Below are positions 1-64,000 of a stretch of DNA of 64,000 nucleotides, piece by piece. Below the pieces are notes generated by a model. The model was given only the letters and a program-made list of their open reading frames with translations. It was not told the DNA's origin and did not search any database. How positions within the stretch are numbered: the stretch's first letter is position 1; every line of letters starts with the position of its first letter. The DNA is taken from positions 496,001 through 560,000 of the forward strand of contig CANMKG010000002.1 of assembly GCA_947498505.1 (NCBI GenBank), written 5' to 3'. This stretch comes from an uncultured Maribacter sp. GTDB lineage: Bacteria > Bacteroidota > Bacteroidia > Flavobacteriales > Flavobacteriaceae. The position numbers and the translations under genes were made by a program.

Positions 1-642
1 GGTGCCTTCAAGAAGTTTAAGTAGACCTTGTTGAACACCTTCTCCTGAAACATCTCTGGTAATAGAAGGGTTATCGCTTTTACGAGCAATTTTATCTATT
101 TCGTCAATAAATACAATTCCTCTTTCAGCTTTTTCTAAATTATAATCCGCCGCTTGAAGTAATCGTGTAAGTATACTTTCCACATCTTCTCCAACGTATC
201 CAGCTTCAGTTAAAACTGTTGCATCAACAATAGCCAAAGGAACATTAAGCATTTTAGCTATGGTCTTAGCAATTAGGGTTTTTCCTGTTCCCGTTTGCCC
301 GACCATAATAATGTTACTTTTTTGAATTTCAATATCGTCTTCTTTTGGAGACGGTTGAAGTAGTCTTTTATAGTGATTATAAACGGCAACAGACATTACC
401 TTTTTGGTGCGTTCCTGGCCAATTATAAAAGTGTCTAAAAAATCTTTAATTTCAATTGGTTTTTTTAAAACCAATTCAGAAGATAAATCGTTTGTTTTAC
501 TTTGCTTGGATTCTTCAGCAACAATACCGTGCGCTTGTTCAATACAGCGATCACAGATATGAGCATCTAATCCTGCTATTAACAAATTTGTTTCTGGTTT
601 TTTTCTACCACAAAACGAACATTCTAAATTTTCCTTTGCCAT
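1..642 (-). CDS. clpX: ATP-dependent Clp protease ATP-binding subunit ClpX (3' part beyond left edge)
   Basis: Reverse strand reads [41 protein letters not shown]..., the ClpX zinc-binding domain, followed by Walker A region ([22 protein letters not shown]). Adjacent to clpP. Absent from ORF track because it runs off the window. Confidence 0.95.
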
Positions 643-740
643 AACACCATAATTGTTATATTCTTAAAATATAACGAAAGAAATTACAAATTGGTTTAAA
701 AATAGATGAGTAACATCTATTTTGAGTTAATTAGTCGATA

Positions 741-1421
741 TTATTCCTTTTCCCTAACTAGAATTTCGTCAATCATTCCATATTCTTTCGCTTCATCTGC
801 CTTCATCCAGTAATCTCTATCGCTATTTTCACGAACCTTATCTATAGATTGCCCTGAGTGTTGTCCTATTATTTGGTAAAGCTCATCTTTGAGTTTCAAA
901 ATTTCTCTTGCTGTAATTTCAATATCACTAGCTTGACCTTGAGCTCCACCCATTGGTTGATGAATCATGACTCTTGAATGGGTAAGACCACTTCGTTTAC
1001 CTTTTTCACCAGCACACAATAATACTGCTGCCATTGAAGCTGCCATACCAGTACAAATTGTAGCCACATCTGGCTTAATAAACTGCATGGTGTCATAAAT
1101 TCCTAAACCAGCGTAAACACTTCCTCCCGGAGAGTTAATATATATTTGAATATCTTTTGTTGCATCTGCACTTTCTAAAAACAACAATTGCGCTTGAACG
1201 ATATTTGCAACCTGATCATTAATTCCTGTTCCTAAAAAAATAATTCTATCCATCATTAATCTGGAAAACACATCCATGGCAATTGCATTTAGTTGTCTTT
1301 CCTCAATTATATTGGGGGTCATGTTTACAGGATACATACTACTTACTATTTTATCGTAGTACATGCTGTTAATGCCTTGGTCTTTTATAGCGTAATTTTT
1401 GAATTCTTTTCCGTAATCCAT
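741..1421 (-). CDS. clpP: ATP-dependent Clp protease proteolytic subunit ClpP
   Basis: 226 aa; catalytic motifs GMAASMAAVLLCAG (Ser) and HSRVMIHQPMGG (His). Confidence 0.97.
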   Translation of the reverse strand: MDYGKEFKNYAIKDQGINSMYYDKIVSSMYPVNMTPNIIEERQLNAIAMDVFSRLMMDRIIFLGTGINDQVANIVQAQLLFLESADATKDIQIYINSPGGSVYAGLGIYDTMQFIKPDVATICTGMAASMAAVLLCAGEKGKRSGLTHSRVMIHQPMGGAQGQASDIEITAREILKLKDELYQIIGQHSGQSIDKVRENSDRDYWMKADEAKEYGMIDEILVREKE

Positions 1422-1453
1422 GTTGGTATAATCAATTTAAAGGATAAAAAAAT

Positions 1454-1480
1454 GGTGCCGAAAATATTATTTTCGGCACC
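1454..1480 (-). terminator. Rho-independent terminator-like hairpin in tig-clpP gap
   Basis: Perfect inverted repeat GGTGCCGAAAAT-ATT-ATTTTCGGCACC; on the minus strand it is followed by ATTTTTTTAT. Confidence 0.8.
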
Positions 1481-1509
1481 GTAAAGATACTTAAATATTT
1501 TTTGGAAAA

Positions 1510-2832
1510 CTACCCATAAACTTCTTTGACAAAGTTTTCGTAAGTAACTTCTTTAGTCTTCAAATTTACCTTTTCCTTGTAAAGTGTTAGTAGCTTTTGA
1601 CTCATAAGTTGTTCAGACAAACGTTTTACTTCGTCTTGGTTGCTCATTACTCTTGTAGCAATGTTGTCTAATTCTTCTTCCTGAGGGTTTAATTGACCAA
1701 ATTGAGCCATTTGAGATTTAATAAAACCTTTGGCAAATTCCTTTAACTCATCAAATTGAATTTGAATATCGTTGTCTTTAATAATTTTACCTTCTATTAG
1801 TTGGTAGCGTAAACCTTTTTCAGATTTTTCAAATTCTTCAACAGCTTCTTCCTCTGTTAATGGCTTTTCTCCTGTGGTTTTAATCCACTTGGTTAAAAAC
1901 GCCGTAGGAAGTTCAAATTTTGTATTATCTATAAAGTATTCAGTAACATCATTTAAAAGCTTTTGATCTGATTGTTGCTCAAACTGCTTTTCTGAATCTT
2001 CTTTTATCTTAGCTTTTAATTCTTTTTCAGAAGAAACCGTGTCTTTACCAAATAACTTGTCAAAAAGCTCTTGGTTCAACTCTGCAGGCTCGGTTTCGTT
2101 AATTTCTTCGATTGTTAAAGAAACTTCTATATCTAATTTTTCTGCTTTTTCTTTTTCAATACCTAAAAGACTAAATAGAAGGTGGTCTTCTTTTAAAAGT
2201 CCTTTAGTTTTTAGAGTTACGGTATCTCCCGCTTTTTTACCTAAAAGGCTGTCAATAGCTTTTTTTGATTTAAGTTTACTAACTTCTAAAGTAGTTTTGT
2301 TTTCAATTTCTTCAGCTTCGTTTTTGAAAACACCGTTGATTTCACTTGTTTTTTCAACTTCAGACTTACTAACTAGTTTTCCGTATTGTTTTTGAATACG
2401 TTCCACTTGCTCATTAATCATTTTATCGTCAGCGACTATGTTATAATGAGTAATAGCTTTTTTTGTTTTAAGAGCAATATCAAAATTCGGAGCTAAACCT
2501 AGTTCAAACTCGAAGTCAAAATCTTCTTGATCCCAATCAAAATTATCCTGTTGTTTTGGCAAAGGATTACCAAGAACATCTAATTTTTCTTCGGTCAGAA
2601 ATTTGTTTAAGTTGTCTTGAATTAACTTGTTTACCTCATCAACCAATACTGCTTTGCCATATTGCTTTTTAATAAGCCCCATAGGTACTTGACCTTTTCT
2701 GAATCCCGGGATATTAGCCTGCTTTTTATAGTCTTTAAGTATAGTTTCTACTTTGTCTTTATAGTCATCTTTGGTGATGGCTACTTTTACTACAGCATTT
2801 AACTCGTCAATCTGCTCTTTTGTAATGTTCAT
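1510..2832 (-). CDS. tig: Trigger factor (start at internal Met, MNITKEQIDELNAVVKV...; ORF extends to 2922)
   Basis: Ribosome-binding signature IPGFRKGQVPMGLIKKQYGKAV; located upstream of clpP/clpX as is usual. Confidence 0.93.
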   Translation of the reverse strand: MNITKEQIDELNAVVKVAITKDDYKDKVETILKDYKKQANIPGFRKGQVPMGLIKKQYGKAVLVDEVNKLIQDNLNKFLTEEKLDVLGNPLPKQQDNFDWDQEDFDFEFELGLAPNFDIALKTKKAITHYNIVADDKMINEQVERIQKQYGKLVSKSEVEKTSEINGVFKNEAEEIENKTTLEVSKLKSKKAIDSLLGKKAGDTVTLKTKGLLKEDHLLFSLLGIEKEKAEKLDIEVSLTIEEINETEPAELNQELFDKLFGKDTVSSEKELKAKIKEDSEKQFEQQSDQKLLNDVTEYFIDNTKFELPTAFLTKWIKTTGEKPLTEEEAVEEFEKSEKGLRYQLIEGKIIKDNDIQIQFDELKEFAKGFIKSQMAQFGQLNPQEEELDNIATRVMSNQDEVKRLSEQLMSQKLLTLYKEKVNLKTKEVTYENFVKEVYG

Positions 2833-2936
2833 TCCTCTGTTTAATTTATTGAAATGTAAAATGGGATGCAAAAGTACTATATTTTCTGAAGTAGGACAAG
2901 TTTTTAAAATACTGAATTTCAAATGTTAAGTTGAAC

Positions 2937-3281
2937 TCATTTATCTTTCTTTAATAAGGAGAATAATATAGATTGAAGAAAAGAGAGGAGCAAGCTAAAT
3001 AGTAATGCCCACCAGATATTGCTAACACTAAAACCGTTAATTAGTGCGTTTGCTAGCAGTACAATAATTGCATTGATTATTAAAAGGAAAAATCCAAATG
3101 TAATTATGGTTACAGGGAGTGTTAAAAGTACTAAAATAGGACGTACAATAAAGTTTAATAACCCTAGAACGACTGCAACAGTTATGGCAGTAACATAAGT
3201 GTCAATAGCAACTCCTGGAAGAATATTTCCTAAAATAATTACTGCAGCAGCAGATAAAAGTAAGCGTAAAATTAGATTCAT
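2937..3281 (-). CDS. Phage holin family / DUF360-type four-TM membrane protein
   Basis: 114 aa, four hydrophobic segments, GLLNFIVRPILVLLTLPVTIITFGFFLLIINAIIVLL typical of the family. Confidence 0.8.
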   Translation of the reverse strand: MNLILRLLLSAAAVIILGNILPGVAIDTYVTAITVAVVLGLLNFIVRPILVLLTLPVTIITFGFFLLIINAIIVLLANALINGFSVSNIWWALLFSLLLSFLQSILFSLLKKDK

Positions 3282-3300
3282 GGTTAAGTGTTTAATAAAA

Positions 3301-3322
3301 AAAGGTACCGTTTAGGTACCTT
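3301..3322 (-). terminator. Rho-independent terminator after the GDSL gene
   Basis: AAAGGTACC-GTTTA-GGTACCTTT inverted repeat followed on the minus strand by a T-run (TTTTTTATT). Confidence 0.75.
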
Positions 3323-3349
3323 TAATATAATGAATTATTATTACGTAAA

Positions 3350-4858
3350 CTAGTTTATGTATAGTCCAGTATAATCAAGAGGATTTACTTGGTCTAGGTT
3401 AGAGCCATAAGTTTCGTTAATTTTTTTTATGAATTCGTTTGCTACTATGGCGTATCCTCTTGGTGATAAATGAACACCGTCTAAAGAAAAACCTCCACCT
3501 GTACCAAAAGTTGTTGTTACGGTGCTACCATCTGTTAACGGGATTCCAGTGTCCGCTCTTATCAATAAGGCTTTTATATCAACCACTGGTATGTTATATA
3601 AAGCTGCAATAGCATCAATTTGCGCATTTATTTTGTCTGTTCCGGATGCTATACTTGCTTGTTCTTCTGGAGTTAAAACCCATTTGTCACTTAAAGGAAC
3701 TGAAACACCATTAATAAGTGTTGGGTTGTTGTTGACTGTGGTGCCAATTAATTGCCGCGCCGGTAGAACTACAAGGTCTTCGGCTGTTGCCTGTCTCATA
3801 TTAATTAAAGAACTGGCACCTTCAATAGAAAGTGTAGTTAAATCAGTTAAACTTTCGTCGATGATTACTACTGCATTACCTTCTCCAGCGGTAAATGATA
3901 TTGTTCTTTTTGATAATTCCTCGTCATTTATTACGTTTTGTAGATTTAATCCAATAAGCGCATTATTGTATGCCGAATAATTAAAATTTAATAGATCAAC
4001 AGTAGCTTGGTCTAAAGGTACTGGGTTATGAGGAACAGTCGTAAAATATGGTAACTGAGCAATGTTTGGAATATTTGCAACAATGCCCTGTTTAGTCCCA
4101 TTTGCGGATAAACCAGCTAGCAATCCGGAATATACACTTGCAAAAACATTTTCATTAGTAATGTCCTCCGAACCATATTGCGTTGGGTCAATATTCATTG
4201 TAATGTTATGATCCTCACCAACACCACCTCCTACGGCATACCCAAGTACATCGTTGCTACCTATCCAAAGTGAAAAAAATGAAGGGTTTTGGATTAATGC
4301 ATCTCCAATGATACTTGCATCAGGAGAGGAAGCGAATCTTACAAAATATGGATTGGCTCTGCCTATTGCTAAATTGGTTAGGCTACCATATCCTTCAAGC
4401 CCTATGTGATAACTTTTTGCTCCAGGAACCCCCATGTTATTATAACTTCCAGAAAGTGTTTGAGTAACATCAGTTATTGGTGAGCCTTCAACCCTTGTTG
4501 GGCTAGGTTTCCCTGATGCAAAAGAAAGAAAAAGTCTATTTGGAAGAGCTGGCACACCAGGAATTATTAGTCCTCCTAAATTGTCTGCCATATAAGGTAT
4601 GTTAAATTCTCCGCCACCAGCCAGAGCAAATTGACTGGCAAGCATATTTGGCATTGAAGCTTCTTGTCCATCCTTAAATAGAGCTCCATCAGAAAATCCA
4701 GCAGTTAAGGAGTTTCCTACCGCCACATAATTAGAAAAATCTGCAGTTCCGCTAGTATAAACTTTTGGTTCTGGTGTGGGAGTGGTTAATGATTCATCGT
4801 CAGTACATGAAATTATGATAAGGCTAGATGCCAACAATAAAGCAAAATATTTTTTCAT
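3350..4858 (-). CDS. SGNH/GDSL-hydrolase family lipoprotein
   Basis: Lipobox-like SLIIISC; block I AVGNSLTAG, block III GSND, C-terminal DGVHLSPRGY. Confidence 0.85.
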   Translation of the reverse strand: MKKYFALLLASSLIIISCTDDESLTTPTPEPKVYTSGTADFSNYVAVGNSLTAGFSDGALFKDGQEASMPNMLASQFALAGGGEFNIPYMADNLGGLIIPGVPALPNRLFLSFASGKPSPTRVEGSPITDVTQTLSGSYNNMGVPGAKSYHIGLEGYGSLTNLAIGRANPYFVRFASSPDASIIGDALIQNPSFFSLWIGSNDVLGYAVGGGVGEDHNITMNIDPTQYGSEDITNENVFASVYSGLLAGLSANGTKQGIVANIPNIAQLPYFTTVPHNPVPLDQATVDLLNFNYSAYNNALIGLNLQNVINDEELSKRTISFTAGEGNAVVIIDESLTDLTTLSIEGASSLINMRQATAEDLVVLPARQLIGTTVNNNPTLINGVSVPLSDKWVLTPEEQASIASGTDKINAQIDAIAALYNIPVVDIKALLIRADTGIPLTDGSTVTTTFGTGGGFSLDGVHLSPRGYAIVANEFIKKINETYGSNLDQVNPLDYTGLYIN

Positions 4859-4910
4859 CTATTTTTAGATTTATTTAATAAAACACACTGAAACATAAAA
4901 ATGCCATTCT

Positions 4911-4940
4911 CAAAAGTAGTTATTTTTAAGAAATATGCAA
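4911..4940 (-). promoter_or_regulatory. Bacteroidota-type promoter for the GDSL lipoprotein gene
   Basis: Minus strand TTG (4940-4938), 19-nt spacer, TACTTTTG (4918-4911), matching TTG-N19-TAnnTTTG. Confidence 0.6.
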
Positions 4941-4958
4941 TGATTTACACAATAAAAT

Positions 4959-4970
4959 TATGCATGCATA
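4959..4970. promoter_or_regulatory. 12-bp palindrome TATGCATGCATA, putative operator
   Basis: Perfect palindrome, 18 bp upstream of the predicted -33 element; same motif at 16364 and a near copy at 61224. Confidence 0.45.
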
Positions 4971-4985
4971 GTATTTAGCAGTCTT

Positions 4986-5756
4986 TTATTTTGTTAAAAA
5001 GGCTTCTGATATGGCAAAAAAATCAACTGGGTTTTCAGCGTGTAGCCAATGTCCAGCATTTTTAACGGTTTCAATAACAGCTTTAGGGAAATGATTTTGA
5101 ATTGAAGAGCTATCAGTCGGTAGGATATATTCTGATTTATCTCCTGCTAAAAACAAAGTATCTCCGTTAAAGGAATCTGTTCCAGATATGTTTTCACCAA
5201 CTTCTTCCATTTTGTTGGCAAGCACATTAATATTGCACCTAAAGGCAAAACTATTATCGTCCGTTCTGTATAGGTTTTTAAGTATAAACTGCCTTACACC
5301 TACATTGGAGATATACTTTTCCAATTGATTATTCGCATCTTTTCGGCTTTTGATTATAGTAAAGTCTAAGGAAAGCATTCCTTCAACAATATCATGATGA
5401 TGTGGAGGGTAATGTCTTGGGGCTATATCCGCAATAATCAGCTTGTCTAACATTTCAGGGTAAGAACAAGCAAATTGCATCGCAGTTTTTCCTCCCATTG
5501 AGTGTCCAATCAGTGAAGTTTTGTTAATTTTTTTTTGCTTTAAATATTGATGCAAATCTTCGGCAAGCAGGTCGTAGTCAAATTCAGAAGAATGAAAACT
5601 TCTTCCGTGATTTCGTTGGTCTATTAAATGAACTTCAAAGCCTAGAGAGGCATATTTAACTCCTAATGTTTTCCAATTGTCAGACATTCCAAGAAAACCA
5701 TGTAAAATACAAAGTGGTTTGCCTTCACCTAATATGTTTGCGTGTAGTTGATTCAT
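4986..5756 (-). CDS. Alpha/beta fold hydrolase (YbfF-like)
   Basis: LHGFLGMSDNW, nucleophile elbow GHSMGGKTAM, C-terminal NAGHWLHAENP. Confidence 0.88.
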   Translation of the reverse strand: MNQLHANILGEGKPLCILHGFLGMSDNWKTLGVKYASLGFEVHLIDQRNHGRSFHSSEFDYDLLAEDLHQYLKQKKINKTSLIGHSMGGKTAMQFACSYPEMLDKLIIADIAPRHYPPHHHDIVEGMLSLDFTIIKSRKDANNQLEKYISNVGVRQFILKNLYRTDDNSFAFRCNINVLANKMEEVGENISGTDSFNGDTLFLAGDKSEYILPTDSSSIQNHFPKAVIETVKNAGHWLHAENPVDFFAISEAFLTK

Positions 5757-6466
5757 TTAAGTTTGTTGAGGTACATGTTAATAACATTGTCTAGACCCAT
5801 ATATAGAGATTCGCTTATTAAAGCATGTCCAATAGATACTTCGGCTAAATGAGGAATGTTTTCTTTAAAAAAGGCAATGTTGTCTAAGCTTAAATCGTGC
5901 CCCGCATTAATTCCAAGTTTTAATTCATGAGCTAGCTCTGCTGCTTGGGTAAATACTTTAACATGTTCTTTTTGACCTTTGCTATAAGCTTTAGCATAAC
6001 TTTCAGTATATAGCTCAATTCTGTCTGCCCCAGTGTCGGCAGCACCTTCTATCATTTTTAAATCAGGGTCAACAAAAATGGATGTTCGAATACCATTGTT
6101 TTTAAATTTTGAAATAACCTCACTCAAGAAAGTTTTATGTGTAATAGTATCCCAACCAGCATTTGAAGTAATGGCATCAACAGCATCTGGAACCAAAGTA
6201 ACCTGAGTAGGTTTTACAGCTAATACTAGCTCCATAAACTTTTTAATTGGGTTGCCTTCAATATTATATTCGGTAGTAACTATTTCTTTTAATTCTCTAG
6301 CATCATTGTAGCGAATATGTCTTTCATCGGGTCTAGGGTGTATTGTTATCCCTTGCGCTCCAAAGCGTTCAATATCTGCTGAAACTTTTAAAAGATCAGG
6401 TGTATTTCCTCCTCTAGAGTTTCTTAAAGTAGCTATTTTATTTACATTAACACTTAACTTGGTCAT
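5753..6466 (-). CDS. pdxJ: Pyridoxine 5'-phosphate synthase PdxJ (probable start MTKLSVNVNK; ORF extends to 6487)
   Basis: LSVNVNKIATLRNSRGG, GITIHPRPDERHIR, LGINAGHDLSLDN, EVSIGHALI. Confidence 0.95.
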   Translation of the reverse strand: MTKLSVNVNKIATLRNSRGGNTPDLLKVSADIERFGAQGITIHPRPDERHIRYNDARELKEIVTTEYNIEGNPIKKFMELVLAVKPTQVTLVPDAVDAITSNAGWDTITHKTFLSEVISKFKNNGIRTSIFVDPDLKMIEGAADTGADRIELYTESYAKAYSKGQKEHVKVFTQAAELAHELKLGINAGHDLSLDNIAFFKENIPHLAEVSIGHALISESLYMGLDNVINMYLNKLK

Positions 6467-6557
6467 ATTGTCGATTTTATTTGACACTCTGACAAAAATA
6501 CAAATAAGGCATGCTTTTTGATCTATTTAATTGTTATTTTGCATTATATTTTAGCCT

Positions 6558-7214
6558 ATGTATATTCAAACTCAAATAAACACTGATATTCCAATTTTTG
6601 AAGCGGAAGATACTCTTGAGAATCTAAAACATTTTTTCAATGAGAGTACATATTCTCATGTTGCCATTGTGAGTGAGAAACGTTTTTTGGGCGTGTTTAA
6701 TGAAAACGATTTAGAGGATTTTAATCCTGAAGATAAAATTGAGAATTACAGGTATAATTTTGAAGCTTTTTTTACTAGAAAGGAAGTTAATTGGTTGGAT
6801 ATTTTAGAAGTTTTTGCAAGAAATGAAGCGAATGTAGTTCCTGTTCTTGGGGAAAATGAAGATGTTCTAGGTTATTATGATTTGGCGGATGTGATGAAAA
6901 TTTTTATAGATACTCCTTTTTTTACTGAGCCAGGGAATATTGTAATTGTAGCTAAAGGGATTAAAGATTATTCGTTTAGTGAGATTGCGCAAATTGTGGA
7001 AAGTAATAATTCTAAAATCATAGGTTCCTTTATAAGTGACAGTGAAAATGATGTTGTTCAGATTACTATAAAAATAAGTACTTCAAATTTTAATGAAGTT
7101 GTGCAAAGTTTCAGAAGATATAACTACAATGTACTATTTGGTAATAGTGATGATCAATTTTTGGAAGACTTAAAACAACGTTCTGATTATTTAGATAAAT
7201 ATTTAAACGTTTAG
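6558..7214 (+). CDS. CBS domain-containing protein
   Basis: 218 aa with tandem CBS-like segments (HVAIVSEKRFLGVFNENDLEDF; ANVVPVLGENEDVLGYYDLADVMKIF). Confidence 0.8.
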   Translation: MYIQTQINTDIPIFEAEDTLENLKHFFNESTYSHVAIVSEKRFLGVFNENDLEDFNPEDKIENYRYNFEAFFTRKEVNWLDILEVFARNEANVVPVLGENEDVLGYYDLADVMKIFIDTPFFTEPGNIVIVAKGIKDYSFSEIAQIVESNNSKIIGSFISDSENDVVQITIKISTSNFNEVVQSFRRYNYNVLFGNSDDQFLEDLKQRSDYLDKYLNV

Positions 7215-7218
7215 CTTA

Positions 7219-8100
7219 ATGAAAGTAGCTATATACGGTCAAACATACCAAGATGATGCAATTGCGTATGTAGTTGAATTATTAGATGAACTTCAGAAAG
7301 AAAATGCTCAAGTCGCAATAGAGGAGGACTTTTATTCACTTATACCAAATCAAAATAAAAACAAATCGTATGGTGTTTTTACAACCACCTCCGGCTTAGA
7401 TGATACCTTTGATATGTTGGTTAGTTTTGGCGGAGATGGAACAATACTTAGGGCTACAACTTATGTTAAAGATTTTGGAATTCCAATTGTTGGAGTTAAT
7501 ACCGGCAGATTAGGTTTCTTGTCTACTTTTGCTAAAGAAGATGTTCGTAAGGTAATACAGGAATTTGTTTCTGGGGCATATCATATTGTTGAACGTAGTT
7601 TAGTTGAGGTAGCTTCTGATATTGTTTCTTCAGAGTTTGGTGCTCTTAATTTTGCATTAAATGAAATTACGGTGAGCAGAAAAGATACAACTTCAATGAT
7701 TACTGTAGAAACCTATCTTAATGATGAGTACTTGACATCATACTGGGCGGACGGTTTAATAATTTCTACTCCAACAGGGTCTACAGGGTATTCTTTAAGT
7801 TGTGGTGGACCCGTAATTGTTCCAACAGCAAAATCTTTAGTGTTAACACCAATAGCTCCACATAATCTTAATGCAAGGCCTTTAGTGATTTCAGATACTA
7901 CTGTTATAAGGTTAAAAGTTTCTGGTAGAGAAGAAAATCATTTAATATCTCTGGATTCTAGAATTGCTTCGATAGAAAACGGAACAGAAATAGTTATAAA
8001 AAAGGCAGATTTCACAGTAAAAATGATTGAGTATACCTCTGAAAGCTTTTTAAAAACCTTACGTAATAAACTGCTTTGGGGAGAAGATCGTCGTAATTGA
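7219..8100 (+). CDS. nadK: NAD kinase
   Basis: FGGDGTILRA, GVNTGRLGFLS, STPTGSTGYSLSCGGP. Confidence 0.95.
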   Translation: MKVAIYGQTYQDDAIAYVVELLDELQKENAQVAIEEDFYSLIPNQNKNKSYGVFTTTSGLDDTFDMLVSFGGDGTILRATTYVKDFGIPIVGVNTGRLGFLSTFAKEDVRKVIQEFVSGAYHIVERSLVEVASDIVSSEFGALNFALNEITVSRKDTTSMITVETYLNDEYLTSYWADGLIISTPTGSTGYSLSCGGPVIVPTAKSLVLTPIAPHNLNARPLVISDTTVIRLKVSGREENHLISLDSRIASIENGTEIVIKKADFTVKMIEYTSESFLKTLRNKLLWGEDRRN

Positions 8101-8216
8101 GTCTTCTCTCGAACAATAAATGCTGTCAAAAGCTGTTTATCTTCACAGAACAAGAACATATAATTTGAGTAGTTTAAGCTACTAGAATTGGTATATTTGC
8201 AAACTTTTTAGATTTT

Positions 8217-8906
8217 ATGAAAAGAGTAATTCTATTAGTCTTTGTAATTTTTTGCGCACAAATAAAGGCTCAGACGTATGAAGTGGGGCTTTTTGCTGGT
8301 GGAGCAAATAATATTGGTGATGTTGGAAGAACAACGTATATAGCGCCTTCTGGATTAGCGGTTGGAGGACTTTTTAAATGGAATAAAAGTAAACGTTATG
8401 CATGGAGGGCTAGTATAATTAGAGGAAAATATACAGCTGACGATTCCAAGTCTAACATTAGTTCAAGAAAAGCAAGAGGGTATGTTGCAAAAGGTTCAAT
8501 TTTTGAAGCTTCAGCAGGATTAGAGCTTAATTTTGTTGAATACAACTTGCATCAATTAGGACCAGCGTTCACGCCTTACTTGTATACAGGAGTAACCTAT
8601 TTTAGGTATGATTTTAATTATTTTGATAACCTTGGTAATTTTCAAGATTTATCTCAAACCGACGGTTCATTTGCTATTCCAATGACTGTAGGTTTTAAAG
8701 CAAGAATAAATCAATTTTTAATTTTAGGGGGAGAAATAGGAGCACGATACACATTTACTGATAATTTGGATGCAAGTAATCCTGTGGGGTCAAATTTTGA
8801 GAACTCTAAATTTGGAAATATTTTTAGCGATGATTGGTATGTCTTTTCTGGTATTACAATAACCTATACCTTTGGGCGAAAATCATGCACTGACTGCTTT
8901 GAGTAA
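8217..8906 (+). CDS. DUF6089-like outer-membrane beta-barrel protein
   Basis: Signal peptide, EVGLFAGGANNIGDVG, terminal beta-barrel-like repeats; located just upstream of uppS/bamA. Confidence 0.75.
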   Translation: MKRVILLVFVIFCAQIKAQTYEVGLFAGGANNIGDVGRTTYIAPSGLAVGGLFKWNKSKRYAWRASIIRGKYTADDSKSNISSRKARGYVAKGSIFEASAGLELNFVEYNLHQLGPAFTPYLYTGVTYFRYDFNYFDNLGNFQDLSQTDGSFAIPMTVGFKARINQFLILGGEIGARYTFTDNLDASNPVGSNFENSKFGNIFSDDWYVFSGITITYTFGRKSCTDCFE

Positions 8907-8914
8907 AATATAGA

Positions 8915-9655
8915 ATGAACACTATAGAAGATATTGACAAAACCAAACTTCCTAAACACCTTGCTATTATTATGGATGGTAATGGAAGGTGGGCAAAACA
9001 AAGAGGTAAATTACGAGTTTTTGGACATGAAAATGGAGTAAAAACCGTTCGCGCTACAGTTGAAAATTGCGTTAAATTAGGTGTAGAATACCTTACACTT
9101 TATACTTTTTCCACCGAAAATTGGAATAGACCTAAACTAGAAATAGACACTTTAATGCGATTATTAGTGTCTTCGCTTAAAAAAGAACTTAAAACTTTTA
9201 ACAAAAATAACGTTCGTTTAAACACTATTGGTGACATAAATGCATTGCCTAAAAAAGCCTCAGATGAGTTAAAGGAAGTAATGCGTAAAACAGGAGAAAA
9301 TACAGGAATGACACTTACTCTGGCGTTAAGTTATGGGTCTCGAGAGGAACTCAAAAATGCCATAAAAGAGATAAGTATCAAAGTTAAAAATAATATAATT
9401 TCTCCTGAAAATATTGATGAAACCATTATTAATAGCCATCTTTACACGCAAAATTTACCAGATGTAGATTTACTAGTGAGAACTAGTGGGGAGCATAGAA
9501 TAAGTAATTTTTTACTTTGGCAAATAGCGTACGCTGAATTATATTTTATTGATGTATTTTGGCCCGATTTTAAAGAGCACCATTTGGTAGGGGCTATAAA
9601 AGATTATCAGAATAGAGAACGACGATTTGGAAAAACTAGCGAACAACTTAGCTAA
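8915..9655 (+). CDS. uppS: Isoprenyl transferase (undecaprenyl diphosphate synthase)
   Basis: HLAIIMDGNGRWAKQRG, FGHENGVKTVR, LLVRTSGEHRISNFLLWQIAYAELYF. Confidence 0.96.
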   Translation: MNTIEDIDKTKLPKHLAIIMDGNGRWAKQRGKLRVFGHENGVKTVRATVENCVKLGVEYLTLYTFSTENWNRPKLEIDTLMRLLVSSLKKELKTFNKNNVRLNTIGDINALPKKASDELKEVMRKTGENTGMTLTLALSYGSREELKNAIKEISIKVKNNIISPENIDETIINSHLYTQNLPDVDLLVRTSGEHRISNFLLWQIAYAELYFIDVFWPDFKEHHLVGAIKDYQNRERRFGKTSEQLS

Positions 9656-9668
9656 TAATGCTACTAGA

Positions 9669-12272
9669 GTGGCATTACTTAGACAATTATTAACTACCCT
9701 TTTATTATTTATTACCACTTTAACTATTGCTCAGGAGACTTCTTATGAGAATGGTAAAAAGTATATCTTAGGAGGACTAGAAGTAACGGGATTACAAAGT
9801 TATAATGAGCAAACCGTTAAAACCTATACAGGTTTAAGAGTTGGTCAACCCATAACCTTACCAGGCGATCAAATTAGCGAAGTAATCAATAAACTTTGGG
9901 GGCTAGAACTTTTTAGTAAAATAGATTTTTACATCACAAATGTTGAAGGAGAAAAAGCCTTTTTAGAACTTAACATTATAGAGCGTCCAACACTTTCCGA
10001 TGTTACGGTTATTGGAGTGAAAAAACGTAAAACAGACGAAATTCTTAAGGATACTGATCTTAAAAAAGGGAAAAAAATTACTAAGAGTTTAATTGCGAAC
10101 ACAAAAAATTACCTACAAAATAAATATAAAAAGAAAGGTTTTTTTAATACCAAAGTTAACATTGCGGTTAAAAATGACACCTCGGAAGTTAATGGGCAAA
10201 AAATGCTTGTTACCATAGACAAGGGAAAAAAGGTTAAAATTAAAGACATCGTTTTTGAAGGTAATAGTGAGCTTAAATCTAAAAAGTTACGCAAAGCCCT
10301 TAAGAAAACTAAAAGAAAAGTATTTGGGCGTTTTTGGAAAGCTTCAAAATATATTGAAGAAGAGTATGTTAAGGATAAGTCCCTTCTAGTTGATAAGTAT
10401 GCTGAAAACGGATATCGTGATGCTAGAATTATTTCAGATTCCATAATCAAGGTAGATAATAAACACATTCTCTTGAAATTTAAGGTAGAAGAGGGGAATA
10501 AATATTATTTTGGAGATATAGATTTTGTTGGAAATACGGTATATACAGACAGGCAATTACATGCGGTTCTTGGACTTAAAAAAGGAGAAACCTATAATGG
10601 GGTCTTGTTAAGAGAACGGATTGCAGATGATTCTAAGCCGGAGCCTAATGATGTTACTAGTTTGTATCAAAATAATGGATATTTATTTTCTAACATTAAT
10701 CCAGTAGAAGTTTCCGCGCAGAATGATACTATTAATTTTGAGATTAGAATTGTTGAAGGAAAAGAAACCTTTCTGGATCATGTTACTGTCACTGGTAATG
10801 ATAAAACTAATGATCATGTAATTTTTAGAGAGCTGCGAACACGTCCAGGTCAACGTTATAATAAATCTGATATTATTAGAAGTATTAGAGAACTTGGGCA
10901 ATTAGGATTTTTTGATGCTGAACAAATAAAGCCAGATATTGTAAATCCAAATCCAAATGCAGGTACAGTAGATTTAGGATTTAGCCTTGTTGAATCTGGT
11001 TCCAGTCAAATAGAATTGCAAGGTGGTTATGGCGGTGGAGGATTTATTGGTACTCTAGGGCTTTCGTTTAATAATTTTTCTGCAAGAAATTTATTTAATA
11101 AAAAAGCTTACAAGCCAGTTCCCATGGGTGATGGTCAAACGTTTGCATTGCGCTTGCAGGCGAGTAGAACTTTTAGAGTATATAGTCTTAATTTTTCAGA
11201 ACCTTGGCTAGGAGGTAAAAAACCTGTACGTTTTAATTTATCATTTTCTAGAACTCAGCAATTTGGAGCCAATTTTGGATCTAGAGGAAGGGTAGAGGTT
11301 GATAAGAATAGACAATTTTCAATTACTGGGATAAACGCTGGTTTAGCAAAACGAGTGCAATGGCCAGATGATTATTTTACAATTTCACACTCAATAGGAT
11401 ACCAGATTTATAACTTTAAAAATTATAATATTGGCCTTTTTAATTTTGGAAATGGAAAATCTAATGCATTAACATATACTTTAGGAATTTCAAGAAATGC
11501 AATTTTAGGTGGGCGAATTTTCCCTAGAGGAGGGTCTAATTTTGAAATCACCGCTAAGTTTACGCCACCGTATTCTCTTTTTTCTAACAAAGACTTTAAA
11601 TCGTTTAAGGAAACTAGTGATGAGCTTAATAAGCAGAGACTTGTTAGAGCTTTAACCACTGATGAATTAACGGCTTTAGAAGAATCAGATCAAGAGCGCT
11701 TTCGTTGGTTAGAATATTACAAACTTAAGTTTAAAGGAGATTGGTATACTACTTTAGCAGGTTCTGCTGACAAATCTTTGGTACTTAGAGCTAATGCAGA
11801 ATTTGGAATGTTAGGCAACTATAACAGTGATGTTGGTGATGTTCCTTTTGAACGTTTTTATGTTGGAGGAGATGGTTTAGGAAACTTTACATTGGATGGT
11901 AGAGATGTTGTTCAATTAAGGGGATACGAAAATCAATCCCTAACACCTGTTAATTCAAGTGGGCAATCACAAGGTGGTTTAGCTTATAATAAGTTTTCAA
12001 TGGAACTTAGGTATCCTTTAACTTTAAAACCTTCAGCTTCAATATATGGTCTTGCTTTTTTAGAAGGTGGAAATGCTTTTGGCAATTTTCAAGAGTTTAA
12101 TCCGTTTCAATTAAAACGTTCGGCGGGAGTGGGGTTACGAATTTTTATGCCAGCATTTGGTTTATTGGGAATTGATTTTGGATATGGGTTTGATGAAGAT
12201 CTTCGAATTCAATCTCAAGGTGCAGGGCCTAGTGGCTGGCAAACACACTTCATTATTGGCCAACAGTTTTGA
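9669..12272 (+). CDS. bamA: Outer membrane protein assembly factor BamA (POTRA plus barrel); start uncertain, GTG 9669 or TTG 9627
   Basis: POTRA repeats (GLEVTGLQSYNEQTV..., DIVFEGNSELKSKKL...), C-terminal barrel ending WQTHFIIGQQF; position after uppS. Confidence 0.93.
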   Translation: MALLRQLLTTLLLFITTLTIAQETSYENGKKYILGGLEVTGLQSYNEQTVKTYTGLRVGQPITLPGDQISEVINKLWGLELFSKIDFYITNVEGEKAFLELNIIERPTLSDVTVIGVKKRKTDEILKDTDLKKGKKITKSLIANTKNYLQNKYKKKGFFNTKVNIAVKNDTSEVNGQKMLVTIDKGKKVKIKDIVFEGNSELKSKKLRKALKKTKRKVFGRFWKASKYIEEEYVKDKSLLVDKYAENGYRDARIISDSIIKVDNKHILLKFKVEEGNKYYFGDIDFVGNTVYTDRQLHAVLGLKKGETYNGVLLRERIADDSKPEPNDVTSLYQNNGYLFSNINPVEVSAQNDTINFEIRIVEGKETFLDHVTVTGNDKTNDHVIFRELRTRPGQRYNKSDIIRSIRELGQLGFFDAEQIKPDIVNPNPNAGTVDLGFSLVESGSSQIELQGGYGGGGFIGTLGLSFNNFSARNLFNKKAYKPVPMGDGQTFALRLQASRTFRVYSLNFSEPWLGGKKPVRFNLSFSRTQQFGANFGSRGRVEVDKNRQFSITGINAGLAKRVQWPDDYFTISHSIGYQIYNFKNYNIGLFNFGNGKSNALTYTLGISRNAILGGRIFPRGGSNFEITAKFTPPYSLFSNKDFKSFKETSDELNKQRLVRALTTDELTALEESDQERFRWLEYYKLKFKGDWYTTLAGSADKSLVLRANAEFGMLGNYNSDVGDVPFERFYVGGDGLGNFTLDGRDVVQLRGYENQSLTPVNSSGQSQGGLAYNKFSMELRYPLTLKPSASIYGLAFLEGGNAFGNFQEFNPFQLKRSAGVGLRIFMPAFGLLGIDFGYGFDEDLRIQSQGAGPSGWQTHFIIGQQF

Positions 12273-12373
12273 TTTATTTATGGTTCGAAAATATGTCCAA
12301 TGCTAATTAGTTCATTTATATAGTTTTAGTATTTTTGGCACGATATTTTCTATTAGATTAAACAATATCAAAA

Positions 12374-13204
12374 ATGAAAGCAAAAACAAAGGTTCTTTTT
12401 TTAGTTTCAACAGTACTCTTTTCGGTATTTACATATGCTCAAAGAGGGGTTAGAATGGCTTATGTTGATATGGAATATATTCTTGAAAATGTTGAGGAGT
12501 ATAGAGATGCAACAGAGCAGTTGGCAACAAAGGTTCAAAAGTGGAAGGTTGAGATTGAGCAAAAACAAAGTGTTGTTGAGCAGATGAAAAAAGATCTTAT
12601 GGCGGAAAAGGTTTTATTAACCAATGAGCTTATTGCTGAGAGAGAAGAAGAGATTTTGTTGTTGGAAAAAGAAATGTTGGAATATCAGCAAGATAGGTTT
12701 GGCCCGCAAGGGGATTTGGTTTTGCAAAAAAGAAGGTTAATACAACCTATTCAAGATCAGGTTTTTAATGAGGTTCAAAAAATAGGAACAAATAAAAAAT
12801 ATGATTTTATTTTTGATAAATCTGCGGATGTTGTAATGTTGTATTCTCAAAAACGGCACGATATTAGTGATTTAGTTTTGAGAGCTATAGCAAGAACTAG
12901 GAAAATTAGTAAGCCAAAGAAAAAAGCTAAGACAAGATTAGAAGAGTTTGATAGAGAGGAAACGGAGAAGGAAATAAGCGAAGAATTAAAGGCAAGGCAA
13001 GAGCGTTCTAAAGAGGCTAGTGAAACTAGAGCCAAAACAGCAGAAGCTAAAAGAGCTGAACAGTTGAAGTTAAGAGAAGAGCGTAAAAAAGCTTATGAAG
13101 CGCGCAGAAAAAAATTATTAGAAGAGCGAGAAGCAAAAAGAAAAGCTAAACAAGAAGAAAGAAAAAAAACTGAAGACGAGTCTGAAGAGGATAACGATAA
13201 GTAA
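12374..13204 (+). CDS. OmpH/Skp family periplasmic chaperone with long charged C-terminus
   Basis: Signal peptide, RMAYVDMEYILENVEEY, coiled-coil, then Lys/Glu/Arg-rich tail; follows bamA. Confidence 0.87.
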   Translation: MKAKTKVLFLVSTVLFSVFTYAQRGVRMAYVDMEYILENVEEYRDATEQLATKVQKWKVEIEQKQSVVEQMKKDLMAEKVLLTNELIAEREEEILLLEKEMLEYQQDRFGPQGDLVLQKRRLIQPIQDQVFNEVQKIGTNKKYDFIFDKSADVVMLYSQKRHDISDLVLRAIARTRKISKPKKKAKTRLEEFDREETEKEISEELKARQERSKEASETRAKTAEAKRAEQLKLREERKKAYEARRKKLLEEREAKRKAKQEERKKTEDESEEDNDK

Positions 13205-13238
13205 TAATCACTAACATATATTAACACTCAAAATAGAA

Positions 13239-13757
13239 TTGAAAATCATGAAAAATGTAAGAAAGATAGTTGTAGCATTAGTTTTGTTTATTTCAGCTGC
13301 AAGTTTTGTAAATGCACAAAGTAAAATTGCTCATATAGATGTTACAAAATTATTAGCAGATATGCCTGCAATGAAAGCTGCTGAAGCGGAACTTAAAAAG
13401 TTGCAAGAAACATATGGTGCAGATATACAAGCTTCAATGACGGAGTTAAAAAATAAATATACGCAGTACCAAAATGAGGCGCCTTCTAAATCAAAAGAAG
13501 AAAATGAAAAAAGAGCGGTAGAGCTTCAAGGGTATGAGAAAAGTATTGGTGAAGCGCAGCAGTCTGCTCAACAAGAACTGCAGAAAAAACAGCAAGAACT
13601 TTTTGCTCCTATTTCAGAGAAAGCAAAAGCGGCTATTGAAAAAGTTGCTGCTGCACAAGGTATTGATTATGTAATTGATGCTCAAGTTGGTGGTGGATTA
13701 ATAGTTGCAAAAGGAAAAGATCTTTTAGCAGAGGTTAAAAAAGAGTTAGGGTTCTAA
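13239..13757 (+). CDS. OmpH/Skp family periplasmic chaperone
   Basis: KIAHIDVTKLLADMPAMKAAEAELKKLQ...IDYVIDAQVGGGLIVAKGKDL. Probable start at the second Met (13245). Confidence 0.9.
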   Translation: MKIMKNVRKIVVALVLFISAASFVNAQSKIAHIDVTKLLADMPAMKAAEAELKKLQETYGADIQASMTELKNKYTQYQNEAPSKSKEENEKRAVELQGYEKSIGEAQQSAQQELQKKQQELFAPISEKAKAAIEKVAAAQGIDYVIDAQVGGGLIVAKGKDLLAEVKKELGF

Positions 13758-13780
13758 AAGGAACATTACATAGAATAACA

Positions 13781-13810
13781 AAAAGCCATTCAGATTTCTG
13801 AATGGCTTTT
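13781..13810. terminator. Bidirectional terminator between convergent ompH and GT2 genes
   Basis: AAAAGCCATTCAGA-TT-TCTGAATGGCTTTT, perfect 14-bp stem with A/T tracts on both sides. Confidence 0.88.
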
Positions 13811-13813
13811 TGT

Positions 13814-14665
13814 TTAGAATAATTTTTTTCGAATCCCTTGCCAACGTAATTTTCGTATAAAAGTACTTTCTTCTCTAGTTACTAAAAAAGGAGTATTATC
13901 CTTTTTTGCTTTATAAAAGCCTTCCATGTTATTGAAAAACACACGCAGGTTTTTATGTTTTAAAGCCATTTTTAAAGAAGCTATGGTTGTTATTAAAAGG
14001 CCATAATTCATAGTGTACATGGCCTTGCCTTGAAGTATTCTTGCCTTTTTGTTATAAGCATTTCCTGTGGGTCTAAGGTGTTTTACTTTTAGGGTTTCGT
14101 CTGTAGTTATTTTAAAGCCGTGAAATTGAGCTAAAAGTTCATCTATGGTATCCCAACCCATAGCGGATTTTAATCCGCCTATGGCTTTAAAACAATCTTT
14201 AGAGTATGCCTTAAAGGCTCCTCTAACGTGGTCTTTGTTCATTGGGTGGTTAAGCAGCCATTCTTGCGAATCGTTTTTTTCATATGCAAATCCACCGGCA
14301 ATACCCACCTTTGAGTTTTTTACAAAAATTTGAGATATTGATTCAAAATAATTATTAGGTAGAATTATATCCGCATCCAGTTTTACGATAAAATTGTAGT
14401 CCACATCCAGTACATCAAAGCCTTTGTTAAACGCGTTTATTACTTTGCTTCCTGGCATATGAGCAGTTGATGAGACTGTGTTTAGTTTTTGGAAAAAATC
14501 GTTTTTCGAAATATAACTATCAATTATATTTTCCGTATCGTCCGTTGAGTTATCATTTACAATGATTACTTTTTGAGGCAGTAAAGTTTGAGATAGAATG
14601 GAATCTAACGTAAGTGCTATAAAATCTTGCTCGTTATGAGCTGGTATAACTATACAGTATTTCAT
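13814..14665 (-). CDS. Glycosyltransferase family 2 protein
   Basis: YCIVIPAHNEQDFIALTLDSILSQTLLPQKVIIVNDNSTDDT; FIVKLDADIILP (DxD). Confidence 0.9.
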   Translation of the reverse strand: MKYCIVIPAHNEQDFIALTLDSILSQTLLPQKVIIVNDNSTDDTENIIDSYISKNDFFQKLNTVSSTAHMPGSKVINAFNKGFDVLDVDYNFIVKLDADIILPNNYFESISQIFVKNSKVGIAGGFAYEKNDSQEWLLNHPMNKDHVRGAFKAYSKDCFKAIGGLKSAMGWDTIDELLAQFHGFKITTDETLKVKHLRPTGNAYNKKARILQGKAMYTMNYGLLITTIASLKMALKHKNLRVFFNNMEGFYKAKKDNTPFLVTREESTFIRKLRWQGIRKKLF

Positions 14666-15192
14666 ATTTTTTTACGTTCCGCGTAAACAATGTAATATCT
14701 TGGAGTTATGCTACGTAATAAAGGTCTAAAACCAATTTTTTTCACAGGGTTAGTCCATTTTTCTGAGGCTTTAATTTCCCAACCAGATTTTTCTAATAGC
14801 CAGTTAAATTGCCAATCCTCAAACTCATGATAATGTCTATCCCATGGGTCTGTTTTACTTTGGTAGGCTGACGAGAACCATAAACGTAGGGGTATGCTAG
14901 CTACAAGTTTGTTACCTTTAATTTCCCTTAAAACATTGAAGGGAGCTATCAGGTGTTCAAAAATTTCAAAAGCCGTTACAACGTCTGTTGTGGATGATTG
15001 TATATTTTTGAAATCAATATCTAAATCTTCTCCTTGAGTATTGGTTACCTGATAACCTCTTTCTATCATAATTTTAGAGAAAGGATTTTCAACACCTAAA
15101 TCTAAAATAGACTGGTCTTTTGAAACATATTTTTCGAGAAAATTTATGGTGTTTTTAAACCTCTTGTTTGGAAACGTTTTTTCGTACATCAA
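14662..15192 (-). CDS. SAM-dependent methyltransferase-like protein
   Basis: ILDLGVENPFSKIMIERGYQVTNTQGEDLDID...DVVTAFEIFEHLIAPFNVLREI; overlaps GT2 by 4 bp. Confidence 0.78.
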   Translation of the reverse strand: MMYEKTFPNKRFKNTINFLEKYVSKDQSILDLGVENPFSKIMIERGYQVTNTQGEDLDIDFKNIQSSTTDVVTAFEIFEHLIAPFNVLREIKGNKLVASIPLRLWFSSAYQSKTDPWDRHYHEFEDWQFNWLLEKSGWEIKASEKWTNPVKKIGFRPLLRSITPRYYIVYAERKKI

Positions 15193-15253
15193 TAGCTAAA
15201 ATTAATACCGACGAAGGTATAAAAATAACCTCTAGGAACGTAGCAGAAACATT

Positions 15254-16315
15254 TTATACTTTATAAACTATTGCATTGACATTCATTCCAGCTCCAACAC
15301 TTGCGAAAATTACGATATCACCTTTTTTAATTTCTTGGTTTTCCAATTCTCCATGCTTAACCATATCAAGAAGGGTGGGTATAGTGGCAACGGAACTATT
15401 TCCTAGTTTTTTAATGCACATAGGCATTATTCCATTAGGCAAGGTGTTGATACCGTACAACTGATAAAAACGCTGTATAATTGCTTCATCCATTTTTTCG
15501 TTAGCTTGATGAAGAAAAACTTTTTTAACGTCACTAATTGGAATATTACTGTTGTCTAAACAACTTTTCATGGCTGCAGGAACATGTGTTAAAGCAAATT
15601 CATATATTTTTCGCCCTAACATTTTTATGTAACTATTAGGGTCGTCACTTTCTGGTTTGTATGTTTTTCCATAATACAGGTAGTTTGCCTCTTCATTCGC
15701 ATAAGTTGCGCTTTCGTGAAACAAAATTTCTCCTGCGTTTTTCTTTTCTTCAATTACTGTGGCTCCAGCTCCATCAGCAAAAATCATTGAATCGCGATCA
15801 TATTTGTCTACCACTCTTGAAAGCGTTTCCGCTCCAATTACTAGACATTTTTTAGCAATGCCACTTTTAATAAAAGCATTTGCCTGAATTACGCCTTCAA
15901 CCCAACCAGGGCAGCCAAAAATTAAATCATATGCTACACATTTTGGGTTTTTAATTCTAAGGTGATGTTTTATTCGGGTTGCTATACTTGGAATAACGTC
16001 TGATTGGTTAGAACCACTAACAACATCTCCGAAATTATGAGCAACAATTATATAATCTATTTCTTCTTTAGAAATGCCAGCATCTTCAATTGCTTTTTCA
16101 GCGGCAAGAAAACCAATATCCGAAGTTGTAAATTCTGGTTTTACATACCTTCTTTCGTCAATACCGGTTATAGCTTTAAACTTTCTTATAATTGTTTTAG
16201 TGTCTGATTTTATGTCAGAACCGTCATCATTTAAAAATTTATGATTTACAAAATCCTCATTCTTCGCAATTTGAGAAGGCACATAACTGCCTGTTCCCGT
16301 AATAGTAACTCCCAT
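15254..16315 (-). CDS. 3-oxoacyl-ACP synthase III (FabH/KAS III) family protein
   Basis: 353 aa; catalytic Cys (FGCPGWVEG), His (FLHQANEKM), Asn (LGNSSVATIP) all present. Confidence 0.88.
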   Translation of the reverse strand: MGVTITGTGSYVPSQIAKNEDFVNHKFLNDDGSDIKSDTKTIIRKFKAITGIDERRYVKPEFTTSDIGFLAAEKAIEDAGISKEEIDYIIVAHNFGDVVSGSNQSDVIPSIATRIKHHLRIKNPKCVAYDLIFGCPGWVEGVIQANAFIKSGIAKKCLVIGAETLSRVVDKYDRDSMIFADGAGATVIEEKKNAGEILFHESATYANEEANYLYYGKTYKPESDDPNSYIKMLGRKIYEFALTHVPAAMKSCLDNSNIPISDVKKVFLHQANEKMDEAIIQRFYQLYGINTLPNGIMPMCIKKLGNSSVATIPTLLDMVKHGELENQEIKKGDIVIFASVGAGMNVNAIVYKV

Positions 16316-16363
16316 ACTTCATTTTTTGTATAAATACAAAGTACAGAAATGAAACCGTATTTA

Positions 16364-16375
16364 TATGCATGCATA
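16364..16375. promoter_or_regulatory. 12-bp palindrome TATGCATGCATA, putative operator
   Basis: Identical to the copy at 4959-4970; 48 bp upstream of the KAS III-like start codon. Confidence 0.4.
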
Positions 16376-16480
16376 ACAAAATGTTACGATGGTCAGTACG
16401 TAATTTTGAAAAAAGTAAAAATCAACCTCGAATTCGTTTTTTGTTAAAAGCCTTATGTTTATTGCGGTTTGTGATTTTTT

Positions 16481-19333
16481 TTAGACCTCTGCGTAAGTTT
16501 CAATAGGTGTACAGGTACAAATTAAATTACGATCTCCATAAGCGTCATCAACCCTTCTAACCGATGGCCAAAATTTGTTTTCCGCAACATAAGAAAGTGG
16601 ATATGCAGCTTGCTGTCTTGAATAGGGGAAATCCCATTTGTCAGTGGTAAGCATAGCCAGCGTATGCGGTGCATTTTTGAGTGGGTTATTAGTATTTTCC
16701 GAGTTTGTTTCATCGATTTCTGCACGGATGGAAAGCATAGCATCACAGAACCTATCTAACTCAGAAAGACTTTCACTTTCCGTCGGTTCAATCATTAATG
16801 TTCCAGCAACCGGGAAAGAAACTGTTGGAGCGTGAAAACCATAATCCATTAGTCGTTTCGCAATATCACTAACCTCTATTCCATTTTGTTTAAAAGGTCT
16901 GCAGTCAATAATCATTTCGTGAGCAGCTCTTCCTTTTTCTCCTGTATAAAGTACGTCGTACTTGCTACTTAAACGCTCTTTAATATAATTGGCATTAAGA
17001 ATGGCCATTTTTGTAGAATGGGTTAAACCATTTTCGCCTAACATTTTTATATAGCTATAAGAAATAAGGCAAACTAAAGAGCTTCCCCATGGAGCCGCAG
17101 AAATTGCTGAAATTCCATTTTTGCCTCCCGTTTTTATGACAGGATTGGTAGGTAAAAATGGAGTTAGTTGTTCCGCAACACATATTGGTCCAACTCCAGG
17201 TCCGCCGCCTCCATGAGGTATTGCGAAAGTTTTGTGAAGATTAAGGTGGCAAACATCAGCACCAATAGTTGCAGGATTAGTTAAGCCTACCTGTGCGTTC
17301 ATGTTTGCACCATCCATGTACACTTGACCACCATGGTCATGAATTAATTTTGTAATACTTTTTATTGAAGATTCAAAAACACCATGAGTAGAAGGGTAGG
17401 TAATCATTAGAGCGGCAAGGTTTGCAGCGTGTAGATTTACCTTTTCTTCTAAATCTATTAAATCAATGTTTCCTTTTTCGTCTGTTTTGGTTACTACCAC
17501 TTTCATGCCTGCCATTACTGCTGAAGCTGGATTTGTACCATGTGCTGATGCAGGAATTATACAAATATTGCGATTGTTTTCACCTCTAGATTCGTGGTAA
17601 GCCTTTATTGTCATAAGTCCGGCATATTCTCCTTGTGCTCCAGAGTTTGGTTGTAAAGATGTAGCATGAAAACCAGTAATGATGCTTAAATAATCTTCTA
17701 GTTCGGTAAGAATGGTTTGGTATCCTTTGGCTTGATTTATAGGGACAAAAGGATGAATGTTTCCCCATTCTGCCCAACTTAGTGGTAGCATTTGTGTGGC
17801 AGCATTTAACTTCATTGTACATGAACCTAGCGAAATCATAGAATGATTTAACGCCAAATCTTTGCGTTCAAGTTTCTTGATATAGCGCATAATTTCCGTT
17901 TCCGAATGGTAAGAGTTAAACGCAGCACTTGTCAAGAACGAAGTATTTCTTTCAACGTTTTTTGTGATTATGTTTTTCTGAATTTCTGTTAACTCATGAA
18001 CATCAGTCCCTTTATTTAACGCAGTAAAGCAAGAAACAATCTCTTTTATATCGTTATGAGTAACAGCTTCATTTAAAGAAATAGAAACTGTGGTTTGGTC
18101 AATGTAATTGAAGTTAATTTCTTTGGATTCAGCTATGGTTTTAAGCTTTTTTGCATCGGAAACCCTCACTTGTATAGTGTCAAAAAAACAAGTGTTTAAT
18201 TGAGTGAACCCAAGTTTGGAAAGAGTGTTACTTAATGTTTGCGCTTTTGAATGGACTTGGTCAGCAATATATTTTAATCCTTTTGGGCCATGATATACGG
18301 CATACATGCCAGCCATAACCGCTAAAAGAACTTGAGCTGTACAAATATTAGATGTAGCTTTGTCTCTTTTAATATGTTGTTCGCGAGTTTGTAATGCCAT
18401 ACGCAGTGCAGGTTTGCCATCTACATCTTTGGTTTGGCCAATTATACGTCCAGGAACACTTCTTTTGTAGGCTTCTTTTGTTGCAAAATAGGCAGCATGT
18501 GGTCCACCATAACCTAAAGGAATTCCAAATCGTTGAGTAGTTCCAACAACTACATGAGCACCAAATTCTCCCGGTGCTTTAAGAGAAACCAAACTTAAAA
18601 TATCTGCTGCAACTGCTACTTTAATTTCAGCCTCGTTTGCTTTGGAAACAAACGCTTCGTAATCATGAACTTGGCCATGTTTTCCAGGATATTGTAAAAT
18701 GGCTCCAAAAAAGTCATCGGAGAAATCAAAACTTTGGTGGTTTCCGATAACAAGCTCAATCCCAAGTGGAGTGGATCTTGTTTGAAGCAGTGCCAGAGTT
18801 TGTGGTAAAATTTCTTCGGATACAAAAAATTTTTTCGTGTTTGTCTTTTTTTGCTGCCTGCTTCTAACATCATATAACATTGTCATTGCTTCAGCCGCTG
18901 CAGTACCTTCGTCCAATAATGATGCGTTGGCAAGTTCCATACCGGTAAGGTCGCATATCATGGTTTGAAAGTTTAGAAGAGCCTCTAAACGACCTTGGGC
19001 AATTTCAGCTTGATACGGAGTGTAGGCAGTATACCATCCTGGATTTTCTAATATATTTCTTTGAATTACGGAAGGTAATACAGATTCATGATACCCTAAT
19101 CCAATGTAAGATTTAAAAACTGTATTGTTTTTGGATAATATTTTAATATGATTCAAGAAGGCATGCTCACTTAAAGGCTCAGGTAATTGTAGGTTTTCTG
19201 TAAGACGAATATCATCAGGGATGGTTTCATTAATAAGTTCATCTATACTGGATACTCCTATTTTACTTAACATTGGCTGAATGTCATTTTCTCCTATTCC
19301 TGTGTGGCGCAATGTAAACACGTCTGTTCTCAT
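16481..19333 (-). CDS. gcvP: Aminomethyl-transferring glycine dehydrogenase (P protein)
   Basis: 950 aa; PLP site [23 protein letters not shown]-terminal [14 protein letters not shown]. Confidence 0.98.
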
Positions 19334-19470
19334 ATATTGTTCAATGAATTTTCATAAAATGTGGGTAAAATTAGGAATTATATTTTAGTAATATTCTAAC
19401 AAAAAGCTTAAGAATGATAAAGTTTTTAACGAAAATGCAAGGTTATAAACACTTTGGTTATTTTTGTTTA

Positions 19471-20292
19471 ATGAATCTGCCTAAACGTATATTTAATTTT
19501 TACTTAGATGCCAGTGTTCATATTGCACTTTCGGTTGTGTGTTTGGTAAAGATTACCGAAATTTTCTTTAGTATTCCAGTAAATAATCATGTAATGTATT
19601 TTTCTTTTTTCGGAACAATATCGTGCTACAATTTTGTGAAGTATGGTGTTGAAGCAAAAAAGTATTTTATAGTATCTGGTACTTACCAAAAAAGAATCCA
19701 GTTTTTTAGCATTTTGGCTTTATGTGGTTCGCTTTATCACGTGTTTTTTCTTACTAAAAGTACATTACTAGTGTTAATTTTGTGTGCATTTTTAACAGGA
19801 TTATATGCCTTGCCAATTTTACCAAAAGCTACAAATTTTAGAAGTTTAAGCGGATTTAAAATTTTCATGGTAGCGTTAGTTTGGACAGGAGTTACAGTGA
19901 TTTTGCCAGTTGTTGAAGCAGGATATGACATTAATGTAAATGTTCTAGTAGAATCTTTTCAAAGAATTTTATTGGTTATTATACTCCTGATTCCCTTTGA
20001 GATTAGGGATCTTAAATTTGATTCACCAGAATTAGGAACAATGCCCCAGCGCTACGGAGTGACAAATAGTAAACTAATAGGAGCATTTGCAGCCGTCCTC
20101 TTTTTTTTTATAACGTATGTAAAAGAAAATATATGGTTTGTAGATGTAATAAGTAAAGGGGTGCTATTTTTACTATTATGGATTGTTCTTTTTATTACAA
20201 AACGTAACCAAAAAAAGTATTTTGCCTCCTTTTGGGTAGAAGCAATACCAATATTTTGGTATATACTAATTGCTGGCTGGACTATTTATTAA
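19471..20292 (+). CDS. UbiA-like polytopic membrane protein (ORF opens at 19414)
   Basis: Multiple TM helices; FEIRDLKFDSPELGTMPQRYG resembles the second Asp-rich motif of UbiA prenyltransferases. Confidence 0.55.
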   Translation: MNLPKRIFNFYLDASVHIALSVVCLVKITEIFFSIPVNNHVMYFSFFGTISCYNFVKYGVEAKKYFIVSGTYQKRIQFFSILALCGSLYHVFFLTKSTLLVLILCAFLTGLYALPILPKATNFRSLSGFKIFMVALVWTGVTVILPVVEAGYDINVNVLVESFQRILLVIILLIPFEIRDLKFDSPELGTMPQRYGVTNSKLIGAFAAVLFFFITYVKENIWFVDVISKGVLFLLLWIVLFITKRNQKKYFASFWVEAIPIFWYILIAGWTIY

Positions 20293-20312
20293 AGTCTTGC
20301 CATAGTCTTTAG

Positions 20313-20552
20313 TTACGAACTTTTAATTTTTTCCGCTTCTAAACATTCTTTAAGCTCATTTTTATCCTTTTCAGATAAACTTTTCAAATTAGACTCATCA
20401 CAAATAGACGTCAATTTTGTGTTTTTATCCGAAAAGCCAGAGCAGGCTTTGCAAAAAAATAGATGAAACTTCAATTTAATTTTTTCAATTAAAGAAGCTT
20501 CTTTATACTGGGTTTTACAGCAGAGTATAGCTGCTTCATCACAAGAAATCAT
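20313..20552 (-). CDS. Small Cys-rich protein paired with the sigma factor; possible anti-sigma/zinc-finger-like protein
   Basis: 79 aa MISCDEAAILCCKTQYKEASLIEKIKLKFHLFFCKACSGFSDKN, with an H-x3-C-x2-C arrangement; immediately downstream of the sigma-70 gene. Confidence 0.65.
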   Translation of the reverse strand: MISCDEAAILCCKTQYKEASLIEKIKLKFHLFFCKACSGFSDKNTKLTSICDESNLKSLSEKDKNELKECLEAEKIKSS

Positions 20553-20555
20553 AAT

Positions 20556-21110
20556 TTAAAACCAATTTTGGTTAAGGCAACTCATTAAGGCCGTTCTGGC
20601 TCTATGTATCATTACCCACAGGTTAGACGGATTAATACCCAGCTCATTACAAATAACTTCGGTTTCTATACCTTGAATGGTTTTCATTTTAAAAACCATT
20701 GATTGTTTTTTAGGTAATTTTGAAATACATTCCTCTAAAGCAAGCGCCAGCTCCTTGTTTTCCATATCACTACTATTGACGGTGCTATAAGGGTCTGCAA
20801 CTTGTTCTTCTAGCCAATCTCCGTCGGAATCATGATTAGAATTATAATTAATTCGTACTTCCGCTTTTCCCTTCTTAGAATTTATTTTGCGGTAGTAATC
20901 AATTATTTTTCTTTTTAGAATAGCAACTAGCCATGTGCGTTCAGCCGCGTCTCCCTTATAGTTTTTAGCAGATTTTAAACCCGCAAGAAACGTTTCTTGT
21001 ACTAAGTCCTTTGCTATTTCAGCATCCGTAACTCTAGATACCGTAAAGTTAAATAGGTAATCGGCGTATTGATCTACCCATATGTCCGGATTTAATGTAT
21101 GCCTTGTCAT
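20556..21110 (-). CDS. RNA polymerase sigma-70 (ECF-type) factor
   Basis: Region 2 (LFNFTVSRVTDAEIAKDLVQETFLAGLKS), WLVAILKRKIIDYYRK, region 4 (LPKKQSMVFKMKTIQGIETEVICNELGINPSNLWVMIHRARTALMSCL). Confidence 0.93.
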   Translation of the reverse strand: MTRHTLNPDIWVDQYADYLFNFTVSRVTDAEIAKDLVQETFLAGLKSAKNYKGDAAERTWLVAILKRKIIDYYRKINSKKGKAEVRINYNSNHDSDGDWLEEQVADPYSTVNSSDMENKELALALEECISKLPKKQSMVFKMKTIQGIETEVICNELGINPSNLWVMIHRARTALMSCLNQNWF

Positions 21111-21188
21111 ACTTTTGTTTATGAGTTTGAAAAGTTAATCAATTTTGGCGAATATGTTTATTTTTGATAAAATCAATTTAACATAAAT

Positions 21189-21545
21189 ATGAGATTATCA
21201 CTTTTCGCCATTTTAGTTTTGGTTTTTAGTATTTCTTGTAAGCAAATAAACTCAAAAAGTATCACAGAGGTTTCACAAAAAGAACTCAAAAATGTTATTT
21301 TAATTGATGTTAGAACACCTAAAGAGTTTAGCGTGGGGCACTTAAATAATGCGATTAATATTAATTGGTTTGATGAAGATTTTGAAGATTATTTTAATGA
21401 AATTGATAAAAATGATACTTTGTATATTTATTGCAAAGCAGGAGGACGAAGTAAAAAAGCGCTGAAAAAGCTTTTGTCTATGGGGTATAAAAATGTTATG
21501 AATTTAGAAGGAGGTTATGATGCTTATTTGTCCTCAAAAAATTAA
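21189..21545 (+). CDS. Rhodanese-like domain lipoprotein
   Basis: Lipobox-like VFSISC; LIDVRTPKEFSVGHLNNAINI; active-site loop YCKAGGRSKKA. Confidence 0.9.
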   Translation: MRLSLFAILVLVFSISCKQINSKSITEVSQKELKNVILIDVRTPKEFSVGHLNNAININWFDEDFEDYFNEIDKNDTLYIYCKAGGRSKKALKKLLSMGYKNVMNLEGGYDAYLSSKN

Positions 21546-21766
21546 TAGCACTGCCTTTAAAAATTATAGTAATAGGTCACAGTTTAAAAAGTTCATAAGT
21601 CTATCTGAAAAATAGGTCTATCAGATATATTAAAATTTAGTTTATCAATTAACCTATACTTTTTAAAATAGAATTGCAGTTTTGTTGTTATGGTAATTTA
21701 AATCCCTAAATACAGGGATGCACAATGTATTTGGTAAACATATTTTTGTTGAAAATAAATTAGAAG

Positions 21767-24316
21767 ATGATAGTAGTTAAAGAACTAAAACAAATAATAA
21801 CAGTTATTGGTGTGGTGTTGTATGGTATTACTAATGCTTTTGGGCAACAAGATACTTTATGGTACGACATAAAGTGGAAAAAAACCACAAAAGAAAATGC
21901 TAGTTTCTATAGACCTCCGGTAAAAAGTGAAGGAAATATGTATCGTGTAAAGGATTATTACATTTCAGGGGTATTACAAATGAATGCGATTTCTAAATAT
22001 ATAGATAAAGATTATTGGGAAGGAAAAGTTACTTGGTATACCGAAAACGGGAAAGCTTATCAAGAGGGTAATTATAAAAATAATAAGTTGGATGGTGTTT
22101 ACAAAAGCTTTATACAAGGAAAAGAAATAGTTTCAACTTATGAAAAAGGAGTTTATGTTAGTGGAGAAACTAATACCAATTGTGGCACTTATTTTATTTA
22201 TTTAGAAGAAACAACAGAAGGTTACAGAAGAATTTATCATAATGGAGATTTAGGGGGATTACGGTATGAGCAATATTTAGATAAGGATAAAAGAAAAAAA
22301 TATACTAAGTATTATGATAAAAACGGCGAGTTCATAGGAGAGTCTAAAGTATTGGGTAATGGAAGCATTGCTGGTGTTGAGGTTTTATATAGCTACAAGC
22401 CTTTTTCTATCTCTAGCATGCATTATTATTCTAAAAGAGGAGAGTTCTTAGGGAATACGATTTATTACAAAAATGGAAATTTAAGAGAAAAGTTTATTGA
22501 AAAACCAAACTATAAAACAATTTATTATAATGTAGATGGAAAAGAAATAGGGGCCATAACATATAGTATGGTAAATTCTTATTTACGTCCTCAAAATGGT
22601 ACTAAGTATCATTTTTTTTCTAATTATAATAATAAAAATGAGGAGAAGAAAACAGAAGATAGGATTTCCGAAATAACCACTTATGAGAATGAGAAAGTTG
22701 TAAAATCTATTCAGAAATATGAAAATGGAAAAACAAAATCTCTGTTTACGTATAAAGACGGTTACAAGTTGTTGGATGTTTATTATAATGAAAGTGGTGC
22801 TGAAATATCCCGTTTAAGCTACAAGAACTATAAACCTTTTGAAGGAATAGAGCATGGAAGAGATATTAAAAGAATTTATAAAGAAGGAGATTTAGTTGAA
22901 GAGATAAAATACTATCCTGAAACCAAAACAAAGTTTATGGTTGCAAAGGAGAATTTAGAAACCTACTATGATAAAGAAGGAGAAGTTCTAGGAACACTAA
23001 AACTTACAGAAGGAGTATATGGCTCTCCTGAAGATGGAACCAGGTATAAATACTACAAGGGGGTTTATGAAAGAATTGAAGAATACAAAAGCGGAAATTT
23101 AGTAAAAGTTACTGCTTTAAGAAAAGGGAGTAGTGGTGACTATTATAAAACCATAGAAGTGTTTGATGATAGTGGTTACAATAAAATAAAAGAAATAAAA
23201 TTTTACAGTAACGGAAAAGTGCAAAGTAACGTTGATTATAAAAAGTATAATCCAGTTTTTGGTACTTATTTTAATAAAAATGGAGAAGAAATTGGTAAGT
23301 ACGATTTTAAAGTAAAAGAAGGAAAACGTTATGAATTTTTCAATGAGACAGACCAAATAAAGGAACTTGAAGAAATAAAGAATGGTAAGTTGGTACGTAG
23401 TCTAAGTTATGAGAGAGTATATAGTTATGATAAAAAAGACTATGATTACATACTGATGCAAGACATAGATAGCTCGAAAGACGCAAAGTTTTATGATAAA
23501 AAAGGAAAGTTAATCGCCAAGGCAACTTTTAAAAATGGGGAACCTTACAATGGTACTGTTTATGATAGAAAGGACAGAATTTTATATCAAATAAAAGATG
23601 GAAAGAAAAATGGTAAATATGAAAGATATGATTATGATAAAAGTATTATAGAAAAAGGAAGTTATAAAAACGATTTAAAAGAAGGTCTTTTTGTAAACTA
23701 CAACGCCTCTGGAGCAAAAGTATCTTCGGTAAACTTTGTTAAAGGTCAGCCGGAAGGTGATGCTATTTACTACAACGGAAAAAAGGTGGCTAGTAAAATA
23801 ACGTATAAAGACGGAAAGCCTTATGATGGTAAAAAGACCCATTACGATAATTACGCTAAAACGTACAGCGAAGAAATATATGAAAAAGGTAATCTCGTAA
23901 AATCTTTGGATTCTCAAAAAAATGGAAAAATAATCACTACCCATTCTAGCAAAATTTTAAAAGAGGTTGTTAAATATGATTTAAATGATAATAAAACATT
24001 ATCCTATAACTTAAAGAACGAAATATTAGAGGGTAAGGTTATTGCATATGATAAAGATGGGAATATAGAAAGAACAGCGGAATTTGAAAATGGTAAATTG
24101 GTTGCTGGTAAAGTAAAAATAAAGGCACAGTCATATGGTGCATCACCTGGCTATTTCTTTTTAATAAGAACAGATTCTACTTTTGCTATAGAAAAATATA
24201 ATGAAGAAGGACTAGAGTATAAGGCTTTCGAAAAAGTAGAAAAAGGAATGCGATTGAATCACTTATATAAATTAGATTCTAAAATAGAATACACTTATCC
24301 TATAGATTTAGAGTAG
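21767..24316 (+). CDS. Large MORN/YwqK-like repeat protein with signal peptide
   Basis: Many repeats of the Y.nG..... type (e.g. GKAYQEGNYKNNKLDGVYKSF, KNGKYERYDYDKSIIEKGSYKNDLKEGLFVNYNASGAKV). Confidence 0.75.
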   Translation: MIVVKELKQIITVIGVVLYGITNAFGQQDTLWYDIKWKKTTKENASFYRPPVKSEGNMYRVKDYYISGVLQMNAISKYIDKDYWEGKVTWYTENGKAYQEGNYKNNKLDGVYKSFIQGKEIVSTYEKGVYVSGETNTNCGTYFIYLEETTEGYRRIYHNGDLGGLRYEQYLDKDKRKKYTKYYDKNGEFIGESKVLGNGSIAGVEVLYSYKPFSISSMHYYSKRGEFLGNTIYYKNGNLREKFIEKPNYKTIYYNVDGKEIGAITYSMVNSYLRPQNGTKYHFFSNYNNKNEEKKTEDRISEITTYENEKVVKSIQKYENGKTKSLFTYKDGYKLLDVYYNESGAEISRLSYKNYKPFEGIEHGRDIKRIYKEGDLVEEIKYYPETKTKFMVAKENLETYYDKEGEVLGTLKLTEGVYGSPEDGTRYKYYKGVYERIEEYKSGNLVKVTALRKGSSGDYYKTIEVFDDSGYNKIKEIKFYSNGKVQSNVDYKKYNPVFGTYFNKNGEEIGKYDFKVKEGKRYEFFNETDQIKELEEIKNGKLVRSLSYERVYSYDKKDYDYILMQDIDSSKDAKFYDKKGKLIAKATFKNGEPYNGTVYDRKDRILYQIKDGKKNGKYERYDYDKSIIEKGSYKNDLKEGLFVNYNASGAKVSSVNFVKGQPEGDAIYYNGKKVASKITYKDGKPYDGKKTHYDNYAKTYSEEIYEKGNLVKSLDSQKNGKIITTHSSKILKEVVKYDLNDNKTLSYNLKNEILEGKVIAYDKDGNIERTAEFENGKLVAGKVKIKAQSYGASPGYFFLIRTDSTFAIEKYNEEGLEYKAFEKVEKGMRLNHLYKLDSKIEYTYPIDLE

Positions 24317-24317
24317 A

Positions 24318-24360
24318 AATTAAAAAGCTCCATTAATTTAATAATAGAGCTTTTTAATTT
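24318..24360. terminator. Bidirectional terminator between convergent genes
   Basis: AATTAAAAAGCTC...GAGCTTTTTAATT inverted repeat with flanking A/T tracts. Confidence 0.8.
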
Positions 24361-26374
24361 ATAATAGTCCGGCTCTTTCTAGTAAAGCCTCAACTTTAGG
24401 TTCAGCACCTCTAAAGCGTTTGTATAAAATCATCGGGTTTTCTGTACCTCCTTGAGATAACACGTTATCTTTAAATTTTGTAGCAACTTCGAGGTTGAAA
24501 ATTCCTTTTTCTTTAAAGTATGCGAATGCATCTGCATCTAAAACTTCAGCCCATTTATAACTGTAGTATCCTGAAGAGTAACCTCCTTGAAAAATATGAG
24601 AAAAAGCGGTGCTCATACAAGTTTCAATAGTTTCAGGGTATAAATTAGTTCCTTCAAAGGCTTTTGTTTCATGTGCTTTAACATCGGTAATTTCAGAGGG
24701 GTTTATACCATGCCAAGACATATCTAAAAGACCAAAACTCAATTGACGTAAAGTAGCCATGCCCTCTTGAAAAGTAGCAGATTCTTTAATTTTTTCGACC
24801 AATTCCATCGGAATTAATTCTCCAGTTTCATAATGCGTAGCAAAAAGTTCCAAGGCCTCTTTTTCGTAGCACCAATTTTCTAAGACCTGACTTGGTAATT
24901 CCACAAAATCCCAATAAACAGACGTCCCCGAAAGACTAGGGTAAATGGTATTTGCCAGCATACCGTGAAGCCCATGTCCGAATTCATGGAACAGTGTAGT
25001 AACTTCGTTAAAAGTTAAAAGAGACGGCTTACTCTCTGTTGGTTTGGTAAAATTACATACATTGGAAATGTGAGGGCGAATGTTTTCTTTGTCTTTTCTG
25101 TATTGTGATTTGTACGATGTCATCCATGCTCCGCCACGTTTTCCTGCTCTTGGATGAAAATCTGCATAAAATAGAGAAACAAATTTTTTCTCTAAATCAT
25201 ATACACGATAAGTTTTTACTTCGTCATGATATTTATCTATATCAAAAACTTCTTCAAATTGTAAACCAAAAAGCTTTTCAGCTACTTTAAAAACACCAGA
25301 AATAACATTTTCCAGTTTAAAGTATGGTTTTAGTTTTTCATCATCTAAACTAAAAAGTTTTTGCTTTAATTTTTCTGAATAGTAGGCACTATCCCACTTT
25401 TGCAATTGATCTATATCATCTAAATCTTTGGCAAAATCTTCTAGTTGTTTAAATTCTCTTTGTGCAGCAGGTTTTGCCTTATCTAATATTTCATTTAAAA
25501 AACCATGCACTTTTTCAGGCGTTTCTGCCATACGTTCTTCTAAGACAAAATTAGCATGAGTGGCATAGCCTAGTAAATTTGCTCTCTCATGTCTAAGTTT
25601 TGCTATTTGTAGTACATTTTCTTGATTATCTAAATCGTCATCTTTAAAACCTTTACTACCAAATGCCAGGGAAAGTTCTTTTCTGAGCTCTCGATTCTTG
25701 GCGTATTTCATAAAAGGAATATAGCTAGGATAGTCTAATGTAATTAACCAACCATCTAGTTTTTTTGATTTAGCCAATTGAGCTGCTGCTTCTTTAGCTC
25801 CGTCAGGGAGGCCTTCTAAGTCTTGCTCATTGGTAAGGTGCTTTTGGTATTTATTGGTTTCGGCTAAAACATTTTCTCCAAATTGTAGCTTTAATTTAGC
25901 CAAAGAGGCATCAATTTCTCTTAGCCTGGTTTTTTTATTTTCAGGAAGATTGGCCCCGTTACGACTAAAGCTCTTATATTTTTTATCAAGTAAGGTGTTT
26001 TGTTCTACGGTAAGATTAAGATGTTCTTTTTGTTCGTATACTGCCTTAACTCGTATAAATAAATCTTTATTAAGTGTAATGTCATTTCCGAATTCTGAAA
26101 GTAACGGAGAAACTTCTTGTGCAATTTTTTGAATCTCTTCATTAGTCTCTGCTGAATTAAGATTGAAAAAAATACTTGAAATACGGTCAAGTTGTTGACC
26201 AGAAAATTCTAAGGCCTCTATTGTGTTTTTAAAACTTGGAGCTTCTTGGTTTTCTGTTATAGCATCAATTTCAGTTCTTGCATCTTCCATAGCTTGCAAA
26301 AATGCAGGCTTAAAGTGTTCGTTTTTTATCTTAGAAAACGGAGCGGTATCAAATGGAGAAAGTAATGGATTCAT
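24359..26374 (-). CDS. M3 family metallopeptidase (Dcp/oligopeptidase A type; probable ATG at MNPLLSPFD, ORF opens at TTG 26389)
   Basis: HEFGHGLHGML zinc-binding motif; RAGKRGGAWMTSY. Confidence 0.93.
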   Translation of the reverse strand: MNPLLSPFDTAPFSKIKNEHFKPAFLQAMEDARTEIDAITENQEAPSFKNTIEALEFSGQQLDRISSIFFNLNSAETNEEIQKIAQEVSPLLSEFGNDITLNKDLFIRVKAVYEQKEHLNLTVEQNTLLDKKYKSFSRNGANLPENKKTRLREIDASLAKLKLQFGENVLAETNKYQKHLTNEQDLEGLPDGAKEAAAQLAKSKKLDGWLITLDYPSYIPFMKYAKNRELRKELSLAFGSKGFKDDDLDNQENVLQIAKLRHERANLLGYATHANFVLEERMAETPEKVHGFLNEILDKAKPAAQREFKQLEDFAKDLDDIDQLQKWDSAYYSEKLKQKLFSLDDEKLKPYFKLENVISGVFKVAEKLFGLQFEEVFDIDKYHDEVKTYRVYDLEKKFVSLFYADFHPRAGKRGGAWMTSYKSQYRKDKENIRPHISNVCNFTKPTESKPSLLTFNEVTTLFHEFGHGLHGMLANTIYPSLSGTSVYWDFVELPSQVLENWCYEKEALELFATHYETGELIPMELVEKIKESATFQEGMATLRQLSFGLLDMSWHGINPSEITDVKAHETKAFEGTNLYPETIETCMSTAFSHIFQGGYSSGYYSYKWAEVLDADAFAYFKEKGIFNLEVATKFKDNVLSQGGTENPMILYKRFRGAEPKVEALLERAGLL

Positions 26375-26384
26375 ATTTTTATTT

Positions 26385-26412
26385 GTCAAAAGTCAAAAGT
26401 CAAAAGTCAAAA
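26385..26412. repeat. Tandem repeat (GTCAAAA)x4
   Basis: Direct reading: GTCAAAAGTCAAAAGTCAAAAGTCAAAA. Confidence 0.97.
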
Positions 26413-26451
26413 GAAGTGTAATAATTGCAGATGTTTTAAAACATATAAAGC

Positions 26452-26943
26452 TTATGGCTTATTATTTATCGATTTAGCACCATCAATAACCTTTTGTTTT
26501 AAACCTTCTTTATAAAGTATAATTTTGTCTAATACACATTTATCTGAACTTCCAATAATTTGCGCTGCCAGAATACCAGCGTTTTTTGCACCGTCTAAGG
26601 CAACCGTGGCTACAGGTACACCTCCTGGCATTTGAAGAATTGATAAAACAGAATCCCAACCATCTATAGAGTTTCTACTTTTTACAGGAACACCAATAAC
26701 AGGTAAAGGAGACATTGAAGCAACCATACCAGGTAAATGTGCAGCTCCACCGGCACCAGCTATTATTACAGAATATCCGTTTGTGTGTGCATTTTTACTG
26801 AAGTAAAATAGTTTTTCAGGAGTACGGTGTGCAGAAACAATATCTACATCTACCTCAATATCAAAACCTTCTAAAATATCTATTGCTTCTTGCATTATGT
26901 GTAGGTCGCTCGTGCTTCCCATTACTACAGCTACTTTGCTCAT
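26452..26943 (-). CDS. purE: 5-(carboxyamino)imidazole ribonucleotide mutase
   Basis: VMGSTSDLHIMQEA, SAHRTPEKL, AGAGGAAHLPGMVAS. Confidence 0.97.
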   Translation of the reverse strand: MSKVAVVMGSTSDLHIMQEAIDILEGFDIEVDVDIVSAHRTPEKLFYFSKNAHTNGYSVIIAGAGGAAHLPGMVASMSPLPVIGVPVKSRNSIDGWDSVLSILQMPGGVPVATVALDGAKNAGILAAQIIGSSDKCVLDKIILYKEGLKQKVIDGAKSINNKP

Positions 26944-26946
26944 AAC

Positions 26947-28101
26947 TTATTTACTTATTACTTTAATACGTTCTTTTACCAATTGCGCAATTTCTCTTGC
27001 CTTGGTAATATCTTCATTTACTATGGTTACATGTCCCATTTTTCGAAACGGACGGGTTTGTTTTTTTCCGTAGATATGTGGGGTAACACCATTTAATTCT
27101 AAAATCTCGTCAAGATTCTCATAAACAACATCTCCGGTATAACCTTCGGCTCCTACTAAATTAACCATTATGCCTGCAACTTTGTTTTTAGTGCTTCCTA
27201 ATGGCAAGTCTAAAATTGCTCGTATATGTTGTTCAAATTGATTTGTGTAACTAGCCTCTATAGTTTGATGCCCACTGTTGTGCGGTCTTGGAGCAACTTC
27301 GTTAACTAAAATTTGGTCATTAGCTGTTTGAAACATTTCTACTGCTAAAAGGCCAACATGCTGAATTTTGTTTGAAACTTGTAAAGCAACTTCTTGAGCT
27401 TTTTTAGCAACATCATTGTCAATTCTAGCAGGACATATTACATATTCTACCTGATTGGCTTCTGGATGAAATTCCATTTCCACTACAGGGTACGTTACAA
27501 CTTTACCAGAGGCACTTCTGGCAACAATAACGGATAACTCATTTTTAAAAGGAATCATTTCCTCGGCTATACATTCTACATTAGGGAGGTTTTCTAAATC
27601 TTCGATTTTGCGAACTACTTTTACGCCTTGTCCGTCATAACCAAACTGAGCCGATTTCCAAACAAAGGGCAGTTTAAGCCCTCCATGATTAATACTGTCT
27701 TTAATTTCACTGGTGTAAGCAAAACGAGAGAAATCTGCGGTAGGAATGTTATTGTCTACATAAAAAAGTTTCTGTTTTGCTTTATTTTGAATGGTACGTA
27801 AGGCTATTGTTGGAGGATATACTTTTATTCCCTCTTTCTCTAGTTTTTCAAGAGCATCAACATTAACATTTTCGATTTCAATGGTGAGTACATCAACCTT
27901 TTTTCCAAAGTTATATACGGCATCAAAATCTAATAAATCCCCTAAGATAAACTCATCGCAAGCAATTTTACAGGGGGCATCGTTTGATGCTTCCAAAACT
28001 TTTGTATGAATATCTAATTTTCTTGTTTCGTACAACATCATCTTTCCTAGTTGCCCTCCACCAAGTATTCCAAGCTTAAAATTTGAAGAAAAATAGTTCA
28101 T
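26947..28101 (-). CDS. purK: 5-(carboxyamino)imidazole ribonucleotide synthase
   Basis: LGILGGGQLGKMM; ATP-grasp EEMIPFKNELSVIVAR; NEVAPRPHNSGHQTIE. Confidence 0.97.
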   Translation of the reverse strand: MNYFSSNFKLGILGGGQLGKMMLYETRKLDIHTKVLEASNDAPCKIACDEFILGDLLDFDAVYNFGKKVDVLTIEIENVNVDALEKLEKEGIKVYPPTIALRTIQNKAKQKLFYVDNNIPTADFSRFAYTSEIKDSINHGGLKLPFVWKSAQFGYDGQGVKVVRKIEDLENLPNVECIAEEMIPFKNELSVIVARSASGKVVTYPVVEMEFHPEANQVEYVICPARIDNDVAKKAQEVALQVSNKIQHVGLLAVEMFQTANDQILVNEVAPRPHNSGHQTIEASYTNQFEQHIRAILDLPLGSTKNKVAGIMVNLVGAEGYTGDVVYENLDEILELNGVTPHIYGKKQTRPFRKMGHVTIVNEDITKAREIAQLVKERIKVISK

Positions 28102-28140
28102 TAACTACAGGTGTTTTTTAATCACTTAAACTACAAAAAA

Positions 28141-28169
28141 CAAAAATACAGCTAAATCTTATAAACCAA
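28141..28169 (-). promoter_or_regulatory. Promoter for purK-purE
   Basis: Minus strand TTG-N18-TATTTTTG, close to the Bacteroidota consensus. Confidence 0.5.
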
Positions 28170-28202
28170 TTCGTTAAAACATATTTTCCACTAGCAAAAT
28201 GT

Positions 28203-28210
28203 TATCTTTG
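28203..28210 (+). promoter_or_regulatory. -7 element of the hpt-adk promoter
   Basis: TATCTTTG matches TAnnTTTG 22 bp before the start; no clear -33 TTG. Confidence 0.4.
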
Positions 28211-28231
28211 CGCCCTAATAAAAACTGAAAC

Positions 28232-29338
28232 TTGATAAAATTAAAGGATAAATATTTTAAACCTTTTTTAAATGAAGAGGAAATTCTAGCTGCTGTGAGT
28301 AAAATTGCTCAGGAAATAGCTAAGGATTATAAGGATAAAACACCAATTTTTGTTGGGGTTTTAAATGGCTCTTTTATGTTTGTTTCAGATTTTTTAAAAG
28401 CCTATTCTCACCCTTGTGAGGTGTCGTTTGTAAAATTAAGTTCGTATCAAGGGCTTACCTCTACTGGTATTGTAGAAACATTACTAGATCTTCCTGATAA
28501 TATTGATGGTAGAAGTGTTATAATTCTTGAAGATATTATTGATACGGGAAGAACTTTAAAAGAGTTAATAGACTTGTTTGCGAATACCAAAGTGAAGGAG
28601 TTTAAAATAGCAACTCTATTTTACAAGCCAGATATCTACAATGGGGAATATAAGATAGATTATGTTGGGCTAGAGATTCCTGATAAATTTATTGTGGGAT
28701 ATGGGCTAGATTATAATGAACTGGGACGAAACCTAAAAAAAGTTTACCAATTAAACCAAGATCGAATGATTAACTTAGTACTATTTGGAAAACCTGGAGC
28801 TGGAAAAGGCACACAGGCGGAATTTTTAAAAGAAAAATATAATTTAAAGCATATTTCTACAGGAGATGTTTTTCGTTATAATATTAAAAATGGTACAGAA
28901 TTAGGAATTTTAGCAAAATCGTACATAGATAGGGGAGATTTAGTGCCTGATGAAGTAACTATTAATATGTTGCAAGATGAGGTTGAAAAAAATCCTGATG
29001 CTAGTGGGTTTATTTTTGATGGTTTTCCAAGAACAACAGCACAAGCAGAAGCGTTAGATAACTTTTTGTCGTCTAAAAACATGGAGATTAGCGCTACTAT
29101 TGCATTAGACGCAGATGATGAAGTTTTAATTAAACGTTTATTAGAAAGAGGTAAAGTTAGTGGGCGATCTGATGATCAAGATGAAAATAAAATTAGAAAT
29201 CGCTTTGAAGAATACAATTTAAAAACAGCTCCTCTACAGAAGTATTATGAAGGGCAAGAAAAATATCATGCGGTTAATGGTATTGGAGAAATTATTGAAA
29301 TTACCGAAAGGCTATCATTGGTAATTGATATGCTTTAA
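28232..29338 (+). CDS. Fused hypoxanthine phosphoribosyltransferase-adenylate kinase (TTG start)
   Basis: N-terminal PRTase motif VIILEDIIDTGRTLKEL; C-terminal LVLFGKPGAGKGTQAEFLKEKY, DGFPRTTAQAEAL, continuous 368-aa frame. Confidence 0.93.
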   Translation: MIKLKDKYFKPFLNEEEILAAVSKIAQEIAKDYKDKTPIFVGVLNGSFMFVSDFLKAYSHPCEVSFVKLSSYQGLTSTGIVETLLDLPDNIDGRSVIILEDIIDTGRTLKELIDLFANTKVKEFKIATLFYKPDIYNGEYKIDYVGLEIPDKFIVGYGLDYNELGRNLKKVYQLNQDRMINLVLFGKPGAGKGTQAEFLKEKYNLKHISTGDVFRYNIKNGTELGILAKSYIDRGDLVPDEVTINMLQDEVEKNPDASGFIFDGFPRTTAQAEALDNFLSSKNMEISATIALDADDEVLIKRLLERGKVSGRSDDQDENKIRNRFEEYNLKTAPLQKYYEGQEKYHAVNGIGEIIEITERLSLVIDML

Positions 29339-29364
29339 TTTTTTAAAATAGAAAATCAACTTAA

Positions 29365-30366
29365 ATGACTGAAGGCAATTTTGTAGATTATGTAAAAATA
29401 CATGTGACTTCAGGAAAAGGAGGTAAAGGCTCTGTGCATTTGCATAGAGAAAAATATATTACCAAGGGAGGTCCTGATGGAGGCGATGGTGGACGCGGTG
29501 GACATATAATTGTTAGAGGAAACAAAAACCTTTGGACACTGATTAACTACAAGTTTAAACGTCACTTTAAAGCAGAGCATGGTGGGAATGGGAGTAAAGG
29601 TCGTAGCACCGGTGCAGATGGTGCCGATGTATACCTTAAGGTTCCCTTAGGAACAATAATTCGAGATTCTGAAACAGGCGAAATATTGTTTGAAATCACA
29701 AAAGACCAAGAGGAGAAAATCATTGCTACAGGAGGAATGGGTGGTCGTGGAAATTGGCACTTTAAATCGCCAACCAATCAAACACCACGATATGCTCAAC
29801 CTGGAATTCCATCTGAAGAAAGGGATGTTATTTTGGAGTTGAAAGTACTTGCCGATGTTGGTCTTGTTGGGTTTCCTAATGCTGGAAAATCAACATTACT
29901 ATCAGTAATTACATCCGCAAAACCTAAAATTGCTGATTATGAGTTTACCACTTTAAAGCCAAATCTAGGAATTGTTCAATATAGAGACTTTCAGAGTTTT
30001 GTTATGGCTGATATTCCGGGTATTATTGAGGGAGCAGCAGAAGGCAGAGGACTTGGTCACTATTTTTTAAGACATATTGAGCGTAATTCAACATTACTTT
30101 TTTTAATTCCTGCGGATAGTAAAGATATTAGCAAAGAGTATGAAATATTGCTTGATGAGCTTAGAAGGTATAATCCAGAACTTATTGATAAGGAACGCTT
30201 GGTTGTAATATCTAAAAGTGATATGCTGGATGATGAGCTAATGGATGAAATGAAATTAGAATTGGATAAAGATTTTAATGGAATACCCTACATGTTTATC
30301 TCTTCCGTGGCTCAAATGGGTATTCAAGAGCTAAAAGATAGGCTTTGGAAAATGCTTAACGCTTAG
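29365..30366 (+). CDS. obgE: GTPase ObgE
   Basis: Glycine-rich Obg domain ([14 protein letters not shown]), G1 [36 protein letters not shown]. Confidence 0.97.
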
Positions 30367-30432
30367 TCGAATAAAAGTGTAATTACGGTCTATCTATCTG
30401 TTTTTTAAGTACTTTTATACAAAGTAAATTGT

Positions 30433-30960
30433 ATGAAGAATGTTTTGTACATACTCGTTATTTTGTTTTTTGTGTCATGTAGTTCGGTTAAAGTGAATTA
30501 TGACTACGATAAAAAAATCGATTTTTCCAGTTTCTCAACTTATAACTATTATTCTGATTTAGAGACTGGATTAAGTTCTTTAGATACCAAAAGGTTTTTA
30601 AAAGCAATGGATATTGCGCTTCAAGAAAAAGGACTTATGTTTTCAGAGGAGCCAGATTTTTTAATAAATGTTACAAGTGTTGAAATTTTGCCAGCCTCTA
30701 ACAATACAGTTGGTGTTGGAGTTGGAGGTGGCGGAAATAATATTGGAGGTGGAGTAAGTGTTGGTATTCCTATTGGGAAAAAATCCATAAAAAGGGAAAT
30801 AGTTATTGATTTTGTTGCCGTTAATAGAGATATAATGTTTTGGCAAGCTAAGGCAATAAGTTCTTTCAAGGAGGGAAACACTCCTGAAATTAAGGAGGCT
30901 AAGTTTCAAGATATTGCAAATAAGATTTTTGAAAAATATCCACCAAGAGTAAAAAAATAA
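30433..30960 (+). CDS. DUF4136-like lipoprotein
   Basis: Lipobox FFVSCSS; VNYDYDKKIDFSSFSTYNYY start and Gly-rich central segment. Confidence 0.85.
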   Translation: MKNVLYILVILFFVSCSSVKVNYDYDKKIDFSSFSTYNYYSDLETGLSSLDTKRFLKAMDIALQEKGLMFSEEPDFLINVTSVEILPASNNTVGVGVGGGGNNIGGGVSVGIPIGKKSIKREIVIDFVAVNRDIMFWQAKAISSFKEGNTPEIKEAKFQDIANKIFEKYPPRVKK

Positions 30961-30985
30961 ACGGCTTCAAAAAATTGAAACCGTT
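30959..30985. terminator. Hairpin between convergent genes
   Basis: AACGGcTTCAA-AAAA-TTGAAaCCGTT, imperfect stem. Confidence 0.6.
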
Positions 30986-30993
30986 ATATAGCT

Positions 30994-31368
30994 TTAAGCG
31001 CTCAGTAAATCTTTATATTTATCCTTATAGCAATACAACATTACTATATTAAGTACTAATAAGATTAGCGCACCCGCAATACTATCTGGTTCTAGATTAA
31101 CATGAAATAAAACAGCGTTTATTGATACACTCATTAAAATTAGCATCATTAATGCGCCATACTTATTTATGAGAAGTGCTAAACCAGAAACTATTTCAAC
31201 AATAGCTACCACCACAATGGTTTTAGTGCTCATTAAAGCACCAAAATAATTACCAGTTGCTTCGCTCATTTCTCCATATTCCATAAAATGAAAAAATTTA
31301 TTCAGTCCAAAGAACAGAAGAAAAAGCCCAAAAAGTATGCGTAAAACTAAAAACACTTTTGAATTCAT
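30994..31368 (-). CDS. DoxX-like family membrane protein
   Basis: 124 aa, four TM segments, RILFGLFLLFFGLNKFFHF. Confidence 0.78.
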   Translation of the reverse strand: MNSKVFLVLRILFGLFLLFFGLNKFFHFMEYGEMSEATGNYFGALMSTKTIVVVAIVEIVSGLALLINKYGALMMLILMSVSINAVLFHVNLEPDSIAGALILLVLNIVMLYCYKDKYKDLLSA

Positions 31369-31553
31369 AATAGTTGGTTTTGGTTATTAAGTCTATAAGT
31401 TACTAAATTTTTCTTATTTAATAATTTGTAATATGTTTATTTACAGTTGTTTGTGTAGTATGGGGTTCTTTTGTTTATTTAGAGGGTCTCTAAAATTTGG
31501 TGATTTTTGTATTGAGAAAATAATATGTTAAAAATTGTAAAATTCAGAGTAGT

Positions 31554-31640
31554 TTTTTGATTTTAAAATCAAAAAGTAATACTTTCGGCGACGTTTAAGT
31601 CCTCAAGCTAAAACCGCCCTGTATTTAATTACAGGTTACT
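31554..31640 (+). ncRNA. Candidate structured RNA/5' leader, unassigned family
   Basis: 22-bp AT palindrome (31554-31575), then a possible three-way junction: AGTAA(31575-31579)/TTACT(31636-31640) enclosing GGCG-ac-GTTT/AAACCGCC and C(C)TGTA/TACAG(G). By-eye folding only. Confidence 0.35.
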
Positions 31641-31685
31641 ATTATGTTCCCCCACAACAAAATATTAACCTATTATTATCTTAAC

Positions 31686-32048
31686 ATGCTTAAGTGCGCT
31701 GAGTATTATATTGAAAATTGTAAAATAGAAGTATTTAATAACCCTTTAGGAAGCGAAAAAATATTTTTAAACGGTAGAAAGGTTTCTGAAAAAAGAAATA
31801 AGGGTGGAGTTACTCATAAGTTTAGTATCGGGGATATTCAATATAAAATTGAACATCACGAAAAGCTTCGGTTTTTTAGGCCATACGAGTCTAGAATAAA
31901 GAAAAACGGCCAGCCTATTTCGTTAGTAAACTTCTTGTCTAATGATTCCAAATTCATTTTATTTTTTGTTGTAATTATAGGATTAGGTGTCGGTTTCATA
32001 ATAGGAAGGTTAATTTATCAACTAATATGGCCCGTAGTTAGCATATAA
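31686..32048 (+). CDS. Hypothetical protein with C-terminal TM segment (ORF opens at 31644)
   Basis: Open frame; FILFFVVIIGLGVGFIIGRLIYQLIW; no family recognised. Confidence 0.6.
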   Translation: MLKCAEYYIENCKIEVFNNPLGSEKIFLNGRKVSEKRNKGGVTHKFSIGDIQYKIEHHEKLRFFRPYESRIKKNGQPISLVNFLSNDSKFILFFVVIIGLGVGFIIGRLIYQLIWPVVSI

Positions 32049-35000
32049 TTAGTTTTTTATGCTAACCGTTATGCCTTCACTATGACTACTAAACTCTGGA
32101 GCGTACATGCTTTGAATTGTAGTAATACCATTGCTAAAGTTTCCAGCATTATTTACTCTTAAATCATATTCAAAAACAAATATTCCTTTAGGTAGGTAAT
32201 CAAAAAAGAAGTTAGTACTGGCATCTTTTGTACTTTCATAGTAACCTAAACCATCTTGCCACTTATATTTAGAAAGTACACTAGTAGGTTCAAATCCGGC
32301 AGCCCGCATATCTTTCATATGAACAAATTCCATAGGCCTATCTGCTTTTAGTTCAATTCTTATTCTAACCAAATCACCAACTTTTACGGTAGTTTCTTCT
32401 GAAATTTCGGAAAGTACTTCACCAGTAGCTGTATTCCTTTTGATGAATAATTTTTTGCTTAGTCGTAAAGGCGTTTCTGCGGAAGTTATTTTATCAAGAT
32501 TCTCAAAATATTGCCAGTATAATGCACCCCAGGCAATACCTTTACCTTTTTTGGTTAATGTAACTTCAGCCATTTCGGGCTTTATTTCAGTTTTCTTCCA
32601 AGAAGTTTTATAGTATCCTGTTCCAGCTTCAATTTTCACATCTTCAAGTATAGAACTGTCAATTGTTTTTCCTCCTATTTGTACATCTACAGCATCAGAA
32701 ACCGATAGCCAATCACTTCCCTTTAAGAGTAAGGCATATATAGCATTTGTTGTTGCTTTAGTTGTTTTCCATTGATTAGTTTGTTTATTTTTTAGCAACC
32801 ATATTTTAAGGTTGTCAATGGTTTTAGGGTCATTTTCAATTTCCGAAAAGGCTTCAATTAAAAGAGATTGTGTTTCAATAGGTGCTTGGTGCCAATACCA
32901 GGAATTTTCGTTTTCTTTCCAGTACATTCCTAATTCTTGACTTGTAATACTATTTTCTTTTAAAGCTCTTATAACTTTAAATGCGGTTTTTGTATTATTA
33001 TTTCTAAAAAGCGTCAATGCGATTAAACCTTTAGAATATAAATTTCGTGATGTCCAATATTTTTGAGCTTGACCTAGATAATAATTTGAAATTTTTTCAA
33101 CTTTCTTGCTTGTTGGAATTTCTGTAAAAAAGCTACGCATGTATAAATAATGTAATTGCGTATGACTCAAATGATCCTTATTAATATCAGAAGAGTATTT
33201 CTTCATACGTTCGTATTCAGAAATAAATTGTTCATCTAAATAAGCAATTGCCTTTTTCAGCATTTGATTGTCCTTGATCTTACCGTTTATAGATGAAGAA
33301 ACAAGATTGTGCGAAGTTGAAATCTTATTTAAATGTCCGAAACCAATTGCAATATGCTGAGTTATAAATCTGTTTTCGCGTCCACCTTTAAACCAACTCC
33401 ATGCACCTGAGGAAAGCTGATTTTTTTCGAGCTTATGAATTGCATGCATTTGCTCATTCTTCATTTTATTAAGATTAAACAATAACGCTATACGCTTCTT
33501 TTGTTCGGTTTCAGATTGGGCATCTCGGAGCCAAGGTGTTTCTTGGATTAAGATTGATTTTAACTCTTGGTTTTTCTCCAGGTTACTAATCAAAGCGGTT
33601 ACTGAGCCTGTAGAAGAAGCCCATTGGTTAAATACGTTTTGAATTCTGGGGTTAGCATTTGCTATATAACTAGCTAATGTGTTTGCGTAATATTTGGAGA
33701 AAATTTGTTCGTTACAGTCATACGGATATTCCATTAAATAAGGAAGTGCTTGTATTGCATACCAAGCAGGATTACTAGTAATTTCTAGACTTAATTTATG
33801 ATGTGTAAGTGTTGTTGATTTATTATTTTTTAGTTTGTTTAAACGAAATGTTTTGGTCTGGTTACCGCGAATCCACATGGGTAAAGTTTCGGTAACTAAC
33901 ATACGGTTTGTGAGCACGGGTAGTACATTTTGTTCTCCATCACTATAATCCCCAGCTTTGGCAATAATAGTGTATTGAACGGCCTGTAAACCTTCAGGTA
34001 TTTCTAGTTTCCATGAAACTTGGGTGTTGCCCGCGGAATCCACCTTAAAGGTTTGGTTTATTTCAGAAGTAATAATTGAAGATGTAACATCTTTATTACT
34101 TAAAACATCGGTTAGTTTTAAAGTCGCTTTTCCACTTAAAACGTTATTGGTAAGGTTTGCAATTTTTGTACTAATAGTTATTGCATCACCCTCTCTTAGA
34201 AATCGAGGAACATTTGGTGTTACCATTAGTTCTTTTTGGGTGATACTTTCTAATGTTGTAGTTGCGCTTTCTAAGTTTTTAGTGTAGGCTAATAATTGTA
34301 GTTTCCATTTAGTTAAAGCTTCTGGAGTTGTAAAACTAAAGGATACATTACCTTCTTTATCGGTTTGTAAATGCGGAAAGAAAAAAGCAGTTTCTTGAAG
34401 GTTTTTACGAATTTGAACGTTATAAGAGGTCGATACGTTTTTTGATGTTTCAATTGAACCTGGAACACCTTCCTTTTGCGCTTCACCACTTTCAACAGTT
34501 ACAATTTCATCTAAACTACCCATATCTGCCTCCATTTCCATGGCTTCTTCAGGAACTGATGTTACTGCAGCTGTTCGCATTACCTTTTTACTATACAATC
34601 CTCTATGTCTATTTTGTCCAAAGTATAACCCAAACCAGTTGAATGAGTCAAAAGATTGATTTTCATAGTACAGTCTATTATTGAATTGAGTATGCATTCT
34701 AAAGGACTCTATTCCAAAACTGTTATGTGCATCCGTTGAAATTGTTCCATAAAAATAAGGCTGCGAAATTGGTTGAAAACCCCAATGATGCGATGTAAAC
34801 TGGTCTAGAGAAGTATCGTACATACTTGCTAAAATTTCAGCAGTAACTTTATCACCCTGTGGTCCTTTTATTTTAAACGCCCATGTTTCATCTGTACCTG
34901 GTTGCATTTTGTTTCTGAATGTAGATGTCTCAATTTGTAGTTGTGTGCTGGGAAAAGGAATGTTTAATCTTTCTTTGCCAGACGCATATGAGTTGTACGC

Positions 35001-38000
35001 AGCATAGCTGTAGCTAAGAGCAATTCCGCCTAAATCAGTTTCCGTAATCGGAATGTTAATAGATTGGCAGTTTTCGTTTAAATGTAATATACGAGACTCT
35101 ACTTTTTGATTGTTTTTTTCTATAAAAAGGGTTACTGTAAGATTGTTGGAGTTACTAAAAAAAGTTACTTCTGCGTTATCTCCAACATTATACGTGTCTT
35201 TGTCTAATTGAATATGAAATAATTGATTGTCTGCAAGCTTTTTATCCTTATCACTTTGCACAGTAAATTGTATAATATCTTTAACCTGGTTTCCAAACTT
35301 GTCTTTCGTTTTAAGTTCGGCTGTATAAATTCCCGATTCCCATTTTTTAATATTTTTTAACTCAATTTGTGTTGTTTCTTCAGTATTAAAAGCAGACTCT
35401 TGTACAAGTTTTCCTTTTTTCCAATTCTTAGGTAAATGCTCATCTTCGTACGCATCGTTTGGAAATAATTTTTTAAACTCTTGTTTACTCCACCCTTTAT
35501 AATCAGGAGCAGCCCAGGGACGTTGTCTTAATACGCTTTCTGGAGCTTGTAACTTGTATATTTTTAGGTTTCCTTTTGCTGGTATTGGTTGACTGTTTAA
35601 GTTAACTGTAGTTACCGTAATATACTGTTCCTTTTCACGCTTGTTAACAGGGTTCTTAACATAAATGTTTGCATTAATCGCATGGTAACCAACGTAAACA
35701 GTTGTAGTTGTTTCATGCGTTTCTCCATTAATATCAGTTACCGCGGCAGTAATGATATATTGAAATGTGGGTAAATTATTTCTGTCAGATGTGTTATCTG
35801 GAATTGCTTTAAAATTTATACTGTAATTACCAGCGTCGTCTGTTTTGGTTTCTCCATTAGTAATTACCTGAGTTGTAGTAGGCGGATAGTAATGGCTCCA
35901 ATAGTACCATCGCGGGTATTGTGTATTTCTTTGTACGGTATAAGTTACTTTAGCATCAGTAATATTGCTTCCCGCATAAGCCTTTGCCATTCCCGTAACA
36001 GTGATGCTATCGTTAACTTTATAGCTTTCAGTAACAGGGTTAAATAAGGTCTCAAATTTCGGTCTTTTATACTCTTCAACGTTAATATAGTCTCCGTAAT
36101 GGTTTGTTATTTTTTCAGACCTAATTCTCATAGAATATAATCCAGTGAGCCCGTTATTAGGAATTATAAATTCTCCAGAAAAAGAACCATAGTCATTGGA
36201 GATAAATTGCGCTTCTTTAGCCACTTGTCGGTTGGCATCATACAAGGTAACTGTTACTTTTTCTTTTTCCAGAACCTTAGAGCGGTTATCATTTTTCTCT
36301 AGTAAAATTCCTTTAAAATGTAATGGTTGACCAGGCCTGTAGATACTTCTGTCAGTGAATAAAAAAGCCTGGTAATCTATTTTACTGTCTTCGTTGTTTT
36401 GATGATGTTGATATATATATAAATTGTTAAAATGTGCCAGTTCGTTATTTTTATGAACTTCAATATCTACGTCTTGCCACCTTGTTTTTGGTAAAGGTAT
36501 TTTTACGATTCCTTTTTCATTGGTATTATAAGTAGATGAGACAAATGGAGCATTATAGTCTTTTTTGTAACGAATTTTTACTTTAGCATTTGTTATAGGG
36601 TTACCATTATTTCTATGTATTATTTGAAAATTTTGATGCGTTTGCGTTCTGGTTTTTACTAATGCAAAACTAGTAACCTGAATTATTGCAAAACCGAATG
36701 AACTTTTTTGGTTTTCGTTAGGGCTTGCTAAAATTACATAAGAGCCATTTGCAAGTTTTGGCAATAGTATTTCGGTCTTATGCTGTTGAAAATCGTTTTC
36801 GTTTGTTACCGATGTGGACCAACTTTTAACCGAAGGGAGTTTTTTAATGAAATTCAGAATTTTATCCTGTTCATATAGGTGATGCAATTTGTTAATCTCT
36901 TTTTGAGATACAGAATATACTACAAGATTAAGTTTGTTTATATTTTTATATTCTACCAGTAATCGGGAAGGTTTATTTACAGGAATATTTTTTTCAGCTG
37001 AAATGTTTAAGTCTTTGGTTTTAATATCTTCTGCTAAAACGTTACATTTTTTAGCTCCAATACTTTTTGGAAAAAGAGAATTAACTTTTTTACATATTTC
37101 TAAAGCTTCTTTGATTTTATTTCTGTGTTCCGTGTTTTTTTTAGGAGAGTAGGTATTTCCAAGTTGTTGATAAAACAGTCCAATTTCATAACTATATAAT
37201 GCTGATAATTCATTTCCTTTAAATGTGCTTTCAGCATTTTGTAGTGCATCTAAATAATGTTCTTTTTTGGTGTTGAAAATAGCATTTTGATAAACATACT
37301 TTAAACGTTCAATATCTATTTCAACTAATGCCGACTTATCACTATTATTTATATGAAACTTTGTAAGCTCTTGATAAGTTAAAAGAGCTCTTGCTTGTGA
37401 TGAAGTTTTATCTTTTGTAAAAATGTTTACTTTGGAAAAAGTATTTGCATCGGCTAGTAAATTAGTATTTTCAATTTCAAACTTGTCTGCAGGTCTAGTT
37501 ATACCATTTACGGGGTTTTTATAGTAGGCCAAAGCTGTATGCGATAGCAAATCAAAAAGCGTAGGTCGGTATAATATGGAATTTTTTTGTTGGTGTAAAA
37601 TGGAATTGTAATCAGAAATTTTTACTTTTTTGAGTTCTGAACTATTTGTAAGCGAGTTTTCAAAATGAAGGTTTATCTCATGAAATAACGTAGTTAAATC
37701 CCAAGTTCTAAAATCAACATTATCTACCTTGGTTTCAGTTTTTGTTCTATTTAAAAATTGATATTGGTTTTGATTAAAGTATTGGTAATACATTGAGGCT
37801 AAGTAGCTTTCTAAAATGTTTTTAGTAGGGAACTCAGCTTTTTTTATTTCAGACTTAAAATTATTTATAATATGTAATTGAGCGTCTTCCTCTAATATTA
37901 AGGCGTATTTTGAAGCGTATATTAACGCCTTAACTAATTGTGGATTGTTTTTATCTTTTTTTGCTTTACTGATAATACCAGATACGGTTTTGAAAGCCGA

Positions 38001-38129
38001 TTTAGTTAAAGATTGATTTTCAAATTGCTCAACGCTTTTCCACAACGAATCGTATGAATTGTTAGGTTTTTGAGAGTGTATCGTTTGAGCAAAAAGTACT
38101 ATCATGAATATGGTGACAAATTTTTTCAT
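32049..38129 (-). CDS. Alpha-2-macroglobulin family protein (start at MKKFVTIFMIVLFAQ; ORF extends to 38219)
   Basis: About 2026 aa; MG-type segment FLFTDRSIYRPGQPLHFKGI, thioester-type motif YPYDCNEQ, PNVPRFLREGDAI. Confidence 0.92.
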   Translation of the reverse strand: MKKFVTIFMIVLFAQTIHSQKPNNSYDSLWKSVEQFENQSLTKSAFKTVSGIISKAKKDKNNPQLVKALIYASKYALILEEDAQLHIINNFKSEIKKAEFPTKNILESYLASMYYQYFNQNQYQFLNRTKTETKVDNVDFRTWDLTTLFHEINLHFENSLTNSSELKKVKISDYNSILHQQKNSILYRPTLFDLLSHTALAYYKNPVNGITRPADKFEIENTNLLADANTFSKVNIFTKDKTSSQARALLTYQELTKFHINNSDKSALVEIDIERLKYVYQNAIFNTKKEHYLDALQNAESTFKGNELSALYSYEIGLFYQQLGNTYSPKKNTEHRNKIKEALEICKKVNSLFPKSIGAKKCNVLAEDIKTKDLNISAEKNIPVNKPSRLLVEYKNINKLNLVVYSVSQKEINKLHHLYEQDKILNFIKKLPSVKSWSTSVTNENDFQQHKTEILLPKLANGSYVILASPNENQKSSFGFAIIQVTSFALVKTRTQTHQNFQIIHRNNGNPITNAKVKIRYKKDYNAPFVSSTYNTNEKGIVKIPLPKTRWQDVDIEVHKNNELAHFNNLYIYQHHQNNEDSKIDYQAFLFTDRSIYRPGQPLHFKGILLEKNDNRSKVLEKEKVTVTLYDANRQVAKEAQFISNDYGSFSGEFIIPNNGLTGLYSMRIRSEKITNHYGDYINVEEYKRPKFETLFNPVTESYKVNDSITVTGMAKAYAGSNITDAKVTYTVQRNTQYPRWYYWSHYYPPTTTQVITNGETKTDDAGNYSINFKAIPDNTSDRNNLPTFQYIITAAVTDINGETHETTTTVYVGYHAINANIYVKNPVNKREKEQYITVTTVNLNSQPIPAKGNLKIYKLQAPESVLRQRPWAAPDYKGWSKQEFKKLFPNDAYEDEHLPKNWKKGKLVQESAFNTEETTQIELKNIKKWESGIYTAELKTKDKFGNQVKDIIQFTVQSDKDKKLADNQLFHIQLDKDTYNVGDNAEVTFFSNSNNLTVTLFIEKNNQKVESRILHLNENCQSINIPITETDLGGIALSYSYAAYNSYASGKERLNIPFPSTQLQIETSTFRNKMQPGTDETWAFKIKGPQGDKVTAEILASMYDTSLDQFTSHHWGFQPISQPYFYGTISTDAHNSFGIESFRMHTQFNNRLYYENQSFDSFNWFGLYFGQNRHRGLYSKKVMRTAAVTSVPEEAMEMEADMGSLDEIVTVESGEAQKEGVPGSIETSKNVSTSYNVQIRKNLQETAFFFPHLQTDKEGNVSFSFTTPEALTKWKLQLLAYTKNLESATTTLESITQKELMVTPNVPRFLREGDAITISTKIANLTNNVLSGKATLKLTDVLSNKDVTSSIITSEINQTFKVDSAGNTQVSWKLEIPEGLQAVQYTIIAKAGDYSDGEQNVLPVLTNRMLVTETLPMWIRGNQTKTFRLNKLKNNKSTTLTHHKLSLEITSNPAWYAIQALPYLMEYPYDCNEQIFSKYYANTLASYIANANPRIQNVFNQWASSTGSVTALISNLEKNQELKSILIQETPWLRDAQSETEQKKRIALLFNLNKMKNEQMHAIHKLEKNQLSSGAWSWFKGGRENRFITQHIAIGFGHLNKISTSHNLVSSSINGKIKDNQMLKKAIAYLDEQFISEYERMKKYSSDINKDHLSHTQLHYLYMRSFFTEIPTSKKVEKISNYYLGQAQKYWTSRNLYSKGLIALTLFRNNNTKTAFKVIRALKENSITSQELGMYWKENENSWYWHQAPIETQSLLIEAFSEIENDPKTIDNLKIWLLKNKQTNQWKTTKATTNAIYALLLKGSDWLSVSDAVDVQIGGKTIDSSILEDVKIEAGTGYYKTSWKKTEIKPEMAEVTLTKKGKGIAWGALYWQYFENLDKITSAETPLRLSKKLFIKRNTATGEVLSEISEETTVKVGDLVRIRIELKADRPMEFVHMKDMRAAGFEPTSVLSKYKWQDGLGYYESTKDASTNFFFDYLPKGIFVFEYDLRVNNAGNFSNGITTIQSMYAPEFSSHSEGITVSIKN

Positions 38130-38245
38130 CGGGATGAAGTTTTTCATTATTATAAAACTACGCAACAAATATGCCACCAGAAGAATAATATTACAATTAA
38201 TAATGAGTAAAGTGGTCATATTAATTCGTAATCAGGACAAAAAAA

Positions 38246-38265
38246 CTCCTAACGAAAATTAGGAG
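38246..38265 (-). terminator. Terminator downstream of the OmpA-family gene
   Basis: CTCCTAA-CGAAAA-TTAGGAG followed by T-run on the minus strand. Confidence 0.75.
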
Positions 38266-38299
38266 CCTTTGATTAATGGTTATTGGTTGTGTTTAAAAT

Positions 38300-40462
38300 T
38301 TAATCCCATTTGATAATAGTAAATTCGCATCTACGATTAAGTTCATGTTGCTGTTCTGAACAAGAATCTTCGGTTTCGCACTTAACTAGAGGTTTTGATT
38401 CTCCATAACCTTTTGCGGTAATACGTTTTTCTGAAATGCCTTGTGAAACCAGATATTCTAGAACCGAATTTGACCTTTTTTGGGATAAATCACGGTTATA
38501 ACGATTATTACCTCGAATATCAGTATGTGTTCCGATTTCTAGATGTATACCTGGGTTGTTTTTTAGTAGTGTGACAATTTCGTCTAATTTTTCTTTAGAT
38601 TCTAGTCTTATGTACCATAGGTCATAATCAAACCTAACTTTTGATTCTGATTTAATTATAATAGCGTTATTAGTTTTTTCTATTAACGGCTCTTTTTTAA
38701 TTACGTTTTCAATGCGCTTAAGGCGTTCCTGCTCTTTTTGTTGATTTTCTCTTTCAATTCGAACAAGTTCTTGTTCTTTTTCTTTTTGCGCTTTTTCTTT
38801 AAGGCGTTTTTCTTCAGCAATTCTTTCGTCCTCGGCTAATTGAGCTTTACGTTGTTTTTCTGCCTCAATACGTTTTTGTTCTTCTGCTTTTTTCTTTTCA
38901 ATTTCGGCGATAGAAATCAAATGTAAAGAACCATCTTTTATACTATTTCTTACTTTATCGGTTAGAACATTTTTAGAATTGTCGTTATATCCATTTTTTC
39001 TAGCCTTAATGGTATATTGATTTTCGCAGTCAACATTAAATTTAAATGAAGCATCGTTATTTGTTTTTACAGAAGATACTAGTTTAGCATCTGCATTGTA
39101 TATATCTACGATAGAAAAGGGTATAGGTAAATTTGTTGTTTTGTCTGTAATTGTTCCAGCAATAAATTGACCGCAATCTTCAATAATCAATGGTTTAGTT
39201 ATTTTAAACTCATAAATATCGTCACCACCCATTCCGCCAGGTCGGTTTGAGGCGAAAAAGCCATTTTGTTCAGTATCAACGCTAAATGCAAAATCGTCAT
39301 AACCACCATTTAAAGGTTTTCCTGCATTATTGGGTTTTTGAAATGTATTATTTTTAGATTCTGAAACAAAAATGTCTAGTAAACCAAAGCCTGCATGTCC
39401 GTTTGATGAAAAGTATAAGTTATTGTCTTTATCAATAAAAGGGAACTGTTCTTTTTTTGGAGTATTGATAGTTTTACCTAAATTTTTTGGTAAACCAAAT
39501 TTTCCACTTGTATCAATTGAGACTTCATAAATATCAAAAGAACCATAACCATCTGGTCTGTCGGAAGCAAAATACATTTTAGTATTACTGGCATTTAAAG
39601 TAGGATGTTCATTAGAAAAATCGTCACTATTAAAGTGTAATTCGGTAATGTTTTTCCATTCATTTTCAATCCATTCTGCCTTGTATATTTTTAAGTTAGA
39701 AATTTTATTTCCATCAGTTTTTTTCTTCCCCTTTGTAAAATTATTACGAGTAAAATAAATGGTTTTTCTATCGTTGGTTATAGCAAAAGTAGCCTCATGC
39801 ATTTTGGTGTTAATGTTTTTAGAAAAAGGGATACTAACACTATCACCTAAAGCTAACTTATCAACCGAATGAGCATACATATCTAAATAGTTCTCACTGT
39901 TCCATCTATATACTTTACTTAAAATAGGTTTTGCATTTTTTTTGGAAGCCGCGTATACAATTGTGCTATCTACTTTTGCTGCTCCAAATTCTGAATATTT
40001 AGTATTTAAGGGTAAATTTTCAATTTTAAAACGGTTACCAATAGCATCTACGTTTTCTAAATGTTTAAGTTCGGCTTTTAATTTTTCAACTTTAACAGTA
40101 TCGTTTTTTGACCCATAATAGTCCATTAATATTTGCGTAGCCTCTTCATATTCACCAATTGCTTTAAGTGTTTGACTGTATTTAAAGAAGTAACTTTCGT
40201 CTATGTTTTCACTGTAAACAGTGGTCAGGTACGAAAACCATTTTGCTGCTTTAGAAAGTTGATAAGTGTTGTAATAACTATCAGCTAGATTTTTTACCAC
40301 AGCTGAACTTTTGTTTGATTTTGCAATTTCTTCGTAAAGAGGAATTGCATCACCGTAAAATGCTCTGTTAAAGTAATTGTGCGCACGTTGTACATCTTGT
40401 TGGCCTATCGCTGAGATTTGTAGTAACCCTACAAAACATATAAATAAAACTGTTTTTTTCAT
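38300..40462 (-). CDS. OmpA family/TPR-PD40 protein (T9SS/gliding-associated type; start at MKKTVLFICFVG)
   Basis: PD40-like (FASDRPDGYGSFDIYEV), carboxypeptidase-like domain, C-terminal OmpA LEIGTHTDIRGNNRYNRDLSQKRSNSVLEYL. Confidence 0.9.
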   Translation of the reverse strand: MKKTVLFICFVGLLQISAIGQQDVQRAHNYFNRAFYGDAIPLYEEIAKSNKSSAVVKNLADSYYNTYQLSKAAKWFSYLTTVYSENIDESYFFKYSQTLKAIGEYEEATQILMDYYGSKNDTVKVEKLKAELKHLENVDAIGNRFKIENLPLNTKYSEFGAAKVDSTIVYAASKKNAKPILSKVYRWNSENYLDMYAHSVDKLALGDSVSIPFSKNINTKMHEATFAITNDRKTIYFTRNNFTKGKKKTDGNKISNLKIYKAEWIENEWKNITELHFNSDDFSNEHPTLNASNTKMYFASDRPDGYGSFDIYEVSIDTSGKFGLPKNLGKTINTPKKEQFPFIDKDNNLYFSSNGHAGFGLLDIFVSESKNNTFQKPNNAGKPLNGGYDDFAFSVDTEQNGFFASNRPGGMGGDDIYEFKITKPLIIEDCGQFIAGTITDKTTNLPIPFSIVDIYNADAKLVSSVKTNNDASFKFNVDCENQYTIKARKNGYNDNSKNVLTDKVRNSIKDGSLHLISIAEIEKKKAEEQKRIEAEKQRKAQLAEDERIAEEKRLKEKAQKEKEQELVRIERENQQKEQERLKRIENVIKKEPLIEKTNNAIIIKSESKVRFDYDLWYIRLESKEKLDEIVTLLKNNPGIHLEIGTHTDIRGNNRYNRDLSQKRSNSVLEYLVSQGISEKRITAKGYGESKPLVKCETEDSCSEQQHELNRRCEFTIIKWD

Positions 40463-40475
40463 AACGTATATTGTT

Positions 40476-41414
40476 TTAGTAGAATCTAGGAGATTTATCA
40501 TACCCTTTTCGAAGACCTAAAAGGTCTAAATCAAAAAGTGCAAAAATTTCGTGTGAACCAGAGCTAAACTCCCCTAAATTAGAAAGTGTATAATCGTAGG
40601 CATAACCAATTCTAATAGCAGGAAGCACTTTAATGTTAAACATGGCATTTACCGAGTCATCAAGACGGTAAGCTATACCAGCTTCAAACTTATCATTTAA
40701 GAGCACGTTTAGTCCAGCATCAAAGGAAATTGGTGAACCTTTTACAGCTTTTGCCAAAATGGAAGGCTTTAATTTAAGATTTGGATTTAATTGATAAACA
40801 TAGCCAGCGGTTAAAAATACGTGCATTTCCTCAGAACCTAGACGAGTAACCCCATCTTTGTCACTTAAATGTTTTGTTGATAAAAGATTAGGTATAGATA
40901 ACCCAATATAAAGTTCTTCTCTATGATAAAAAGCACCGATACCAATGTTAGGGAAAATGGTATTATTATCATTTCTAAAGGCAACATCATCTTGTAATTC
41001 GGGTAGAATTAAATTAGTAAAGTTGGTCGTGAAGTTGGTAATACCAGCTTTTAGACCTAATGCAATACTATTTTTATCATCTAATTTTAAGTTGTACGCG
41101 AAATCTGCGAAGATGTTATTTTCTTTTACTACACCGTCGCCTATATTATCACTAACGAATGAAATACCTGCTTCGACTTTTTCAGTTAGAGCAGCATGTG
41201 CAAAAAAGGTCATGGTTTTTGGTCCACCAACAGCGGAAACCCATTGCGACCGATAAAGAGTTCCTAGGTTTAAAAGCCCAATATCGTTTGTAGTGTAAGC
41301 AGGGTTAATAATGCTCATATTATACATGTATTGAGAATATTGAGGGTCCTGTTGACCTTTCAGAGTATACTGAATAAGGCAAAAGAAGAATATATATACA
41401 AGTGTTTTCTTCAT
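40476..41414 (-). CDS. PorP/SprF family type IX secretion system membrane protein
   Basis: QQDPQYSQYMYNMSIINPAYT, YRSQWVSAVGGPKTMTFFAHA. Confidence 0.94.
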   Translation of the reverse strand: MKKTLVYIFFFCLIQYTLKGQQDPQYSQYMYNMSIINPAYTTNDIGLLNLGTLYRSQWVSAVGGPKTMTFFAHAALTEKVEAGISFVSDNIGDGVVKENNIFADFAYNLKLDDKNSIALGLKAGITNFTTNFTNLILPELQDDVAFRNDNNTIFPNIGIGAFYHREELYIGLSIPNLLSTKHLSDKDGVTRLGSEEMHVFLTAGYVYQLNPNLKLKPSILAKAVKGSPISFDAGLNVLLNDKFEAGIAYRLDDSVNAMFNIKVLPAIRIGYAYDYTLSNLGEFSSGSHEIFALFDLDLLGLRKGYDKSPRFY

Positions 41415-41443
41415 TGTATTTTAATTAAATGGCTAGCGTTGTT

Positions 41444-44332
41444 TTATCTGTTTAGGTAAAGTCTTCCTTGAGTTGGTTTAAAACCTTCTTTATTATAATT
41501 TATGATATAAAAGTAAACTCCGTTTGGAGCAATTTTACCACCAGTTGCGGTACCATCCCATTTAGGTTTAGAGATATTTCCGATAAACATTTGGTTACCA
41601 TATCTATTAACAATTTCAAGTGTAAATTCAGGAAAAATAGTACCTATGTTTGGTACGTGAAAAGTATCATTATCTCCATCTCCATTAGGAGAAAAGGCCT
41701 CTGGTATAAAGAAATTATAATCCTCTGGATTACAACTGCTGAGGTCTACAGTTACGGCTACTCTTTGAGGGTTTCTACATCCCGTAATAGGGTTAAAACT
41801 TTCTGCATAGTAGGTCATTTCTGTAACCAAAGGTGTGTTGAAATCTAACGGTGTACCATTATCTGGTTCGTCGTACCAAAAAATGTCATAACTATTCATA
41901 GACTCTAGCGCTCTTAAATCTTCGACTGTAGGATTATCTAAACCACAAATCTCTAAAGTTGTAAATGCTATAGAGGCTGGTTCTAGAGTATGTACGGTTG
42001 GAATAACTTCAAGCCGAGCGGTACTATGGCAGCTATCTGTAGTTTCAGTACTTGCAAAATAACTAACACCATTACTTAAAATAGTAGTATTATCTAAAAG
42101 GTTTCCTCCAGAAGAAGTATCATACCACACTACATTTTCACCGTTACTTACATTAATAACAAGATCCGTTAAAGTGGCGTTTTCAGCCTCACAAAATTCT
42201 GGAGTTATATTTGCAGCGGTTGGTGCTGAAGGATTAGAAAGAGTAACTATTACCTGAACCCTATCAGAACCTTCGCAGTTATTGCTTAAATCGGTATTCG
42301 AAATAAAATAGTCTTCACCATCAACTAAAAGTGTTGTAATGGGAAGAATGTTTAAGTCTGTAGCTGTGTCATAGAACAAAATAGTACCATTGGCACTTAC
42401 ATTTATATCTTCAAGCGTTGGTCCAGAGGGATAATTATTTAAACAAAAAGTTTGTAACGCATCAGCAGTTGGAGCTGCTGGTGTTCCCATTCGTGCAAAG
42501 TTTTCTGTAAGTTCAAAATCAAAAACTACTCTACATGGTGTAGTATCGTTTTGCGAACTTCGGACTCTTACCGTGTAATTACCTTCAGGTAAAGCTGATG
42601 CATCAATTTGATAATTTGCTGTTCCGCCTGTAAAGTTTATACTATTTTCAGTTAAAATATTATTTGTAGCCTGTTCTATAACGTCATATTCTATGCTATA
42701 CGTGCCATCTCCTAGTATCGGAGCATCAATAATTACATCAATTTGCGATGCATTACAATTGTTATCAACCAGTAGGTCTAAATCAATTTCTGATGGAGTA
42801 GGTATTATAGTTACTGATGTACTTAGTTGACAACTTAAATCTATACCGTCTTCAATATCAAAAGTAATATCGTAGTCTCCACCGTTGGTAAAATTTGATC
42901 CAGGTATGATTAAGTTTCCTGTTCCATTGGTGAAATTTACATCGCCAGAAAGTAAGGTGTTGTTATTGTCTGGATTTGTGATTGCATAATTTATAGTATG
43001 TGTTAAGTTGGATAAAACCAGTGATGAGTTAAAAATGTTACTTAAACTAACAACAACATCAGTATCTACGCATGTGTCTGGAGCAGAGGCGGAAGGATTT
43101 GAAACAAAAAATGAAACACTAGGTACTAGTATAGTGGCACATACGTCCCGTGTTGGAGATGTTCCTCTAATGCTGCTGATACTTAAGGTTAAATTTTGAT
43201 TTGTTGGAGTATTGTTTTTGTCTAAAATGAATGATGCAGTTCCATTACTAAAGGTTGCCGATGCAGGGGCTGGTTCTGCAGATGTTCCTGCATAGCCGTA
43301 TGAAATGTTGTAAACACCATCTGGTAATAATATTTGGTTGTATGCTAGCTCTACAATATAATCATCTTGTGAAACGCAATAATTTTCCGCCTCCATTGTG
43401 CCTTCAAGGGTAGGAAGAATCACAACTCTAACCGTGGTATGCTGTTCTTCACAAACAGGGTGATACGGTGAAGGAAATACACTATAAGTAAATGAGTAAT
43501 TTCCAACACCATGAGTGTTGTATATATCTTGAATGTCAACTATATTATCTGAGAGGTCACTTAATTGATTTGTACTTGCCTCTGACCAGGTGCCTTGTAT
43601 ATCTTCATCAACCAATAAAGAGTTTAAGTTAAAATGGGTATACCCAGATAAATCTTCATAGTTACATAAGGTTAAATCGGAACCTGTACCTGATTGAGCT
43701 CTTGGGTGAACTTCTAGTTTAACGGTAACAGAAGTTTCCAAACAACTACCAACCTGACCAACGGTATAAGTAAAAATATATTCACCAGGGCCTGCCTCTG
43801 AAGCGTCAAAAGTGTCGCCATTTAAAAAACCTGTTGCGGTAGAAGGGTCTTCTTCCCACAAACCGTTTACATCAGGTACTTTTCCATCTAAATCATCTCC
43901 AATAAATCCGTTCATATCTACAAATGCATTGCTACTACATGCATTAGCACTACCATCTATATTATCAATTCCAGCATATCCTCCTAAATCAATAGTAATT
44001 ACAGCTGACTGACCGCAGGAAGCATTGGTGTACGTAAATTCATGAGTTCCTGCACTATTTACACGCCATAAATCTAGTTCTCCTGTGACTCTGTTTAAAG
44101 CAAAAAAGTTAGCAGGGTTAGTAGTACTCCATATACCTCCGGGAGTTCCATTGAATCCAGGTACAGAAAAAAGGTCGTACTGTTGATTGTCAACATCAGA
44201 AAATTTATCGCAAATAGTAATGGTAACATCATTTCCTGCGCATTGAGCAGATAAGAAAACAACATTGGAAAAAACAAGTATGAAAAAAAACCATTTTAAA
44301 TTAAAAATGGATAATGTTTTAAAAAAACTCAT
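41444..44332 (-). CDS. T9SS type B-sorted surface protein (gliding motility-associated C-terminal domain)
   Basis: C-terminus FFIPEAFSPNGDGDNDTFHVPNI...VNRYGNQMF...WDGTATGGKIAPNGVYFYIINY; repeated Ig-like segments. Confidence 0.92.
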   Translation of the reverse strand: MSFFKTLSIFNLKWFFFILVFSNVVFLSAQCAGNDVTITICDKFSDVDNQQYDLFSVPGFNGTPGGIWSTTNPANFFALNRVTGELDLWRVNSAGTHEFTYTNASCGQSAVITIDLGGYAGIDNIDGSANACSSNAFVDMNGFIGDDLDGKVPDVNGLWEEDPSTATGFLNGDTFDASEAGPGEYIFTYTVGQVGSCLETSVTVKLEVHPRAQSGTGSDLTLCNYEDLSGYTHFNLNSLLVDEDIQGTWSEASTNQLSDLSDNIVDIQDIYNTHGVGNYSFTYSVFPSPYHPVCEEQHTTVRVVILPTLEGTMEAENYCVSQDDYIVELAYNQILLPDGVYNISYGYAGTSAEPAPASATFSNGTASFILDKNNTPTNQNLTLSISSIRGTSPTRDVCATILVPSVSFFVSNPSASAPDTCVDTDVVVSLSNIFNSSLVLSNLTHTINYAITNPDNNNTLLSGDVNFTNGTGNLIIPGSNFTNGGDYDITFDIEDGIDLSCQLSTSVTIIPTPSEIDLDLLVDNNCNASQIDVIIDAPILGDGTYSIEYDVIEQATNNILTENSINFTGGTANYQIDASALPEGNYTVRVRSSQNDTTPCRVVFDFELTENFARMGTPAAPTADALQTFCLNNYPSGPTLEDINVSANGTILFYDTATDLNILPITTLLVDGEDYFISNTDLSNNCEGSDRVQVIVTLSNPSAPTAANITPEFCEAENATLTDLVINVSNGENVVWYDTSSGGNLLDNTTILSNGVSYFASTETTDSCHSTARLEVIPTVHTLEPASIAFTTLEICGLDNPTVEDLRALESMNSYDIFWYDEPDNGTPLDFNTPLVTEMTYYAESFNPITGCRNPQRVAVTVDLSSCNPEDYNFFIPEAFSPNGDGDNDTFHVPNIGTIFPEFTLEIVNRYGNQMFIGNISKPKWDGTATGGKIAPNGVYFYIINYNKEGFKPTQGRLYLNR

Positions 44333-44563
44333 GTGTAATTGGTTAATGTATGTTTTAACAGAAAATTAAAAATATTGGAGCTATTTAATTTGAAGAAAAC
44401 ATTGTTGTGAAATCCTATAGACTTATGTGTTAAATGAAATATTTAGTGTGTTAAAGGGCATGTAAAAAATGCATTTTGTCGATAAATAGTAGTAAATATT
44501 GATGTTACGATGTCTTTAAAATGCGCTTTGGTATCATTATCTTTGAAGCTTAATTTATACTAA

Positions 44564-45922
44564 ATGCAAATACATTTTATAGCAATTGGGGGGAGCGCAA
44601 TGCATAATTTAGCCTTGGCTCTTAATCACAAAGGGTACATAGTTACGGGAAGTGATGATGTTATTTTTGAACCATCCAAGACCAGATTAGAGCAAAAAGG
44701 ACTTTTGCCAAATGAGTTTGGTTGGTTTCCTGAAAAAATTCACTCAGAACTTGATGCTGTAATTTTAGGGATGCATGCTAAAGCTGATAATCCAGAACTT
44801 ATTAAAGCTAAAGAGCTTGAGCTAACTATTTATTCTTACCCTGAGTTTTTGTATGAACAATCTAAAAACAAAACCAGAGTAGTAATAGGAGGGAGTCATG
44901 GAAAAACTACGATCACCTCAATGATATTGCATGTACTAAATTATCATGATTTTGATGTTGATTATATGGTAGGGGCTCAATTAGAAGGGTTTGAACGTAT
45001 GGTGCATTTAACGGATAAGAATGATTTTATTATTCTTGAAGGGGATGAATATTTATCGTCTCCTATAGACCGTAGACCTAAATTTCATTTATATAAACCA
45101 AATATAGCGCTCCTAAGTGGTATTGCTTGGGATCATATTAATGTATTTCCAACTTTTGACAATTATGTTGAGCAATTTCAAATATTTGTAGATAGTATTG
45201 TAAAAGGAGGTAGCATTACATATAATGAAGAAGATATTGCTGTTAAAAATGTGGTAGAAGCATCAGAGAATCCAATCAGAAAGTTAGCGTATTCAACTCC
45301 AGATTACGCTGTTGAAAATGGACAGACTTTGTTAGAAACTTCCGAAGGTCCTATGCCAATTGAAGTTTTCGGAAAACATAATTTGAGCAATTTGGCCGGC
45401 GCTAAATGGATTTGCCAAAATATAGGTATAGATGAGGACGATTTTTATGAGGCAATAGCTACCTTTAAAGGAGCATCAAAAAGGTTAGAAAAACTGGCGG
45501 AAAGCAAGACTAACGTGGCGTATAAGGACTTTGCACATTCACCAAGTAAAGTAGCGGCTACTACTAAAGCCGTTAAAGAACAATATCCAGAAAGAAAATT
45601 AATTGCCTGTTTAGAGTTACATACATATAGTAGTTTTAATCCGGAATTTTTAAAGGAATATAGAGGCGCACTAGATGAAGCAGATGAAGCTATAGTTTTT
45701 TATTTGCCAGAGTCGGTTAAAATTAAAAAGTTGGCAGAAGTCACTTCAGAACAAATTTCAGAAGCATTTCAACGCAACGATTTAAAAATATACACCAACG
45801 CTGATGCGTTTAAAAACTATGTGTTTAATCAAGAATATAACAACTCAGTTTTACTTTTAATGAGCTCTGGTAATTATGGTGGATTAAACTTGAATGAGGT
45901 TAAATCGTTAATTGTAAATTAA
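44564..45922 (+). CDS. mpl: UDP-N-acetylmuramate:L-Ala-gamma-D-Glu-meso-DAP ligase-type Mur ligase
   Basis: HFIAIGGSAMHNLALAL, GGSHGKTTITSMI, LEGDEYLSSPIDRRPKF. Confidence 0.92.
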   Translation: MQIHFIAIGGSAMHNLALALNHKGYIVTGSDDVIFEPSKTRLEQKGLLPNEFGWFPEKIHSELDAVILGMHAKADNPELIKAKELELTIYSYPEFLYEQSKNKTRVVIGGSHGKTTITSMILHVLNYHDFDVDYMVGAQLEGFERMVHLTDKNDFIILEGDEYLSSPIDRRPKFHLYKPNIALLSGIAWDHINVFPTFDNYVEQFQIFVDSIVKGGSITYNEEDIAVKNVVEASENPIRKLAYSTPDYAVENGQTLLETSEGPMPIEVFGKHNLSNLAGAKWICQNIGIDEDDFYEAIATFKGASKRLEKLAESKTNVAYKDFAHSPSKVAATTKAVKEQYPERKLIACLELHTYSSFNPEFLKEYRGALDEADEAIVFYLPESVKIKKLAEVTSEQISEAFQRNDLKIYTNADAFKNYVFNQEYNNSVLLLMSSGNYGGLNLNEVKSLIVN

Positions 45923-45984
45923 ATAGGTGGAAAGACACTATGTCATGAATTTTTAATAGGAATACATTTTGATATGTTGTTCGT

Positions 45985-46158
45985 ATGAAACGCAAACAAT
46001 TGTATTCTTTTTTTAGACGTAAAGTATCTATGTTTATGATTGCGTATATGCTTGGAGTTTCTAATATCATCCTAGATGAGGATAGAATGATAAATGATAC
46101 GAAAGCTAATATAGAACTTGTTCAAAAAGAATATGACTTTAAAGACCAAGAAGATTAA
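45985..46158 (+). CDS. 57-aa hypothetical protein (not in supplied ORF track)
   Basis: ATG at 45985: MKRKQLYSFFRRKVSMFMIAYMLGVSNIILDEDRMINDTKANIELVQKEYDFKDQED*, stop at 46156-46158. Confidence 0.55.
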   Translation: MKRKQLYSFFRRKVSMFMIAYMLGVSNIILDEDRMINDTKANIELVQKEYDFKDQED

Positions 46159-46595
46159 ACACCAAATTGATTTAAATGGTGATTAAGGTGTTTATATTGC
46201 ATTTTACCCCATTCTTCATGAGTAAACCTTCCAAATAAAGGATGTGGATTCCAGCTTTTTCTGTTTTTAAGTTCATGCATTTCTTTGGTTAGGAGAATTA
46301 GTTTTTCAAGTTCAACGGAAAAATCTTTAGTTTCATTAGTTTTCAATTGTGATGGAGTTGGCATATTTTTTTTGAATGGTCTATCATTAAATAAAATCTT
46401 TTTAAAAAAGAGTCGGGCAAATATATTCCCGTTTCCCTTATCTCTATTTTTAATAGCAACTATTAACGGATGTTGACAATGCCATACCATTTGCCCAACG
46501 CTCATTTTCCCCCATTGTCTTTTAGAATCATGTTTAAGGTTGTTTAATCTTTCCATGATTTCTTTAAAATCTTGATTATTAAAGAGAGACTTCAT
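46155..46595 (-). CDS. DUF1569-like/DinB-related protein
   Basis: 146 aa; RQWGKMSVGQMVWHCQHPL, HPLFGRFTHEEWGKMQYKHLNHHLNQFG. Confidence 0.82.
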   Translation of the reverse strand: MKSLFNNQDFKEIMERLNNLKHDSKRQWGKMSVGQMVWHCQHPLIVAIKNRDKGNGNIFARLFFKKILFNDRPFKKNMPTPSQLKTNETKDFSVELEKLILLTKEMHELKNRKSWNPHPLFGRFTHEEWGKMQYKHLNHHLNQFGV

Positions 46596-46654
46596 TTTTA
46601 GATATATTCTGTAGTTTTAAAGATAGTTTTTTTTAGTTTATATATCTTTAGAGA

Positions 46655-47353
46655 ATGCAAGAAAAATCAACATCTTTTTCCATAAAACATTGGTCCAATG
46701 ATGATAAACCTCGCGAAAAACTCCTTTCCAAAGGAAAATCTGCCCTTTCTGATGCCGAGCTAATAGCAATATTAATAGGCTCAGGTAATAGGGATGAAAG
46801 TGCGGTAGAATTATCTAAACGTATACTGTCTTCCACAAAAAACAATCTAAACGACCTTGGCAAAGTATCCATAAATCAACTACTGAAATTTAAAGGAATA
46901 GGTGAAGCTAAAGCAATATCAATAGTCGCTGCGATGGAATTGGGAAGAAGAAGACGGGCTGAAGAAACTCCCTTAATTACCAAAATAAGTAGCAGTAAAA
47001 CCGGTTTTGAATTGTTGCAACCAATATTGGGAGACTTGCCGCACGAAGAATTTTGGATTGTTTATCTAAATAATGCAAATAAAGTAATTCGAAAATCGCA
47101 ACTTAGCAAGGGAGGTATTACAGGTACTTTAGTGGATGTACGTTTAGTCCTAAAACAAGCTTTAGAAATTGGAGCTTTAGCCTTAATTTTGGCACATAAT
47201 CATCCCTCCGGAACGCTAAGACCGAGTGCTGCTGATAAAGAAATTACCAAGAAACTTATTACAGCAGCAAATGCCTTAGATATAAAAGTTTTGGATCATT
47301 TAATAATTACTGATAAGGATTATTTTAGCTTTGCAGATGAAGGTATTCTTTAG
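46655..47353 (+). CDS. radC: RadC family JAB-domain protein
   Basis: PREKLLSKGKSALSDAELIAILIGSG; JAMM motif LAHNHPSGTLRPSAAD. Confidence 0.96.
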   Translation: MQEKSTSFSIKHWSNDDKPREKLLSKGKSALSDAELIAILIGSGNRDESAVELSKRILSSTKNNLNDLGKVSINQLLKFKGIGEAKAISIVAAMELGRRRRAEETPLITKISSSKTGFELLQPILGDLPHEEFWIVYLNNANKVIRKSQLSKGGITGTLVDVRLVLKQALEIGALALILAHNHPSGTLRPSAADKEITKKLITAANALDIKVLDHLIITDKDYFSFADEGIL

Positions 47354-47381
47354 GATACGGTATTGATAAAAATGAAAGTAT

Positions 47382-48677
47382 ATGTTGCTAATTTACACAC
47401 ATAAAATAACATCTCGTTTTAGCTATGTAATGCGACATATATTTACCAATATTTTGGGGGTAGAGGTTAGTTTCACTACTAAGGTAGAGGACTTTATAAA
47501 GCATACTGGGCCTAAAATTACTTATACTAAACAACCGCTGCAAAATGAGTTTTTTGTCAGAAGTAACGATTTACTTTTTGAACAAGGCATAAATGACTTA
47601 AACATAAATATTGGTAATTGGGAAGGTGTACCTTGTTTTTTTATAGCTGGTGAACGCAGTAATATTCCTTTTGATATTTTTTCAGCGAGTTTTTACCTGC
47701 TTAGTAGGTATGAAGAGTATTTACCACATGTTAAGGATATGCATGGTAGGTTTTCACCAAAAGATAGTATAGCCTACGAGAAGAACTTTTTAAAACAACC
47801 AGTTATTGATATATGGGCTTTTAAATTGTTAGCGGCTTTGGAGGAGAAATTTCCGGAAATAGAATATAAAAAACGAAAATTTAAGTTTACGTCTATTATT
47901 GATGTTACTACTTCGCATTGTTATGCACATCGTGGTTTGGTTCGAAGTTTTTTTGGTTTTATAATTGATTTAGGGACGTTTAAATTGAAAAGAGTAATAA
48001 AGCGAATTGCTGTGTGGTTCAACGCGGCAAAAGATCCCTATAACAATTTCAATTATTTAATAGCACTTCATAAAAAGTATAGTGTAAAGAGTATTTTCTT
48101 TTTTCAGTACGCGGCGTATTCTACGTACGACAAAAATGTATCAATATACAACAACAAGTTTAAGTACTTAATAAAATCCATCGCGGACTATAGTCGGGTT
48201 GCTTTAGCAGCTTCGTATAGTTCATTTAATAATATTTTACTTTTAAAGAAAGAAAAAAACGACCTTTCAGATGTAATTAATAGAAAAGTAAAATTTTCAA
48301 GAATGCGGTATAATAGGGTAGATGTACCTATTTCATATCGAAATTTGGTTGAAGCTGAATTTACAGATGATTTTACTATGGGATATACCCATGAAATGGG
48401 TTTTAGGGCAGGTACGTGTACTCCTTTCTATTTTTATGATATATTGTTAGAGCTTCAACAACCAATAAGAGTTCATCCGTTTGTAATGCATGATTATGCA
48501 CTTATGATGTTAGGGAATGAGGGCAAAATTATTGAAAAAATAGAACAGGTTTATGCAGCGGTGAAAATGGTGAATGGAGAGTTTGTGAGTATATTTTCAA
48601 ACGAATTGATTGGCGAAGAACATAGCGTAAATTGGAAAAAACTTTACGAAATGGTTTTAAAAAAATATAATGTTTAA
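47382..48677 (+). CDS. Polysaccharide deacetylase-like protein (DUF7033-type N-terminus)
   Basis: LSRYEEYLPHVKDMHGRFSPKDSIAYEKNFLKQPVIDIW; C-terminal GFRAGTCTPFYFYD. Confidence 0.8.
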   Translation: MLLIYTHKITSRFSYVMRHIFTNILGVEVSFTTKVEDFIKHTGPKITYTKQPLQNEFFVRSNDLLFEQGINDLNINIGNWEGVPCFFIAGERSNIPFDIFSASFYLLSRYEEYLPHVKDMHGRFSPKDSIAYEKNFLKQPVIDIWAFKLLAALEEKFPEIEYKKRKFKFTSIIDVTTSHCYAHRGLVRSFFGFIIDLGTFKLKRVIKRIAVWFNAAKDPYNNFNYLIALHKKYSVKSIFFFQYAAYSTYDKNVSIYNNKFKYLIKSIADYSRVALAASYSSFNNILLLKKEKNDLSDVINRKVKFSRMRYNRVDVPISYRNLVEAEFTDDFTMGYTHEMGFRAGTCTPFYFYDILLELQQPIRVHPFVMHDYALMMLGNEGKIIEKIEQVYAAVKMVNGEFVSIFSNELIGEEHSVNWKKLYEMVLKKYNV

Positions 48678-49359
48678 AAGTAAGGTAACTGATGTTTTTT
48701 TTGACTTAGACCATACACTATGGGACTTTGAAAAAAATTCCGCGTTAACTTTCGAAAAAATATTTCAAAGCCATAATGTAGATGTAAATCTTAAAGAGTT
48801 TTTAAGAGTGTATGTTCCTAAGAATTTGGAGTTATGGAAACTCTATGGCAGCAATGAAATTACAAAGGAAGAGCTTAGGTATCTTAGGTTAAGAGTTGTT
48901 TTTGATCAGATTAGTTATGCAATTTCTGACGAAAACATTAAACTGTTGTCGGAGGAATATATAAAACACCTTTCATCTTTTAACCATTTATTTTCTGGTG
49001 CAATTGAAGTTTTGAAGTATTTAAAACCAAAGTACAATCTACATATCATTACAAACGGCTTCAAAGAAGTTCAGATAAAAAAGCTTAAGAATTCAGGAAT
49101 TGAAGGTTTTTTTATTGAAATAATCGATTCTGAAACCGCAGGAGTAAAAAAACCTAATCCTATCATTTTCAGTGCCGCTTTAGAAAAAGCTAAGGTGACT
49201 GCAGAAGAATCTGTAATGATTGGGGATAATCTAGAAGCCGATATTTTAGGGGCTCAAGCACTAGGTATACAAGCCATACATTTTAATTCACACAAAAATC
49301 CTGAACATAATTTCTGTCCAATTATAAATCATCTTGGCGAAATAAAAACGTTTTTGTAG
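48670..49359 (+). CDS. YjjG-like HAD noncanonical pyrimidine nucleotidase
   Basis: FFDLDHTLWDFEKNS, ITNGFKEVQIKKLKNSGI, VKKPNPIIF, MIGDNLEADILGA. Confidence 0.92.
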   Translation: MFKSKVTDVFFDLDHTLWDFEKNSALTFEKIFQSHNVDVNLKEFLRVYVPKNLELWKLYGSNEITKEELRYLRLRVVFDQISYAISDENIKLLSEEYIKHLSSFNHLFSGAIEVLKYLKPKYNLHIITNGFKEVQIKKLKNSGIEGFFIEIIDSETAGVKKPNPIIFSAALEKAKVTAEESVMIGDNLEADILGAQALGIQAIHFNSHKNPEHNFCPIINHLGEIKTFL

Positions 49360-49427
49360 AGTTATACAATTAGGGCATAAATATTGATGTCGTATATCAA
49401 TACTATCCAAAAAAAATATTTTAAACG

Positions 49428-49976
49428 ATGAAAAAGTTAATAGGTAGAATTTTACCCTTAGTTTGTTATGTGTTCTTTTTGTCATGTAGTGAAGAACAAA
49501 ATTTTGATCAGTTTGATGATATTTCATTGACGCCAACTTTAGCTAGTAGTATTTTATATGTGGAAACCAATGAGGAAAAAATAAACTTAATTCCTGCAAT
49601 GAGTGATGTTGTTAGGGATGAGTTTGAATTTGATGCTTTTTCTGAAGGGGTTTTTTCAGATAGGGTTATCGAAGGAGCTTTAATTTATGAAATAGAAAAT
49701 ACTACTAGTAAGCAATTAGAGATAACACTTGAATTTTTAGGTGCTGGAGATATTGTTTTGGACACTGAAATTTTCCAAATTGACCCAGAACCAACCGCAG
49801 ATTTGCAAAGAACTGTGGCTTATGGTGGAGGAGGTAAAAGCCTTGAATATTTAATTAATACGGAAAAAGTTAGAGTTACCATAAATAATCAAGGTGATAA
49901 TACAAGTACATCATCAATAGTAAATGCAATACTAGCATTTAAGCTGGCAGGAGAATTTAGAGTAAGAGTAAAATGA
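49428..49976 (+). CDS. Hypothetical lipoprotein
   Basis: Lipobox-like YVFFLSCSEEQ; intact frame overlapping the next gene by 4 bp. Confidence 0.75.
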   Translation: MKKLIGRILPLVCYVFFLSCSEEQNFDQFDDISLTPTLASSILYVETNEEKINLIPAMSDVVRDEFEFDAFSEGVFSDRVIEGALIYEIENTTSKQLEITLEFLGAGDIVLDTEIFQIDPEPTADLQRTVAYGGGGKSLEYLINTEKVRVTINNQGDNTSTSSIVNAILAFKLAGEFRVRVK

Positions 49977-51418
49977 AAATACGCATAATAAGTATTATAG
50001 TTCTTATTGGAAGCTTTTTGGGTTTACAAGGTCAGAACAAACAAATTCTTTACGATTTTAATGAAATACCGCAAAGTTTGCTAACAAACCCGGGTATTGA
50101 TGTGGATTATAAATGGTATGCTGGCATTCCATTACTTTCTGCACCATATTTTCAATTTGGTTCAAGCGGTATATCGGTGCATGATATCTTTGCAAATGAT
50201 GGCATTCCTATTGATGATAAAATAAGAACGAAAGCCATTGACGGTATGAGTAAGAGGGATGAGCTCAGCGGATTTTTTCAAATAGAGTTTATTAATGTAG
50301 GATTCAAAAGCAAAAAGAACCCCAATAATTTTTACTCTTTTGGAATGTACTTAGAGGGCAATGCAATAGGATATTGGTTTAAAGATTTAGCAAACTTAGC
50401 ATACTATGGAAATGCAGGTCAATTAAACAGAAAGTTTAGGTTGGATCACTTGAAAACTACCGGAGAATTGGTAAATACATTTCACTTTGGAGTTAATAAA
50501 CGTATAAATAAAAAATTTACTATTGGCGCAAGAGCTAAATTGTATTCAAGCATATTTAATTTTAGGTCTACAAAAAACTCAGGTTTTTTTGTGACTAGAG
50601 AAGGCGAGAATAACATTTTAGCAAATACTCTTGTGGCTGATATGGAGTTTAGAACTTCAGGTTTAGTTGGAATAAAGGATATTGTAGGTGACGATGCCGT
50701 TTCTAATTCTAACTTAACCAGCCTTTTGTTAAAAAGGGCGTTTTTTGGAGGAAGTATAGGAGTTGGAGCTGATTTTGGATTTACTTATAGACTCAATGAG
50801 CGTACCCGAGTTACAGGTAGCGTGCTTGATTTTGGTTTTATATATCAAAATGATGACGTAAGAGGTTTTACGTTAAAAGGAGCAAGCACAGTTGAAGGAG
50901 TCGAAATCACAGAATCAATCAGGATAAGTAACATTGATTCGGATTATTGGCAAGATATAATTGATGATGTAGAAGAACAAATTCCTTTTGAGGATGCTAA
51001 TGAAAATTATTTAACACTAAGGCCAATAAAAGTAAATGGTTCTATTCGTCATGACTTTGGAAAGGAATTGGAGCCAAAAGAAGATTGTGCTTGTGGCGTA
51101 AACACAACATCTAAATTAAGAGCAACAAGATATGCTAATAGCGTTGGAGGGCAGTTGTATTTTATAACCAGACCAAGAGGTTTACAGGCTGCAATAACAG
51201 CATTTTATCAAAAACGATTTAATAATTTGGCTTTAAAAGCTACCTATACAGCGGATAAATTCACTAAAACGAATATAGGTTTAGGAATGGTATTTCAAGC
51301 GGGCCCAGTAAACTTCTATATCATGGCAGATAACCTATTGGCTTATCAAAATATTGCAGATACTAATTATGCTTCTTTTCAATTAGGATTAAATATCATA
51401 TCTTGGGGAAAGAATTGA
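49973..51418 (+). CDS. DUF5723-like outer-membrane protein
   Basis: Signal peptide; NEIPQSLLTNPGIDVDYKWYAGIPLLS; beta-barrel-like. Confidence 0.8.
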   Translation: MKIRIISIIVLIGSFLGLQGQNKQILYDFNEIPQSLLTNPGIDVDYKWYAGIPLLSAPYFQFGSSGISVHDIFANDGIPIDDKIRTKAIDGMSKRDELSGFFQIEFINVGFKSKKNPNNFYSFGMYLEGNAIGYWFKDLANLAYYGNAGQLNRKFRLDHLKTTGELVNTFHFGVNKRINKKFTIGARAKLYSSIFNFRSTKNSGFFVTREGENNILANTLVADMEFRTSGLVGIKDIVGDDAVSNSNLTSLLLKRAFFGGSIGVGADFGFTYRLNERTRVTGSVLDFGFIYQNDDVRGFTLKGASTVEGVEITESIRISNIDSDYWQDIIDDVEEQIPFEDANENYLTLRPIKVNGSIRHDFGKELEPKEDCACGVNTTSKLRATRYANSVGGQLYFITRPRGLQAAITAFYQKRFNNLALKATYTADKFTKTNIGLGMVFQAGPVNFYIMADNLLAYQNIADTNYASFQLGLNIISWGKN

Positions 51419-51432
51419 TATCTTAATACTGT

Positions 51433-52266
51433 ATGAAATATTTGTTGTTAGCCTTTTTTGGCATATTTAGTTTTATAGGTTTTAGTCAGGCTGAGTTAAA
51501 CAATTACAAATATGTAATTGTTCCAAAACATTTTGATGATTTTAAAAAAACTAATCAATATAATACAAGTACTAAGGTAAAACATTTACTTTCTCAGAAA
51601 GGGTTTCATGCGGTGTATGATGATGCTCTTCCAGAGGATTTAGTAAAAAACAGATGTCTTGGAGTAGCTGTTAAAATGGACAATAAATCTAGTATGTTTA
51701 GCACTAAAGTTGGGTTGAAATTTATAGATTGTTTTTCGAAAACCGTATATACTACTCAAGAGGGAAAATCAAAAATAAAGGAGTATAATGAAGCTTATGG
51801 TGATGCCATTAAAAAAGCACTAAGTTCTTTAAATGGTTTTACATACGAATATACTGCCAAGGTAGATGAAAAACCAATAGCTATTAGTTTTAAAAACGAT
51901 GTAAAAGAACTTGACAAGACTAAAGAAGAAGTACAGGAGAAGGCAGAAATGAAAAAAGAAGGACATATAGAGCAAGTAGCCACTAAAGAAAATCAATCTT
52001 TTAAAGATTTATCTCCTAAACCTTCTAACATAAAAAAAGCAGTTGTGGTTCCTACTGGAATACTATACTCTCAAGAAATGCCTTATGGTTATCAACTTGT
52101 AGATAGTACACCTAAAGTGGTAATGAAGTTGTATAAAACTACAATAGATAATGTTTTTATGGTACAAGGTTCTAATGCTATTGTTCATAAGAAAGATGAG
52201 CAATGGGTGTACGAATATGAGACTGATGGAAAAACGGAAACAAAAGTAATTCTAATAAAGTTTTAA
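51433..52266 (+). CDS. Secreted hypothetical protein
   Basis: Signal peptide MKYLLLAFFGIFSFIGFSQA; LNNYKYVIVPKHFDDFKKTNQYNTST. Confidence 0.75.
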   Translation: MKYLLLAFFGIFSFIGFSQAELNNYKYVIVPKHFDDFKKTNQYNTSTKVKHLLSQKGFHAVYDDALPEDLVKNRCLGVAVKMDNKSSMFSTKVGLKFIDCFSKTVYTTQEGKSKIKEYNEAYGDAIKKALSSLNGFTYEYTAKVDEKPIAISFKNDVKELDKTKEEVQEKAEMKKEGHIEQVATKENQSFKDLSPKPSNIKKAVVVPTGILYSQEMPYGYQLVDSTPKVVMKLYKTTIDNVFMVQGSNAIVHKKDEQWVYEYETDGKTETKVILIKF

Positions 52267-53540
52267 AATTCGTATTTGGTTTTCCAACGATTTGTTAAAA
52301 AGTCTTTAATTGCTTTTTCTCTAGTGTTGTTGCCCGCTTGATAAATTGATGTCCCAATAATTTCTTCAGGTAAAAATTCTTCTGCAATAAAATTGTTTTC
52401 GTAGTTATGGGCGTATTTGTAGTCCTTACCATAACCAATATCCTTCATCAATTTGGTAGGAGCATTTCGTAGGGGGAGAGGAACCGACAAGTCTCCAGTT
52501 TGTTTTACTAATTGTTGGGCTTTTCCAATTGCCATATAACTAGCGTTACTTTTTGGTGAGGTTGCCAAATATATTGCGCATTGGCTTAAAATAATGCGAG
52601 CTTCAGGATAACCAATCGTTGTAACAGCCTGAAAAGTAGTGTTTGCCATTACCAAAGCAGTAGGGTTGGCTAATCCAATGTCTTCAGATGCTGATATTAA
52701 CATTCTTCTTGCTATAAATTTAACATCTTCACCACCTTCAATCATTCTGGCTAACCAATATACAGTGCCATTAGGGTCACTACCCCGAATAGATTTTATA
52801 AAAGCTGAAATAATATCATAGTGTTGTTCACCAGTTTTATCATAGAGCGCAGTGTTTTTTTGAACCTTGCTCATTACTAAATCATCAGTGATAACCACAT
52901 TGTCGGTAACCTCTGAGTTTACAACAAGTTCAAAAATGTTCAATAGTTTTCTGCCATCACCACCTGATAATCGTAAAAGAGCCTCTGTTTCTTTTAACTC
53001 AATTGTTTTGGATTTTAATAAGGTGTCTTTTTTAATTGCTCTGTGAATAAGAGATTCTAAATCATTTTTGTCAAATGAGTTTAAAATGTATACCTGGCAT
53101 CTAGATAATAAGGCGGGTATCACTTCAAAACTTGGATTTTCGGTAGTAGCACCTATAAGAGTAACCCATCCTTTTTCAACCGCACCTAATAACGAGTCCT
53201 GCTGTGATTTACTAAAACGGTGAATCTCATCAATAAACAAAATAGGATTTTTAGAAGTAAATAATCCCCCGCTTTGTTTTGCCTTATCAATAACCTCTCT
53301 AATATCTTTTACACCACTATTTATTGCACTTAAGATATAAAAGGGGCGTTTACTTTCTTGAGCTATAATATTTGCTAAAGTAGTTTTTCCTGTTCCAGGA
53401 GGTCCCCATAAAATCAAAGATGGAATTATACCTCTTTTTATTTGATGGGTAAGGGATCCTTTTTCTCCAACTAAATGGTGTTGACTAATGTATTCATCAA
53501 GCGTTTTAGGCCGTACTCTTTCAGCTAAAGGTTCATTCAT
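52263..53540 (-). CDS. rarA: Replication-associated recombination protein RarA/MgsA (AAA ATPase)
   Basis: [51 protein letters not shown]. Confidence 0.95.
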
Positions 53541-53681
53541 ACTATAAAAATAATATAACTTTTTTTAGCACGGTTAAGACAAAACTTTAATTTCAAAATT
53601 CAGTTTGAATTTTAAAAACTGACAAATTATCATGATGCTACTTTTTGGAGTGTTTTTTGAAGAAATAGCTTAAATTTAAGT

Positions 53682-54425
53682 ATGTTAGATTCTAATTATT
53701 TTAGGTTTTCCAATTCCGTTTTATTCGCGCCGATATTGTTTGTGATAATAATTTGGGCAGTTTATTGGATGGAATTAAAATATGGAATAAACCTCAATGT
53801 TTATGGAATATACCCTAGAACCATTAGTGGATTAAAGGGAATTGTTTTTAGCCCTTTTATACATGGTTCTCTTCAACATTTGTATAACAATACCATTCCA
53901 GTTACTGTGCTAATGGCTGCCTTGTTTTATTTTTATAATGGTATTGGTATGAGAGTTCTAATTTATGGAATGATATTATCGGGATTAATTACATGGCTAA
54001 TCGGACGTCCTTCTTTTCATATCGGAGCTAGTGGAATGATATATGTTTTGGCGAGCTTCATATTTTTTAAAGGTATATTTTCTAAATACTATAGACTTGT
54101 TGCGTTGTCTTTACTGGTTGTATTTATGTACGGAAGTTTGCTTTGGTATGTATTTCCAATTGAAAAGGGAATTTCCTGGGAAGGACATTTAGGAGGTTTT
54201 ATCTCTGGTTTGTGTTTGGCAATTTTTATTAAAGGAGAGTTGCCTAAACCGCAGAAGTATGTTTGGGAAAGTGAGGATTACAATGAAGAAGAAGACCCTT
54301 TTTTAAGACAGTTCGATGAAAATGGAAATTTTATTGAAAGTTCTGAAGCGTATGTAGATGAAGGGACGAGTGATATTGAAATTAAATATCATTTTAAGAA
54401 AAATGATGAAAGCTCAACTCCATAA
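53682..54425 (+). CDS. Rhomboid family intramembrane serine protease
   Basis: Catalytic Ser GASGMIYVLA and His WEGHLGGFISG; PFIHGSLQHLYNN. Confidence 0.92.
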   Translation: MLDSNYFRFSNSVLFAPILFVIIIWAVYWMELKYGINLNVYGIYPRTISGLKGIVFSPFIHGSLQHLYNNTIPVTVLMAALFYFYNGIGMRVLIYGMILSGLITWLIGRPSFHIGASGMIYVLASFIFFKGIFSKYYRLVALSLLVVFMYGSLLWYVFPIEKGISWEGHLGGFISGLCLAIFIKGELPKPQKYVWESEDYNEEEDPFLRQFDENGNFIESSEAYVDEGTSDIEIKYHFKKNDESSTP

Positions 54426-54426
54426 A

Positions 54427-55161
54427 TTATAGTCTTTGTCTAACAGCTTCATATAAAAAAACAGCGCAAGCAACAGATACATTTAAAGATTGTATTTCTC
54501 CCAGCAGGGGAAGTTTAGCTTTATAATCCGCAGCTTTTAAAATAGAGGGTGAAATACCCTTATCTTCTGCTCCCATTACAATACCAGTTGGTTTTGTGAA
54601 CGAAACATCATAGATAGCACTGTTAGTTTTTTCAGTGGCGGCAATTATTTGAATTCCAGATGCCTGTAGATAGAAAACAGCATCTTTAATATGATTCACC
54701 TTTGCAATTGGAACTTTAAAAGCAGCTCCCGCAGATGTCTTAATCGTGTCTGCAGTTACGGGAGCGGCTCCTTTTTTCTGAATGATAATTCCATCTACAC
54801 CTGTGCATTCCGCAGTACGTATGATAGCACCAAAATTACGAACATCGGATAGTTGATCTAGCAAAAGAAACAATGCTGGAGATTTTTTATTTTGAGTTTG
54901 TTCAACCAACTCTTCAATACTTAAAAATTCAATAGGAGAAATTTGAGCAACAGCACCTTGATGATTGTTTTTTGTTAATCTATTTAGTTTTTCCACTGGT
55001 ACATATACCAAAGAAATGCTATTACGTCTTAAGGTATTTTCTAATTCTTTAATTAAATCACTTTTTAAACCATTTTGTATAAAAACTTTATCGATGGTTT
55101 CATTGGAAGCTATAGCTTCTAAAATGGCTCTTATGCCGTAGATTTGAGTTGTTTTTTGCAT
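54427..55161 (-). CDS. rlmB: 23S rRNA (guanosine-2'-O-)-methyltransferase RlmB (SPOUT)
   Basis: IYGIRAILEAI, LLDQLSDVRNFGAIIRTAE, IVMGAEDKGISPSIL, SLNVSVACAVFLYEAVRQ. Confidence 0.95.
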   Translation of the reverse strand: MQKTTQIYGIRAILEAIASNETIDKVFIQNGLKSDLIKELENTLRRNSISLVYVPVEKLNRLTKNNHQGAVAQISPIEFLSIEELVEQTQNKKSPALFLLLDQLSDVRNFGAIIRTAECTGVDGIIIQKKGAAPVTADTIKTSAGAAFKVPIAKVNHIKDAVFYLQASGIQIIAATEKTNSAIYDVSFTKPTGIVMGAEDKGISPSILKAADYKAKLPLLGEIQSLNVSVACAVFLYEAVRQRL

Positions 55162-55266
55162 GGGGTAAATTTAGGGTAAACAAAATTATAAACTATACTA
55201 ATCATAAAATTGTTGAAAATATGGTTTTCGCCTAAAAATTGTATTAAGTTTTAAAGTTAATACATT

Positions 55267-55298
55267 AAAAAAGGCTGCCTTTCAAGGGCAACCTTTTT
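55267..55298 (-). terminator. Terminator downstream of SusC/D-associated lipoprotein
   Basis: AAAAAGGcTGCC-TTTCAA-GGGCAaCCTTTTT hairpin with T-run on the minus strand. Confidence 0.7.
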
Positions 55299-55323
55299 AA
55301 TATTATCTAAAGTAAGTGTCTAA

Positions 55324-56208
55324 TTAGTCACAAGTGTTAAACTGTTCGCCAGTAGCTGGTCCAACATCTCTGTTTCCATCACCAATACCGTCTTCAAGTA
55401 TTACTACGTCATTAGGGTCAGTAAAAGTGTAGGTATTTTCACCTTCCCAATCGCCTGAAGTATAAGAAAACAATAATCTTGTTGTACCTGCAGGAATTGT
55501 AATAGTTTCTGTCGTTGAAAAACCTGTTGGAGAATAATCAGTTTCTTCCCCGTCAATTGAAACAGTTATAAAACCACCTTGCCATCCGTCTCCAAAAAGA
55601 TCATTCATTTCTAGCGTCCAATCTCCTGGCTCAGGAATTTTAAAGCAAACAACTACTGAAGAATATCTAAAAGGTGTAACATGAGATGTGGTTCTTACGT
55701 TAGTCCCTGTATCATCAGCTGAAAAAGATCTACCATCTGTAAGATTTAAAACGTATCTCAATATAAATAAATCACCACCATCTATTTGATCAGCAGTTAA
55801 TCCAACGGCATCTAGCATAGTTTCGGCATTAATGCTATATGTGTGTTCCGGGAATCCAGAATCACCTACAGTGAAAGCAGAACCAGGTACGTTTTCAATG
55901 AATACTTCATCGATATCTAAAACTTCGTTGTTTACTGGCGTAGTATCCGCAAACAAAACGTATAAATCTATAGATTCAATAGTATCATTTTCGTCAAAAT
56001 CATTAAATAATACTGTGTTTTCCAGTAACGATTCGGAAGGATTTAATTTATTTATTGTTCCGCCAACGGTAGATACTGTTGTCAATACGGCACCTTCATT
56101 TTGTGCTACAGTATCCTCATCCAAGGGAGACTTATCATACTCACATGAAGTGGTCAGTAAGAATATGCACAAAAAGCTATAAAGAAATGTTTTTCTTAAA
56201 GTTTTCAT
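55324..56208 (-). CDS. SusC/D-associated lipoprotein (start at MKTLRKTFLYSFLC; ORF extends to 56313)
   Basis: Lipobox FLLTTSCEYD; DLFGDGWQGGFITVSIDG motif; directly downstream of susD-like gene. Confidence 0.8.
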   Translation of the reverse strand: MKTLRKTFLYSFLCIFLLTTSCEYDKSPLDEDTVAQNEGAVLTTVSTVGGTINKLNPSESLLENTVLFNDFDENDTIESIDLYVLFADTTPVNNEVLDIDEVFIENVPGSAFTVGDSGFPEHTYSINAETMLDAVGLTADQIDGGDLFILRYVLNLTDGRSFSADDTGTNVRTTSHVTPFRYSSVVVCFKIPEPGDWTLEMNDLFGDGWQGGFITVSIDGEETDYSPTGFSTTETITIPAGTTRLLFSYTSGDWEGENTYTFTDPNDVVILEDGIGDGNRDVGPATGEQFNTCD

Positions 56209-56221
56209 TTTAATTTTTTTT

Positions 56222-57907
56222 TTAGTTAATAAATCCAGTTGCTGGGTTGGTATCCCAAAATACCTGTTCCGTAACATTAGCCTTTTGCTCTGAATTGGAA
56301 TTATTGGAAACACTAGATGTTGGATAGAAGAAAGATCTTAAGAAATTATCCACATCTCCTGCTCTTATTGGCTGTAGGTCATTTGGCATACCTGTTCTTC
56401 TATAGGAGTTATATGCTTCAACTCCATTTCCAAATAACGCGATATGGTATTCCGTCATGATGGTATTTAGTTTTTCATCAGCATCCGCGGCCGTATATTT
56501 GGCCATTACTTCATCAATATAAGCATCAATGTCGGTTTGGGCCGGTTCAAAAGGAGAACCTGCTGCCTGACCACTACCAAATGTCATAACCTTTGATATG
56601 GATTGTGTAACCCCTTCTCTTAAATATGTCGCTGCGTCACCAGTTGTGCCTAAAGTCAAGGCAGATTCTGCGAGCATAAAATTAACAAAAGAAGAAAGCA
56701 TAATCGGAGAGATACCTGCTCCTTGGGTTCCTACACTTCTACTTACGATTGGTTCAAAGGAATCGCTATCGAAAACACCACCAACAGGATATACACCCCA
56801 AGTCGCTCTAGACCCAGTATCTGGTGGAATACCGGCATCATCGCCGTGATCTCTACCCCAGTATCCTGGAAAGTCAGTAGTACAGAAAGGAATGGTAAAC
56901 CCGTAATGCGTAGGAGGTAATGATCCAAAACAATCTTGCTCGTTAGTATCCATTGCATTCCTATCTAACTGTCGGTAAAAATAGTAGCGTAATCGCGGAT
57001 CTTGTACTGTCTTTTCGCTTCCAGGACCTGCTAACAACTCATTCATAAAATGATTCGACATATAGTCTAGAACAATACCAGGTGAATCAAAGTTCTTAGC
57101 AAAATCTGGATGTCTACTGTCCGGGTTATTGTCATTTGTTGTCCAATTAAACTGAAAATCATCATCAGCAGTTGTAATATAATTACCTGAAGCAATAATT
57201 GCATTGATTCCTGCTGTAGATTCAGCACTATTCACCAGCCTAGACTGTAAATAAAGCTTTAATTTCAAGGTGTTGGCAAATTTAATCCACTTTTCGCTAT
57301 CACCTCCATAATACAAATCAGACGAGTAAGATACTGCAGAGGTCTTGTTAAGGTTTTCAATAGCAGTATCTATTAAGGTAAACATTGCAGCATAGATTTC
57401 GGCACCTGAATCTCTTTTTGGATTGGAGATACCAGCAACTGCTTCGCTATAAGGAATATCTCCTAAGTAATCCACTAAAGTGGTTACAACGTAAGCTTCA
57501 ATCAATTGTGCTATTCCTAAATGCTGAAAGGCTTCCTGCTCAGTGGCTAAGGGTTCTAGTGTTCTATTATTTGATATAATTCTAGAATAGGTGTATTCCC
57601 AAACAATATTAAACTTGTCTGAAGTATAAGCATTCTGATATGTTGGACCTGTCATACGTATCATTCTAGTGGTCTCCATTCCAGCTCCAGATACTCCATC
57701 GCGGTCATCTCTACCTATTCTTCCCTGAAAAATATCCGCTAGCGCAACTTCATTTGAATTTAAGAAAAAGTCTAAATTGGCCTGTGTCTGTGAGACTTCA
57801 TCTGGATCATCTAATAATTCTAATTGTGTGGTCTCACAAGATGAGATCACAAAGAATAATCCTAAGAAAATTAATTTATATATTAATTTTTGATATATAG
57901 TTTTCAT
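56222..57907 (-). CDS. SusD/RagB-family nutrient-binding lipoprotein (SusD-like_2 type)
   Basis: Lipobox FFVISSCET; LDFFLNSNEVALADIF...AQLIEAYVVTTLVDYLGDIPYSEAV. Confidence 0.92.
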   Translation of the reverse strand: MKTIYQKLIYKLIFLGLFFVISSCETTQLELLDDPDEVSQTQANLDFFLNSNEVALADIFQGRIGRDDRDGVSGAGMETTRMIRMTGPTYQNAYTSDKFNIVWEYTYSRIISNNRTLEPLATEQEAFQHLGIAQLIEAYVVTTLVDYLGDIPYSEAVAGISNPKRDSGAEIYAAMFTLIDTAIENLNKTSAVSYSSDLYYGGDSEKWIKFANTLKLKLYLQSRLVNSAESTAGINAIIASGNYITTADDDFQFNWTTNDNNPDSRHPDFAKNFDSPGIVLDYMSNHFMNELLAGPGSEKTVQDPRLRYYFYRQLDRNAMDTNEQDCFGSLPPTHYGFTIPFCTTDFPGYWGRDHGDDAGIPPDTGSRATWGVYPVGGVFDSDSFEPIVSRSVGTQGAGISPIMLSSFVNFMLAESALTLGTTGDAATYLREGVTQSISKVMTFGSGQAAGSPFEPAQTDIDAYIDEVMAKYTAADADEKLNTIMTEYHIALFGNGVEAYNSYRRTGMPNDLQPIRAGDVDNFLRSFFYPTSSVSNNSNSEQKANVTEQVFWDTNPATGFIN

Positions 57908-57918
57908 ATTATTTTTTT

Positions 57919-60900
57919 TTAAAATTCAAATTTCAAGCTAAATCCATACCTAGCTGCACTAGGACCTGAAAAGAAATCTAAACCTTGAGCATTACTTACC
58001 CCAGCACTGTTTACATTTGGATCAAAGTTCGCATCCTTAGGGGTATTAAATGCTCTGTACCAAAGGTTAGATCCTAATAGTGTGACGTTTATGTTTGAGA
58101 ATGGTGTTCCATTCAACATTTTGTCACTAAAGTCATATGATAAGCTTACTTCATTTAAGCGTAACATGGTACCATCATAGATTTTAAAGTTTGCAGGACC
58201 AAATAACCAGGCATCGAAAGCAATATCTGTGGCATTGACCTGAACATTATTTGGTTGCCCAGAATTTTGGTTCACACCAGGTAATATATAAGTACCTTCC
58301 CTAGAAAATGGAAATTCGATTACCCCTCTATTTTGAAGCGTAGAAACCGTACGGGAGTAAATATCTCCCCCTTGTCTATATGCTAAATCTACACTTAATC
58401 TAAGGTTTTTGTAACCAATATTAGTTCTAAGGTTAGCTGTGTAATCCGCATTAGGGTCACCTATAACATTATCAATGCTAGCAGATGCAATATAGATACC
58501 ATCGTCCCCAACTAATAGGTTGCCAGCGTCATCTGTTTCAACTTTAGACCCTAAGAATACACCATAAGGTTGCCCTTCAACTGCAGCGTTTCGTGCATCC
58601 GCAACTGTTGTTGGTCCACCAATAGTAATGTTGTTAACACCATCAGGTAGTTCAGTAATAACAGGTTCGTCTGCGTAAAAGGTTAAACCAAAGTCTAAAT
58701 TGAAACCATCAGGGTTTCTGAACATGTCATAGGTTAAACCTACTTCAATCCCTTCATTTTCTAAGGTACCTGCATTTATATACTGTTGAGTAAAACCTTC
58801 ACTTGGAGGCAATTCCCTAAGTGTAATTAAGTCTGTAGTTTTTCTTTTAAATACACTAGTATTTAAGCCTATTCTATTGTCCCAAAGTTTTGCGTCTATT
58901 CCAGCTTCAAATTCAGTAACAAGTTCAGGTACTAAATCTGCATTTCCTAATTGGAAACTAGTATCGTTACCAGAAAGGTTATTACCATCTCCATCAACAA
59001 ATAAATTACCATTAAGTGATAAGGTAGTTCGCGTTGAATATGTAGGAGGGAAACCAGCAGATGATCCATAACCTAATCTAAGTTTTAAATAATTCAAAGC
59101 CTTGGATTGTAAACCATCTATTGCGGAAGTTGGTATAAACGATAAACTTGCTGAAGGATAAAAGACGGTGTTGTTATCAGTTTCTAAGGTTGAAGTCCAG
59201 TCATTACGTCCTTGAACGTTTAAGTATAAATAATCTTCATACCCTAAAGTTAAGTCTCCAAAAACTCCATAAGTGCTTTCACGTGATTGTGATTGGAGGG
59301 GAAGATTCGAAAAAGAGTTTGTTGTTGATTGTTGTGTAAAGTTGAAATGTCTTAAGATTCCAAATACTACTTGGTTTGTACTTTCCACCCCATCTCTGTC
59401 AAATTCTATACGGTTAGAGTTAAAACCAAGAATACCTTTAAAATTGAATTTATCAGATAAATCTTTGTCGTAATTGATAGAGAAGTTATGGTCCAGAATA
59501 GTATTAACAATACTTGTTGTTCTTAAAAGACCTAATGGATTTCCGTCGATACCACCCCTGTTTTGAGCATAAAAACCATTTTCAGTATATGTATTGAAAC
59601 CAAATCTGTATGCAAGTGATAAATTGTCATTTACAGAATAAACAGTACTAAAACTAGAAAAGATGTTAGTTGTCTTCTGTCCAGTTTTCACGTTTTCAAC
59701 TGTCCATAACGGGTGTTGAATACCGTTAGTCTCTCTATAATATAAAGATCCACCATCAGCTCTTTGAAAAGGAATGTTTATTAAATCAACATTACGGGGA
59801 GTGTAAAATATATCACTAAAGATAGATGCACCGTCACCAATAACTCCACTACCTCGTGAAGCTGCAATAGGAGGCGATTTATAATCTGTTCTTGCAACAT
59901 TAACAGAAGCATTGACTTTAAGTTTACCAATGGTACCATTAGCACCTATTGTAAAATTATCTCTTGCTAACTCGTTGCCAGGTGTAAAACCTTCATCGTT
60001 CAGTTTTGTATAACCAACATTATACCCAAATTTACTATTACCTCCAGTTAAGTTAATACTAGTGGTAACGTTAAGACCCTTTCTAAAGAAATTTTCAACA
60101 CTATTATAGGGCTTAAGTTCATATTCTGAAGCAGCTAAATCTTCATAGCCTTCTATAAATGCTTGATTAACATTAGTGGCAAAAGGATGTGTTACAAAAA
60201 CAGTTCCGTCAGCTCCTGTGCTTGTTTGGTAGGCTTGATAATTAGCTGTAGGGTCTTTAAATCGAGGCCCCCAGTTACTAAAAAACCAACCAAAGGTATT
60301 GTTGAAACCACCAGCATACTCATCTTGATAATTTGGAAGGTGAGGAGAACTTGTAAAAACAGACGACGTAATCGATAATTTCACGGCTCCGTCCTCATTT
60401 TTTCCAGATCCTGATTTTGTAGTAATTAAGATTACCCCATTTCTACCTCTATTTCCATAAAGTGCAGTTGCACTTAAACCTTTAAGAATACTAATGTCTT
60501 CAATGTTGTTCGGGTCAATATCCAAGAAGCGATTCGACGCGGTACGTCCATCACGGAAAATTCCATCCTGATTAGCACCACTATCAAAAGGAATACCATC
60601 AATTACAAAAAGTGCTTGGTTGTTACCAGTAATTGAAGTGTTACCTCTAATGACAATATTAGATGCCGAACCAGTTAAACCATTAGCTGCAGTGATATTA
60701 ACACCTGCCGCTTTACCTTGTAGTAAGCGACCTAAATCACCCTCCGCTTTTTGTTGTATTTCTTCATTTCCAACCTTACTTACAGCATAACCCAGAGACT
60801 TTTTCTCTCTTTTTATACCTAAAGCAGTAACGACAACCTCTTCGAGAGCTTGTGCATCTTCTTCCATTTTGACGTTGATAGTGTTTGAAGAACCTACATC

Positions 60901-61149
60901 TGCAGAAGTGTTTTTCTGCCCGATGTAACTAAAAAGTAAAGTTTGTCCTTCACTTGCTTTGATGGCGTAGTTTCCATCAAAATCTGTTTGAGTACCATTT
61001 GTAGTGCCTTGCACGACGATGTTTACTCCGGGAAGTGGGAGGCCGCTTTGGTCAGTAACAACACCGGTAATCGTTTTTTCTTGCGCAAATGAAACATGCA
61101 CAATAAACGCCAATAACAGCGTTAACAATCCGTTTCGTTTTGTTTTCAT
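57919..61149 (-). CDS. SusC/RagA-family TonB-linked outer membrane protein (start at MKTKRNGLLTLL; ORF extends to 61185)
   Basis: GVVTDQSGLPLPGVNIVVQGTTNGTQTDFDGNYAI; EEVVVTALGIKREKKSLGYAV; ATALYGNRGRNGVILITTKSG. Confidence 0.97.
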   Translation of the reverse strand: MKTKRNGLLTLLLAFIVHVSFAQEKTITGVVTDQSGLPLPGVNIVVQGTTNGTQTDFDGNYAIKASEGQTLLFSYIGQKNTSADVGSSNTINVKMEEDAQALEEVVVTALGIKREKKSLGYAVSKVGNEEIQQKAEGDLGRLLQGKAAGVNITAANGLTGSASNIVIRGNTSITGNNQALFVIDGIPFDSGANQDGIFRDGRTASNRFLDIDPNNIEDISILKGLSATALYGNRGRNGVILITTKSGSGKNEDGAVKLSITSSVFTSSPHLPNYQDEYAGGFNNTFGWFFSNWGPRFKDPTANYQAYQTSTGADGTVFVTHPFATNVNQAFIEGYEDLAASEYELKPYNSVENFFRKGLNVTTSINLTGGNSKFGYNVGYTKLNDEGFTPGNELARDNFTIGANGTIGKLKVNASVNVARTDYKSPPIAASRGSGVIGDGASIFSDIFYTPRNVDLINIPFQRADGGSLYYRETNGIQHPLWTVENVKTGQKTTNIFSSFSTVYSVNDNLSLAYRFGFNTYTENGFYAQNRGGIDGNPLGLLRTTSIVNTILDHNFSINYDKDLSDKFNFKGILGFNSNRIEFDRDGVESTNQVVFGILRHFNFTQQSTTNSFSNLPLQSQSRESTYGVFGDLTLGYEDYLYLNVQGRNDWTSTLETDNNTVFYPSASLSFIPTSAIDGLQSKALNYLKLRLGYGSSAGFPPTYSTRTTLSLNGNLFVDGDGNNLSGNDTSFQLGNADLVPELVTEFEAGIDAKLWDNRIGLNTSVFKRKTTDLITLRELPPSEGFTQQYINAGTLENEGIEVGLTYDMFRNPDGFNLDFGLTFYADEPVITELPDGVNNITIGGPTTVADARNAAVEGQPYGVFLGSKVETDDAGNLLVGDDGIYIASASIDNVIGDPNADYTANLRTNIGYKNLRLSVDLAYRQGGDIYSRTVSTLQNRGVIEFPFSREGTYILPGVNQNSGQPNNVQVNATDIAFDAWLFGPANFKIYDGTMLRLNEVSLSYDFSDKMLNGTPFSNINVTLLGSNLWYRAFNTPKDANFDPNVNSAGVSNAQGLDFFSGPSAARYGFSLKFEF

Positions 61150-61223
61150 TTTATATTTATTTGAATTAGCTGTGGCAAAAATCACAAATTCATGTTAATA
61201 ATGCAAGTTTTTTTAACTTTTAA

Positions 61224-61235
61224 TTATGCTTGCAT
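61224..61235. promoter_or_regulatory. TATGCTTGCATA inverted repeat, putative operator upstream of susC-like gene
   Basis: One base different from the perfect palindrome at 4959 and 16364; 17 bp upstream of a candidate -33 TTG (61206-61204, minus). Confidence 0.4.
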
Positions 61236-61380
61236 AGCTTATTTTGTTATATATCAATGTCTGCGGCTTATTTTGTTGATATTTTATTGAAAAAGGGGTG
61301 ATTTTATTAAAATGATAACATAATACAGTTTTATTAGGGTTTTTCTTTCAAAAATCAAATTAGGGTTATGTTTTTTTTAT

Positions 61381-61411
61381 TTCCAAAACTAAAATCAATT
61401 TAGTTTTGGAA
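61381..61411. promoter_or_regulatory. 13-bp inverted repeat in the susC/rpsL divergent intergenic region
   Basis: TTCCAAAACTAAA-AATCA... reads TTCCAAAACTAAA / TTTAGTTTTGGAA with 5-nt loop; no 3' T-run on either strand. Confidence 0.4.
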
Positions 61412-61451
61412 GGTGTGGTGTAATAATTTTTTAAAATAAGTGTCAATGGGT

Positions 61452-61481
61452 TTGAATTATTGTAAAATAGTATTACATTTG
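61452..61481 (+). promoter_or_regulatory. Promoter of the rpsL-rpsG-fusA operon
   Basis: TTG (61452-61454), 19-nt spacer, TACATTTG (61474-61481): exact match to TTG-N19-TAnnTTTG. Confidence 0.7.
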
Positions 61482-61522
61482 CCAGCCCTTAAACAAGGGT
61501 TATTTATATATACATATATAGT

Positions 61523-61897
61523 ATGCCAACAATTTCACAATTAGTACGAAAAGGAAGAGTCACGATTACTAAGAAGAGTAAATCGGCTGCTTTGGATTCG
61601 TGTCCTCAAAGAAGAGGTGTTTGTACGCGTGTTTATACGACTACGCCAAAGAAACCAAATTCTGCAATGCGAAAAGTTGCTAGGGTTAGGCTAACCAATG
61701 GTAAGGAAGTGAATGCTTACATACCTGGAGAGGGGCACAATTTGCAAGAGCACTCGATAGTATTAGTAAGAGGCGGAAGGGTAAAAGATTTGCCAGGAGT
61801 TAGATATCATATTGTTAGAGGTGCTCTGGATACAGCTGGTGTTGCTGGGAGAACTCAACGTAGGTCTAAGTATGGTGCAAAGCGCCCTAAGAAGTAA
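61523..61897 (+). CDS. rpsL: 30S ribosomal protein S12
   Basis: [42 protein letters not shown]. Confidence 0.99.
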
Positions 61898-61920
61898 TTA
61901 AAACTTTTTAAAGAGAAGTA

Positions 61921-62397
61921 ATGAGAAAAAGACAGGCTAAAAAAAGGCCATTATTACCGGATCCAAGATTTAATGATCAGCTGGTAACTCGTTTCGTTAA
62001 CATGATGATGTGGGACGGAAAGAAATCAGTTGCTTTTAGTGTTTTTTACGATGCAATAGATATTGTTGAAGAGAAAAAAACAGATGAAGAAAAAACGGCT
62101 TTAGAGTTGTGGAAAGATGCATTGTCAAATGTTATGCCTCATGTTGAGGTTAGAAGTAGACGTGTAGGTGGTGCAACGTTTCAGATTCCTATGCAAATAC
62201 GTCCAGATCGTAAAATTTCAACAGCAATGAAGTGGTTGATTAGTTTTTCGAGAAAGCGTAATGAGAAAGGAATGGCTCAAAAATTAGCTGCAGAGATATT
62301 GGCTGCTTCAAAAGAAGAAGGTGCTGCTGTTAAGAAAAGAGTAGATACGCATAAGATGGCAGAAGCAAATAAAGCATTTTCTCACTTTAGATTTTAA
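61921..62397 (+). CDS. rpsG: 30S ribosomal protein S7
   Basis: [46 protein letters not shown]. Confidence 0.99.
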
Positions 62398-62403
62398 TCA
62401 GAA

Positions 62404-64000
62404 ATGGCAAGAGATTTAAAATACACAAGAAATATAGGTATTGCTGCGCATATTGATGCTGGTAAAACTACTACTACTGAGCGTATATTATTTTACACAG
62501 GTGTAAGTCATAAGATAGGTGAAGTTCATGATGGTGCTGCTACTATGGATTGGATGGAGCAAGAGCAAGAAAGAGGTATTACAATTACTTCTGCGGCTAC
62601 TACATGTGAATGGAATTTCCCAACTGAAAATGGTCAACCAACAGCGGATGCTAAAGGTTATCATTTTAATATTATTGATACTCCAGGACACGTTGATTTT
62701 ACTGTTGAGGTGAATCGCTCGTTAAGGGTTCTTGATGGGTTGGTGTTTTTGTTTAGTGCAGTTGATGGTGTTGAGCCTCAATCAGAGACTAACTGGAGAT
62801 TGGCGGATAACTATAAGGTGCCGAGAATCGGTTTTGTTAATAAGATGGATCGTCAAGGGTCTAACTTTTTAATGGTTTGTAATCAGGTTAAAGATATGTT
62901 AGGTTCTAATGCGGTTCCTATTGTATTACCTATTGGAGAGGAAGCTGATTTTAAGGGTATTGTTGATTTGGCGAAGAATAGAGCTATTGTTTGGCATGAT
63001 GAAAACTTTGGTTCTACTTTTGATGTTATTGATATTCCAGAAGAGATGAAGGCTGAGGTTAAGGAGTATAGAGCTGCTTTGATTGAGGCTGTTGCTGAGT
63101 ATGATGAGAATTTGATGGAAAAATTCTTTGAAGATGAGGATTCTATTACAGAAGAAGAGGTTCATGCTGCATTAAGAGCTGCGGTTATGGATAGGGCTAT
63201 TATACCTATGGTATGTGGTTCTTCGTTTAAAAATAAAGGAGTGCAGTTTTTATTAGATGCTGTATGTAGATACTTGCCTTCTCCGATTGATAAAGATGAT
63301 ATTGTTGGAACAAATCCTGATACCGGTGAAGAGATTTCTCGTAAGCCAGATGTAAAGGAACCGTTTTCAGCTTTAGCATTTAAGATTGCTACAGATCCGT
63401 TTGTTGGTCGTTTAGCTTTCTTTAGAACGTATTCTGGTAGATTGGATGCGGGTTCTTATATATTGAACAATCGTTCGGGAAAAAAAGAACGTATTTCGCG
63501 TATCTATCAAATGCACTCAAATAAGCAAAATGCTATTGATTATATCGAGGCAGGAGATATTGGGGCTGCGGTAGGTTTTAAGGATATAAAAACAGGTGAT
63601 ACTATGTCTGCTGAAAAGCATCCTATAGTATTGGAGAGTATGGACTTTCCTGATCCAGTGATAGGTATTGCAGTTGAGCCTAAAACGAAAGCTGATGTTG
63701 ATAAGTTGGGTATGTCTTTAGCTAAATTGGCAGAAGAAGATCCTACTTTTCAAGTTAAGACGGATGAAGCTTCAGGTCAAACTATTATATCTGGTATGGG
63801 TGAACTTCACTTGGATATTATTGTGGATCGTTTAAAGCGTGAATTTAAAGTTGAGGTTAATGAAGGTGAGCCTCAGGTTGAATATAAAGAAGCTTTAACA
63901 AAGGTTGCTCAGCATAGAGAAACATACAAAAAGCAGTCTGGTGGTCGTGGTAAGTTTGGTGACATTGTATTTGAAATGGGGCCAGCTGATGAGGATTTTG
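62404..64000 (+). CDS. fusA: Elongation factor G (truncated at right edge)
   Basis: [55 protein letters not shown]. Not in ORF track because no stop in window. Confidence 0.98.

Follow-up and report, generated by a model that had tools for sequence, protein, structure and literature searches.

A conserved palindrome of Bacteroidia as the predicted operator through which a MarR-family protein would control genes for beta-oxidation and lipid uptake

Results

The palindrome and the genes behind it in the window

The initial annotation of the 64-kb stretch of DNA analysed here (the window, taken at its full length) had drawn attention to a palindromic box that stands upstream of three unlinked genes, and had proposed that these genes form a candidate regulon. 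Which protein could recognise this box, and what do the genes behind it have in common? The boxes were indeed found upstream of the minus-strand genes for a GDSL lipase, a KAS III-like protein and a SusC-like receptor. Two of them lie exactly where they had been placed (4959-4970 and 16364-16375), whereas the third had been given as 61224-61235, one base too low. Because of this shift, the spacing between the box and the TTG of the putative promoter, reported as 18 bp for GDSL and 17 bp for SusC, is exactly 18 bp in both cases. The features are the following:

3350-4858, minus strand: GDSL lipase/acylhydrolase gene, 502 aa (PF00657)
4911-4918, minus strand: candidate -7 element TACTTTTG (TAnnTTTG) of the GDSL promoter, from the sequence, at an identical offset in 3/3 genomes
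4938-4940, minus strand: candidate -33 TTG of the GDSL promoter, from the sequence, conserved in 3/3 genomes
4959-4970, no strand: candidate operator box TATGCATGCATA of the GDSL lipase gene, with 18 bp between its end and the -33 TTG
15254-16315, minus strand: KAS III-like gene (3-oxoacyl-ACP synthase III family), 353 aa (PF08545, PF08541)
16364-16375, no strand: candidate operator box TATGCATGCATA of the KAS III-like gene, upstream of it by 48 bp
56222-57907, minus strand: SusD-like lipoprotein gene (PF12771), directly downstream of SusC on the same strand
57919-61149, minus strand: SusC/RagA-type TonB-dependent receptor gene (TIGR04056, 560.9 bits, cut-off 368)
61176-61183, minus strand: candidate -7 element GATTTTTG of the SusC promoter, from the sequence
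61204-61206, minus strand: candidate -33 TTG of the SusC promoter, from the sequence, at an identical offset in 9/9 genomes
61225-61236, no strand: candidate operator box TATGCTTGCATA of the SusC-like gene, with 18 bp between its end and the -33 TTG

For SusC, the longest possible reading frame begins at GTG 61185. Since this start would overlap the candidate -7 element, it was moved to the ATG at 61149, which is likely the better choice. The KAS III-like protein scored under the cut-off of every NCBIfam FabH model. Two reading frames without a Pfam match follow on the same strand, at 14662-15192 (176 aa) after the KAS III gene and at 55324-56313 (329 aa) after the SusD gene, and are possibly co-transcribed with the boxed genes.

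Inside the window the pattern TATGCNNGCATA has three matches. In 100 dinucleotide shuffles the expectation was 0.04, and no shuffle gave as many as three. The whole genome (4.08 Mb) contains eight sites, with two for the reversed control pattern, and the eight genomes of the same genus, when pooled, contain 75 sites with respect to 24 for the reversed pattern. Seven of the eight genomic sites are intergenic, the sole coding match being C1:546960. The sites are therefore enriched and mostly intergenic, and a random frequency with no intergenic bias was not borne out by the genome-wide scan. A further candidate at C4:272656 (TATGCACGGATA), which sits within a long open reading frame, was taken as a chance match. 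That three of the eight sites fall in one 64-kb window is unusual (binomial 2e-4). In several relatives the KAS III gene and the rpsL/SusC region lie on the same contig, tens of kb apart; the clustering is partly inherited synteny, and a functional reason for it was not seen.

Boxed genes outside the window

The theme of beta-oxidation and lipids comes from the four intergenic sites that lie outside the window. The site at C1:212070 precedes a minus-strand operon composed of marR, a fadB-like gene (3-hydroxyacyl-CoA dehydrogenase/enoyl-CoA hydratase), fadA and an acyl-CoA dehydrogenase gene, and the one at C7:132272 precedes etfB-etfA. Of the remaining two, C3:201464 is flanked by genes for a nitronate monooxygenase and an acyl-CoA thioesterase, and C3:263151 stands before the gene of a TonB-dependent receptor, TBDR.

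Some lineages carry additional boxes. Between rpmF and fabH-accB, close behind the former and about 160 bp ahead of the latter, a box is exact in 6/30 relatives and has one mismatch in 5/30; in this genome the one-mismatch copy is at G000:C3:76903 (L271:1502). As a core target fabH-accB was rejected for the genus under study, in which a one-mismatch box is present in G000 and G002 only. In several genera (L281, L285, L290, L292, L038) the box adjoins the rpmF terminator. If functional, this box would bring fatty-acid synthesis into the regulon in some of the lineages. Genes of the nitronate monooxygenase family are boxed also in G020, G021 and G024; such boxes occur in four genera (L284, L287, L289, L011), sometimes a few bases before the start codon. 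The distribution of the fabH-accB and nitronate monooxygenase boxes suggests that the regulon grew lineage by lineage.

Conservation of the boxes

Phylogenetic footprinting, which had been proposed as a check, showed that the box is conserved at orthologous promoters, the fixed columns of the box being 100% identical and the flanks about 40-75%. The KAS III box is exact at the orthologous position in 8/8 genomes of the same genus and in G008, G018 and G026 (11/30 relatives); a column-wise comparison of nine of these genomes gave 100% identity for the ten fixed columns and 49-54% for the flanks. The SusC box is exact in nine genomes from three genera, with flanks that are 48% and 74% identical. 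In G001, G004 and G007 the box stands before a SusC relative that is more distant (about 34-44% identity) and lies a few kb from rpsL.

The GDSL box is exact in G000 (this genome), G002 and G005 only, which belong to one genus, likely because elsewhere the GDSL gene follows a boxed TBDR gene. In 15/21 relatives the TBDR gene is preceded by an exact box, 73-82 bp from the start, and in 12 of those 15 genomes a GDSL gene lies directly 3' of it, with a gap of 29-146 bp. In G000, G002 and G005 the GDSL gene stands apart from the TBDR gene, and each has its own box. The etfB box, outside the window, is exact in 25/30 relatives.

A candidate MarR-family regulator with the box before its own gene

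The first gene of the fad operon, marR (G000:C1:211593-212042, outside the window), codes for a protein of 150 residues with a MarR winged-helix domain (PF01047, 41.6 bits, cut-off 24.6). Its AF2 model, with a pLDDT of 90.5, matches MepR, MexR, MarR and SlyA. The protein fits no named MarR subfamily among the NCBIfam equivalog models, the best of ten matches, all far below their cut-off, being Saro_0803 (44.8 bits vs. 200). Nor is it a GntR protein of the E. coli FadR type, Pfam giving MarR-type domains only. Among nineteen diverse MarR orthologs, the residues G57, M58, E59, S62, R65, D84 and R86 of the recognition helix and wing are invariant.

The exact box was found 27-44 bp before the marR start codon in 80/80 named Flavobacteriaceae loci, whereas 1/3582 control windows was within one mismatch of it. 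Among the 30 relatives it is exact in 29 and has a single mismatch in the remaining one; among 29 further Bacteroidia, with protein identity down to 43%, it is exact in 23 and has one mismatch in another four. The fadB-like gene follows marR in 80/80 named loci and in 27/29 of the further Bacteroidia. The boxes at marR are mostly contained within a longer palindrome of about 26 bp, such as AATTTATTATGCATGCATAATAAATT or AATATATTATGCATGCATAATATATT, whose arms co-vary at position 10 from the centre (90% complementary vs. 67 ± 3% in shuffled controls).

The frequency of the box was compared in 196 Bacteroidia genomes besides this one, 95 with and 101 without a marR match (E <= 1e-20). The genomes with marR contain 213 TATGCRYGCATA sites with respect to 27 for the reversed control (0.58 vs. 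0.07 per Mb), and those without it 50 sites with respect to 24 (0.16 vs. 0.07 per Mb). At least two sites are present in 58/95 and in 10/101 genomes, respectively. The difference between the two groups has a Mann-Whitney p of 8e-15, which is indicative only, since the genomes are phylogenetically non-independent. The marR-negative genomes with at least two sites may have a more distant regulator that uses the identical box. One genome that is marR-negative at this threshold, G034 (L015), has three sites with an R-Y centre.

The candidate regulon that had been proposed is supported by these results, and it now has strong candidates for its regulator, the MarR-family protein, and for its theme, beta-oxidation and lipid acquisition.

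Position of the box in the promoters

Flavobacterial promoters have a TTG at -33 and a TAnnTTTG element at -7. The latter motif appears in papers on flavobacterial promoters. The positions -33, -7 and -58 used here are estimates by consensus. At marR, the -7 element begins 23-24 bp from the start of the box in 80/80 loci, so that the box covers the -33 region. At etfB and KAS III a weaker -7-like element is found about 18-21 bp after the box, which is at or adjoining -33. The position of the box in these three promoters suggests repression by occlusion.

In the SusC (9/9) and GDSL (3/3) promoters the box is followed at 18 bp by a TTG and at 40-41 bp by a -7-like element; in SusC the latter reads GA(C/T)TTTTG at an identical offset in all nine genomes. 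In most TBDR promoters a -7-like element comes at about 39-40 bp, and only 4/15 have an exact TTG at 18 bp. Here the box would be near -58, a position that is compatible also with activation. The initial annotation had considered the box well placed for an activator, which holds as geometry for SusC and GDSL; at marR, where the box lies on -33, a repressor fits better. A common helical phase of the boxes was considered and rejected, since the distances from the end of the box to -7 (11-12, about 18-21 and 39-41 bp) share none.

Discussion

Proposed mechanism and alternatives

The association of the box with the regulator and the target genes is conserved. We consider it highly probable that the palindrome is the operator of the MarR-family protein, which would control beta-oxidation and lipid uptake, probably as a repressor at the fad and etf genes. 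MarR is proposed as the regulator because the box is fixed before marR across the class, and because its frequency follows that of marR. The other boxed genes are largely those of beta-oxidation (etfBA, acyl-CoA thioesterase) and the receptor-plus-lipase pair, while the tie of KAS III and SusC to fatty-acid use is indirect. A MarR dimer would bind the palindromic box and, without fatty acids, would occlude -33 at the promoter of the marR-fad operon, and probably also at those of etf and KAS III. A fatty acid or an acyl-CoA would then release MarR from DNA, and the breakdown enzymes and the uptake genes (SusC/SusD, TBDR and GDSL lipase) would respond together to this release. At SusC, GDSL and TBDR, with the box near -58, MarR might activate instead. 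Against the MarR operator are the marR-negative genomes with two or more sites, the GDSL footprint of three genomes in one genus, and the KAS III and SusC boxes being present in part of the family only.

That the same regulator has a dual sign, repressing where the box covers -33 (at marR-fad, and probably at etf and KAS III) and activating from about -58 at SusC, GDSL and TBDR, in the manner of E. coli FadR, which does both, is possible though doubtful. The fixed 18-bp spacing to the TTG in SusC and GDSL argues for it, as does the -7-like element at 39-41 bp, which recurs in three different gene families (SusC, GDSL and most of the TBDR promoters). These promoters keep a -33 TTG or near-TTG that the marR promoter does not have. 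However, promoters within a family are related by descent, so that the spacing amounts to at most three independent cases, and upon the arrival of fatty acids the uptake genes are expected to rise with beta-oxidation, not against it. We find it improbable that the box belongs to another DNA-binding protein of identical distribution, with marR as merely one of its targets. The sites in marR-negative genomes, which still exceed their control, would agree with such a protein, but the box before marR is the only feature present in nearly every case and the longest palindrome of the set, its form is that expected for the operator of a MarR dimer, and its frequency follows marR. About 2.6 matches are expected genome-wide, so some of the eight sites should be background, for instance the coding one at C1:546960. 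Nevertheless, it is very improbable that, in an otherwise real regulon, any of the three sites in the window is a chance match without function, since each of them is kept at the orthologous promoter while the flanks diverge. This argument is weakest for GDSL, which is supported instead by the split-operon pattern with separate TBDR and GDSL boxes.

Comparison with known regulators

FabT, which controls fatty-acid synthesis, and CouR (p-coumaroyl-CoA), which controls aromatic catabolism, have the MarR fold in common with the regulator proposed here. CouR structures exist with an acyl-CoA ligand and with a 23-mer DNA (5cyv, 6c2s), and the protein is about 20-22% identical to this MarR; the MarR profile also matches the FabT structure 6jbx, a distant sequence relative.

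E. coli FadR is described as a repressor of fad genes and an activator of synthesis genes (PMC3460868). The likeness consists in one regulator over beta-oxidation genes, as the fad genes are here under one box, with fabH-accB in some genera. However, FadR is a GntR protein and not a MarR protein, its operator differs, and the regulon described here includes SusC/SusD and TBDR-GDSL, with activation as a possibility. It is rather unlikely, and we propose it tentatively, that the regulator is a MarR-family FadR counterpart of Bacteroidota that would repress beta-oxidation through occlusion of -33 and activate lipid acquisition by SusC/SusD and TBDR-GDSL from a fixed position at about -58, fabH-accB being added in some genera. 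Fatty-acid regulators of the TetR type are FadR of Sulfolobus (PMC6449355) and Fad35R of Mycobacterium, whose binding is reduced by palmitoyl-CoA (PMC4418694). Like marR, they are local to genes of fatty-acid metabolism, but they belong to another protein family and to other phyla.

MarR-family catabolic regulons are a well-known type of system, to which this one adds a member. No description of the operator or of the regulator was found in a literature search that covered few subscription journals and preprints; within this scope the regulon, whose conservation extends over much of the class Bacteroidia, is apparently undescribed. If the proposal is true, it identifies, for a large part of Bacteroidia, the regulator of fatty-acid breakdown together with the operator. 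It would also tie a SusC/SusD pair, a TBDR and a GDSL lipase to lipid use, and point to a class of substrates for outer-membrane systems whose annotation refers mostly to glycans. Strong induction of beta-oxidation genes by fish mucus and plasma has been reported for Flavobacterium psychrophilum (PMC9723704), with no mention of MarR in the main text of that paper; the regulon would be a possible mechanism for this induction, provided that the species carries the regulator.

Paired boxes

In a few genomes the boxes come in pairs. Upstream of marR, two boxes are about 30 bp apart in G213 (C1:1050145 and 1050175) and in G163 (C1:1617811 and 1617840); in G024 (C5:329969 and 330065) the distance is 96 bp. 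Their arrangement suggests either cooperative binding or two promoters.
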